Positions 1 through 37,580 of a stretch of 37,580 nt of DNA are shown in pieces; the first letter of the stretch is position 1; every line of letters begins with the position of its first letter. This DNA comes from a virus. Both the position numbers and the translations under genes were made by a program. Below the pieces are notes generated by a model, which worked only from the letters and a program-made list of their open reading frames with translations, was not told the DNA's origin and made no database searches. The stretch is taken from positions 1-37,580 of the IMG/VR virus record IMGVR_UViG_3300021961_007393. One strand, 5' to 3'.

Positions 1-344
1 CTGCCGTCTGGAATCATCTTTACATTCTTGAGTGCCTGATCCTTTGCCCATGCGTTCATGACGAATGAGTCATTGACAGATAGACAGTAGACGTTCTTGA
101 TTCCATATTCCTTGAATGTGTCGAACATACGATCATATCCTGGCAGCTGCTTTGTTGAGCAGGTTGGAGTGAATGCGCCAGGAAGTGCAAACAAAATTGC
201 GCGCTTGCGCTTGAATAGATCGCGGCTCTTTACATCTTCCCAAATTTCAATTGCGCATGTTCCCTGTTGAGTTGCCTCAAAACTAGGAACGCGAACCTTG
301 AATACCACGTTGGGTATCTTTTTACCTTCTAATACATGTGACAT
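1..344 (-). CDS. Peroxiredoxin (Prx5-like), 3' end cut by window edge
   Basis: Thiol peroxidase expected to reduce peroxides in the infected cell. Reading back from the ATG at 344 gives 114 codons with no stop before the window edge, so the C-terminal part is missing. The peroxidatic site is clear: PGAFTPTCS places the catalytic cysteine at about residue 62, followed by the family-typical stretch LSVNDSFVMNAWAKDQ. Both match the AhpC/TSA superfamily, Prx5 branch. The gene starts 8 bases beyond the stop of the primase gene and is the most downstream gene seen. Prx5 enzymes usually need glutathione, glutaredoxin or thioredoxin; no partner is visible here. Family assignment is firm; the role in infection is inferred. 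Confidence 0.88.
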   Translation of the reverse strand, partial: MSHVLEGKKIPNVVFKVRVPSFEATQQGTCAIEIWEDVKSRDLFKRKRAILFALPGAFTPTCSTKQLPGYDRMFDTFKEYGIKNVYCLSVNDSFVMNAWAKDQALKNVKMIPDG

Positions 345-352
345 AATTTCTC

Positions 353-1378
353 CTAACACTTTTTCCAAGCATAAACGTCCATGCGCGCAGTCAATCCACG
401 CGCAGTGTATTTGTCTATGATAACTTTTATTTCCTCAGCAGTCAAACCATTTAGTATCATTTCGTTGATGTCTTTTCCATTTACATTATCAGGAAACATA
501 CAAACCGCATAATCATCTAGAATAGATCTTTCAATTTGCTTCACGATTTCTTTGTTTCTTGGTTCATTATCATACACCAGAACTACATCGTCCAGTTCCA
601 AGGCTTCAGCCAACCCAGAAAGATTGCTATCGCCGCTGGCAACAGCATTGGTAAGAAATAGCGAATCAAACTGCCCCTCAACGATATATACTCGCTTGGT
701 TCGATCAACTCGCTCGAGTCCGTAGGCTTTTCTTCCATCCGCAACCTTTACAGTGATATATCTCAGTTTACTATCAGCCATGGCGCGACCAGCGACATGA
801 TTGACCTTACCATCCTCGTCGCGATAGAAGAATACAATTCGACTATCCTCTGGCAGGATTTCTTTGCCATGGTCTGGAAAATCCAGATCCATAAAGTTTT
901 TGAAGTTCTCGGCGAAATAAACATCGCCCCAACGGGATGAAGGAATCATCCTATTCTTTATATAGTTGACCGCATAGTGATCCTCTGGCAATTCAGCAAT
1001 GCTTTGTATGCTTGGATTGTATGAGGTCTTGGCAAATCGAGCGAACGCATTGCCCTTCAGTTCATCAAAGGTTGGCTTTTCAACTGGTGCATTCTTTGGT
1101 GCACCGTTCATGAATTTCTCCAGCACATATTGTTTATGTACTGGTTCATCAACGCTCTTTAGAAAGTTTGAAAAAGTTGTACCTGCACCGCAGTTATGAC
1201 AACGATAGAAAAAATCATTGCCCTTGCGATAGATATATCCTCTAGACTTACTCTTATTCTTTCTTGAGTCGCCGCATGACGGACAGCGAAAGTTGTAAAG
1301 ATCGGGACTCTTCTGAGTGAACCGATCTAGTTTGTGAGAGATATTGGATAGGTATTTACGATCAATGTATATGCTCAT
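353..1378 (-). CDS. 61: DNA primase, T4 gp61-like
   Basis: Primase of the T4-type replisome, which makes RNA primers on the lagging strand together with helicase gp41. The 341 residues show an N-terminal zinc ribbon (C32-x2-C35 and C60-x2-C63) and a Toprim catalytic domain: YIVEGQFDSL around residues 231-240 supplies the conserved Glu and Asp, and LVYDNE around 267-272 the second acidic cluster. The length matches gp61 of T4 (342). The ATG at 1378 lies just downstream of a plausible promoter in the 36-base gap before it, and only a weak ribosome-binding site is visible. The helicase gene is about 17 kb upstream, so the two primosome genes are not adjacent. Confidence 0.93.
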   Translation of the reverse strand: MSIYIDRKYLSNISHKLDRFTQKSPDLYNFRCPSCGDSRKNKSKSRGYIYRKGNDFFYRCHNCGAGTTFSNFLKSVDEPVHKQYVLEKFMNGAPKNAPVEKPTFDELKGNAFARFAKTSYNPSIQSIAELPEDHYAVNYIKNRMIPSSRWGDVYFAENFKNFMDLDFPDHGKEILPEDSRIVFFYRDEDGKVNHVAGRAMADSKLRYITVKVADGRKAYGLERVDRTKRVYIVEGQFDSLFLTNAVASGDSNLSGLAEALELDDVVLVYDNEPRNKEIVKQIERSILDDYAVCMFPDNVNGKDINEMILNGLTAEEIKVIIDKYTARGLTARMDVYAWKKC

Positions 1379-1384
1379 ACTCTA

Positions 1385-1413
1385 ATCATACTATAGAATC
1401 ACATCAAAAGCAA
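1385..1413 (-). promoter_or_regulatory. Putative sigma70-type promoter for primase
   Basis: On the minus strand TTGCTT and TATGAT are separated by 17 bases. A second reading pairs TTGCTT with TATAGT 12 bases on, which resembles a T4 MotA middle promoter. The predicted start falls at or a few bases before the primase ATG, so the leader would be very short. Confidence 0.4.
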
Positions 1414-1414
1414 G

Positions 1415-1804
1415 TTATTTCAAAATATCAATAATCTTTGAGAATCCTGCACCGATAACTGCTGCTGCGCCCATGACCCACCAACGCCAGCGGTCTAACT
1501 CGTGAATCTTCTTGTTCTCAATTTCGTGTTGGCGTTTCATTTCTTCACGGAGTTCACGTAGTTCGCGCATTAGATGATTTTCTGTATCTTCAATTTTCTT
1601 ATAGACGTCTTTGAGATCTTCGTTTGTTTCGTTTCTTCTATCTTCCATCAGCTCCTGAACCTTATCCAGCGTTTCATCAAACTTTCCATAGATAACAGAA
1701 AAAAATGAAACCTTCTCGCGAAGAGCACTCATCTCAACTTCTAGTCTAGATATCTTCGCGTCTAATTCAGCCTTACAACTGAGTAAATCTTGCATTTCAG
1801 CCAT
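1415..1804 (-). CDS. Coiled-coil protein with C-terminal membrane anchor (XhlA/holin-like)
   Basis: A 129-residue protein. Residues 1-105 are highly charged, with heptad spacing typical of a long coiled coil. They are followed by RWRWW and one hydrophobic segment (about 108-124: VMGAAAVIGAGFSKIID). This tail-anchored layout resembles XhlA-type haemolysin/holin-associated proteins, but that match is by layout only. It lies 2 bases downstream of the spanin gene and has its own exact T4-type late promoter (TATAAATA) about 37 bases upstream, inside the spanin gene. The context suggests a lysis role (holin or holin partner). A virion or membrane scaffold protein remains possible. Confidence 0.6.
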   Translation of the reverse strand: MAEMQDLLSCKAELDAKISRLEVEMSALREKVSFFSVIYGKFDETLDKVQELMEDRRNETNEDLKDVYKKIEDTENHLMRELRELREEMKRQHEIENKKIHELDRWRWWVMGAAAVIGAGFSKIIDILK

Positions 1805-1806
1805 TG

Positions 1807-2325
1807 TTATTCTTCTTTTGTCCCTGCTTCTGCAGTATTCATATTTATAATTTCTTGCTCTTGATCACGGATCCATTTTTGCAGAGCGAGTAATTGTTCA
1901 CGATTTTCATGGCATGCAGCGTAGTTTTCTACGATGGTTCCGAGGGCTTCAACGTCTTCAATTCCGCTGGGGGTGTCATTAATTGCTCTGGTGGGGTCGG
2001 CATCACGACCTTGCGCACTACGATCGTGGACGTGCACCCAACCATTAGGCAACTCACAAACACTAGGAACCAATTTGATAATTTCAACATTTTTAGTTCT
2101 CCATTTGACAACTTCTTTGATACGATCAACGTACTCAATCACGACTCGTTCGGTTATTTTTCCCGACTGTTCCTTCCAATATTCAACTTGTTTTTGCAGG
2201 CTTTCTGCTGTTTCAATCTTGCCTGCTTCATAACCAATCTTATACACACCACTAATCAATAACAAAGTAAATACAGTGATTGCACTGGCTTTAGATATAT
2301 TTTTATGTTCAGTTGTAATTTCCAT
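1807..2325 (-). CDS. Inner membrane spanin (Rz-like)
   Basis: Lysis protein that joins the inner to the outer membrane at the last step of lysis in Gram-negative hosts. The 172-residue product has a short N-terminal cytoplasmic part, one membrane helix (about residues 13-30, ASAITVFTLLLISGVYKIGY) and a long, mostly helical periplasmic region, as in Rz proteins. The ATG at 2325 is preferred over an in-frame TTG at 2340 because it follows GGAGG and overlaps the upstream stop (TAATG). The call is strongly supported by the lipoprotein gene nested in another frame (1929-2090), the classic Rz/Rz1 arrangement. T4 itself encodes its spanins as PseT.3 and PseT.2, which overlap only slightly. Confidence 0.78.
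   Translation of the reverse strand: MEITTEHKNISKASAITVFTLLLISGVYKIGYEAGKIETAESLQKQVEYWKEQSGKITERVVIEYVDRIKEVVKWRTKNVEIIKLVPSVCELPNGWVHVHDRSAQGRDADPTRAINDTPSGIEDVEALGTIVENYAACHENREQLLALQKWIRDQEQEIINMNTAEAGTKEE
1841..1848 (-). promoter_or_regulatory. T4-type late promoter TATAAATA
   Basis: Exact match to the T4 late promoter core on the minus strand, inside the 3' end of the inner spanin gene and about 37 bases upstream of the ATG at 1804. In T4 such sites are read by host polymerase carrying gp55 and gp33 and activated by the gp45 clamp. Confidence 0.6.
1929..2090 (-). CDS. Outer membrane lipoprotein spanin (Rz1-like), nested in the inner spanin gene
   Basis: A 53-residue lipoprotein read in a different frame, fully inside the inner spanin gene. 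It begins MLKLSNWFLVFVSC and has a lipobox-like LMVGC, which predicts lipid attachment and cleavage at Cys19. The mature part of about 35 residues is rich in proline (MPTPPEQLMTPPAELK), as in Rz1. The start at 2090 is chosen because GGAG stands 8 bases upstream; an in-frame ATG at 2138 would bury the signal peptide behind 16 residues. The mature lipoprotein should sit in the outer membrane and bind the periplasmic end of the inner spanin. The residue before the -2 position is Met rather than the usual Leu. Confidence 0.8.
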   Translation of the reverse strand: MLKLSNWFLVFVSCLMVGCTSTIVVRKVVMPTPPEQLMTPPAELKTLKPSEPS

Positions 2326-3893
2326 TATTCCTCCAACCAAACTGCAGCAGCAACTAGATCTGATATTTGAGCAGTCGATATTGCAGCAATGGATAGAATA
2401 TTATTTGGTGGTATACTGATATTTAAGTTTTCTAGATCAAGATCTGCAGTTCCAGAAATAACAAAGGAAGCCAGAGGAATTTCATTCGCTAACACAAAGT
2501 TACCAGCACTGTTTGAATATACCACGCTTGAAAATTCACTTATTTCAGTCCAGTCAAATGTACCTGTGAAACTTGTTGGGTTTTCATAGAGGTAAATGAT
2601 CACAGGCGGTGGGTTTACACCTTGAGTTAGTGCAGCCACTGTGATTTTCTTGAGTTTTGTTGCGCGCAGATTTATTTTATTCTTGAAGATTAATCTTGGT
2701 CTTAGGGATATAACATGATGTAGGTTACCCGCTGAGAAATTAACGCCAGGAGCTGACCTACCAACACTGACAGGAGAACCAGCAGCGATTGTTAAACCTT
2801 CAATCGCAGCCATCATAGAAGCACCACGAACGGACACGTTACTTGACGGACCTCCAGTTGCCGCAGCAATATAGCCAATCTTGAAACTTGGATTGTCTAC
2901 ATGAGGAACTGTGTGTCTATTGGAGTAGTGATAGTGATGGAAGAATATCATATCTCCATTGATACTATTCTCAATCGCAAAACGAATCTCACCAGCACCC
3001 AACCAACGGAAATTTACTTGATACACGTTGAGTTTGCTTGGATCAAGAATCATTCCGCTAGGACCATTGCCGTCCAATGTATCAATATTGAAATTTTCTT
3101 GTAATACTGTAGTTTGATTGTGAGCCAGACCAGCCTGTAATTGTGTAAAGGATCCAGCTGCGAGAGTTCCTGTTCCAGTGCTAGTGAAAGAATACGCACC
3201 ACTTCGAGCACCAACACCAGCGCCCATGAAGTTTACATTCGCACCAACTTGCTCAACAGTCCATCCTGGGAACGATGCCTTCGCAATGGTGGCTGCAGTA
3301 TTTGATGCTGATCCAGAATAGATGGTTACTTCTTTGTATGTTCCATTGAGTTGCACGTTAGCAGTCTGAGTTCCTGTTGGCGCAGTGGTGATCTGTAGTC
3401 TACGAATCTCAGCCTTGCCGCCGTTTTGAATTTGTATTGCGAAATCTTCACCCTCTTGACCGATGGTGATTGCCTGTTCAAGCGCAAAGAAACCTGCTCG
3501 CTGAATAGTATTAGCGTGTGGAGTTGAGAACGCAGCGGTAAATCGAGCCATCGCACCCTGTCCAGGACGATATCTCAGCACCCTACGACTACGATAGACG
3601 CCATAGTCACCCCAGCCAGTGCCGCTATAAGTAACCATGGTTGAGTTTTCAGTTGTGGCAACCCCAGTTCCGCTAGTAAAAGTTTCTACATCTCGAGGAA
3701 GAACACCGTAAATACCATCCAACTGAATTTGCGGAGTGATCGGAACTGTGATAATTTCGCCAAACGCAGAATATCCAGAAGCACCAGCCACATCTATTGG
3801 ATGAATCCCACTGGTAACAGGGAGAGGATTCGCTGTGGTGACCACAGTGTTATTGTTCTGAACATTAATATTTCTTGTATACAAATATGACAT
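2325..3893 (-). CDS. Probable virion structural or fibre protein
   Basis: A 522-residue protein, rich in Gly, Ser, Thr and Asn and in short beta-strand stretches, without signal peptide or enzyme motif. The start SYLYTRNINVQ followed by Thr/Val/Asn-rich sequence and the late repeats of beta segments look like a fibre, fibritin or decoration protein of a marine T4-like phage. The ATG at 3893 is chosen over an upstream in-frame codon because it overlaps the preceding stop (TAATG). It ends against the spanin gene with the same kind of junction, so the two are co-translated. It belongs to the late cluster read from the promoter at 12014. I do not recognise a named T4 counterpart. Confidence 0.65.
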   Translation of the reverse strand: MSYLYTRNINVQNNNTVVTTANPLPVTSGIHPIDVAGASGYSAFGEIITVPITPQIQLDGIYGVLPRDVETFTSGTGVATTENSTMVTYSGTGWGDYGVYRSRRVLRYRPGQGAMARFTAAFSTPHANTIQRAGFFALEQAITIGQEGEDFAIQIQNGGKAEIRRLQITTAPTGTQTANVQLNGTYKEVTIYSGSASNTAATIAKASFPGWTVEQVGANVNFMGAGVGARSGAYSFTSTGTGTLAAGSFTQLQAGLAHNQTTVLQENFNIDTLDGNGPSGMILDPSKLNVYQVNFRWLGAGEIRFAIENSINGDMIFFHHYHYSNRHTVPHVDNPSFKIGYIAAATGGPSSNVSVRGASMMAAIEGLTIAAGSPVSVGRSAPGVNFSAGNLHHVISLRPRLIFKNKINLRATKLKKITVAALTQGVNPPPVIIYLYENPTSFTGTFDWTEISEFSSVVYSNSAGNFVLANEIPLASFVISGTADLDLENLNISIPPNNILSIAAISTAQISDLVAAAVWLEE

Positions 3894-4648
3894 TATACCA
3901 CTCTCCAACCATCTCTATATAACAGATGAACACCACCATTATTTAACGCAAGTTCTAAACCACCTGCGTCATTATCCACATTCCCTGCGATGGTGATGAT
4001 GTTATTTTCGCAGTTGCCTGATTCGTCTTTTACAATCAACTCACGACCAGAACTTGGTGTGATTGGTAATGTAATTGTTACAGTTGACGCTACGTTGACA
4101 CCAATGTAATAGTCAGTGTCGTTTACTGCATAAGAAGATGTTGTAACCAGCGTAGTGTTGTGCACAACTTCATATGGATTAATCTCATCAAGACGAAACA
4201 TTCCCTGAGACCACTTGAGGAATTTACCCTCACCATATGACGTCTTATCAAAGTCATCTGTATCGCCTATTCTGACTACACCAGTACCACCGCCACCCCA
4301 AGATAGCGTTCCCATCTTTTGCACCAGATCAGCAATCTGCTGGCGAATGGCTTTGATCTCAGCATTCTGCAGATCAGGCATCGGTGGCTTAGTTATCTTT
4401 GGACTTGAGATCGCATTGACTGTTTGCGAAATCAAATCTTCTTTCTTTGGGATCTCAACTGCAGGTGCAGGAGGTGGAGGCAGTTCTTCCTTGAGAATTG
4501 GAATCACTGGCTCTGCTGGCTTTGGCTTTGCGAACAGACGAGACTCTAATTCTTCTTCGCGACGAATTGATTCTTCAAGTGCTAGATCTGGTTGTCCCAA
4601 TCCTCTAGCAAATTTCGCAAGTTTCTTTTTCTCATCAAGTGTTTTCAT
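3893..4648 (-). CDS. Putative fibre or virion protein with C-terminal beta domain
   Basis: About 251 residues in three parts: a charged helical N-terminus, a proline-rich linker (residues about 45-75, including PPPPAPAVEIP), and a helical QIADLVQKMG stretch leading to a glycine-rich SWGGGGTG hinge. The C-terminal 130 residues form a beta domain with ITLPITPSSGRELIVKDESG and the ending YRDGWRVV. This C-terminal pattern is common in structural proteins of T4-like cyanophages. It overlaps the next gene by one base. An in-frame GTG at 4660 would add four residues; I cannot decide between the two starts. Function as an adhesin, head fibre or tail fibre subunit is inferred from composition and position only. 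Confidence 0.6.
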   Translation of the reverse strand: MKTLDEKKKLAKFARGLGQPDLALEESIRREEELESRLFAKPKPAEPVIPILKEELPPPPAPAVEIPKKEDLISQTVNAISSPKITKPPMPDLQNAEIKAIRQQIADLVQKMGTLSWGGGGTGVVRIGDTDDFDKTSYGEGKFLKWSQGMFRLDEINPYEVVHNTTLVTTSSYAVNDTDYYIGVNVASTVTITLPITPSSGRELIVKDESGNCENNIITIAGNVDNDAGGLELALNNGGVHLLYRDGWRVV

Positions 4649-4823
4649 CGCGCTTTTCACGGTTCTTCATATACTCAATCTTGCGACGCTTCTTTTCGTC
4701 CATCCATGCGTTTAGATTTACAGCACCAGGAATACCACCTTTCAGTCTATCTTTCAATGGCTTTAGTTTCTTAGGTTTGCGCAATGGTCCGCTTTCATTT
4801 AGATATTCACTGAATCTCAACAT
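4635..4823 (-). CDS. Small basic protein with capsid-targeting-like N-terminus
   Basis: A 62-residue, strongly basic protein starting MLRFSEYLNES. That beginning resembles the capsid-targeting sequence of T4 internal proteins (aromatic-x-x-aromatic/Phe-Leu/Ile-x-Glu), with Leu-Asn-Glu matching the (Leu/Ile)-x-Glu recognition rule of the T4 prohead protease gp21. The remainder is rich in Lys, Arg and Pro, suited to packing beside DNA. The ATG at 4823 overlaps the preceding stop (TGATG). A packaged internal protein is an inference; no homologue is recognised. Confidence 0.6.
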   Translation of the reverse strand: MLRFSEYLNESGPLRKPKKLKPLKDRLKGGIPGAVNLNAWMDEKKRRKIEYMKNREKRDENT

Positions 4824-5338
4824 CACATCGCACCATCATCTAGCATTTTGTTTAGATGCGCTTTAGTCTTTGCTAGACTACCAATCCAGCGAGTCTTATT
4901 GGCTTTGCTATAATGTATACCATATACGTTGCGACCATATCCAGAAACTCCACCAGAACCATTTACAATATGAACGTGCGGATGTTCTTCACCATCTACA
5001 AACACTCTATGGAAACCATTACCTGTTGGCTTGGTGGTGACTCTTCCCTCACCCATTAGTCTTCTTCTAAGTACCTTAAACTTCTTTTTCTTTCGAACAG
5101 GAGTGAGTTCTGGTGGATCAGCATCTGGCATGCCAGCAACAACTCCAGCACCGACGCTCATGACTGCAGCATCTTCTGCGTTTAGATACACTTCATCGCT
5201 GTCATATTTCTTTTTGCCAACAATTTTATCTTTGATTCGTTGAAGCATTGATTTCTTTTTCTTAGATGTGATTCGATGATGAGCGAATTGCTTTCCAACT
5301 TTTACAATTCCAGCCTCGTCTATGTTTTCCTGTTCCAT
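4823..5338 (-). CDS. Basic hypothetical protein of the late cluster
   Basis: A 171-residue protein with three visible parts: a lysine-rich N-terminal third (SKKKKSMLQRIKDKIVGKKK), a neutral Ala/Gly/Asp stretch, and a C-terminal part with HPHVHIVNGSGGVSGYGRN that may be a small beta domain. Residues 6-8 (Ile-Asp-Glu) fit the (Leu/Ile)-x-Glu pattern cut by prohead proteases near the N-terminus, but the aromatic residues of the targeting motif are absent. AAGGA stands 7 bases before the ATG at 5338, and TGATG junctions link both neighbours. I do not recognise the family. A virion or packaged protein is the best guess from position. Confidence 0.6.
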   Translation of the reverse strand: MEQENIDEAGIVKVGKQFAHHRITSKKKKSMLQRIKDKIVGKKKYDSDEVYLNAEDAAVMSVGAGVVAGMPDADPPELTPVRKKKKFKVLRRRLMGEGRVTTKPTGNGFHRVFVDGEEHPHVHIVNGSGGVSGYGRNVYGIHYSKANKTRWIGSLAKTKAHLNKMLDDGAM

Positions 5339-5724
5339 CAAATTTTCCTTAACAGTTCTACTATCTTTAGATCTACAGGTATGTCACTAGAAATTAAATC
5401 TTTGCCGTTGATTCCCGAAATCCTATCTGGCATTGTATTTAAAAACACGCAAAAAGTTTTCAATGCACTATAATCTTGTTCGTCAATCTTATAAAATAGT
5501 ATTCTCGTTCCTGCCTCTACACCAAACACATTGTATATCAGATTCAGATGATTTAGCAATAACTTTTCTCTAAGTTCACCTGACATACGATAGCGTTGTA
5601 GCAGTCTCTTGACATACTTGAACGCTTTGTAATCTTCTTGAAACTCGCTTTTTACATAGTTAAGATTATCATAACTTTTGATAGCGTAGATCAAGATTGT
5701 ATCATGGTTTAGATCATACAACAT
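5338..5724 (-). CDS. Conserved T4-like phage protein of unknown function
   Basis: A 128-residue protein beginning MLYDLNHDTILIYAIKSYDN and containing LREKLLLNHLNLIYNVFGVEAG and LKTFCVFLNTMP. These segments match from memory a compact helical family found near structural genes in many T4-like cyanophages and other aquatic myoviruses. There is no membrane segment, signal or enzyme motif. It lies 3 bases after the previous gene and overlaps the next by one base, so it belongs to the late transcript. A role in head or neck assembly is plausible but unproven. Confidence 0.65.
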   Translation of the reverse strand: MLYDLNHDTILIYAIKSYDNLNYVKSEFQEDYKAFKYVKRLLQRYRMSGELREKLLLNHLNLIYNVFGVEAGTRILFYKIDEQDYSALKTFCVFLNTMPDRISGINGKDLISSDIPVDLKIVELLRKI

Positions 5725-5727
5725 AAA

Positions 5728-6183
5728 TTAATATTCGTTATCGTTACCACTGTCGTCGTTAGTTCTACGTGTCTGGCGAAGATATGGAGATACAGTTGGA
5801 ATTGGCTCCAATGGCTCTGGGTCTTCCATCTGAAGTAGATCATCTAGATCTTCTTGATTTACAATGGTTGCATATCCATCTACGCCAACATCTGGAGTAG
5901 TATTGTGAGTAATGTATAAGAAATATCCAGACTCGCCGAGAGAATAAACTGTCTCTGCATCTAGACTTAACATTGGCATTTCATATCCAGGAGGAATCAG
6001 AATACCAAATCTTTCTAGAGTACCACGAACAGCATTGATAAACACTGCGCTGTTTACAAATGGATCCTCAGTGACTGCATCTAATGCATCATTGATATCG
6101 TCCAATTGAGCAACAAATTGATCTGCTTCTATTTCAATAGACAGATCTTCCTCTTCCTCTAGAAATTGCTTAAAAGTTTGCAT
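5728..6183 (-). CDS. Acidic protein with capsid-targeting-like N-terminus
   Basis: About 151 residues, acidic, starting MQTFKQFLEEEED. The first ten residues follow the pattern of T4 capsid-targeting sequences, with Leu-Glu-Glu as a possible prohead protease site. The start at 6183 is preferred over an in-frame ATG at 6201 because AAGGA lies 10 bases before it, while nothing useful precedes 6201, and because it puts the motif at the N-terminus. The body contains short helices and a tail rich in Pro, Asp and Asn. It overlaps the upstream gene by 14 bases. A packaged or scaffold-associated protein is inferred. Confidence 0.62.
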   Translation of the reverse strand: MQTFKQFLEEEEDLSIEIEADQFVAQLDDINDALDAVTEDPFVNSAVFINAVRGTLERFGILIPPGYEMPMLSLDAETVYSLGESGYFLYITHNTTPDVGVDGYATIVNQEDLDDLLQMEDPEPLEPIPTVSPYLRQTRRTNDDSGNDNEY

Positions 6184-6958
6184 TTGGTTTTGGTCCTTCA
6201 TGTCCAGGAATATTTCCCATGATATTTGGCGAAGTGTTACGAATACTTACTTCTAATTCTGGTTTGGTATTTACTTTATTGCGAATACCTCTGTACTTAT
6301 CCATCACTTTCTTAACACGATCATTTTGCTCTGCTGATTCAGATACTTCTTTAGTTTGCGCTTTCTTTGTTGTTCTTCTGGCTTTTCTTGCAGCCCTTTC
6401 TGCTGCTAGTTTCTTAGCCTTCTCGCGCTTTTCCAATTTCTCGCCAGCCCAAGAATATGCTGGAGCATTGAAAACCTTTCCAGCAACCTTGAGTGTTCCA
6501 CTAAGTAGACCCTCATCCACTGGTTTGACTTCTTCTTCCAACTCTGACATTAGATAATTAGCAGAAGTTTCAATATAGTCTTTGGCTAGTGTGATCTTAG
6601 ACTGCACCCATTCAGGTAGATCTGTCTCTGGCTCTAGATTGTCCAGCATTGCCTGAGAGTTACGAATGATGCTACGCAACTGAGACATTGCCATGTCACC
6701 TTCGTAGCCATACTCGCCTTCGTCTTCTTTACTCTTAGGTTTGATGGCTTCATTCATCGTATCGCCCTCCGAGTTGGTATCTTCAGCCCTAAAACGGCTC
6801 AATGATCCTTTTACGGTGCGAGGACCAAATTTACCTTCACCATCAAGTTGTAAATAAACCATGCCGCCCTCAACCTTGGTGACTTTGCCTTTAAACCCAG
6901 CACCTGTTGATGTCTTCTTATCTAATACCAAACGACCTCTTTGTCCTACTTTTGCCAT
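6170..6958 (-). CDS. Two-domain late protein (SH3/KOW-like plus helical domain)
   Basis: A 262-residue protein starting MAKVGQRGRL. Residues 1-60 look like a small SH3- or KOW-like beta barrel (VGQRGRL, GFKGKVTKVEGGMVYLQLDG). Residues about 80-125 (EGDMAMSQLRSIIRNSQ, LPEWVQSKITLAKDYIE) match from memory a helical module that recurs in late proteins of T4-like aquatic phages. The C-terminal half is a very basic Ala/Lys/Arg coil and a disordered tail. The start at 6958 is chosen because a longer reading adds only out-of-frame sequence of the upstream gene. A second ATG at 6757 has GGAGGG 8 bases upstream, so a shorter 195-residue product starting MNEAIKPKSK may also be made. Confidence 0.65.
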   Translation of the reverse strand: MAKVGQRGRLVLDKKTSTGAGFKGKVTKVEGGMVYLQLDGEGKFGPRTVKGSLSRFRAEDTNSEGDTMNEAIKPKSKEDEGEYGYEGDMAMSQLRSIIRNSQAMLDNLEPETDLPEWVQSKITLAKDYIETSANYLMSELEEEVKPVDEGLLSGTLKVAGKVFNAPAYSWAGEKLEKREKAKKLAAERAARKARRTTKKAQTKEVSESAEQNDRVKKVMDKYRGIRNKVNTKPELEVSIRNTSPNIMGNIPGHEGPKPNANF

Positions 6959-6959
6959 T

Positions 6960-8285
6960 TTACAACCCCTTCTTCTTGGCAATTGCCTTGCCAATCGCCT
7001 GACGACGAGCATGCAGATAAGCATCTGTCTTGTCTACTTTCTTATCATTATTGATGTCTGTAGTTTCAGAACCAACAGGATCTAGTTTTTCCTGCACCAC
7101 TTCTTCATTCTTTGCGCGTTTCTTTGCATAGTAAGCACCAAGAGCCATGTTCATACGCTCTTTCTTGCTCTTACCTTCAAACTTAGGATTGTCAGAATGC
7201 ACGAAGTCAGAGATCCACTTTGATGCTGGATCACCTGCTGTTAGTTTTTCTTCGATGTACTCGACTTCTTCTCGCCAAAGGATCTTCTTCGCCTTACGTT
7301 CATGTTTCGGAGGAACTTCAAACGCAACGTGATTTTCGTATGGTGAGCGTTTTTTGCGAAAAGAAACACCTGCTGCCTTTAGATTATTCTCGTGATCCTC
7401 TATAGACCTGTAACCTGCTCCGATCGGGGTGCTCAAACTCACCCAATTTTCATCCACCTGTTCGATTTCTTCGTTGTATACCATTTTTGGTTCTTGATGA
7501 TTAACAACGTGAACCTTATATTTTTTACCTCCATGTTCCACATTAACATGCTCTTCGTCTTCACCAGTAGCATTAACGAGTGCTGTTACATGGTGTGGTT
7601 TAAGATGAGGATTCTGTTTCTTAATTTTTCTGGCAGTCATGTGATCTTCAAGATCACCATTTCTTGGAATCGTCATAGAATAATCTTGACCGCCTACTGT
7701 TCCAGTATATCTCAAATGTCGAGATGCACCTTCATCCACCTGCTCGACTTCTTCGTTCTTCATCTTGCGCAGAACAAGAGTTCCAGCCTTGTTGCGAGTA
7801 ACTGTGTGCTTGCCTTTGCTTTCGATGGACTTTCTTAGTGCACCTGTTAGATCTTTTTCTTCTTTCATTTTCTTTTTATCCTTTTCTGGAAGAACCTCAT
7901 CGTAATTTGAATGCCCAGCCAAGCCTGTGCGAACCCCAGCCCCTGATTTGATTGCTGCTCTAATGTCCTTCATGCTAGATGGACTATATGCTCCAGATCC
8001 ACCTGCACCTGAAGTCTTTTGTGGCGCACCAGCAGTTCCACGTTCCATCGCTGCTTTCATTCGACGCATGTTTTCACGACGAACATCTGATATCTTTCCT
8101 GATGCAGTTTTCTCGCCGCGACTTAGTTCAGAGGTTGCCACACCCTTCTTTGCAGGTGATCTCTTTGCAGCTGCAGCCGATCTGCCTTCTGCTGATGGGA
8201 ATGGTTTGCCACCACCGTGAGCAGCCCACCACTTCTTCTGCAAAGCCGATGACATTTTGCCCCACATCTTTGGTAGATCAGCCAT
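6960..8285 (-). CDS. Modular late protein with repeated acidic linkers and EF-hand-like loop
   Basis: A 441-residue mosaic. The N-terminus (WGKMSSALQKKWWAAHGGG) is followed by a basic Ala/Lys region. Small domains are then separated by near-identical acidic linkers: NEEVEQVDE (177-185), NEEIEQVDE (271-279), EEVEYIEEKL (339-348) and NEEVVQEKL (393-401). The region 350-395 (DPASKWISDFVHSD, KKERMNMALGAYYAKK) recalls a module repeated in many aquatic phage late proteins. Residues 410-421 (DINNDKKVDKTD) have the D-x-N-x-D spacing and final Asp of a calcium-binding EF-hand or dockerin loop. It overlaps the preceding gene by 8 bases. The function is unknown; a structural or packaged multi-domain protein is likely. 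Confidence 0.66.
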   Translation of the reverse strand: MADLPKMWGKMSSALQKKWWAAHGGGKPFPSAEGRSAAAAKRSPAKKGVATSELSRGEKTASGKISDVRRENMRRMKAAMERGTAGAPQKTSGAGGSGAYSPSSMKDIRAAIKSGAGVRTGLAGHSNYDEVLPEKDKKKMKEEKDLTGALRKSIESKGKHTVTRNKAGTLVLRKMKNEEVEQVDEGASRHLRYTGTVGGQDYSMTIPRNGDLEDHMTARKIKKQNPHLKPHHVTALVNATGEDEEHVNVEHGGKKYKVHVVNHQEPKMVYNEEIEQVDENWVSLSTPIGAGYRSIEDHENNLKAAGVSFRKKRSPYENHVAFEVPPKHERKAKKILWREEVEYIEEKLTAGDPASKWISDFVHSDNPKFEGKSKKERMNMALGAYYAKKRAKNEEVVQEKLDPVGSETTDINNDKKVDKTDAYLHARRQAIGKAIAKKKGL

Positions 8286-8568
8286 TATCGTACTCTCTTA
8301 TTCTAAGTTTTAGATCCGTTGTCCCGCGCTTTATACGATGATGCAATCTAGCGGGAATGTAGATTACATCACCAACTTTCAGCATACTAGGAAGAGCGTC
8401 GTCGAACTGTAGTTCCCAACCCTCTCCCTGCAAAACCTCAACAATACGATCATTTAGATCATAGTGCCATTTCAATTCTTCATCGAGCACATCGCACGAA
8501 AAGGTGCGTATGAACTCAGTCTTATTTAGTTTCTGATCATCGTAAGGATGATCTTCGTCTACCACCAT
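8278..8568 (-). CDS. Small cupin-like protein
   Basis: A 96-residue protein. The C-terminal half (LKVGDVIYIPARLHHRIKRG) resembles the second conserved motif of cupin beta barrels, with two histidines near the metal-binding position; the first motif is not obvious. It overlaps the end of the large fusion gene by 10 bases and the start of the next by 8, so its translation is coupled to both. Proteins of this type occur beside late genes of T4-like aquatic phages. It may be an enzyme, a metal-binding protein or a small structural barrel. Confidence 0.6.
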   Translation of the reverse strand: MVVDEDHPYDDQKLNKTEFIRTFSCDVLDEELKWHYDLNDRIVEVLQGEGWELQFDDALPSMLKVGDVIYIPARLHHRIKRGTTDLKLRIREYDNG

Positions 8569-10796
8569 AGTTGACCACTATTGCTGAAGAATCTTGGATA
8601 ACGGCATGCCCAGTAGGAAGCCGAAGTCTTATCCTTGTTTCCTAGGCAATTATGGCGAGCCATGAATGATTTCAAACGACCTGGATCGCGATATTTCTTT
8701 GCCATTCCAGACTGACTAAAGCGAACCTTCTTGACGCCACCATCGCCTGTGCGCACATAGACAGCACCGCCACCACCCTCACGCCATGGCTTGCCGATGC
8801 CCTTACCACCTGTTTCATCTTCTTCGTTCAAATCGTCGCAGTCATCGCAACAGGCTTCTTCTTTCTGAATCGAAGTCTTGACAGCTTCTTCTTCGTCAGC
8901 CTCATCTTTGCTCAATTTACGAACATGCTTTGGCGTCTTTTCTTCTTCTAGGAATGGGAAGTCAAGAAGCACTTCCATACCTTCGTACATTGCGGTTTCA
9001 CCTAGATCACTTTCTAGCACTTCCTGTTCGTATTCATCAGCAGGAGTGTAGTCACCATTAGCATATAGATTCTTGGCTTCACGGATCAGTTCAAAGAACA
9101 TATCACTTCCTGGACGGAAGATATTCTCAGCGAACGGAATCTGATTCTCTAGATGATACTGTACTGCTTCTTCTAGGGATACTGATTCAGTTTGCGTCAA
9201 ACCAACAGCGTATCCACCTGAGCCACCCATTCTAGCATCATAATCTTCACCAGGAGTTTTCTTGCTCTTTGGTAGTTTCTTTGTTTTCAAAGTTGGTGTG
9301 GTATCAACTGTCTGTCCAGGAGTCATTGAAGCATAAGCATTTCTGGTTTCCGTTGTACCATATTCCAATGCTTCCTTCTGTTGCTTGCCTCCTCTGGCAG
9401 CATAGGCTTCAGCATCTTTCATATTATTGAAAGATCTTGATTGCTTGAGTCTACGATTGGTGACGCGAAATCCTTGCACACCACCCATTCCAGTTACTGG
9501 AACGATCTTTGATTCTTTTCCAACTGCCTCTTTCACATACTTCACTCTTGGATCATTTTTCTTCAATTTCTTGGGCACATTTCTTCCATAGCGATCTTTT
9601 CTAAAATCACTAGGTTTAGAAACATCAGCCAAAGAAACTACTGGAGTGCCCTTTAGATTATCACTTTCTTCAACTGGCACGCAGTTTGGAACCTTGCGAC
9701 CGTTCTTCATCTTCATCCCAACGGCAGTGTATCCCTTCCAGCAAGCCTTCTTTAGATCTCCAGTTGGCTCAGCAACCTTTTTCTCAAAGACATAGCCGTT
9801 CTCAATCATGAACTTTAGGAATGCTTCAATTTGCATTTGGAATACAGATAGTTCTTTCTGTGATGCTTCAGAAAGATTCAATGAATTCTCAAACTTGAAA
9901 ACGCCTTCGAACATATCTGTGGTTCTTTCAGCATCTAGCCACTTGCGAATACGAGTAGATTCATTCATTGGACGAGCACGCATATCATTGCGCTCACGAC
10001 TGACCTTATTGGTCACTGACACTAGAGTGTAATCAAACTCATAGGATTCACCAAGAGTCGCGCGAACCAATGCAATCTTCTCCAGATCAATTGGAGCATT
10101 GATGAGTAGATTGGAACCAGACTCCAATACTTCATTGATTGATCCATTTAGAATCTGATCCATCTGCACTTCAACGACGTTAAAACGCGATAGGATATTA
10201 TTGATGACATAGTCCTTGCCGCTGCCAGGACCGCCCAATAAGAATAATGCTCTTGATTCGCTCATTGCTTTTTTTACCTTGTCGTGAATTTCAGCACCAA
10301 GTTTTCTGTTTGTATAATGTGAAATAAACTCTTTGCGCTTACCAGCGGAAACTAACCCACGCAACTTAGAGGCAGACATACCTTCCGCACCTTCAGCATC
10401 TGGATCGCGAGAACCAGCTGACTTGACTTCAATTTTCTTAAACTTAAAATCTTTACCATTGTATTTATTCACAATTCTTTTGTACTCTGGAACACGATCA
10501 GATCCAGCGTACATTGTGACATGAGTGTGACCCTGTTTTTCTAAATGCTGCATTACACCAATTAGATTTGGATGTTTCTTGGAAACAACATTTGCGCCAG
10601 GAAACATCTTGCGCATAGCTCTAGTTTTGACCTGATGTGATAGAGGATTCTTTTCCGAATCTCGAGAATGAGAAGCAAAGATATAATGCTTTCCACCAGT
10701 GCTTTCAGCATGATCCATGACTTGCTTCACTAACTTGCCATGTCCTGCTTCTGTTGGAGGATTAAAGCGACCGTATGTGAATGTTGCTCTGCTCAT
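8559..10796 (-). CDS. Nucleotidyltransferase / P-loop kinase / virion-domain fusion
   Basis: A 745-residue multidomain protein. Residues 1-150 are a HIGH-type nucleotidyltransferase: YGRFNPPTEAGHGKL replaces the classic GxFxPxHxGH, and GMSASKLRGLV near 139-149 matches the second catalytic motif. Residues 182-300 form a P-loop domain with Walker A GGPGSGKD at 188-195, similar to zeta-toxin or small-molecule kinases. Short modules follow (KACWKGYTAVGMKMKNG near 349), then an acidic helical module (SLEEAVQYHLENQIPF, 540-600). The C-terminal domain (GGKGIGKPWREGGG, KSFMARHNC, ASYWACRYP, ending LWW) matches from memory a domain of aquatic T4-like virion proteins. The substrate is unknown. It starts inside the end of the neighbouring KWDG gene (4-base overlap). 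Joining two catalytic domains to virion modules suggests an enzyme carried in the particle. Confidence 0.75.
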   Translation of the reverse strand: MSRATFTYGRFNPPTEAGHGKLVKQVMDHAESTGGKHYIFASHSRDSEKNPLSHQVKTRAMRKMFPGANVVSKKHPNLIGVMQHLEKQGHTHVTMYAGSDRVPEYKRIVNKYNGKDFKFKKIEVKSAGSRDPDAEGAEGMSASKLRGLVSAGKRKEFISHYTNRKLGAEIHDKVKKAMSESRALFLLGGPGSGKDYVINNILSRFNVVEVQMDQILNGSINEVLESGSNLLINAPIDLEKIALVRATLGESYEFDYTLVSVTNKVSRERNDMRARPMNESTRIRKWLDAERTTDMFEGVFKFENSLNLSEASQKELSVFQMQIEAFLKFMIENGYVFEKKVAEPTGDLKKACWKGYTAVGMKMKNGRKVPNCVPVEESDNLKGTPVVSLADVSKPSDFRKDRYGRNVPKKLKKNDPRVKYVKEAVGKESKIVPVTGMGGVQGFRVTNRRLKQSRSFNNMKDAEAYAARGGKQQKEALEYGTTETRNAYASMTPGQTVDTTPTLKTKKLPKSKKTPGEDYDARMGGSGGYAVGLTQTESVSLEEAVQYHLENQIPFAENIFRPGSDMFFELIREAKNLYANGDYTPADEYEQEVLESDLGETAMYEGMEVLLDFPFLEEEKTPKHVRKLSKDEADEEEAVKTSIQKEEACCDDCDDLNEEDETGGKGIGKPWREGGGGAVYVRTGDGGVKKVRFSQSGMAKKYRDPGRLKSFMARHNCLGNKDKTSASYWACRYPRFFSNSGQLWW

Positions 10797-11983
10797 TTTC
10801 TTTCTGCCATTTTTGCTTTGACACCACCAGCAAGAAGATTCGACGCAGCGAAGTCTCCTTGACGACGACTGACTAACTTGGTTGGCATGTTATTGATAAT
10901 AGCAACATGCCCTTCTCCGCTAGTCTTTCTACCCTCAATGCTATGTTCATAATCACCGCTATCATTTAGCGCATCTACCAATGCATGCTTGGCATTTTGT
11001 AGGTGACGATGAATCTCAAAAGTTCTTTGAAATGCGGCTTTGTTCTTTTTGATATGTTCCATATCTGCTGAATTTTTTGCAGCGACCTTGGCTTTACCTG
11101 CAGCTGACTTGAGTTTAGAACCAGCAGCTGCGTTGCGAGCTGCAGCGTGTCTCATCAATCCCTCTACGGATGCAGTTTCACCACTGCGCACGTTCTGATT
11201 GATATAAGTGGCAACGTGCATCTCATGACCCTGTAGATGACGATAGTCATGACCGCGATGTAACTGTTGAGCCTTGCGCATAGAAGAAATAAATTCACGA
11301 CGATGCTCTGGCTTATAGGTATCTTTGAGATCTTCAATTCCAGTCTGAGTATCAATTACATGGACGTCGCGATGCTTGCCAAAAGAATTGACATTAGGAC
11401 CAAAGTGCGCTTTCATTGAGTCTAGTGTGCGACCCTTGTATTCGGTATGCACAGCCACGCCCACCTTGGCTTTACCCACTTTCTTGCCTTCTTCGCTGTC
11501 CTTACGAATAGAATAGTTGATGGTGTTTGGCTTAAAGTTATAATGCGTAGAAGATGAAGAAACATCTCCTGGAGTGTACATCATGTCACCCTGAAATACA
11601 CGACCTCTTGGTGTGACCTTGGGTAGATGAGCCAGCGCATGCTTGAGTTTCTCGACTAGACCAGGAGCATGCCCATGGTTCTTTTCGATATCCTTGTCAG
11701 TATAATTGATCTTTGGATTCTTGTTAAATGCAGACTTAGAAGCAACAAAGAACTTACCATTCTCAGGATGAGTTCCAAAGACGATAGAAGGTGCACCGTC
11801 CCACTTGGTGGTGATCTTGACTCGAGATTTACGTCCCTGAAGTGCGTTATGAACGCCGATTAGAGTTTTGGATGCATGCTCAAAACCAGCTGCGCCCGAA
11901 TTGACAATATGATCTTCAGCGTGCTCTAGGTGCTTTAGTTTCTCGACTTTGGCTTCTGTTAGGAACGATGTAAATGATAGCAT
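10793..11983 (-). CDS. Ligase-like (KWDG) nucleotidyltransferase with capsid-targeting-like N-terminus
   Basis: A 396-residue protein of a family found in T4-like aquatic phages and usually left unnamed. TTKWDGAPSIVFG has the K60-x-D62-G63 signature of covalent nucleotidyltransferases (DNA/RNA ligases, capping enzymes). FVASKS (79-84) could be motif Ia, FQGDMMY (130-136) motif III, and VGVAVHTEYKG (174-184) motif IV. The order and spacing fit an adenylation domain, but I see no certain motif V. The rest is basic and Ala/His-rich. The N-terminus MLSFTSFLTEA resembles a T4 capsid-targeting sequence with a Leu-Thr-Glu cleavage site. It is the first gene after an exact late promoter. A packaged nucleic-acid ligase or AMP-transferase is the leading inference. 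Confidence 0.68.
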   Translation of the reverse strand: MLSFTSFLTEAKVEKLKHLEHAEDHIVNSGAAGFEHASKTLIGVHNALQGRKSRVKITTKWDGAPSIVFGTHPENGKFFVASKSAFNKNPKINYTDKDIEKNHGHAPGLVEKLKHALAHLPKVTPRGRVFQGDMMYTPGDVSSSSTHYNFKPNTINYSIRKDSEEGKKVGKAKVGVAVHTEYKGRTLDSMKAHFGPNVNSFGKHRDVHVIDTQTGIEDLKDTYKPEHRREFISSMRKAQQLHRGHDYRHLQGHEMHVATYINQNVRSGETASVEGLMRHAAARNAAAGSKLKSAAGKAKVAAKNSADMEHIKKNKAAFQRTFEIHRHLQNAKHALVDALNDSGDYEHSIEGRKTSGEGHVAIINNMPTKLVSRRQGDFAASNLLAGGVKAKMAERK

Positions 11984-12012
11984 TTATCCACTCTGTGGGA
12001 ATTGTTACTCTC

Positions 12013-12840
12013 TTATTTATACTTTTTGTATACTTGATCCCATGTAGGCAGAGAAGAAAAATTAAAGGTTTGCTTGAACTTGGAATTATTCAGAACACCA
12101 TTTTTCGGTCTCTTGGTCTTGGACGCAACGTATTCCTCTGTAGTTATCTTATTAATCTTACATCTATCTCCGACTATAAGTTCTGCGAATTCTGCAAAAC
12201 TGCAATTACCGTCAGGATTTAGATTAAATATACCATATTGGGGTTCATCTAATACATTGAAGACCATTTCTGCAATCCAGGCAGCATGAGTTGGGCAAGT
12301 GATCTGATCATCTATCACATTGATGGATTCCAATTTATCAGCCAATGCATCAATGCTCTTATAGAAGTTCTTATTTCTACCAGAATATACACACTGGACT
12401 CTGAAAAGTTTGGTCTTACTATAATTCAATGATCGTTCAATCTCAGACTTAGTTGATCCATAGAAATTTAATGGGTTATGATAATCTTTCTCTGTATAGG
12501 ATTCTTTAGTACCATCAAAGACATAATCCGTTCCAAAATGAATGAACTGGGAATTATACTGAGCGCACAAATAATTTAAGTGTAGCGGAAAAGAATAATT
12601 CAGATAGCGACACTTATCATGATTGTTTGGCTTCTCAGCTCCATCTACATCAGTATAAGCCACGCAATTGATCACATGATGGGGTCTGATGAACTTGAAT
12701 AACTTATCCAATTCTTCTCTAGAATTGTAATCTATGTTATCGCTATTCATTGCGATTGTAGAATACGATGTCTCCAGCAATTCAATCATTGAATTACCGA
12801 TTTGTCCATTAGATCCAAACAACAAAACTCGTTCAATCAT
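12013..12840 (-). CDS. rmlD: dTDP-4-dehydrorhamnose reductase, RmlD-like
   Basis: Last step of dTDP-L-rhamnose synthesis: NADPH-dependent reduction of dTDP-4-keto-L-rhamnose. The 275-residue protein has the N-terminal Rossmann motif (LLFGSNGQIGNSM), the family pattern HFGTDYVFDGT, and the catalytic Tyr-x-x-x-Lys in FYGSTKSEIE. The C-terminus (SLPTWDQVYKKYK) is typical. The ATG at 12840 is chosen because GAGG stands 9 bases upstream; it overlaps the end of rmlC by 8 bases. The stop codon is part of a late promoter for the next cluster. The product rhamnose donor could modify phage or host surface glycans. Confidence 0.88.
   Translation of the reverse strand: MIERVLLFGSNGQIGNSMIELLETSYSTIAMNSDNIDYNSREELDKLFKFIRPHHVINCVAYTDVDGAEKPNNHDKCRYLNYSFPLHLNYLCAQYNSQFIHFGTDYVFDGTKESYTEKDYHNPLNFYGSTKSEIERSLNYSKTKLFRVQCVYSGRNKNFYKSIDALADKLESINVIDDQITCPTHAAWIAEMVFNVLDEPQYGIFNLNPDGNCSFAEFAELIVGDRCKINKITTEEYVASKTKRPKNGVLNNSKFKQTFNFSSLPTWDQVYKKYK
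12014..12021 (-). promoter_or_regulatory. T4-type late promoter TATAAATA heading the late cluster
   Basis: Exact T4 late promoter core on the minus strand, about 31 bases upstream of the ATG at 11983. It overlaps the last codons and stop of the rmlD gene (TAT AAA TAA). All genes from 11983 down to 1807 can be read from it. Confidence 0.65.
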
Positions 12841-13375
12841 AGTCAGGTGCCTCATCTATGTGTAAACCATTACGATCTTTATCAGTTATGATAATGTCTT
12901 CAAGAAGAACATGTTTTACCACCTCATTGACTATTTCTGGCACAGTCAAAAATGAAACACAGCGTTCGTCCTCTGGGTATCTAATATTATCAAATACATT
13001 GTAGCAGAATGCAGTGTTGTCTTCTAAACTCAAAAACGCATGAGCAAAGTGCTGGGGGACCCAAAGATAATTTAGTTTATCCTCACTCAACTCATACATC
13101 TGAACTTTCTTGTAATTAGGAGACCACTTCCTCAAGTCAATAATGAAATCTATAACGCGACCTCTCATCACATATACCATTTTACCTTGGGGATATTCTT
13201 CTTGATAGTGTAGTCCGCGAAATACATTTTTCTTGTTCAATGAAACATTTTGTTGTATGAAATACAAGGAACTGAATGGTGACTTAGTTGAGTTCCATAA
13301 TTCAGTGAAACCACCTCTATGATCTTCGAAGATAGTTACTTCATTCATTCCAGTTATCAATTTAGGTTCACTCAT
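12833..13375 (-). CDS. rmlC: dTDP-4-dehydrorhamnose 3,5-epimerase, RmlC-like
   Basis: Epimerase that converts dTDP-4-keto-6-deoxyglucose to dTDP-4-keto-L-rhamnose in the cytoplasm. The 180-residue cupin-fold protein shows the family signatures DHRGGFTELW, VFRGLHYQ with the catalytic base His56, GKMVYVMRGRVIDFIIDLR, and YLWVPQHFAHAFLSLED. The length is that of the family. It overlaps the oxygenase gene by 4 bases (ATGA) and rmlD by 8, so the three are translationally coupled. With RmlA, RmlB and RmlD in the same cassette, all four steps from glucose-1-phosphate to dTDP-L-rhamnose are present. Confidence 0.92.
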   Translation of the reverse strand: MSEPKLITGMNEVTIFEDHRGGFTELWNSTKSPFSSLYFIQQNVSLNKKNVFRGLHYQEEYPQGKMVYVMRGRVIDFIIDLRKWSPNYKKVQMYELSEDKLNYLWVPQHFAHAFLSLEDNTAFCYNVFDNIRYPEDERCVSFLTVPEIVNEVVKHVLLEDIIITDKDRNGLHIDEAPDYD

Positions 13376-14124
13376 CTCTGCACATCCCTCCTCAATTCAA
13401 TCAACCTCAAAACATTAGGATCATTTTCTTGCTCTTTAGTTGGGAAATATAGTGCTCTGGTTCTAGTGTCTGCGTTTAGTGTTGGATTCATAACATAATA
13501 CACCGCAATCGATTTTCTATATACTCCCTCTGGGCAAGTAATTGGTTCTGGAAATCCATGCCAAGAATTTTGAGTAGTGTCAAAAATCACAGCACGATTA
13601 AACCTCACATCTATGGTTTTGACTAATTCTTTTGGTCTGAAATCCTCCTCATCATGCGACCAAAATTGCAGACCACCATTCCAATCGCAATCCCATTCTT
13701 GTGAAAGATATATGATAATATTTAACTTTCTCTGCATGTTCATCTTTGGGTGAATAGAATAATCTTGGTGTATGTTTAACTTACCACCTCTACCGTGCAT
13801 ATGCCAGCCACCACCATTCAATCCATAATCTGCATGCAATTGAGCGTTGAATTTTCTAGATAACAGAAAAGCGAACTTCTGTTGACACAAAATCCAAAAT
13901 GCTTGAAAGGTTTCTGGTGGGAATTTATCCCAAAAATTCATTGCGCGCTTGACTTCTAGTGGATTGTCATAGTTATACCAAGGAGAATTATTATATTCAG
14001 GAAATTGGTTTGATAGTTTAATTGCAAAGTCTTCTGTGAAGAAATCATCGATGATTATGTGATTAAATGGTTCCTCACACAATTCACCATTTTCTATTTC
14101 CAAAATAGCATCATACGATATCAT
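13372..14124 (-). CDS. 2-oxoglutarate/Fe(II)-dependent oxygenase
   Basis: A 250-residue dioxygenase of the prolyl-hydroxylase-like fold, a type common in aquatic T4-like phages. The iron-binding triad is visible: NIHQDYS gives His119 and Asp121, SWHGFPEP gives His189, and Arg203 in GVYRKSIAVYY should bind the carboxylate of 2-oxoglutarate. Upstream, FNHIIIDDFFTED is the usual family opening. It lies inside the sugar cassette, overlapping rmlC by 4 bases and the RfbH-like gene by 14. The context suggests it hydroxylates a sugar nucleotide, a glycan or a glycosylated protein, but the substrate cannot be read from sequence. Confidence 0.85.
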   Translation of the reverse strand: MISYDAILEIENGELCEEPFNHIIIDDFFTEDFAIKLSNQFPEYNNSPWYNYDNPLEVKRAMNFWDKFPPETFQAFWILCQQKFAFLLSRKFNAQLHADYGLNGGGWHMHGRGGKLNIHQDYSIHPKMNMQRKLNIIIYLSQEWDCDWNGGLQFWSHDEEDFRPKELVKTIDVRFNRAVIFDTTQNSWHGFPEPITCPEGVYRKSIAVYYVMNPTLNADTRTRALYFPTKEQENDPNVLRLIELRRDVQR

Positions 14125-15418
14125 GCAAACTTCTCCATTTTTCTAGCACTGATCTATAATAATCAAACACTCTCTTGTTGTAGTGTGGAGGGCATCCCAC
14201 AAAGAATACATGGGAAAGCGCAAGATTAGACATAGGATAGTCTGCTGCGTTATCTAAGTGTTTGTATCCAGGATGCAATAAAATATTACCTGCAAAATAA
14301 TTACGAGTCTGGATTCTGTTATCCTCCAAGAATTGTTGCAGTTCTTCTTTCAACTTAGAGTTATCGCAAACCAATGGTACACCAAACCAAGATGGATCAG
14401 ACTTTTCTAAGTTACTAGCAACTCTAACACCTTGAACTACAGCAAACATTTCTTTGATAGTCGAAAAGTTTTCTCTGCGCTTGACATCAATTTGATCAAT
14501 CTTTTTCAATTGTTCAATACCAATTGCGCCTTGCAGATCCAGTGGCTTTAAATTGTATCCCATATTGGTGAAAAGATATTTGTGATCAATAATCCCATCA
14601 TAACCTTCCAACCACTTATCAAAACGATTGCCACATGTACCACAAGCCAAGAGGTTAGCAGAACCAACGCATCGACAATCTCTACCCCACCATGAAATAG
14701 AACGAACAGTATTAATCAATTCTTCGTCATTAGAGCAGACCATACCACCTTCGCCAGTTGTCATATGATGTGCTGGGTAGAAAGAAGTTGTCCACGAATA
14801 GTAGTAGTCGGTCAGCAACTTGCCATCCCACTTACTGCCCAATGAATCGCAATTGTCGCCAACCAATACCAAGTTATGCTTTTCCGCAATCATCCTCAGC
14901 ACATCCATGTCTGGTGGATTACCCAGCACTGGAGATACAAAGATTGCTACTGTTCTATCTGTGATTCTCGACTCAATCAAAGTTAAATCGAAATTTAATG
15001 TTGACCATTCAATATCAATGAAAGTTGGCTTCAGATTATTTTGCACAATTGGAGCAATGGTGGTTGGGAATCCAACTGGAGATACGATTACTTCATCTCC
15101 GTCTTTCCATCCCAAATGTTTCTTCAATGCAGTAACCATCGTTAAATTTGCAGATGATCCTGAGTTCACCATGTGTGCATGCTTCACGTTAAACTTGCGA
15201 CAAAATCTCCATTGAAACTTGGCTACATTTTCTCCAGAAACTAACCATTTACCAGTTAGAAATGCAGTCACACCAGCAATAACTTCATTCTCATCCCAAT
15301 AAGGTCCAGAATAAAATACATTATCTTTCTCTGGGTTAAACTCCTTTGGATTGTATGATGCATACTTAGGCATCCCATGATGCTGAATGATATCTCTAAT
15401 TAAACTTTCAATTTCCAT
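14111..15418 (-). CDS. RfbH/E1-type 4-keto-6-deoxyhexose 3-dehydrase (PMP and Fe-S)
   Basis: DegT/DnrJ/EryC1-fold enzyme of the special RfbH (E1) branch that removes the C3 hydroxyl of NDP-4-keto-6-deoxyglucose on the way to 3,6-dideoxyhexoses. The usual PLP-binding lysine is replaced by histidine in SFYPAHHMTTGEGG (His217/His218). The cysteines expected to hold a [2Fe-2S] cluster are present: Cys190 in GDNCDSLG, Cys248 and Cys250 in GRDCRC, and Cys259 (Cys262 as alternative). This closely follows the C-x57-C-x-C-x7-C spacing known for Yersinia E1; here the last gap is eight. Length 435 fits. No E3 reductase (RfbI-like) is visible, so the electron donor must come from elsewhere. It abuts rmlA. 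Confidence 0.87.
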   Translation of the reverse strand: MEIESLIRDIIQHHGMPKYASYNPKEFNPEKDNVFYSGPYWDENEVIAGVTAFLTGKWLVSGENVAKFQWRFCRKFNVKHAHMVNSGSSANLTMVTALKKHLGWKDGDEVIVSPVGFPTTIAPIVQNNLKPTFIDIEWSTLNFDLTLIESRITDRTVAIFVSPVLGNPPDMDVLRMIAEKHNLVLVGDNCDSLGSKWDGKLLTDYYYSWTTSFYPAHHMTTGEGGMVCSNDEELINTVRSISWWGRDCRCVGSANLLACGTCGNRFDKWLEGYDGIIDHKYLFTNMGYNLKPLDLQGAIGIEQLKKIDQIDVKRRENFSTIKEMFAVVQGVRVASNLEKSDPSWFGVPLVCDNSKLKEELQQFLEDNRIQTRNYFAGNILLHPGYKHLDNAADYPMSNLALSHVFFVGCPPHYNKRVFDYYRSVLEKWRSLHDIV

Positions 15419-16299
15419 TAATCCTCCAAAGAAGAAAGAAGTTTGCCATATGATGATTTACCACATAGCAATGCAGTTGTGTTTAGTTGATCTTTTGTAA
15501 TCCAATACTTATTATACGCTATTTCGTGCGGAGAGCCAACCAAAACTTCCTGATGTTTTTGTATAGTTTGTACAAAGTTAGACGCTTCAATTAATGAATC
15601 TGGTGTACCAGTATCAAACCAAACCACTCCGCGCCACAGTTTAATTCCTGTTAGATCACCAGTCTCCATGTAAGTCTTCAATAGATCAGTGATTTCTAAT
15701 TCACCTCGGTTAGAGGGTTTCAATTTACGAATCCTATCCAACACATTTTTTGGGAAGAAATACAATCCAGTGATTGCAAGATTGCTCTTTGGATGTTCTG
15801 GTTTCTCTTCAATAGACATCACACCACCCTGATCTGAAAGTTCTGCGACACCGAATCGTTCAGGATCGTGAACCTTAGTCAAGAAACAATATGCGCGTTC
15901 TTGATCGTCGTAATGTGCTTCATGTAACAACTCACTCATGCCCGCACCATAGAAAATATTGTCACCTAGAACTAAGGCATAGCGATCATAACCACCAAGG
16001 AATTGTTCGTTTACAATATTGAATGCATCAGCGATACCTGCTGGATAATCCTGAGTAGCAAACATCACTTTAATACCCAGAGTGTTCTCTGAGTCATAGA
16101 ATAATTCCTCAAAGATTGGCTTCTCTTTTGGATTAGTTATAATCAAGAATTCGCGAACGCCAGCCAGCATTAGCGTTGATATAGGATAATATATTAAAGG
16201 CTTGTCGTAGATTGGCAATACTTGTTTGGTTGTTACAAGTGTTGCTGGGAACAAACGACTAGACTTGCCTCCAGCTAGGATGACACCGAGGGTCTGCAT
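15418..16299 (-). CDS. rmlA: Glucose-1-phosphate thymidylyltransferase, RmlA-like
   Basis: First enzyme of dTDP-sugar synthesis: dTTP plus glucose-1-phosphate give dTDP-glucose. The 293-residue protein shows LGVILAGGKSSRLFPAT (the nucleotide-binding loop, with GGKSSR in place of the usual GGxGTR), KQVLPIYDKPLIYYP, LVLGDNIFYG, SIEEKPEHPKSNLAITGLYF and RGELEITDL. The length is that of the family. It overlaps rmlB by 25 bases and shares one base with the next gene. The altered glycine loop is worth noting but occurs in other family members. Confidence 0.92.
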   Translation of the reverse strand: MQTLGVILAGGKSSRLFPATLVTTKQVLPIYDKPLIYYPISTLMLAGVREFLIITNPKEKPIFEELFYDSENTLGIKVMFATQDYPAGIADAFNIVNEQFLGGYDRYALVLGDNIFYGAGMSELLHEAHYDDQERAYCFLTKVHDPERFGVAELSDQGGVMSIEEKPEHPKSNLAITGLYFFPKNVLDRIRKLKPSNRGELEITDLLKTYMETGDLTGIKLWRGVVWFDTGTPDSLIEASNFVQTIQKHQEVLVGSPHEIAYNKYWITKDQLNTTALLCGKSSYGKLLSSLED

Positions 16300-17243
16300 A
16301 GTTCAAGCCACTCCATATTCTGTCGATACCACTGAATGGTTTTCTCCATACCAGGGATTAGACTGGTAGTTGGTTTCCATCCAAGTTCTAGATGTATCTT
16401 ATCATAAGAAACATCATACCTAAAATCATGACCTTTGCGATCAGTTACAAATTCAATCTTTGATGCCGAGCGGCACATGTCAATGATTAGATTGGCAAGG
16501 AATAGATTATTCACCTGACATCCACCGCCAATGTTATATTTATGTCCTGTGCGACCACGCTCAATTACGTCAATGATGGCTTGGCAGTGATCTTCAACGT
16601 ACAGCCAGTCGCGAATATTATGACCCTTGCCATAGACAGGGATAGGTTCATTCTTCAATGCTTTACGAATTACAGTTGGCACAAACTTCTCTGCATGCTG
16701 ATAAGCACCATAGTTGTTTGAGCAGTTGGTGATTACAGTATCCAAAGCATGCGTATGATGATATGCCATTACAAAGTGATCTGATGCAGCCTTGGAAGCA
16801 GAGTATGGACTGCGCGGATCATATGCAGTGGTTTCGCTGAACGCTGGATCAGATGAACTCAGCGAGCCATATACTTCGTCGGTTGAAACATGCACAAAGC
16901 GAATGCTTGGATCAACAGCCAATACGCAATCAAGTAGATTGACAGTGCCTAACACATTGCTGTATACGAATGGCTTAGAGTCACGAATGGAATTATCCAC
17001 ATGACTTTCAGCAGCAAAGTTTACAATGGTCTTTGGGCGAAAGTTGCGTATCAGCGGTTCAACGAACTCGCGCGATGCAATGTTACCAACAGCGATAACT
17101 GCCCCTGTACCTTCTATGTTTTGTTTATTGGCTGCATAGGTCAGCGCATCCAGCACCATGATTCGATCATCGTATAGACTTGCATAACGACGAACAAAAT
17201 TACTACCAATGAAACCACATCCACCCGTCACCAATATAGACAT
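16275..17243 (-). CDS. rmlB: dTDP-glucose 4,6-dehydratase, RmlB-like
   Basis: Short-chain dehydrogenase family enzyme that converts dTDP-glucose to dTDP-4-keto-6-deoxyglucose with bound NAD. Visible signatures in the 322-residue protein: ILVTGGCGFIGSNFVRRY at the N-terminus, FAAESHVDNSI, VSTDEVYGSL with the catalytic Thr-Asp-Glu, and YSASKAASDHFV with Tyr-x-x-x-Lys. The product is the branch point for both RmlC/RmlD (rhamnose) and possibly the RfbH-like enzyme downstream. It is the first gene of the sugar cassette and lies 11 bases after the unknown gene upstream. Confidence 0.93.
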   Translation of the reverse strand: MSILVTGGCGFIGSNFVRRYASLYDDRIMVLDALTYAANKQNIEGTGAVIAVGNIASREFVEPLIRNFRPKTIVNFAAESHVDNSIRDSKPFVYSNVLGTVNLLDCVLAVDPSIRFVHVSTDEVYGSLSSSDPAFSETTAYDPRSPYSASKAASDHFVMAYHHTHALDTVITNCSNNYGAYQHAEKFVPTVIRKALKNEPIPVYGKGHNIRDWLYVEDHCQAIIDVIERGRTGHKYNIGGGCQVNNLFLANLIIDMCRSASKIEFVTDRKGHDFRYDVSYDKIHLELGWKPTTSLIPGMEKTIQWYRQNMEWLELCRPSVSS

Positions 17244-17254
17244 AAATTACCTCA

Positions 17255-18460
17255 TTATTTTGCTATTATATATTTACCTGAATTGGGAGAACTAGAAGAT
17301 GCAGCGGATACAAATGCTTTAATCAGTTTAGTGGATTTTCCAGTTCTACGATTTTTCTCCAGATAATCTTGTATTTTTTTGTTCACTATATCTGCAAAAT
17401 ATTTTTTACTGACTTCTTCTCTAATAGCACGATATCTATCTGGGTGAGATGATTTTGTGATTCCTTCAGTTTTCTTTTTGAATTCATCTGCAAATTGTGC
17501 TTTAGATTTCTTCATTGTTGATTCTAAAGAAGAAGCGAAAGATGCATCAACTTTTTTTATAGTATCTATTATTTTATTACCAGATAAAGATCCGCCACGA
17601 GCTTCTTTAAGTCTTATTTCAAGTTTATATGTGCCACCGCTGTTAGTGCTAGTAGAAGCATCATGTCTGAAAACAAGATCTTTAGATTTATCTGTTTCAC
17701 TTATTCTAACTATTAGAGATCTATTATCTTGTTTAGATCCACCAATTCCAGCATACACATATGGAATTACTTTTTTGCTACTATCAAAATTCACTTTCTC
17801 TATAGTAACATCTCCAGGTTGCTTCTTCAGAGATAGTGGTAATAAATCTCCACTCTCAATTAAATCAGAAATTAATTCATTCAATTCATCAAATGTTATA
17901 GATTTTGTTTTATTTAATTTAGTGACAGATGCTGATATAACTGTTTTACCATTAGTTGACGCAAAGTAGATATCTGCTGGGCTCCATTTGTTAATATCAC
18001 CGAATGCCTTTGCATTACCAACTGATTCTTTTAATGCTTTGTTAGCGGCAGAAAACAACTTGAATATATTACCCATCACCTCTTCATCACCACGAACATA
18101 AATTATGTTAGACCAATTCACATTCTTTATTTTAGAAAATTTTGCACTGATTGAACTAACCTCAGATATCATTTTCTTAGCAATATTGATCGAAGAATGA
18201 AACCAAGTTTTATCGTTTTGCAAAAAAGTTTCAATATCTTTTAAACTGACGCCTGGTGTATTTACATTTTTATCGTATGCTTTTTTTATTATTTGATAAA
18301 TATTCTCGTTACCCTTTGGTTCATATTTTGTCATGAATTCTTCATATGTCTTATATACGGATTTATCAAAAACCTTTAGAGTTTCTTTTTCACCCAAATA
18401 ATCGGCTAAAGAACAAAACAACGCTTGAGCTGCTTCTTGTAATGCTGTTTTATCTGCCAT
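17255..18460 (-). CDS. AT-rich gene of unknown function (401 residues)
   Basis: No family recognised with confidence. The protein is soluble-looking and Lys/Ser-rich, with helical N- and C-terminal parts and a central region with INKWSPADIYFAS, a tryptophan motif I recall in other uncharacterised phage proteins. No signal peptide, membrane helix or catalytic signature is seen. Codon use is visibly AT-richer than in the helicase gene 3 bases upstream and the rmlB gene downstream, which suggests a more recent arrival. The position between replication and sugar genes gives no clear hint of its job. Confidence 0.6.
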   Translation of the reverse strand: MADKTALQEAAQALFCSLADYLGEKETLKVFDKSVYKTYEEFMTKYEPKGNENIYQIIKKAYDKNVNTPGVSLKDIETFLQNDKTWFHSSINIAKKMISEVSSISAKFSKIKNVNWSNIIYVRGDEEVMGNIFKLFSAANKALKESVGNAKAFGDINKWSPADIYFASTNGKTVISASVTKLNKTKSITFDELNELISDLIESGDLLPLSLKKQPGDVTIEKVNFDSSKKVIPYVYAGIGGSKQDNRSLIVRISETDKSKDLVFRHDASTSTNSGGTYKLEIRLKEARGGSLSGNKIIDTIKKVDASFASSLESTMKKSKAQFADEFKKKTEGITKSSHPDRYRAIREEVSKKYFADIVNKKIQDYLEKNRRTGKSTKLIKAFVSAASSSSPNSGKYIIAK

Positions 18461-18462
18461 CT

Positions 18463-19830
18463 TTACACCTTGAGTCCGCTAAACTTTGACTTGCTTGTTT
18501 TTGATTCAAAGGTTTGACCAGAGTCAACGATTTCTGTTTGAGCAGTTTGTTCCAGATCAAACAACTTCATCTTGGCTCGATCAATACCTATCGTGAACCT
18601 TTTATTTAGCGTCGGATCATTGTAGCGATTCTTCAGCTGCTTGACAAGTAATTGACCTAGATTCTCCAGTTCCTCAGTCGAAACCAGCGCAAACATCAGG
18701 TCAGCAGTCGCAGGTAGACCGAAAGACTCAGAAGTATCTTCAAGTCCAGGATCAGAGTTACTGAAACCAGATCTGGTAGTCTGAGTGGCAGTGACTAGAG
18801 GAACATTGAATTCTACCGCAAGACCACGCAGTTCTTCGGCGATAGCCTTGATGTAAGTATATGAGTTGACATTTGCGCCAGCCTTGATACGAGCAGAGGC
18901 ACAGATGTTTAGATAGTCAATGAAGATTATATCAGGCTTGAACTTCTTCTTCAATGCCAGATCATTCAACAGAGCACGAAAGTGATTTGGATTCGCTGAC
19001 GCAGTTGGATACTCTTTAATGATCAATTTGCCCTTGACCTTTTCTTGCAGTTTCTTCATGCGCTTCTCATACATATCCTTCGGAATCTGCATGAGATCGT
19101 CCACAGTCACGTTGAGTAGATTGGCGTCGATTCTTTCAGCGATGCGCTCTTCAGCCATTTCAAGAGAGATGTATAAAACATTGAAGTTCTGCATCAACGA
19201 AGCAGCAGCCACGTGACACATGAACAAAGACTTACCAACACCTGTACCAGCAAGTGCGACGGTCAGCGATTTCTTCGGGAGACCGCCTCTCGTAATTTTG
19301 TTGAAATATTCGAGATCGAACGGGACGCGCTTTTCCACACGATGATAGTAGTCGTAACGATTAGAAAATTGATCAACATAGTCATGACCAATATTGGGAT
19401 CGAAAGACACAGCCAGAGCATCAGTAAGGATAGCAGGAATAGATCCCTTAGTGCGCGTAGAATCTTTCCCATCCAAGATTCCGATAGAGTCCATGATAGC
19501 CAAGTAAACTGCGCGCTCTTGGCAAAACTTTTCGGTCTCATCCAATAGCCATGCAGTATCTGGCTCCACCACTCCTTTGGAAATTGCATCGACTATCTCC
19601 CGACACGACTTATGTTCGTGTTCAGTCAGGTCGCTTCTGTCTTCCAGAAGGAGATTTAGTGCGCTTGGACTTGGTGGGTTGTTGTACTTTAGGAAGTATT
19701 TTTGTATCTCTTGAAACAGTTTTCTTTCTGGGCTTTCTCTTAGATACTCGCTTTTGAGGTACGGCAGAGACTTCCGTAGAAACTGGTCGTTCTTCATCAA
19801 GTTCAACAATATTAGCATCTCTGTCTTCAT
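18463..19830 (-). CDS. 41: Replicative DNA helicase, T4 gp41-like
   Basis: DnaB/RecA-fold hexameric helicase that unwinds the fork and works with primase gp61. The 455-residue protein has Walker A AGTGVGKS (194-201), Walker B IIFIDYLNI near 297-305, and the motif VTATQTTRSGF typical of DnaB-type enzymes. The N-terminal helical region ([13 protein letters not shown]) lines up from memory with the start of T4 gp41, which supports the start at 19830 (or the in-frame ATG at 19818). This means the first 209 bases also encode, in another frame, the basic tail of the preceding gene product. Confidence 0.93.
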   Translation of the reverse strand: MKTEMLILLNLMKNDQFLRKSLPYLKSEYLRESPERKLFQEIQKYFLKYNNPPSPSALNLLLEDRSDLTEHEHKSCREIVDAISKGVVEPDTAWLLDETEKFCQERAVYLAIMDSIGILDGKDSTRTKGSIPAILTDALAVSFDPNIGHDYVDQFSNRYDYYHRVEKRVPFDLEYFNKITRGGLPKKSLTVALAGTGVGKSLFMCHVAAASLMQNFNVLYISLEMAEERIAERIDANLLNVTVDDLMQIPKDMYEKRMKKLQEKVKGKLIIKEYPTASANPNHFRALLNDLALKKKFKPDIIFIDYLNICASARIKAGANVNSYTYIKAIAEELRGLAVEFNVPLVTATQTTRSGFSNSDPGLEDTSESFGLPATADLMFALVSTEELENLGQLLVKQLKNRYNDPTLNKRFTIGIDRAKMKLFDLEQTAQTEIVDSGQTFESKTSKSKFSGLKV

Positions 19831-20191
19831 TGAAAAAATCCTTAACCTCTACCTTCTCTACAGCCTTTAAGAAAATCAAACGCACAATGTTAGTAACTAA
19901 TCTATTGAATTTATCAGTTGTCACATCAGCATTAAATCGATTATACATAATTTGTGTTGAGAAGTCAATCATACCACAACCATCTTGTATCTCAGAAACT
20001 TTCATATCAACGATTTCAACTACAACGCCATTGAATGGTTTCTTTAATATTTCAATTACAAGATTACCCCTACCACTTGGCACTTCCTTGCTGTATTTAA
20101 AATGCTTATCTTCAAGGATGGTTTTTTCAGCCCACCAAAATTGTAACGTAGCAATTTTATTCTTCAGCATTGTTGTTATTGATTTGACCAT
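19622..20191 (-). CDS. Conserved protein between uvsX and gene 41, with basic tail overlapping gene 41
   Basis: A 189-residue protein. The first 125 residues are a compact domain ([57 protein letters not shown]) that I recall as conserved beside uvsX in T4-like aquatic phages. The last 60 residues are extremely rich in Lys, Arg, Ser and Pro and probably disordered. The start at 20191 is clear: AAGGAG lies 7 bases upstream; this overlaps uvsX by 35 bases. The tail is read out of frame through 209 bases of the helicase gene, an unusually long overlap. A DNA- or RNA-binding accessory factor is possible. Confidence 0.72.
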
Positions 20192-21191
20192 AGAGGAACT
20201 CCTTCTTACATACTTCATCGATTTGTTGTAGTAACTCTTCAGAGAAAAACTTTTCTGGATTCTTTATGATGGCGTTTTCAAATGCTTTTGTGCCATCTGC
20301 GAACTCATATTTATTCGAGACCTTCTTTACCAGACCAGCATCTTCAGCGATCTGTAGTAGACCAAAGTATTTATCCAGACCACGATCGAAGTACAGGAGA
20401 GTTTCAACCTTCTTGTTTTCGATAGTTTGGCGAGACTTCTGCAGTTTAGTGGTGATGATGTTACCAACATGCTCATCGCCTTGCTTCTGCTTCTTCTTGC
20501 TGAGGAAGATAATGGTAGATGCAGCATACTCAAGACCTGAGCCACCACCCATCTTCTTAGTGGGAATGTAAGAACCAACAACGTCATACACGTGATTGGT
20601 GATCAACATCGGAACCTTGGCTCGACCAAGTTTCAATGTCAACACACGGAATGCACCACGAATCAACTGAGCGCGAGTCATATCGCGAGTGTCCTTACCC
20701 TCTGCCATGTCATTGACTTCTTTCTCAGTTGACAACATACCCAGTGAGTCAAGCACCATTAGCAATGGCTTACGATCCTTCTCATCTTCTTCCAGATAAG
20801 CATCCAGCACCTTGACTGCTTGAGTGCGGAACTCTTGAATGGTAGTCACTGGAACCAGAAACATACGCTCAGTATCAACTCCGCGAGACTCCATCATCTG
20901 CTTGGTGACAGCTGACTCAGACTCAAAGTAAAACACACCACCCTCTGGATTATCTTCCAGGAACTGCTTGGCTACATTCAGAGCGTAGAACGTCTTACCA
21001 GTTGATGGTTCACCTGCCAACGCAGTGACCTTGTTGTTTGGCATACCACCAAAGACTGAACCAGAAAGCAACGCATTCAGCGCATAACTTCCAGTATTAG
21101 TGTAACCTGTAATGTCAGCGTCTGTACCGTCAGCGACAGCAGATGCAAAATCATTACCAGTTTCTTTCAAAAGATTTTTAAACAAACTCAT
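20157..21191 (-). CDS. uvsX: UvsX recombinase (RecA-like)
   Basis: Strand-exchange protein for recombination-dependent replication and repair. The 344-residue protein has Walker A GEPSTGKT (60-67), Walker [12 protein letters not shown] (143-153) and the RecA-like core; T4 UvsX is somewhat longer (391). GAGG stands 7 bases before the ATG at 21191, which also excludes an upstream in-frame ATG at 21236. An exact consensus sigma70 promoter lies about 130 bases upstream inside the previous gene. The gene overlaps the next by 35 bases. Confidence 0.94.
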
Positions 21192-21192
21192 A

Positions 21193-22140
21193 TTATTTCC
21201 TCTTGTACCAAGGCATCCAAACACTTTTATGATCAACTACATTTTCATCAACTGGTTTTATGTTATGATCATTACCCATAATAAAATTATAGGTATCACT
21301 ATCATCATTCCCATCAGTATCATTATACTCTGTATTGACTGGTTTGTCAATTTCTTTGGTTCTTGCTAACAGAGATACGTTTGCAGCCAATAATAGAAAT
21401 ACAGCAAGTGGATCAAATACAAGCACAAGTAGAATGATTACAGCACGAACAGCACTGTCAAAATGATCTTTGGCTTCTTCTCCGTAGATAAGTTCAGCAA
21501 TGTATTTCAGAGGACCAACCTCAATTTCTATCTTGCGTAATTCAGTATTCAGTTTGGTCTTTTCTTCTTGATTGCTTATCACTTCTAGATTATATACATC
21601 TATCTTATTCTGCGCGGTTTGTATTTGAGTTGCGTACAGATCTCTCTCAGCCTGTTGTTCTCTGCGTAATCTAATTCCTTGGGCTGCATCAGTGCTGGAA
21701 AGAATACCCATGCGTGCAGTTACCTGAGCATCTAATTGTACAATGGCAGCTCTAGCAGTTTCAACATTTTTCTTTTCAGCATCAATGGCTTCTAATCTAG
21801 AATCAATCTTTGTTTGTATCAGTTCAACCTTGGCTGATAGATCACCTGTTGGAGTAGATGATTCTATGTGCGCTTTGGAAAGAAATCCAAAGATACCCAT
21901 AGAGGTGATGAACATAAGTACGAAAACTGCAGCACTTAAATAGTATTTGAGAAATCTCGGAGCTGTATCCCAACATCTATACAACCATGATGCAGCAACC
22001 AGTTTGGCGAACTCAAGCGTAACACCCATAGCAACAATAGCAACCATTGCACCAGGAAATATTGCGATGAGACCAATAATTGAGTAATATGCTGCTACAG
22101 AAGATAGCATGAATCCTGCAAGAAATAATAGAAATATCAT
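21193..22140 (-). CDS. Membrane protein with long periplasmic or cytoplasmic coiled coil
   Basis: A 315-residue protein with three hydrophobic segments at the N-terminus (about residues 1-20, 22-40 and 65-86), a coiled coil of about 130 residues ([18 protein letters not shown] to [10 protein letters not shown]), a fourth hydrophobic segment (about 234-256, [21 protein letters not shown]) and a charged tail. The stretch [19 protein letters not shown] is distinctive and recalls an unnamed family in aquatic T4-like phages. It lies directly upstream of uvsX (one base gap) and carries the uvsX promoter. A role in anchoring replication or DNA to the membrane is only a guess. Confidence 0.7.
21322..21350 (-). 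promoter_or_regulatory. Consensus sigma70 promoter for uvsX
   Basis: TTGACA and TATAAT with a 17-base spacer on the minus strand, inside the 3' part of the membrane-protein gene. The predicted start near 21315 leaves a leader of about 124 bases before uvsX. Confidence 0.75.
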
Positions 22141-22150
22141 AGTATATTTC

Positions 22151-22837
22151 TCAATTTACTATACCTCTCAATTCATATTCTTGCCAAATCTGTGCACCAA
22201 GTTCAGCATCTTTTCTAGTTACTTCTCTAAATCTTCTGTCTGACCTGATTGTAGTTGACATCTTAGTTCTGAATTCAGCATTGTGTGTTGCTAAATTCTG
22301 TTTCTTGTTTTTCATACACATACCAAATAGGAAGGTGTCTCCGCGATGAATTTTTAATTGCTCAGGAATTATTGTGTAGTTTTTTTTATGTATACCAAAT
22401 GTGATTGCACACTTATGTCTAGGTTGTGGTATTGGTTTAAATGATATATTCTTACTAGGTGTTTCTCTCAATACATAGTTACCAGAAATCGACTCGAGCA
22501 CACTTTCTGGGCTTGCAACTATCATACCATTATCTTCAGTTATGACATCATGAATTGCATCAATTAGAGTGATTGTGAATGATGCGTCGTCATTAATAAA
22601 CATTAACTTATCATACTTAGCAACTTCATAACCGCGATTCCATGCAGGATTACAGTATATGTTTTCGCCAAATGTGAGATAAGTCACCTTGGATAAGGAA
22701 CAAGTGTTCTCATTCTTATGACTTGGGTCGTTGTCAATAATAATAATCTCGCCAATTAATTCATGCTCATTCAATTTTGGAAGCATTACATTTATTTCTT
22801 GTGCTTTCCACATTGTAGGGGTTATGACAGTAATCAT
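22151..22837 (-). CDS. Glycosyltransferase family 2-like protein
   Basis: A 228-residue GT-A-fold enzyme candidate. It opens MITVITPTMWKAQ, has the strand IGEIIIIDNDPS, then NPAWNRGYEVAKYDKLMFINDDASF, where Asn-Asp-Asp takes the place of the metal-binding DxD motif. No membrane segment is seen, so it would act on a cytoplasmic acceptor. The start at 22837 overlaps the polymerase stop by 4 bases (ATGA); longer readings run into polymerase sequence in another frame. Transfer of a sugar to phage DNA, a protein or a glycan cannot be told apart from sequence. Confidence 0.72.
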   Translation of the reverse strand: MITVITPTMWKAQEINVMLPKLNEHELIGEIIIIDNDPSHKNENTCSLSKVTYLTFGENIYCNPAWNRGYEVAKYDKLMFINDDASFTITLIDAIHDVITEDNGMIVASPESVLESISGNYVLRETPSKNISFKPIPQPRHKCAITFGIHKKNYTIIPEQLKIHRGDTFLFGMCMKNKKQNLATHNAEFRTKMSTTIRSDRRFREVTRKDAELGAQIWQEYELRGIVN

Positions 22838-25353
22838 GCGAAAAAATCCTCTAGTGATGAAACCTTTTGTATTCTCCAACCAATACAATCGAGGATAATT
22901 TTTAGAGGTTCAACAAATGACTTATCGAACTGAAGATCAAAGTCGATGTATTCATCAGCACCAATTTCCTTTGGCAATGCATTAATGAATGCGATGGTGT
23001 TATTTCTAAATGGATTAGGTTGTTTCAAATAACAAAACTTGATCTTCTCGCCTTCCTTGATCGTTTCGTATTTCTTATTTAGTCTCTTCTCATTGATTAG
23101 ATGATTATAGATCAATGCACCTTTCACATGAATTGGTGTACCTTTCTTGAAGATATCTTTGGCGTCGGCATACTGCGTGGTTCCATTTACGCTGCGAGGA
23201 AAGGAAATTTCTTCAATCGGCAATCTACTAAACTCTTCGCGGAAGCTGTCAATGAAGTCAATCATTGTGTTCTCATCCTTCTCCATGATCACCTTGAGTG
23301 CTTCCTTAATCTTCTCGCGGCACGCATACGGAGTTGATGATTTGACTGCCTCAAGACCCATGATCTTGAGTTTGGGTTCAGCGTACTCAACACCCTCGCT
23401 GTTATACACATTGAGAATATATCTTTTCTTGGCAGTCCAGATTGCACGATCAGCCAGCGACTCTCGTTTCATCTGCATCTTCTGAGCATAGGCATTGACA
23501 TAAGTTGCCAGCTCTGAATATGAATCATCAATGACTTTCTGTAGTCGCTCTTCACAGACTTTATCAAGTAAACGAATCACACGCTTCTTATCGCTGGTAT
23601 CCAGTTTCATCTGCTTGACCAGACCAGATAGATTCAGATAGATTGAGTCGGTGTCAGAAGCAATGACATAATCCTTCTTAGTCTTGAGAAGATTGTTTAG
23701 ATATTCGTTCATCTTCTTCTCAATCCAGCGAATAGACAACTGACCTGCAGTGGTGACTGCTTCAGCCATCGCAACGTCAAAGAATCGGAAGTATTGATTA
23801 CCAATCGCACCATACGCAGAGTTTAGTGTGACCTTCTTTGCCAACTGCAGGTTAGTGTATCTTGAGATCTCTTTCTCCAGATACTCTACTTGGTTTGGAT
23901 CATCCTTGACCTTTTGTATTTTCTTCTGCGCCTGTAGCGCAAGTTTCTTATAGCGCGAACGATCTTGATACATGCTGTCCATGATCTCGCCCAATAGCCC
24001 CTGCTTATTGGTACGGAAGAACTGATAGTTGGGAGTGACAGTTGCTTTCTGTTCCTTGAGGAATTCTAGATCCTTGGTCTGATCTAGCAGAGATTGCACG
24101 TTGACTTTGGTTGCGTGCATTTCAGTGGAATACTTCTCAGGCTTGATCAGTGTTTCCATTGAGATATTGTACTGCATGATTAGATGCGGATACAGTGAGT
24201 TTAGATCGAACGACGCAACCCAATCATGCGATCCAACTTGCGGATCCTTGACATACGCACCTTCGTACGCAGAGTGCTTCACGCCACGCTTCATCTGCGG
24301 AATGACAATGTTCTTCTTCTTTAGATGATTGTAGATGATCGCATCCCACATGCGCACCTGAGTAAACACATCTTCGTAGTTCACCTTGTTGTCATACGCC
24401 AGAGTCAGCGCCAACTCAATCAATCTGCCTTTGTCGTTGAGTCTCTCTACCAGTTCCACGTCACGGATGTTATACTCCATGAACTTCTGATAATCTTTCC
24501 TGTAGAGATTTTGTAGACTTTCGTATTCTGAATAATCCAACTTGCGCTCACCCAATTCAGAGAACGCAATGTGATCCAGACGATATGACTCTTGCGGAGT
24601 GAAGGAATACTTCTTATACAGATCCAGATAATCTAGCGTAGAGATGCCATAGATGTCATAGCACAGCTGCTCACGATTCATCATGAACACTTCACGCTCA
24701 TTGATCTTTTTCCAAGGTGAGATTAGATTGGCTTTATCCTCACCTAGAACACGAACAATGCGGCGAAGCAGATACGGAACGTCAAAAAACTTTACGTTCC
24801 ATCCTGTGATAACATCAGGATAACGTACAGACCAACAATCAATAAAACGAGAAAGTAACTCACGCTCATCTTTGCACCTATAATAAATGACACCCTCTGC
24901 AGGTGTGTAATCACCTAAACCAAACGATGTGATCTGCTTGCCTTGCTTGATTGTAATGGCAATGACCTCATCAATGGCTTCCCTTGGATCAGGGAATCCG
25001 TTCTCAGAACTGACCTCAATATCCAAATAAGTTACATTGACTGAATCGCGATCCCAGAAAATATCTTCTGGGTATTCATCAGCAATGAACGCATACTCAT
25101 AGCGATTGTTCCCATAGATTGGGAATGTATCAACTTCTTTGTATCGCTCAAGGAATTCGCGACAGTCAGAAATATTCCCAGGTTCAATTGGCTCTACATA
25201 TTCACCATTGAGAGTGCGATACTCTGACTTGCTCTTTGCGGGAACAAAGAAAGTTGGACGATACTCTACGCGACGAGCAAAGTGTTTGCCGTCTTCGATG
25301 CCGCGATAGAGTATGAATCGTCCGTAGAGCTGTATGTTTGTGTAAAACTTCAT
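22834..25353 (-). CDS. 43: DNA polymerase, family B, T4 gp43-like
   Basis: Replicative polymerase with proofreading. The 839 residues carry Exo I (YLDIEVSS, Asp111/Glu113, nearly the T4 numbers), Exo II (ITGWNVKFFDVPYL), Exo III (YNIRDVELV, Asp298), polymerase motif A (SFDLNSLYPHLI, Asp383), motif B (KKVTLNSAYGAIGNQ, about 506-520) and motif C (ASDTDSIY, Asp567/Asp569). The C-terminus IQKVSSLEDFFA is a plausible clamp-binding end, like that of T4 gp43. It overlaps the Sm-like gene by 4 bases. A strong promoter lies about 45 bases upstream. T4 gp43 is slightly longer (898). Confidence 0.97.
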   Translation of the reverse strand: MKFYTNIQLYGRFILYRGIEDGKHFARRVEYRPTFFVPAKSKSEYRTLNGEYVEPIEPGNISDCREFLERYKEVDTFPIYGNNRYEYAFIADEYPEDIFWDRDSVNVTYLDIEVSSENGFPDPREAIDEVIAITIKQGKQITSFGLGDYTPAEGVIYYRCKDERELLSRFIDCWSVRYPDVITGWNVKFFDVPYLLRRIVRVLGEDKANLISPWKKINEREVFMMNREQLCYDIYGISTLDYLDLYKKYSFTPQESYRLDHIAFSELGERKLDYSEYESLQNLYRKDYQKFMEYNIRDVELVERLNDKGRLIELALTLAYDNKVNYEDVFTQVRMWDAIIYNHLKKKNIVIPQMKRGVKHSAYEGAYVKDPQVGSHDWVASFDLNSLYPHLIMQYNISMETLIKPEKYSTEMHATKVNVQSLLDQTKDLEFLKEQKATVTPNYQFFRTNKQGLLGEIMDSMYQDRSRYKKLALQAQKKIQKVKDDPNQVEYLEKEISRYTNLQLAKKVTLNSAYGAIGNQYFRFFDVAMAEAVTTAGQLSIRWIEKKMNEYLNNLLKTKKDYVIASDTDSIYLNLSGLVKQMKLDTSDKKRVIRLLDKVCEERLQKVIDDSYSELATYVNAYAQKMQMKRESLADRAIWTAKKRYILNVYNSEGVEYAEPKLKIMGLEAVKSSTPYACREKIKEALKVIMEKDENTMIDFIDSFREEFSRLPIEEISFPRSVNGTTQYADAKDIFKKGTPIHVKGALIYNHLINEKRLNKKYETIKEGEKIKFCYLKQPNPFRNNTIAFINALPKEIGADEYIDFDLQFDKSFVEPLKIILDCIGWRIQKVSSLEDFFA

Positions 25354-25643
25354 CCAGTAATCAATGTCTTGGGCGGAGTAACAATTCCTCCAAAGACAGT
25401 ATTATACTGGTTCTTCATGTTGTCGTCAACTTCTTCTAGGACTACAATCTTGTCTAGTGGAATCTTGACTGGTTCATTCACATATGGCATGAAAGGCAAG
25501 AAGCCCATTGCCATTCTACCGTCGTTTGTTTGCTGTAATGCGACGACCACGGGGTTTTTTAGTGTTAGAAACTTTTCTGTTTCGCTCACCACTTCTCCCA
25601 GCACTTCTTCGGCTGTCACTAACTTTGCTGCTTTTACGCTCAT
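25350..25643 (-). CDS. Sm/Hfq-like small protein upstream of gp43
   Basis: A 97-residue protein with the strand order of an Sm-fold barrel: GEVVSETEKFLTLKNPVVVAL, then GRMAMGFLPFMP, then KIPLDKIVVLEEV. I recall proteins of this type next to gene 43 in T4-like cyanophages. Sm-like proteins bind RNA as rings, so a role in post-transcriptional control of early genes is possible. It overlaps gp43 by 4 bases (ATGA) and is itself overlapped out of frame by the tail of the upstream ORF. The gp43 promoter lies in its 3' part. Confidence 0.7.
   Translation of the reverse strand: MSVKAAKLVTAEEVLGEVVSETEKFLTLKNPVVVALQQTNDGRMAMGFLPFMPYVNEPVKIPLDKIVVLEEVDDNMKNQYNTVFGGIVTPPKTLITG
25401..25429 (-). promoter_or_regulatory. 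Strong sigma70 promoter for gene 43
   Basis: TTGACG and TATAAT separated by 17 bases on the minus strand, inside the Sm-like gene. The predicted start is near 25394, about 40 bases before the polymerase ATG. Confidence 0.7.
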
Positions 25644-25833
25644 TGATTTTCCTTTGTGTTGCTTTTAGATATTTGACAATGTCTTTGCGTTTGATCAATT
25701 CACCATCGCAATAATACTGATCAAACTTCATTGTCCAAAGTTCATAATCAGTTTGTAAGTACATGCCAGGAGCATCTAAGATCTCCCGTCCATGTTCCCG
25801 TAAGAGTTTCTTTAAATCCGATAGGCTATGCAT
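25516..25833 (-). CDS. Small protein with basic tail, directly after the tRNA
   Basis: A 105-residue ORF. Residues 1-65 look like a small folded domain (SLSDLKKLLREHG, YELWTMKFDQYYCDGELIKR) and have no competing reading frame. Residues 66-105 are almost only Arg, Lys, Ser, Gly and Asn and are read out of frame through 128 bases of the Sm-like gene. The ATG at 25833 is just 4 bases (TTTT) from the encoded CCA end of the tRNA, and no ribosome-binding site is seen; a later in-frame ATG at 25764 is an alternative. I do not recognise the family; the tail suggests nucleic-acid binding. Confidence 0.55.
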   Translation of the reverse strand: MHSLSDLKKLLREHGREILDAPGMYLQTDYELWTMKFDQYYCDGELIKRKDIVKYLKATQRKINERKSSKVSDSRRSAGRSGERNRKVSNTKKPRGRRITANKRR

Positions 25834-25837
25834 AAAA

Positions 25838-25912
25838 TGGTAGCGGGGGATGGAGTTGCACCACCGACCTCTGGATTATGAGTCCAGCGTTCTGCTACTG
25901 AACTACCCCGCA
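25838..25912 (-). tRNA. tRNA with CAT anticodon (Met-type, CCA encoded)
   Basis: Cloverleaf on the minus strand: acceptor GCGGGG/CCCCGC preceded by an unpaired T1 opposite T72, T8-A9, D-stem GTTC/GAAC, anticodon stem CTGGA/TCCAG with loop CTCATAA (anticodon at 25878-25880), T-stem GGTGG/CCATC, then A73 and CCA. The open 1-72 position is a feature of bacterial initiator tRNAs, but the anticodon stem lacks their three G-C pairs. The D-loop AGTAGCA lacks the usual GG, and the T-loop TGCAACT has G where U55 is normal. It could be elongator Met, a lysidine-type Ile tRNA, or an initiator-like tRNA. Confidence 0.85.
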
Positions 25913-25917
25913 ATTAT

Positions 25918-26118
25918 TCATTCATCAACTTCAGCATCACGATAATGCTGGTCGGATCTACGATTCTTAAATGCTACATGATTAGCATGCGCTTCAACAA
26001 ACATACGTCTTAGTGCACCTGCTTGGTGCGCATCGGCGCCACGCACTTCACCCATAGTCAATGCTCGCTTGAGCACACGTGGCAACTTTGCCTTATGAAA
26101 ATCCGAACGATTAGCCAT
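25918..26118 (-). CDS. Small conserved phage protein
   Basis: A 66-residue protein beginning MANRSDFHKAKLPRVLKR and containing AGALRRMFVEAHANHVAF. The pattern matches from memory a small protein of T4-like cyanophages and relatives, of unknown function. It is basic and mostly helical with two to three histidines. It overlaps the glycosyltransferase gene upstream by 8 bases, and the tRNA gene starts 5 bases after its stop. Confidence 0.68.
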   Translation of the reverse strand: MANRSDFHKAKLPRVLKRALTMGEVRGADAHQAGALRRMFVEAHANHVAFKNRRSDQHYRDAEVDE

Positions 26119-26824
26119 TCAACACCTCTTCACATTTACGCCAAAATCTTTCTTTCTGACCTTCTATTCTAATCTGGAAGTTGTGAAAAAACAATTCTTT
26201 TTCAGCAGTTCCGTATGTAGTACCCAATCCATAAACTGGCATACCATCAGCAAGTGCCCAGTGTGGTGGTTGATCACCTTCCCACGCATATCTTTGTGGT
26301 GGACTTTCGAATTTCAAAGGCATGTACAATTCAACTGGTATGTCAAATTCTTCGGCTTTGTAAGTCCACTCTTCTGTGACATCTCCTCGCTGATTCTCAT
26401 ATGAAGATGGCATCCCCATTTTCTGGTATGACTCTGCTGACATTGCAACACAAGATGGTGCTGCAAAAACATGTTGATTGTTTTGTATATGGTTGGATCG
26501 CTGTGCATTACCCATCAACTTTCCATCAGCAGCACCTTGTATAAACAAATCAATGGCATCTTCATGTAGAGGAATAGCATCAATATCCAAGAAGAAGATT
26601 ACATCATGCTCCATTTGTTTTGGAATGTCATGCTCTGCCATTGGTGGGCACTTATATCCATTGATTGCCCAGAAGTAGTCATATGCAACTCCTGGCGGCA
26701 CATCAACTTTAATGATATAGTGCTTCACTTTACTCTTATTGTATTTCTCAACCACTGACTTTTGAAGACCAACCGTCTTCATATCGACATTGTCCATAAA
26801 GAAAGAAACTATGCACGGATTCAT
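26111..26824 (-). CDS. Glycosyltransferase-like protein with DxD motif
   Basis: About 237 residues starting MNPCIVSFFMDNV. HDVIFFLDIDAIPLHEDAI holds a clear Asp-x-Asp on a hydrophobic strand, as in nucleotide-sugar transferases of the GT-A fold. Later motifs include FAAPSCVAMS and ALADGMPVYGLGTTYG. No membrane segment is present. The ATG at 26824 overlaps the previous stop (ATGA); an in-frame upstream codon at 26836 is less likely. It follows directly on another glycosyltransferase gene, so the two probably act on the same pathway. Confidence 0.68.
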   Translation of the reverse strand: MNPCIVSFFMDNVDMKTVGLQKSVVEKYNKSKVKHYIIKVDVPPGVAYDYFWAINGYKCPPMAEHDIPKQMEHDVIFFLDIDAIPLHEDAIDLFIQGAADGKLMGNAQRSNHIQNNQHVFAAPSCVAMSAESYQKMGMPSSYENQRGDVTEEWTYKAEEFDIPVELYMPLKFESPPQRYAWEGDQPPHWALADGMPVYGLGTTYGTAEKELFFHNFQIRIEGQKERFWRKCEEVLNG

Positions 26825-27570
26825 ATTGCTCTCCAAGGTAAATTACCATTGTGTCTTCTTAGCATCTCAGCATTACCTTTCTCAAAGAATTCTCTTTGCA
26901 CCGAGAGACCTGTGTTACCAACTCTATATTTCACTGTGTAGTCGCGAGTGGTATCGTACTTCAAGTTATTTTGCTTGTGCATCAACACAGTGGCAATTGC
27001 GCGATCAATCTCCATCTGTCCTGGCTCACGAAACTTGCGATACCAAACAGGAGAGATTCCAACAGCCACTTGCTTCTTAATGAAGTAACAATTCACATCC
27101 ACGAAATAATCTTCTGGGTGTAGGATACTTGCCCACAGCCCAAGACTCTCGCAGTCATCATTGCAGATGTATAAACCGTTTTCGTCAATGATCTTGCGGA
27201 AAGAAAATGCCCAGTCTAAATTCTTTTCTTGCACCAACTTTACTAGACTCTCAACGTGATTGGGTTCCAGCACATTGTCTTCATCCAGCCACATATGAAA
27301 GTCGCCATCAGCAAAATAGGTGGCTGCGCCATAAACGCGATGACCATTGTAGCGATCAATACCAGTAGGATACGGCAGAACGCAGACGTGCTCATCTGGC
27401 AACGTTGGGAAACGTAGGTGATTGTAAACAGATACTGACTTTTCCAAACGCTCTTTGCCGTCAACGACAACGATATGTTCTATGTTCTCATAGGTTTGCT
27501 CACGCACCGAAGTGATGCAGTGAGCGAGCATTGGATTACCAGTTGTTGGTGTAATTATACTAACTTTCAC
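26821..27570 (-). CDS. Glycosyltransferase family 2
   Basis: A 249-residue GT-A-fold enzyme: MKVSIITPTTGNPM and SVREQTYENIEHIVVVDG are the typical GT2 opening, and FHMWLDEDNVLEPNHV carries the acidic metal-binding motif (Asp-Glu-Asp). NDDCESLGLWASILHPED follows in the acceptor half. It has its own strong promoter about 30 bases upstream, inside the DUF1289 gene, and overlaps both neighbours by 4 bases. Donor and acceptor are unknown; the dTDP-rhamnose made by the cassette at 12013-17243 is a possible donor. Confidence 0.82.
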   Translation of the reverse strand: MKVSIITPTTGNPMLAHCITSVREQTYENIEHIVVVDGKERLEKSVSVYNHLRFPTLPDEHVCVLPYPTGIDRYNGHRVYGAATYFADGDFHMWLDEDNVLEPNHVESLVKLVQEKNLDWAFSFRKIIDENGLYICNDDCESLGLWASILHPEDYFVDVNCYFIKKQVAVGISPVWYRKFREPGQMEIDRAIATVLMHKQNNLKYDTTRDYTVKYRVGNTGLSVQREFFEKGNAEMLRRHNGNLPWRAI

Positions 27571-27767
27571 GTGTTTGCTTTACTCAATTCACATCTTCTC
27601 ATTATATAGTCTCTCTCCTCCAAAGTCAAACGAATCCAGCCTGATATTTCGTCAAGCGTGCGAAAACAGCCAGTACACACGTTCTGGCTGTCAAGTTTGC
27701 ATACTCTAATACAAGGAGATTTATGATAGACTAAAATGGTCTTTCCTTTTGTTGTTCTTCTACCCAA
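27567..27767 (-). CDS. DUF1289-family cysteine-rich protein
   Basis: A 66-residue protein with HKSPCIRVCKLDSQNVCTGC followed by FRTLDEISGW and LTLEER, the signature of DUF1289, a family mainly known from proteobacteria. Four cysteines (19, 23, 31, 34) probably bind zinc or a small iron-sulfur cluster. The ATG at 27767 overlaps the upstream gene by 37 bases, and the first 12 residues look unlike the family. An AAGGA stands 6 bases before an in-frame ATT at codon 11, so a rare ATT start is conceivable. The gene may have come from a host chromosome. Confidence 0.78.
   Translation of the reverse strand: MGRRTTKGKTILVYHKSPCIRVCKLDSQNVCTGCFRTLDEISGWIRLTLEERDYIMRRCELSKANT
27601..27629 (-). promoter_or_regulatory. 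Strong sigma70 promoter for the glycosyltransferase pair
   Basis: TTGACT and TATAAT with a 17-base spacer on the minus strand, near the end of the DUF1289 gene; predicted start about 24 bases before the ATG at 27570. Confidence 0.65.
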
Positions 27768-28315
27768 TCAATCTGCTCTGGTTCAGCCACATCTCCGTTC
27801 CAGTTTCCTACAACATGTGGACGATCAGGGAATGATTCTTCTTCAACGATCATCTTATCTATCTTATCAAAGACTTCGTTGAAGCGATCTTGCTCATCAT
27901 TCCCGCTGAGCAATTCATATGCAGCGAACACACGAATGTCGCCCTGATCATGCTCTGGGAACTCATTCAAATATTTAGCCAGATAATCGCGTGCCTGTTG
28001 AATCTCTGCTTCGCGTTCTCTGTTAACCTTAGCAATCAAGTCCCAGTTCGCCTTAGTGGCTTGCTCAAATTCAGCAGCCGCAGCCATGCCCCTTTCCCAG
28101 CTGCGATTCCACTCATCCTTGGTGACTTTCTCAAAGGTGCGGAACAGTTTATCAAACTTCATCTGATAAAGTTCTTCCAGACCCAGGACCACGTTTGAGA
28201 TTGCATCCTTGGTTAGATTTTCATTTTCCACCACATTCTCAAACAGAACCTTGAGATCATCAACAATTTGCCAGCAGCCCATAATCTGCTGCTCAAGATC
28301 AAAACGATCAGTCAT
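27731..28315 (-). CDS. Conserved hypothetical acidic protein
   Basis: A 194-residue acidic helical protein starting MTDRFDLEQQIMGCWQIVDD, with DEWNRSWERGMAAAAEFEQA in the centre and a tail containing PHVVGNWNGDVAEPEQIDW. I recall similar proteins among small early genes of T4-like aquatic phages; no function is known. It overlaps the previous gene at a single base. No membrane segment or cofactor motif is seen. Confidence 0.65.
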   Translation of the reverse strand: MTDRFDLEQQIMGCWQIVDDLKVLFENVVENENLTKDAISNVVLGLEELYQMKFDKLFRTFEKVTKDEWNRSWERGMAAAAEFEQATKANWDLIAKVNREREAEIQQARDYLAKYLNEFPEHDQGDIRVFAAYELLSGNDEQDRFNEVFDKIDKMIVEEESFPDRPHVVGNWNGDVAEPEQIDWVEEQQKERPF

Positions 28316-28623
28316 TAGTTTCTCCTCATGGTGGCGACCTCAATCGCCTGTTGCTCATCAATGATCGGCACAGCGTTGGACTTATGCATAGTCGCAATGC
28401 CCTTGACTAATGTGCCAGTGTACTTGGTGCTCTCCGTGCGCTCTGTGTTATGCGCAGAAGTAGACAACGAAGGTATTGAACGATCGTATGTCTTGTACTT
28501 CGGCATCGGCGCAGGATCATACAGCGCAGCCTGTTGACTCTTGGTCAACTTCTTGGCTACATTAGCAGGATTGACCTTGCGCTTCTTTTTGTGCTTGAAG
28601 CGAGTGTTTGTATAGACCATCAT
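28315..28623 (-). CDS. Small basic conserved phage protein
   Basis: A 102-residue protein with a basic N-terminus (FKHKKKRKVNPANVAKK), a Pro/Ser/Thr-rich middle and the ending DEQQAIEVATMRRN. The last motif recurs in small early proteins of aquatic T4-like phages. Two adjacent ATG codons (28623, 28620) could start it. It is joined to both neighbours by one- to four-base overlaps. Function unknown; probably nucleic-acid or ribosome associated from its charge. Confidence 0.62.
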   Translation of the reverse strand: MMVYTNTRFKHKKKRKVNPANVAKKLTKSQQAALYDPAPMPKYKTYDRSIPSLSTSAHNTERTESTKYTGTLVKGIATMHKSNAVPIIDEQQAIEVATMRRN

Positions 28624-28823
28624 AACTCACATGCTCCATTCTTTTCATAAAAGTATCGAATGAATTCTTCTTCACACTCGTCCTCTTCACCAAAGAACAC
28701 AGGCTCCCAAGTTTCGCCATAAAGTCTTTCCCACTGGGTTCCTTCCATGTTGCAACGATACACGACACCGTATTCAGTTTCGATGATTCTTGACTTGATA
28801 ATCTTGTCTGTCTTAAAACGCAT
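28620..28823 (-). CDS. Small acidic hypothetical protein
   Basis: A 67-residue protein (MRFKTDKIIKSRIIETEYG, later EEDECEEEFIRYFYEK). The ATG at 28823 is preferred over a GTG one codon earlier because it forms a TGATG junction with the previous gene and has GGAG 7 bases upstream. No family recognised; the coupling within the small-gene run supports expression. Confidence 0.58.
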   Translation of the reverse strand: MRFKTDKIIKSRIIETEYGVVYRCNMEGTQWERLYGETWEPVFFGEEDECEEEFIRYFYEKNGACEL

Positions 28824-28990
28824 CACTCAACTCCAAAATGATTTTTTATTTTTTCTTCATATTGCCAAGGAACAATATCAATACACTCCCGAATAATCAA
28901 CTCGGCGAACATCTCTAGGGAAAAATCTTCAGTGCAGTAATCACCATTGTATCCGCAATATTCCGCAAGTTCTCTAATTCGTTCGTTCAT
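28823..28990 (-). CDS. Small conserved phage protein (55 residues)
   Basis: Starts MNERIRELAEYCGYNGDY and continues LEMFAELIIRECIDIVPW. This pattern (RIRELAE, then FAELIIRECI) matches from memory a small protein repeated in many T4-like cyanophages and relatives. It overlaps the upstream gene by 4 bases (ATGA) and the downstream gene by one base, so it lies in a translationally coupled chain. Function unknown. Confidence 0.72.
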   Translation of the reverse strand: MNERIRELAEYCGYNGDYCTEDFSLEMFAELIIRECIDIVPWQYEEKIKNHFGVE

Positions 28991-29181
28991 AAATTTTTCA
29001 TCGCACTTTCTAGATAATACCTGAGCGTCATATCCTTACACATGGAAGGAACATCGAGCCATTCTGGACTGAGTTCAAACTGACATCCATCTTTCCAACT
29101 ATTATACTTGACAAAGTGTGCATAGGCAAGCAAATGTTCTCGCTTGCGTGGATTGTATGGAATACGAACGTGAGTTTTCAT
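28987..29181 (-). CDS. Small hypothetical protein (64 residues)
   Basis: Starts MKTHVRIPYNPRKREHLLAY and ends YYLESAMKNL. The ATG at 29181 is used because a longer reading only repeats sequence of the upstream gene in another frame. It has one base between it and the upstream stop and a 4-base overlap with the next gene. A possible sigma70 promoter (TTGCCT-17-TATAAT, 29101-29129) lies inside it and could serve the downstream small genes. No family recognised. Confidence 0.6.
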   Translation of the reverse strand: MKTHVRIPYNPRKREHLLAYAHFVKYNSWKDGCQFELSPEWLDVPSMCKDMTLRYYLESAMKNL

Positions 29182-29182
29182 T

Positions 29183-29836
29183 TCAATCCCAAAGATTCTG
29201 ATAATACTTGCCGAACAAACGGAAACCGTTGCGCATGCGCTCCTCGTGACGCTCCTGGTCATCTAGAGTCCAGTCATTGTCGTGTTCGAGGACATCATGG
29301 GTGCGTGACTCAAACGCAAAGATCATTTCGTTCAGCACCCAGTCCCAACGACGGAAGTGATTGTTGTCAACATCCCACTCGTTTTGTTTTGGTGCGCAAG
29401 AAGTGCTACGCAGTTCCTCGGGTACATCCTCGTCGTCAATCAGAGGTGAACCGTGCTGCGTCGCCTGCAACTGTACCAGCATCGGATGAATGATGTGCGC
29501 TAGAGTATTATCCATTGACCAAGTATCGTACTTGTCAATGCGAACCTTGATCTTGCGCTTTCTCTTGCTGTCAATCCAAAACAGAAACTTGTACAGCCAT
29601 GTCTCGTAATACTCGCGCTCTTTGACCCTCTGCATCAGATTGTTGAGTTCATCGAGATTGAAATTATTCTCGGGTGAGATTCTGCCGTAGGCAAGCCACT
29701 CGCCCAACTTGTAAACATAGTCAGGCTTCTCCATATAGGTGGTAGTCTTGTCACGAAATTTTGTCCAGAAACAGATCCACTCAGCGAGCTGATACGGACC
29801 AAACCAGTTCTTGTAAGGACCAATATAAACTTTCAT
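29183..29836 (-). CDS. Conserved T4-like phage protein, unknown function
   Basis: A 217-residue protein with many Trp and acidic residues. The segments VRIDKYDTWSMDNTLAHII, IDDEDVPEELRST and FRRWDWVLNEMIFAFE match from memory a well conserved but unnamed family in T4-like aquatic phages. The clustered Asp/Glu and His residues could bind metal. It lies one base after a small membrane protein gene. Probably an early protein. Confidence 0.72.
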   Translation of the reverse strand: MKVYIGPYKNWFGPYQLAEWICFWTKFRDKTTTYMEKPDYVYKLGEWLAYGRISPENNFNLDELNNLMQRVKEREYYETWLYKFLFWIDSKRKRKIKVRIDKYDTWSMDNTLAHIIHPMLVQLQATQHGSPLIDDEDVPEELRSTSCAPKQNEWDVDNNHFRRWDWVLNEMIFAFESRTHDVLEHDNDWTLDDQERHEERMRNGFRLFGKYYQNLWD

Positions 29837-29837
29837 T

Positions 29838-30011
29838 TTATTCCCAATATCCCAAATAGTTAGCCAGAAGCCATGTGATCGTGGACAAGAAAACTGTCAC
29901 AATCATTTCAAATGTACCAAAAGATGCCGCCAACGAAACACCAATACCAACGCAAACACCAGTCATCAAAATGACTAGCCGAACCATCAACGATGTCATC
30001 GTGTTACTCAT
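29838..30011 (-). CDS. Small membrane protein (57 residues)
   Basis: MSNTMTSLMVRLVILMTGVC begins a hydrophobic protein with two likely membrane helices (about residues 8-30 and 34-53) ending ANYLGYWE. It follows the zinc-ribbon gene after one base and precedes the next gene by one base. Small two-helix proteins of this kind are often found among early phage genes, for example as holin-like or superinfection-exclusion proteins, but nothing fixes its job. Confidence 0.6.
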   Translation of the reverse strand: MSNTMTSLMVRLVILMTGVCVGIGVSLAASFGTFEMIVTVFLSTITWLLANYLGYWE

Positions 30012-30012
30012 G

Positions 30013-30213
30013 TTAATCTCCAGAATATTTCAGCACCACGAATGATTGTACCGTATGTTTACAAGAAGGGCAAGAGAAAATCATGATATCTTTGCCGTCA
30101 ATGTCTTCTTGAATGTCAAGAAATTCAACTATATCAGCTGGCTTCCATTCACTACAGAATTGGCAGTGAACGTGAGCTGTCGGCGCAGGACCATCGATGT
30201 CTTCGTCGTTCAC
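30013..30213 (-). CDS. Zinc-ribbon protein (66 residues, GTG start)
   Basis: The product begins NDEDIDGPAPTAHVHCQFC after a GTG-encoded Met and has two Cys-x2-Cys pairs (Cys17/Cys20 and Cys48/Cys51), the pattern of a small zinc ribbon. The GTG at 30213 overlaps the stop of the upstream micro-gene by 4 bases (GTGA). A longer reading to 30429 exists but runs out of frame through two other small genes and has no family-like sequence, so I reject it. Probably a nucleic-acid or protein-binding regulator. Confidence 0.66.
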   Translation of the reverse strand: MNDEDIDGPAPTAHVHCQFCSEWKPADIVEFLDIQEDIDGKDIMIFSCPSCKHTVQSFVVLKYSGD

Positions 30214-30320
30214 ACCAGACCCCAGAACTGCAGGACATACTTGACGTCCCGAAAAAGAATCGGGACAGCATAAAGAACCAGCAATCCGTAGATTGCCAGT
30301 CGAATGAGTACAAGTGTCAT
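30210..30320 (-). CDS. Micro-protein with one membrane helix (36 residues)
   Basis: MTLVLIRLAIYGLLVLYAV followed by PILFRDVKYVLQFWGLV. One hydrophobic segment covers residues 2-22. ATGA overlap with the gene upstream and GTGA overlap with the gene downstream argue that it is translated. No family recognised. Confidence 0.5.
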   Translation of the reverse strand: MTLVLIRLAIYGLLVLYAVPILFRDVKYVLQFWGLV

Positions 30321-30445
30321 GCCACGCTCCAGTTACGCTTTGCCTTCGCGCGATTGTACTGCTTGTGTAGAGGGACCACACGCATCGCATACTTCGGCGA
30401 GCGCAGATCCTTGGCAACCACGTTGCCACGCTTTGTCCTAGACAT
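30317..30445 (-). CDS. Small basic conserved phage protein (42 residues)
   Basis: MSRTKRGNVVAKDLRSPKY followed by RVVPLHKQYNRAKAKR. The pattern RGNVVAKDLRSPKYxxRV is recalled from very small basic proteins found widely in T4-like phages. The ATG at 30445 overlaps the upstream gene by 8 bases; longer readings are the zinc-protein gene in another frame. RNA or DNA binding is likely from its charge. Confidence 0.65.
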   Translation of the reverse strand: MSRTKRGNVVAKDLRSPKYAMRVVPLHKQYNRAKAKRNWSVA

Positions 30446-30629
30446 AATGCTCTTCCTCAACTTCATACTTACGGAACGAAATTGAATCGTTCCCGCAACA
30501 AAAACAAGTGTATGGGAAACCAGTCTCTGGCTCAATATCCTGGAACCAGTACCCATCACAACGCGGACACGGAACCTTCACCAGCGCATCTTGCGCGGCG
30601 AAAGCAACGTATTCAGCCCAATTAGCCAT
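30438..30629 (-). CDS. Small zinc-binding protein (63 residues)
   Basis: MANWAEYVAFAAQDALVKVP leads to CPRCDGYWFQD and TCFCCGNDSISFR: cysteines at 21, 24, 42, 44 and 45 form a rubredoxin- or DnaJ-like zinc knuckle. The ATG at 30629 overlaps the upstream gene by 8 bases. It is one of two zinc-ribbon proteins in this run of small genes. Function unknown. Confidence 0.65.
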   Translation of the reverse strand: MANWAEYVAFAAQDALVKVPCPRCDGYWFQDIEPETGFPYTCFCCGNDSISFRKYEVEEEHYV

Positions 30630-30813
30630 AACGCATTTCCTCGCCATACTCAATCAACAGATCCTCGACATCGCTCTCAAAGACCAGCGGCATGCCGTCC
30701 GCCAGAATCGGACGATACTTCTCGTTGATCATCTTAGTGATCTGCTGGGCGGTGAAACCATCCTCAGCCAACTCAAGAATCTCAACCTGCAACTTGTTAT
30801 AAAATCCCATCAT
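30622..30813 (-). CDS. Small helical protein, possibly HTH
   Basis: About 63 residues: YNKLQVEILELAEDGFTAQQ, then ITKMINEKY, ending VEDLLIEYGEEMRYG. The first half has the helix-turn-helix spacing seen in small DNA-binding regulators (LELAEDGFTAQQITKMINE). Two adjacent ATG codons at 30813 and 30810 could start it; the second has GGAG at the better distance of 7 bases. The first overlaps the previous stop (TAATG). Confidence 0.6.
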   Translation of the reverse strand: MMGFYNKLQVEILELAEDGFTAQQITKMINEKYRPILADGMPLVFESDVEDLLIEYGEEMRYG

Positions 30814-31067
30814 TACACTCCGTCGTGTTCGTCACTGTAAACTTCACCAAAGTCTGCCCACTCTTGCGATTCGTCGGGCTGACCGTCATCTTCATACTCT
30901 TCGTCAAACTCTTCGCCGAGGTCGATCTCGTTGGCGAATGCCATCTGGCGGACGCTATCTTCGCTCATCCACATGAGCGCAGCGTGAATCACCGCATCGC
31001 GATCCAGGACGCCTTCGTCGATTAGATCAAGAATCTTGAACGTAGCCTTGCGATTATAGTGCGTCAT
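30813..31067 (-). CDS. Small conserved phage protein (84 residues)
   Basis: Begins MTHYNRKATFKILDLIDEGV and continues LDRDAVIHAALMWMSEDSV, matching from memory a small protein of T4-like cyanophages and relatives. The C-terminal 40 residues are strongly acidic. It sits one base downstream of the first gene of this operon. Function unknown. Confidence 0.72.
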   Translation of the reverse strand: MTHYNRKATFKILDLIDEGVLDRDAVIHAALMWMSEDSVRQMAFANEIDLGEEFDEEYEDDGQPDESQEWADFGEVYSDEHDGV

Positions 31068-31068
31068 C

Positions 31069-31383
31069 TTACATGCTCCAGTAGGTTTCGCTGCTGACCG
31101 AGCAGCTGAAGGGGGTGTTGATCGACTCTTCGACCTCCTGACCAGTCATCAGGTTCACGACCTTGTGAGTCAGGTTGTCGTAACCAGCAGCCCTGTACTC
31201 AGCCACGCTGATCACCACATAGCAATTCTCAGAATTGCGATAGCCATAGCGATTCGCCTTCGCAGCGTACTTCTCAGCCACCTTACGATAGGCAAACTGG
31301 GGAGCACGACCCGCAAAGGAACGGATTTGCTTGGTTTCAGAATTCATCACGTAGAACATTTGCTTTCCATTTATCTTCATCAT
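31069..31383 (-). CDS. First gene of the small-gene operon, hypothetical
   Basis: Up to 104 residues, with MNSETKQIRSFAGRAPQFAY, a helical Lys/Ala stretch and YVVISVAEYRAAGYDNLTHK; no family recognised. The ATG at 31383 lies only 7 bases after a promoter -10 box, so transcripts from that promoter would be nearly leaderless. The in-frame ATG at 31359 (MFYVMNSETK) has GGA 6 bases upstream and is a good alternative, giving 96 residues. All small genes down to about 27570 may be co-transcribed from here. Confidence 0.58.
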   Translation of the reverse strand: MMKINGKQMFYVMNSETKQIRSFAGRAPQFAYRKVAEKYAAKANRYGYRNSENCYVVISVAEYRAAGYDNLTHKVVNLMTGQEVEESINTPFSCSVSSETYWSM

Positions 31384-31389
31384 ACATAT

Positions 31390-31418
31390 ATCTTACTAAA
31401 CCGAGCTGAAAAAGTAAA
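31390..31418 (-). promoter_or_regulatory. Putative promoter of the small-gene operon
   Basis: TTTACT and TAAGAT with a 17-base spacer on the minus strand, in the 161-base gap between the deaminase stop and the first small gene. Both boxes match the consensus at four of six positions. Confidence 0.42.
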
Positions 31419-31435
31419 CCATAAAAACTCTAGGA

Positions 31436-31498
31436 AAATCAATAACTTATAAGTTGTTGATTCTTGGTAAGAAAAACATGAATGAAATCAATAACTTA
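31436..31498. repeat. Intergenic palindrome plus direct repeat (possible operator)
   Basis: Positions 31438-31461 form a near-perfect 24-base palindrome centred on AACTTATAAGTT, with one mismatched pair. Its left arm with two flanking bases (AAATCAATAACTTA) occurs again exactly at 31485-31498. Both lie upstream of the small-gene promoter. The layout fits one full and one half binding site for a dimeric regulator. Confidence 0.5.
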
Positions 31499-31544
31499 CG
31501 AATGCGCTCAGGCTTACAGAGGAGACCGAGGAGCGGCGATCGTT

Positions 31545-31994
31545 TTATAGGGGGAGTGGTAGGGGTTCAGCCTTGATAACTTGATGGAGGGAAACTCCAC
31601 CAGCCTCTAGCACTCTCAGTCCAGCATCGTTGCGGTATGCGTGAATGAAGTACACGTCGCGAATGCCCGACTGTAGGATCAACTTGGCGCAGTCTACGCA
31701 CGGCGAGTGTGTGATAAACATGGCTGCGCCTTCTGTTGAATCATGACTGCGTGTTACTTTCATCAGCGCATTTTGCTCAGCGTGAATCACTTCTGGCTTG
31801 GTGACTGAATCGCTCACCGATGTCATGTTCAGTTCACAGACATTATCAAATCCAGACGGTGTGCCATTGTAGCCATAAGAAAGAATGCGGTGATCTTTTA
31901 CAATCACCGCACCCACCTTCAGACGCTCGGCATAAGACAGCTCTGCGATTCTTTCGGCTATGTCACAATACAATGATAAAAATTTTTCTTTCAC
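31545..31994 (-). CDS. dCMP deaminase
   Basis: Zinc enzyme that converts dCMP to dUMP and so feeds dTMP synthesis, a standard T4-type nucleotide function (T4 gene cd). The 149-residue protein has GAVIVKDHRILSYGYNGTPS, the catalytic VIHAEQNAL (His71, Glu73) and the zinc ligands SPCVDCAK (Cys99, Cys102). Length is slightly under T4 Cd (193), as in bacterial and cyanophage forms. It overlaps hsp20 by 4 bases (ATGA) and ends the transcript unit before a 161-base gap. dTTP made this way would also serve the phage dTDP-sugar cassette. Confidence 0.92.
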   Translation of the reverse strand: MKEKFLSLYCDIAERIAELSYAERLKVGAVIVKDHRILSYGYNGTPSGFDNVCELNMTSVSDSVTKPEVIHAEQNALMKVTRSHDSTEGAAMFITHSPCVDCAKLILQSGIRDVYFIHAYRNDAGLRVLEAGGVSLHQVIKAEPLPLPL

Positions 31995-32434
31995 TTGATC
32001 TCTAGTTTGCGTGGCTTCTGTGTTTCAGGAACAACATTTACCAAAGTGATTGACAGAATGCCATCCGCTAGAGCTGCGTCGCGAACAACCACTGTATCCG
32101 CTACAAGGAAAGAACGCTTGAATGAGCGACCAGCAATACCCTTTACAAGATACTCGCGCCCCTCTGCAGCCTTCTTCTCACCTGTAATGGTTAGAGTGTT
32201 GTCGTGAATTTCCGCAGACAATTCGTCGCGAGCATATCCAGCAACTGCCACTTCAATGATATAGGTATCTTCATTGTGGCGAATTACGTTGACTGGAGGG
32301 AATGCTGTGTTGGTAGAATTTACCAAATCACTGGCACGATCGAATAGATCATAGAAATGATCAAACCCTAGAAAGGTAGATGGTAGGTACTTATCAAAAT
32401 CCCATGGCGACTTTACTGCTTTTAGATTTGTCAT
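31991..32434 (-). CDS. Small heat shock protein (Hsp20)
   Basis: ATP-independent holdase of the alpha-crystallin family, a common accessory gene in aquatic T4-like phages. The 147-residue protein opens with FLGFDHFYDLFDRA, has the crystallin domain from about residue 50 (FPPVNVIRHNEDTYIIEVAV) and the family landmark ADGILSITLVNVVPE near the C-terminus. AAGGAG stands 7 bases before the ATG. It has its own strong promoter and a stable hairpin at the predicted 5' end of the transcript (see the separate entries). It probably protects phage or host proteins during head assembly or stress. Confidence 0.9.
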   Translation of the reverse strand: MTNLKAVKSPWDFDKYLPSTFLGFDHFYDLFDRASDLVNSTNTAFPPVNVIRHNEDTYIIEVAVAGYARDELSAEIHDNTLTITGEKKAAEGREYLVKGIAGRSFKRSFLVADTVVVRDAALADGILSITLVNVVPETQKPRKLEIK

Positions 32435-32468
32435 GTGTTTACTCCTTATTTAAGCAAGTTTACAAAGT

Positions 32469-32489
32469 GTGGATCCCGAAGGCATCCAC
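32469..32489 (-). promoter_or_regulatory. UUCG-capped hairpin in the hsp20 leader
   Basis: On the minus strand GTGGATGCC, loop TTCG, GGATCCAC: an eight-pair stem with one bulged G and an exceptionally stable C(UUCG)G loop. It begins at the predicted transcription start of the hsp20 promoter and ends about 35 bases before the ATG. No clean T-run follows, so it looks more like a 5'-end stabiliser than a terminator. Confidence 0.6.
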
Positions 32490-32493
32490 GAAT

Positions 32494-32522
32494 AGTATAT
32501 AGTTAAGATTCCTCGCCGTCAA
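32494..32522 (-). promoter_or_regulatory. Strong sigma70 promoter for hsp20
   Basis: TTGACG and TATACT with a 17-base spacer on the minus strand; the -35 box overlaps the last codons of the upstream gene. The predicted start is near 32488. Confidence 0.65.
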
Positions 32523-32814
32523 ATGTTCTTAGGATAAAATCCTGTATACATTCAATATGATTCTTGGTTTTTTCTGGATTGATTGAAAGACTTGGCACGT
32601 GCTTGGTGTATGCATGCATCTGTTCTTTCAGTTGCTGGCGATCGGTTACAACTCCGCTTCTTACACCTTCCAGAACCACATGAAAGTACCAACGATATGG
32701 GCGAAACTTATCTGCTTCTAGATTATAGACATCCAGTTTTTCAATTAGATAATCAACCCATGGTTGACGTTTTGCTTTTGCACCAGACTGTGCTGCTTCT
32801 GCTTCTTCACTCAT
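32503..32814 (-). CDS. Hypothetical protein (103 residues)
   Basis: Composed of an Ala/Glu/Lys-rich start, then QPWVDYLIEKLDVYNLEADK and YRWYFHVVLEGVRSGVVTDR, mainly helical. I do not recognise a T4 counterpart. It lies between the endolysin and hsp20, in the middle of genes linked to regA. Only a distant GAGG (13 bases) precedes the ATG. The hsp20 promoter begins in its last codons. Confidence 0.6.
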   Translation of the reverse strand: MSEEAEAAQSGAKAKRQPWVDYLIEKLDVYNLEADKFRPYRWYFHVVLEGVRSGVVTDRQQLKEQMHAYTKHVPSLSINPEKTKNHIECIQDFILRTFDGEES

Positions 32815-32856
32815 AATTTAGATAATTCCTCAAATTAGTAGTCACATTCATATATT

Positions 32857-33309
32857 CTAAACTATTTCAAAATGCGGTGCGTCAATAAATGGTCGCTTGC
32901 CTTCTGATCTACGCACATCTATGTAACGATTCATGGCACTTTCCATAGTACCCTTCCATTTACGAATATCGGATACAGTCCACGCTGCTCCCCAACGAAT
33001 TGGTATGCCAACCTGTATTGCACCTTCTCTCATCGCATCGGCAATCTCATCGTATAGATTGAGTTCCCAGGAACCGCGACTACCAATAAATGCCATTAGA
33101 TCGACAGCCTCGCCTTTGATATGCTTTGACTTTAACGTCTGACTTGCGCCAGCCGCAACTAACTGCTTCTGTCTTTCAATGGTGCGCAAACCTTCTATTA
33201 CAGCAAAGTCCACGGTGCTGAGTTTGATTGCGATATTCACAACCTCAACCAATCTACTATCAACGCCTTCCAGATTCTTCAGCGATCTTTTACTGAGCCT
33301 GTACGCCAT
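32857..33309 (-). CDS. Endolysin, M15-type L-alanyl-D-glutamate peptidase
   Basis: Cell-wall peptidase of the same type as the T5 endolysin, expected to cut peptidoglycan cross-links after membrane opening. The 150-residue protein shows the substrate-site IEGLRT, zinc ligands in SKHIKGEAVDL (His63, Asp70) and the end motif IDAPHFEIV (Asp143 and His146). The ATG at 33309 begins inside the last 20 bases of regA; longer readings repeat regA sequence in another frame. T4 uses a lysozyme (gene e) instead. The gene is about 30 kb from the spanins, so lysis functions are split. Confidence 0.87.
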   Translation of the reverse strand: MAYRLSKRSLKNLEGVDSRLVEVVNIAIKLSTVDFAVIEGLRTIERQKQLVAAGASQTLKSKHIKGEAVDLMAFIGSRGSWELNLYDEIADAMREGAIQVGIPIRWGAAWTVSDIRKWKGTMESAMNRYIDVRRSEGKRPFIDAPHFEIV

Positions 33310-33706
33310 CTGTACGACCTTTCTTACCAATGTTATATTTCGCTACCAGTTCCCAATCATGCTTATCTTTGTGAGCAATGATCTTGATCTGTGATAGCGG
33401 AGCAACAGGTGTTTCGCTCTTGCTCTTACTTACCAGTTTCACCAGACCCCATTCTTCCATTAGATTGGCAATGGTGTTACGGCGAGCAATATCATTGTCT
33501 GAAATATTGCTAGGCTTGCCGTCTAGTGCAAACAGTTCTTTGAAGTGTACAATGTAGTATCTGCCCTGCTTATGCAGAATATGGCATGATTGATACAGTA
33601 CGTTTTGATTTTTGGCTGCGACGCCAATTCTTGTCAGAGTTTCACGGACCTTGAGGAAGTCATTCTTTTCCGCCAACTCAACTTCAACTAAGTTCTCCAC
33701 GCTCAT
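33290..33706 (-). CDS. regA: Translational repressor RegA
   Basis: RNA-binding repressor that blocks translation of many early mRNAs by binding at their start sites. The 138-residue product shares with T4 RegA the unmistakable segments DFLKVRETLTRIGVAAK, VLYQSCHILHKQGRYYIVHF and ELFALDG. It carries about 15 extra residues at the C-terminus compared with T4 (122). AGG lies 8 bases before the ATG at 33706; a GTG three codons earlier is less likely. The gene order 44-62-regA is as in T4. Confidence 0.95.
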   Translation of the reverse strand: MSVENLVEVELAEKNDFLKVRETLTRIGVAAKNQNVLYQSCHILHKQGRYYIVHFKELFALDGKPSNISDNDIARRNTIANLMEEWGLVKLVSKSKSETPVAPLSQIKIIAHKDKHDWELVAKYNIGKKGRTDGVQAQ

Positions 33707-33707
33707 G

Positions 33708-34088
33708 TTATTCACCTTTTTCTAATTGTTTTTTGATCGCTTTGATCTGATCATCATTTAGAATAGCAAGGACATCGTATGCTTTAGCATCGGTATATCC
33801 ATAATATTCTTTGACAGCCTCCAAATCAACGCTGCTCGCCCTCTTGTGCCATTTTGCAAATGGACGCTTGTAAGGCTTAACAATATTTAGTAAATAATCA
33901 TATTTGAGTTTATTGTCAAGGTGCGGATACAGATTGATCTCGTTCGCAATCAGAACAGTATCAGGATAGTTAGACAATGCTCGACCGACCATGAAGTGTG
34001 GGTAAGACTTCTCATCTTGGTCGGTGAGCATGCAGTTCTTCTTAGTCTGTAGAATGCTGGGGATAATCTCTTTGAATAGGTCAGCCAT
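33708..34088 (-). CDS. 62: Clamp loader small subunit, gp62-like
   Basis: Partner of gp44 in loading the gp45 clamp. The 126-residue protein contains YDYLLNIVKPYKRPFAKWHK, the strongest gp62 signature, followed by a helical C-terminus. It is shorter than T4 gp62 (187), as in cyanophages. The ATG at 34088 overlaps the gp44 stop by 8 bases, a coupling also seen in T4, which keeps the 4:1 subunit ratio. One base separates it from regA. Confidence 0.88.
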   Translation of the reverse strand: MADLFKEIIPSILQTKKNCMLTDQDEKSYPHFMVGRALSNYPDTVLIANEINLYPHLDNKLKYDYLLNIVKPYKRPFAKWHKRASSVDLEAVKEYYGYTDAKAYDVLAILNDDQIKAIKKQLEKGE

Positions 34089-35019
34089 TGAACTCACACT
34101 CAATCATAATTTCAGTTAGACACGCAACAAGATTCAACTCCTGATCGGCTACAAACGCTGACTGATACTGATACTTGGCTAGGATTAGCACTGCCTGTGG
34201 GATCGAGTTCTTATTCATAATCTCATACAGATTATCATAGATCTTACGAAATAATCTTGATGAATCATCATATCCGTTCTCAGCAGCCCACTTGCGGACC
34301 TCACTGAAGTTTTTATCTTTGAGTGCCTTGACCAATGTAGCAATGGAAACATCAGCCACGTTTTGTAAGATACCAACGTCGATATTTCCGCTAACACTGT
34401 ATCGCTGAAGTTCATTCAACACTCGGCGATAGTCAGGAAAGTATTTCATGATGACTTCAGCCAGAACCTTATCATCATATGGCACGGACTCAGAGTTTAG
34501 AATCTGAGTTGCTCTAGCCATGAACTGCTTCGCCATCTTTGGACGATCTTCTTTGCGCAGACGAAACTCAATGACCGCGCAACGAGAATGTAGCGGTTCG
34601 ATGATACGATGCTTATAGTTACAGGTCATGATGAAAGTGCAGTTATGTGCAAATTCTTCCATCGCATTACGCATCGCTGGCTGCGTTGAATTGGGATTTA
34701 GATAGTCAGCCTCATCAATGATGATGACTTTCTTTGTGCCGCCAAACGACATGCTAGACGCATAGTTCTTAATCTTAGATCTGAAAGTGTCGATGCCCGA
34801 CTCATCCGATCCGTTGATCATTAAATAATCACAGCCAACCTCTTCACAGAGTGCCTTGGCTACAGTAGTCTTACCAACACCTGCTGTACCGCAGAGAAGA
34901 AGATTTGGAATCTCCTTGCGATCAACGTATTGCTGGAAAGTGGATTTTAAATCCTCGGGAAGGATACATTCTTCAACAGTCTTTGGTCGATACTTCTCGA
35001 CCCACAACGCTTCGCTCAT
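34081..35019 (-). CDS. 44: Clamp loader large subunit, gp44-like
   Basis: AAA+ ATPase that opens gp45 and places it on primed DNA. The 312-residue protein (T4: 319) has WVEKYRPKTVEEC, Walker A CGTAGVGKTT (43-52), the Walker B box IIIDEADYL (99-107) and the SRC motif (Ser145-Arg146-Cys147) that carries the arginine finger. GGAG stands 7 bases upstream of the ATG, inside a 23-base repeat that is copied in front of the next gene upstream. gp62 overlaps its end. Confidence 0.97.
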   Translation of the reverse strand: MSEALWVEKYRPKTVEECILPEDLKSTFQQYVDRKEIPNLLLCGTAGVGKTTVAKALCEEVGCDYLMINGSDESGIDTFRSKIKNYASSMSFGGTKKVIIIDEADYLNPNSTQPAMRNAMEEFAHNCTFIMTCNYKHRIIEPLHSRCAVIEFRLRKEDRPKMAKQFMARATQILNSESVPYDDKVLAEVIMKYFPDYRRVLNELQRYSVSGNIDVGILQNVADVSIATLVKALKDKNFSEVRKWAAENGYDDSSRLFRKIYDNLYEIMNKNSIPQAVLILAKYQYQSAFVADQELNLVACLTEIMIECEFNG

Positions 35020-35038
35020 AATATAACTCCATAATAAA
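35016..35038 (-). repeat. 23-base direct repeat, copy 1 (leader of gp44)
   Basis: Contains TTATGGAGTTATATTATG, that is, the ribosome-binding site and start codon of gp44. An identical 23-base copy lies at 35319-35341. Confidence 0.85.
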
Positions 35039-35040
35039 AA

Positions 35041-35322
35041 TCATTTCTTTGATTCTTTTCTCGATTCTCTCCACCAAGCCTCGCGTATCTGTTCCTCAGT
35101 TGCGTCTTTACCCTTTTTGCGAAATTTATTTTTAATTTTCTTATAGTCATAAAATCGCATGATATATGATAGAGAAGATTTATTATACTCTGATCTCCAC
35201 TTAGAAGTCAATTCTAAAGAAGGCATTCCTCTTTGGGCTTCTCTTATACCACGATTTATATCTCTAGACAGAGAGTTATTTTGACTAATGCCAGATCCAC
35301 TATAATTAGATTTATACTTCAT
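35041..35322 (-). CDS. Small hypothetical protein inserted upstream of gp44
   Basis: A 93-residue basic protein (ISQNNSLSRDINRGIREAQR, MRFYDYKKIKNKFRKKG, ending RRESRKESKK-like basic residues). No family recognised. It is AT-richer than gp44. The 23 bases carrying its ribosome-binding site and start codon are repeated exactly in front of gp44, so the gene is bracketed by direct repeats, as if inserted by, or removable through, recombination between them. A gp44 promoter candidate lies inside it. Confidence 0.62.
   Translation of the reverse strand: MKYKSNYSGSGISQNNSLSRDINRGIREAQRGMPSLELTSKWRSEYNKSSLSYIMRFYDYKKIKNKFRKKGKDATEEQIREAWWRESRKESKK
35182..35211 (-). promoter_or_regulatory. Putative sigma70 promoter for gp44-62-regA
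   Basis: TTGACT and TATAAT with an 18-base spacer on the minus strand, inside the small inserted gene. The predicted start is about 155 bases before the gp44 ATG. Confidence 0.5.
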
Positions 35323-35341
35323 AATATAACTCCATAATAAA
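35319..35341 (-). repeat. 23-base direct repeat, copy 2 (leader of the inserted gene)
   Basis: Exact copy of the gp44 leader at 35016-35038, carrying GGAG 7 bases before the ATG of the small gene. Confidence 0.85.
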
Positions 35342-35348
35342 GAAAAGT

Positions 35349-35417
35349 GGGGATGGGAGGGTGAATCCGCGACGAGCAGTCTGGCGTGAGTGTGTCGCTT
35401 CTAGATCGAACATCCCC
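35349..35417 (-). terminator. Structured intergenic element, probable terminator
   Basis: Minus strand: outer stem GGGGATG/CATCCCC (7 pairs) encloses an inner stem GAAGCGAC paired with GTCGC and TTC across a three-base bulge, with a 20-base loop. It begins 7 bases after the stop of the DsbA-like gene and is followed by ACTTTTCTTT. The shape and T-rich end fit a branched terminator or a stable RNA 3' end. Confidence 0.55.
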
Positions 35418-35424
35418 AACATAC

Positions 35425-35670
35425 TTACTTAGTCAACATGTCATAAGTGTCATTGAGTTCTTGCACCTGTGCAACTTCTTCCTCAATGTTACGCTTATGA
35501 TATACCTTTGCGAGCCTACGAGCAAGTCTTTTATTGATTTCAAACTCATCAGCCATGCGCTGTAGGACTTCCTTGATGAGATCCCTCTCAGCCTCAATTC
35601 TAGTTAGTGAATTAGAAATTTCCTGTAGACAACCCTTGATTGCTGTCTTTTGCACTTCTGTATATGCCAT
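35425..35670 (-). CDS. dsbA: DsbA-like double-stranded DNA-binding protein
   Basis: An 81-residue helical protein starting MAYTEVQKTAIKGCLQ. The segments RIEAERDLIKEVLQ, AKVYHKRN and the end ELNDTYDMLTK match from memory the small T4 DsbA protein (89 residues, ending ELYDTVFSK), which binds DNA near late promoters and helps late transcription. The start at 35670 excludes seven residues read through the spacer. It follows the glycosyltransferase-like gene after 7 bases and is followed by a terminator-like element. A moderate-confidence homology call. Confidence 0.66.
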   Translation of the reverse strand: MAYTEVQKTAIKGCLQEISNSLTRIEAERDLIKEVLQRMADEFEINKRLARRLAKVYHKRNIEEEVAQVQELNDTYDMLTK

Positions 35671-35677
35671 AATTACC

Positions 35678-36352
35678 TCAAATGTGTTCATATTCCGATG
35701 GATTCACCAATTCAATATACTTGTTTTTATTGCTTGAATAAAAATTATAATGATTTGGTGATCCAGTACCAATCCAAAACTCTGATAAATGTCTTCTTTG
35801 ACCTTTCCAATCATCAAATCCATAAGGTTTATTACCATACAAATAATTAAGATCTAATCTGTTTATGTAAGAAGAATTTGCCCACCAAAAATTCCCAGCG
35901 TAATGTGGTGAAATATCAGTACCCAAAGATGGATGCTTAGTTGTCCACTCAGTTCCAACACAATCATAATTATCTAATAACTGTACGCATCTTTGCCAAT
36001 TATTTACATTGAAGTGTGTGAGATACTGAGTCCATGAAATTTTATTTTGAAAATTCTCTGGAAAAGAAACTCCCAACATGTTTAGATATAACACCTTATA
36101 ATCTGTATGTTCTTTGCAAAAATTATGAAGATCTCTTAGAGTATCAGCTTCACCTATATCGATGTGCACATTTCTATTTGTTTTATTGACCTTCATAAGA
36201 TCAAATGGTAGTGGTAGACTTCCATTGATCCCAATATGAATATAGTTTGCTGCATCATACACACCAGATTGTTGCAGAGAAAGTATTTGTTGCGTGTATA
36301 ATTTCTCCCAATGATTTATCTGAAATATATGATAAAAAATTGCAATGTTCAT
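35678..36352 (-). CDS. Glycosyltransferase-like protein, AT-rich insert
   Basis: A 224-residue protein with HYAGNFWWANSSYINRLD and FWIGTG, a pattern I recall from uncharacterised glycosyltransferase-type proteins of surface-polysaccharide loci. An early stretch (YKVLYLNMLGV) could be the strand before the sugar-nucleotide site, although a clear DxD is not seen. It is much AT-richer than gp45 and gp44 on both sides, which suggests horizontal acquisition. It is joined to the outer-membrane-like gene by a shared base. Substrate unknown. Confidence 0.55.
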   Translation of the reverse strand: MNIAIFYHIFQINHWEKLYTQQILSLQQSGVYDAANYIHIGINGSLPLPFDLMKVNKTNRNVHIDIGEADTLRDLHNFCKEHTDYKVLYLNMLGVSFPENFQNKISWTQYLTHFNVNNWQRCVQLLDNYDCVGTEWTTKHPSLGTDISPHYAGNFWWANSSYINRLDLNYLYGNKPYGFDDWKGQRRHLSEFWIGTGSPNHYNFYSSNKNKYIELVNPSEYEHI

Positions 36353-36681
36353 CAGTGAAAATAATAACGAAATTCAGTTTCTAGTTTTGAACCTGCATCC
36401 TTGGTCTCAAACTTACCCTTGAGTTGTAGACGATCAGTGATCTTGAACTTGTATCCCACTTCGCTGGAATAATTTAGTTCTCCAGCACCGCTGTACATAG
36501 GACCAACCTCAGCATACCACTTATCAAACTCTACACCGAAACGAAGAAACTGCTGAGTTGACTTGTAATTCCAAGCATCAGTCACATTCCACTCATTCTT
36601 GTATTCGGTGTAGTACCTTGGATCATCAGCCCATGTTGGTGGGGTGAATAGAATTGTTAATGTCATGATTAATTTCTTCAT
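36352..36681 (-). CDS. Secreted outer-membrane-like protein with signal peptide
   Basis: A 109-residue protein with a signal peptide (MKKLIMTLTILFTPPTWA, likely cut before DDPRYY). The mature part of about 90 residues alternates polar and apolar residues in 4-5 amphipathic strands (QQFLRFGVEFDKWYAEVG, YKFKITDRLQLKGKF) and ends RYYFH, close to the aromatic C-terminal signal of outer membrane barrels. It is very small for a closed barrel and might be half of one or a periplasmic beta protein. It sits directly downstream of gp45, sharing one base, so it should be made early. Altering the host surface, as in superinfection exclusion, is one possibility. Confidence 0.66.
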   Translation of the reverse strand: MKKLIMTLTILFTPPTWADDPRYYTEYKNEWNVTDAWNYKSTQQFLRFGVEFDKWYAEVGPMYSGAGELNYSSEVGYKFKITDRLQLKGKFETKDAGSKLETEFRYYFH

Positions 36682-37349
36682 TATTCAAACCTCGATTGTG
36701 CTGCTTCGATTGCGATAAAATACTCAATGTCCTTGTCCTTGTTAGTAAACTTAGACAGACCACGCTTTGAGACTTCAATTGTGTAGTTACCTTCCATCAT
36801 CTTGAAGTTCTCAACCTTCATGACAATAGAAAACTTACGACCGTCACCTTCACCAATCTCAGTCTGAGAACGATCAGCGGAATCATCCTTGACGTCAGTT
36901 GACACAAGATAGATCTTATCACCATCGCTTTCAAATACAAAGTTTGGTGAGCCTGAGATAGATGCGCTCTTACGCTGCCACTCAAGATCTTCCTGACTTA
37001 GATCAAATGAATAATCTGGATTTGAGACAGTCAACTTCTTATCTGGTGGAGTTACAATCACCTTTGGTGAGCAATGCTTGATGTAGTCTGAACGGCGACC
37101 GCTATCAAAAACTACACGATCTTCCTCAAACTCCAGTTCGCAATCTTTATGTAGTCCGATCTTAGCAAGCATCTTGTTTAGATCATAGATGGCAAACTCA
37201 CTTGGAATGTCCTCAGCAATCTTAGCAGTTGCTAGAACAGTCTTCAGTGGTGAGATTGTTGTCAATGTCTTACCAGACTTGAAAAGAATACTAGAATTGA
37301 TAGTTGAAAAGTTCTTCAATGTATCAATTGTTTCTGTACTTAGTTTCAT
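36681..37349 (-). CDS. 45: Sliding clamp, gp45-like
   Basis: Trimeric ring that holds gp43 on DNA and, in T4, also activates late transcription. The 222-residue protein (T4: 228) begins MKLSTETIDTLKNFSTINSS, with SGKTLTTISPLKTVLATAKI next; this N-terminal pattern is diagnostic. Further landmarks are FAIYDLNKMLA and the C-terminal IEYFIAIEAAQSRF. AGGTATC-type ribosome-binding sequence precedes the ATG. A perfect sigma70 promoter ends about 28 bases upstream. The presence of gp45 together with TATAAATA boxes fits clamp-dependent late transcription. Confidence 0.95.
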   Translation of the reverse strand: MKLSTETIDTLKNFSTINSSILFKSGKTLTTISPLKTVLATAKIAEDIPSEFAIYDLNKMLAKIGLHKDCELEFEEDRVVFDSGRRSDYIKHCSPKVIVTPPDKKLTVSNPDYSFDLSQEDLEWQRKSASISGSPNFVFESDGDKIYLVSTDVKDDSADRSQTEIGEGDGRKFSIVMKVENFKMMEGNYTIEVSKRGLSKFTNKDKDIEYFIAIEAAQSRFE

Positions 37350-37358
37350 ATAGATACC

Positions 37359-37580
37359 TCATTGTGTAACATAACTATTATATAAAATTCCAACCATGTT
37401 GTCAACTCTTTCCTTTAGAGTTTCTATATCTTCAGTATTAGGGAGAAGATAATCAACGGTGCTACCAACCCATGCCCATTCACTCTCATGGACGTTGTCA
37501 ACCAGCCATTGAAAATGTGCACCTGCGCGATTATGATCCTCAGCTTTCTGATACCACCAAGGAAGATCACCGCGAGTGAC
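37359..37580 (-). CDS. Unknown gene, C-terminal part only
   Basis: The last 73 codons of a gene that begins beyond the window. The visible part reads GDLPWWYQKAEDHNRAGAHF, VDNVHESEWAWVGSTVDY and ERVDNMVGILYNSYVTQ before the stop. It is Trp-rich and acidic. The length of open frame and the clean ending 9 bases before gp45 support it as real. The final codons also hold the gp45 promoter. Family not recognised. Confidence 0.62.
   Translation of the reverse strand, partial: VTRGDLPWWYQKAEDHNRAGAHFQWLVDNVHESEWAWVGSTVDYLLPNTEDIETLKERVDNMVGILYNSYVTQ
37377..37405 (-). promoter_or_regulatory. Consensus sigma70 promoter for gp45
   Basis: TTGACA and TATAAT separated by 17 bases on the minus strand, an exact consensus, inside the last codons of the upstream gene. 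Predicted start near 37370, about 20 bases before the gp45 ATG. Confidence 0.8.

Follow-up and report, generated by a model that had tools for sequence, protein, structure and literature searches.

The locus lies on the minus strand of a T4-like aquatic virus sequence whose whole 37,580-nucleotide length (IMG/VR record IMGVR_UViG_3300021961_007393) we refer to as the window. It comprises two genes that overlap by ATGA: gene A (10793..11983, minus strand), encoding a protein of 396 residues, and gene B (8559..10796, minus strand), encoding a 745-residue protein with a nucleotidyltransferase (NTase), a P-loop domain and C-terminal modules. Codons 1-10 of A specify a putative head-targeting tag, MLSFTSFLTE (11954..11983, minus strand), and residues 60-63 form a predicted ligase motif I, KWDG (11795..11806, minus strand), with the candidate nucleotidyl-lysine. 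A sequence of the T4-type late promoter, TATAAATA, lies 30 nt upstream of the A start codon (12014..12021, minus strand). Within B, residues 1-180 (10257..10796, minus strand) correspond to a predicted HIGH-superfamily NTase of the PPAT/NMNAT type, residues 181-340 (9777..10256, minus strand) to a P-loop domain with GGPGSGKD, and residues 341-400 (9597..9776, minus strand) to a module in common with virion proteins of other phages. A preliminary description of the locus had given its span (8559-11983) together with the motifs TTKWDGAP (with Lys60) in A and GRFNPPTEAGH, GMSASKLR and GGPGSGKD in B; all are exact, and its observation of motifs and layout is confirmed. Its interpretation of A and B as a virion-borne enzyme pair is partly supported by the analyses below.

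Gene A belongs to the Pfam family DUF6267, annotated as of unknown function (E = 3.4e-94), which is the sole Pfam family listed for it. We modeled A with AlphaFold2 (pLDDT 92.9, pTM 0.90), and the tag appears in the model as a low-confidence stretch. In structural alignment, the model is matched best by RNA ligases (Z-scores of 9.6-7.6), including Naegleria RNA ligase at 9.6 and T4 RNA ligase 2 (Rnl2, also RnlB) at 7.9, with DNA ligases ranking lower (Z ≤6.8). Every one of the 50 structural matches listed is an RNA, tRNA or DNA ligase, and the Naegleria enzyme alone fills 11 of the top 12 rows; the alignment with Rnl2 begins at A residue 14, opposite Rnl2 residue 3. Foldseek alone returned no match to the model with E <0.2, profile comparison of A with Rnl2 (hhalign) gave a probability of <1% at all settings, and neither PF09414 nor PF01068 matched A. 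Comparison of the DUF6267 profile with solved structures, by sequence alone, yielded only a spurious helical match. The predicted link between A and ligases is one of fold and motif order, invisible to sequence profiles.

Conservation of the ligase-type motif greatly exceeds chance. K-x-D-G-x-P is present in all 195 full-length A relatives (205 A ORFs, minus 10 that are not full length), and motifs III, IV and V, sought as simple patterns (QGD, EGxV and KxV(D/S)R), occur in 190, 191 and 185 of the 195, respectively, in ligase order. K60, D62 and G63 are invariant in an alignment of 84 rows (the window plus 83 loci, from 92 kept of 151 near-full sequences; clustering at 80% identity left 110 of 194 tree rows). 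Two departures speak against a ligase: motif III of A has Asp in place of Glu, and motif V differs from its textbook form. The ligase-like character first ascribed to A is borne out by the predicted fold and by motif I, and we conclude that A looks like a divergent protein of the covalent nucleotidyltransferase (lysine-nucleotidyl) superfamily.

A resembles T4 Rnl2 and Naegleria RNA ligase in its predicted fold and in the order K-x-D-G, G-D/E, E-G-x-V, K-x-x-x-R. It differs from both in showing no detectable profile similarity, in having no domain after motif V (there is no OB domain there, and 23 residues remain beyond Arg373 of 396), and in possessing a 120-residue helical insert, a head tag and a partner NTase. 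ATP-dependent DNA ligases, T4 gp30 among them, rank lower as structural matches, and A has neither their OB-fold domain nor PF01068. The helical insert and an invariant HxEHxED start are A's own features; with the absence of the C-terminal domains of Rnl2 and DNA ligases, and the presence of capping enzymes in the Foldseek list, they would suit a protein whose ligase fold serves in nucleic-acid capping, or in nucleotidylation of a protein or small molecule, instead of end joining. Since RNA ligases outrank everything in the second structural alignment of A, we consider such a role improbable.

By its predicted structure, B begins with a HIGH nucleotidyltransferase of the PPAT/NMNAT type and continues with a P-loop domain, in NadR-like order. 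Structure prediction, a check proposed in the preliminary description, gave a PPAT/NMNAT fold matched by PPAT (Z = 14.5), NadD (Z = 13.2) and NadM (Z = 12.7), and the NTase matches phrog_3041 (E = 2.3e-48). B carries the (H/T)-x-G-H and S-x-(S/T)-x-x-R motifs, with one extra residue in TEAGH; the alignment comprised the window plus 57 sequences, from 73 kept of 139. NTase-plus-kinase proteins head the Foldseek results for B. The P-loop domain is of the AAA_33/zeta-toxin type in relatives and is missing from most NTase ORFs, as sampled. Comparison of B with solved structures by sequence alone found weak adenylate kinase matches, through the P-loop only.

NadR likewise joins a HIGH NTase and then a P-loop domain in a single chain. 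B differs in that NCBIfam nadR is not listed for it, two relatives reaching 15.8 and 18.7 bits, far short of the cut-off of 341, and in the GKD of its Walker A sequence. The shared domain order and the NadM/NadD-like fold would fit a reading in which NTase and kinase rebuild NAD+ destroyed by host defences, with A using or protecting that NAD+; one report suggests an NAD+ role for a virion NMNAT-like NTase (PMC9602691), and phage NAD+ salvage is reviewed in another (PMC9503650). This reading lost weight because NadV is found in just 1 of 13 records (DLP_6). The low nadR scores of relatives, a fold that PPAT suits at least equally and the absence of the P-loop domain from most NTase ORFs also argue against it, and we regard NAD+ rebuilding as unlikely.

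Published mass spectrometry (MS) places proteins like parts of B in virions. Residues 341-400 of B match SSZBM1_139 (E = 1.8e-7) and S-CREM2 gp160 (E = 7.7e-5), both listed as virion proteins, in agreement with the virion-type C-terminus claimed for B. B-type NTases were detected in virions of S-SM1, S-CREM2, S-SZBM1 and S-SCSM1, and a virion NMNAT-like protein is also reported for S-CBWM1 (PMC10665884, PMC9602691). The preliminary description had not taken into account that the NTase was already reported in virions and provided with a suggested NAD+ role (PMC9602691). The four cyanophage cytidylyltransferase/NMNAT-like proteins, whose NTase domain is homologous to that of B, all bear an N-terminal tag (S-SM1 T4-GC190, S-CREM2 ORF154, S-SZBM1_140 and S-SCSM1 ORF91). 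In the virus studied here, by contrast, B has no N-terminal tag: the tag sits on the ligase-like partner, and a P-loop domain is added to the NTase. DUF6267 is untagged in S-SZBM1 and S-CREM2, and it is absent from the virion lists of these two phages, the two that were checked. SSCSM1_90, the virion protein preceding the S-SCSM1 NMNAT, is not DUF6267. The proposal of a pair built for the virion is thus upheld for B-type NTases in published virions, but not by untagged DUF6267 or by the N-terminus of B itself.

The tag on A, claimed earlier to be of the T4 capsid type, is supported by a family pattern and by likeness to T4 internal proteins. The A N-terminus, MLSFTSFLTEA, follows the same plan as MKTYQEFIAEA of T4 ipII/ipIII, with a predicted cut before Ala11. 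Like T4 IPII and IPIII, A opens with ten residues whose last three are (L/I)-x-E; it differs from them in being a predicted enzyme and a putative head protein. Isolates with a tagged DUF6267 include C48C1, Melnitz-3 and DLP_6. A tag is present in 164 of 203 anchored A relatives (2 of the 205 A ORFs had no anchor and were dropped), with Glu at residue 10 in 137, and Leu or Ile stands two residues ahead of the tag Glu in all 164. Residue 10 and the Leu/Ile are conserved while other tag positions vary. A gp21-type protease (PF03420) is found in 4 of 7 related records, and PF03420 has no match in a 62-kb contig with the same gene A, itself a fragment.

A strict tag pattern, fixed before the S-CREM2 counts, is rare, occurring in 3 of 153 S-CREM2 proteins and 3 of 160 S-SZBM1 proteins (CDS under ~225 nt excluded). 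In S-CREM2 it marks 3 of 52 virion-detected proteins and 0 of 101 undetected proteins (p = 0.038); a looser pattern marks 4 of 52 and 2 of 101 (p = 0.10). In S-SZBM1 the strict pattern has no predictive value for presence in the virion list (1 of 30 detected versus 2 of 130, p = 0.47), and a broader pattern set after S-CREM2 again gives 1 of 30 versus 2 of 130. Two of the three strictly tagged S-SZBM1 proteins thus fall outside the virion list, and the window holds a second tagged ORF with no assigned role, as would be expected if the A N-terminus were an ordinary amphipathic start, common to many proteins of these phages and without a packaging role. Against this stand the rarity of the strict pattern, the ipII/ipIII plan, the tags on all four virion-detected NTases and the conservation of residue 10 and Leu/Ile. 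We consider an ordinary start unlikely; packaging of A in the head of this virus is probable.

The late promoter assigned to the locus finds backing in the family but not in the window, where the TATAAATA 8-mer is at chance level (2 seen versus 1.60 expected). Across 132 distinct regions upstream of A, TATAAATA lies within 150 nt of the gene in 37, compared with a mean of 1.6 and a maximum of 4 in shuffled sequences, and 21 of the 37 have it 29-51 nt before the A start. The number of independent occurrences is below 37 because the upstream regions are interrelated, with 10 of the 37 at an identical 139 nt. This family-level enrichment supports late transcription of A.

Fusion links the two enzymes as a pair, since 9 of 164 A ORFs among relatives are joined to the NTase, but the genes lie far apart in S-CREM2 and S-SCSM1, indicating that the pairing is not obligate. 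No NTase is present in the sampled stretch at 19 of 104 loci, where contigs may be cut. We rejected a rule that exactly one of the pair is tagged: the 77 distinct loci where the NTase is unfused divide into 56 with a tag on A only, 12 on both, 3 on the NTase only and 6 on neither, and at least one of the last (L062) looks tagged yet falls outside the pattern.

DUF6267 is present in 12 of the 13 records, including all 7 Kyanoviridae examined. PF01068 is found in three of them (T4, DLP_6 and an IMG/VR record), PF09414 in T4 only and PF01653 in none of the 13. None of the three ligase profiles matches any of the 7 Kyanoviridae; there, by these profiles, a T4 gp30-type ligase is absent and DUF6267 is the only candidate. 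According to a 2010 review (PMC2984593), gene 30 homologues were not found in cyanomyoviruses. DUF6267 also stands among replication genes in the window, S-PM2 and S-SZBM1, and is untagged in S-PM2, S-SM1, S-SZBM1 and S-CREM2. It may thus be first of all a replication and repair ligase that replaces the missing gene 30 ligase, acting untagged in the cytoplasm of several cyanophages, with the head tag an added use. Other evidence weakens this account: the same review deems a host ligase the more probable substitute, DLP_6 and G003 hold DUF6267 beside an ATP DNA ligase, A has no OB domain, and its structural matches favor RNA over DNA ligases. Moreover, the ligase search covered three profiles, S-CREM2 gp190 is annotated as a DNA ligase yet matches none of them, and a tRNA ligase is listed in 2 of 16 cyanophages (PMC3037559). 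We hold a primarily replicative role to be possible, though doubtful.

Our preferred reading, for which we see even chances as a whole, is that A is a divergent polynucleotide ligase, made late, tagged, stored in the head and injected, and that B is a nucleotide-cofactor enzyme; here we infer the packaging, cleavage, injection, substrate, cofactor and benefit. Lys60 of A would take a nucleotide from ATP or NAD+ and hand it to a 5'-phosphate, after which the end would be joined; most likely, A would seal or adenylylate broken nucleic-acid ends. B would make or recycle the nucleotide cofactor, its PPAT/NMNAT-type NTase helped by the NadR-like P-loop domain. After late synthesis, a gp21-like protease would remove the tag and A would be stored in the head. 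It would accompany the DNA into the next cell and could there mend defence-damaged RNA or DNA before early genes act.

More tentatively, DUF6267 may be the long-missing polynucleotide ligase of T4-like cyanophages and a new family of its superfamily, which a modular ten-residue tag has moved into the head in relatives like this virus, so that it is delivered with the genome as infection begins. Of the 468 phage records in which DUF6267 occurs, 454 are named Synechococcus phage, cyanophage or Prochlorococcus phage. A literature search, mostly by title and abstract, found no papers naming DUF6267 and no title or abstract describing the A/B pair. The family is common in cyanobacterial viruses yet unexplained, and it may supply their apparently absent ligase; a ligase assignment would make the question of the missing cyanophage ligase testable with one purified protein. 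Finally, the tag occurs on the ligase-like protein, on the partner NTase or on their fusion, providing a sequence rule with which to ask what enzymes of a virus ride in the particle.

Gene A (10793-11983, minus strand; 396 aa, containing TTKWDGAP) belongs to the Pfam family DUF6267 (E 3.4e-94), a name that had no match in the literature searched. Gene B (8559-10796, minus strand; 745 aa, containing GRFNPPTEAGH, GMSASKLR and GGPGSGKD) overlaps it by ATGA, and when we rechecked coordinates, motifs and overlap, the placement of both genes in the preliminary description proved exact. The window is a virus record of 37,580 bases, and gene A recurs unchanged in a 62-kb IMG/VR contig. The window's minus strand runs from sliding clamp, clamp loaders, DNA polymerase, UvsX and replicative helicase through other genes to A and B, with primase later. 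In cyanophages, DUF6267 and the HIGH-type nucleotidyltransferase (NTase) sit between gp41 and primase/nrdA genes in S-PM2 and S-SZBM1, and gp41 and mazG precede both in S-SM1 on the flank that we read. Between helicase and A lies what by eye is a deoxysugar (rml-type) cassette (12013-17243, minus strand), a position occupied in cyanophages by mazG and small genes. A 441-aa protein (6960-8285, minus strand), with weak PHROG matches to unknown-function families only, carries repeated acidic segments (for example EEVEQVDE, EEIEQVDE and EEVEYIEE) between short modules; these segments are possibly protease sites.

The late promoter sequence TATAAATA sits 30 nt before A and, taken alone, is unremarkable within the window. 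Across the family, 37 of the 132 distinct regions that precede A contain it, versus 1.6 in shuffles, with 10 of the 37 occurrences sharing one distance.

We modeled A with AlphaFold2 from 84 aligned rows (pLDDT 92.9, pTM 0.90). Foldseek gave no match under E 0.2, and the top of its list held an RNA-repair ligase complex and T4 Rnl2. With a second structural aligner, Naegleria RNA ligase was best (Z 9.6; 184 residues, 3.6 Å), this one protein occupying eleven rows. Other RNA ligases were T. brucei REL1 (Z 8.4), T4 Rnl2 (7.9), fungal Trl1 (7.8) and T4 Rnl1 (7.7), and DNA ligases scored 6.8 and lower. By the aligner's own warning, any Z under 8 may reflect a common arrangement. All 50 listed entries were RNA, tRNA or DNA ligases. 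All 195 full-length relatives contain the motif K-x-D-G-x-P, and 190, 191 and 185 of them match simple patterns for ligase-superfamily motifs III, IV and V, respectively; H18, H21, E23, K60, D62, G63, Q131, D133, E357, G358, V360, K369 and R373 are invariant in the 84-row alignment. A shorter relative, S-CREM2 gp87 (295 aa), retains the motifs. Against a ligase assignment stand a non-significant profile comparison with T4 Rnl2, motifs III and V that differ from their textbook form, and the absence of a C-terminal domain after motif V. Overall, we consider A likely a member of the ligase superfamily, and the predicted end-joining chemistry probable. This model-based assignment of DUF6267 to a ligase fold appears new within the literature searched.

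Of 13 records compared, 12 contain DUF6267, including all seven Kyanoviridae, T4 being the exception. The ligase profile PF01068 was found in T4, DLP_6 and one IMG/VR record, PF09414 in T4 only, and PF01653 in none of the 13. Queries with T4 gp30 and the DLP_6 ligase matched 2,520 and 2,294 phage records, with Synechococcus outside the ten commonest names (tenth place, 53 and 49 records); DUF6267 queries match 369 and 366 Synechococcus records. PMC2984593 states that gene 30 homologues were not found in cyanomyoviruses, allows unrecognised distant homologues as possible, and deems a host ligase the more probable answer. Table 2 of that paper counts S-PM2_138 among shared genes without a known function; matched by gene number, it is probably the DUF6267 gene S-PM2d138. 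The match of DUF6267 to the cyanophages' absent ligase is new within the literature searched; against it stand S-CREM2 gp190, annotated as DNA ligase, and a tRNA ligase that PMC3037559 lists for 2 of its 16 cyanophages.

Of 164 A ORFs, 9 encode A and NTase as a single chain, that of S-PM2 among them. An NTase is fused or present at 85 of 104 distinct loci and at 24 of 36 loci from genome contigs. The two genes are separated in S-CREM2, at 58.9 and 124.6 kb, and in S-SCSM1, at 221 and 89 kb, and the NTase family reaches phages beyond the DUF6267 list (527 versus 468 records). Given the fusions and shared loci, but also the separated genes and NTase-alone phages, A and NTase cooperate yet are not inseparable. 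Their fusion and pairing are new within the literature searched. Four fusion loci (L107, L111, L112 and L124) have a second, motif-altered NTase ORF downstream, for example CAFGDFDPPTTAHELM.

The fold of B residues 1-180 resembles those of phosphopantetheine adenylyltransferase (Z 14.5), NadD (13.2) and NadM (12.7). The HIGH motif of B (residues 7-24; gene 10796-8559, minus strand) is one residue longer, PPTEAGH versus PPTxGH in most relatives, an insertion also present in near relatives, among them L003, L007 and L154. A 349-residue model of B has pLDDT 93.0 and pTM 0.69, so the positions of its two domains relative to each other are uncertain; the whole model matches ATP sulfurylase with a kinase-like domain (E 7e-7) and NadR (E 3.6e-6). 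The P-loop domain of relatives resembles AAA_33 and zeta toxin in profile scans, exceeding Pfam's cut-off in three of the eight proteins scanned for either, together with L157 for zeta toxin. Of 149 NTase ORFs, some of them cut, 26 have GGPGSGK after the NTase, and at L138 and L159 P-loop proteins are separate ORFs adjoining A. Thus, the P-loop domain is optional beside the NTase. Judged from the modeled fold, NMN, phosphopantetheine and others would be compatible as B's acceptor. PMC9602691 already links NTase in virions with an NAD suggestion; NAD+ salvage is a weaker reading of the system, because NadV is present in 1 of 13 records.

A begins with MLSFTSFLTEA, as compared with MKTYQEFIAEA in T4 ipII/ipIII, and this segment falls within the least confident part of its model. 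Among the 203 relatives whose anchor could be recognised, 164 match a pattern for a putative T4-type head-targeting tag with a Glu near residue 10; these are kin and hence not 164 independent events. The tag Glu is residue 10 in 137 of these, and two residues before it stands Leu or Ile in all 164, though V, M and F were permitted. Mapped on a tree of 110 A rows, the tag requires no fewer than 16 changes, 12 of which starred branches force, versus 27 on average after shuffling; the tag is thus a label gained and lost within clades. In the Kyanoviridae, the DUF6267 proteins of S-PM2, S-SM1, S-SZBM1 and S-CREM2 lack the tag, and those of C48C1 and Melnitz-3 carry it or a tag-like segment; that of DLP_6, outside this family, is tagged. 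Such a modular T4-type tag on DUF6267, as read from sequence, is new within the literature searched. Among 102 window ORFs of at least 75 aa, the only strict matches were A and an ORF at 5728-6201 (minus strand; internal start 6183, MQTFKQFLEEEED), the latter with no PHROG match at 1e-5.

As an external test, published proteomes report NTase in virions of S-SM1 (PMC3037559), S-CREM2 (3 peptides; PMC10665884), S-SZBM1 (2 peptides; PMC9146016) and S-SCSM1 (PMC9602691). All four are tagged (MKKFSAFLNEA, MKNFSSFLTEA, MRFRQFIIEA and MKSFLQFLKEA, respectively), and the untagged DUF6267 proteins of S-SZBM1 (_141) and S-CREM2 (gp87) are absent from both phages' virion lists. Thus, packaging accompanies the tag in the few cases that could be checked, an agreement new within the literature searched. 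By the same lists, strict tags mark 3 of 52 virion-detected versus 0 of 101 undetected proteins in S-CREM2 (p 0.038), and 1 of 30 versus 2 of 130 in S-SZBM1 (p 0.47). The tag rule predicts that the window's A is in the head. It gives no N-terminal prediction for B, whose residues 341-400 form a C-terminal module of virion kind, shared with two proteins that MS detected in virions of other phages.

The S-CREM2 virion list also includes a SAM hydrolase, an APH-like kinase and a Cas9-like protein (L180 3837-5081, 7704-10313, 10579-12846); the first two carry strict tags and the third a tag-like FASFMAEA near residue 19. Small, strictly tagged S-SZBM1_191 and _192 (L186 4312-5126), beside a virion structural gene and outside the published virion list, are candidates for low-abundance internal proteins.

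We propose that A would be transcribed late, as the family-level promoter data support, and that its tag would direct it into the prohead, by comparison with T4 and the tagged NTases. A may then be trimmed after LTE and delivered along with the DNA. Fold and motifs point to a Lys60-nucleotide that would form before ends are sealed, with B perhaps supplying or recycling the cofactor. A ligase delivered at entry could mend RNA that defences have cut, tRNA included, or nicks in the incoming DNA. In T4, rnlB (RNA ligase 2; L178 2837-3841) is itself flanked by head gene 24 and hoc.
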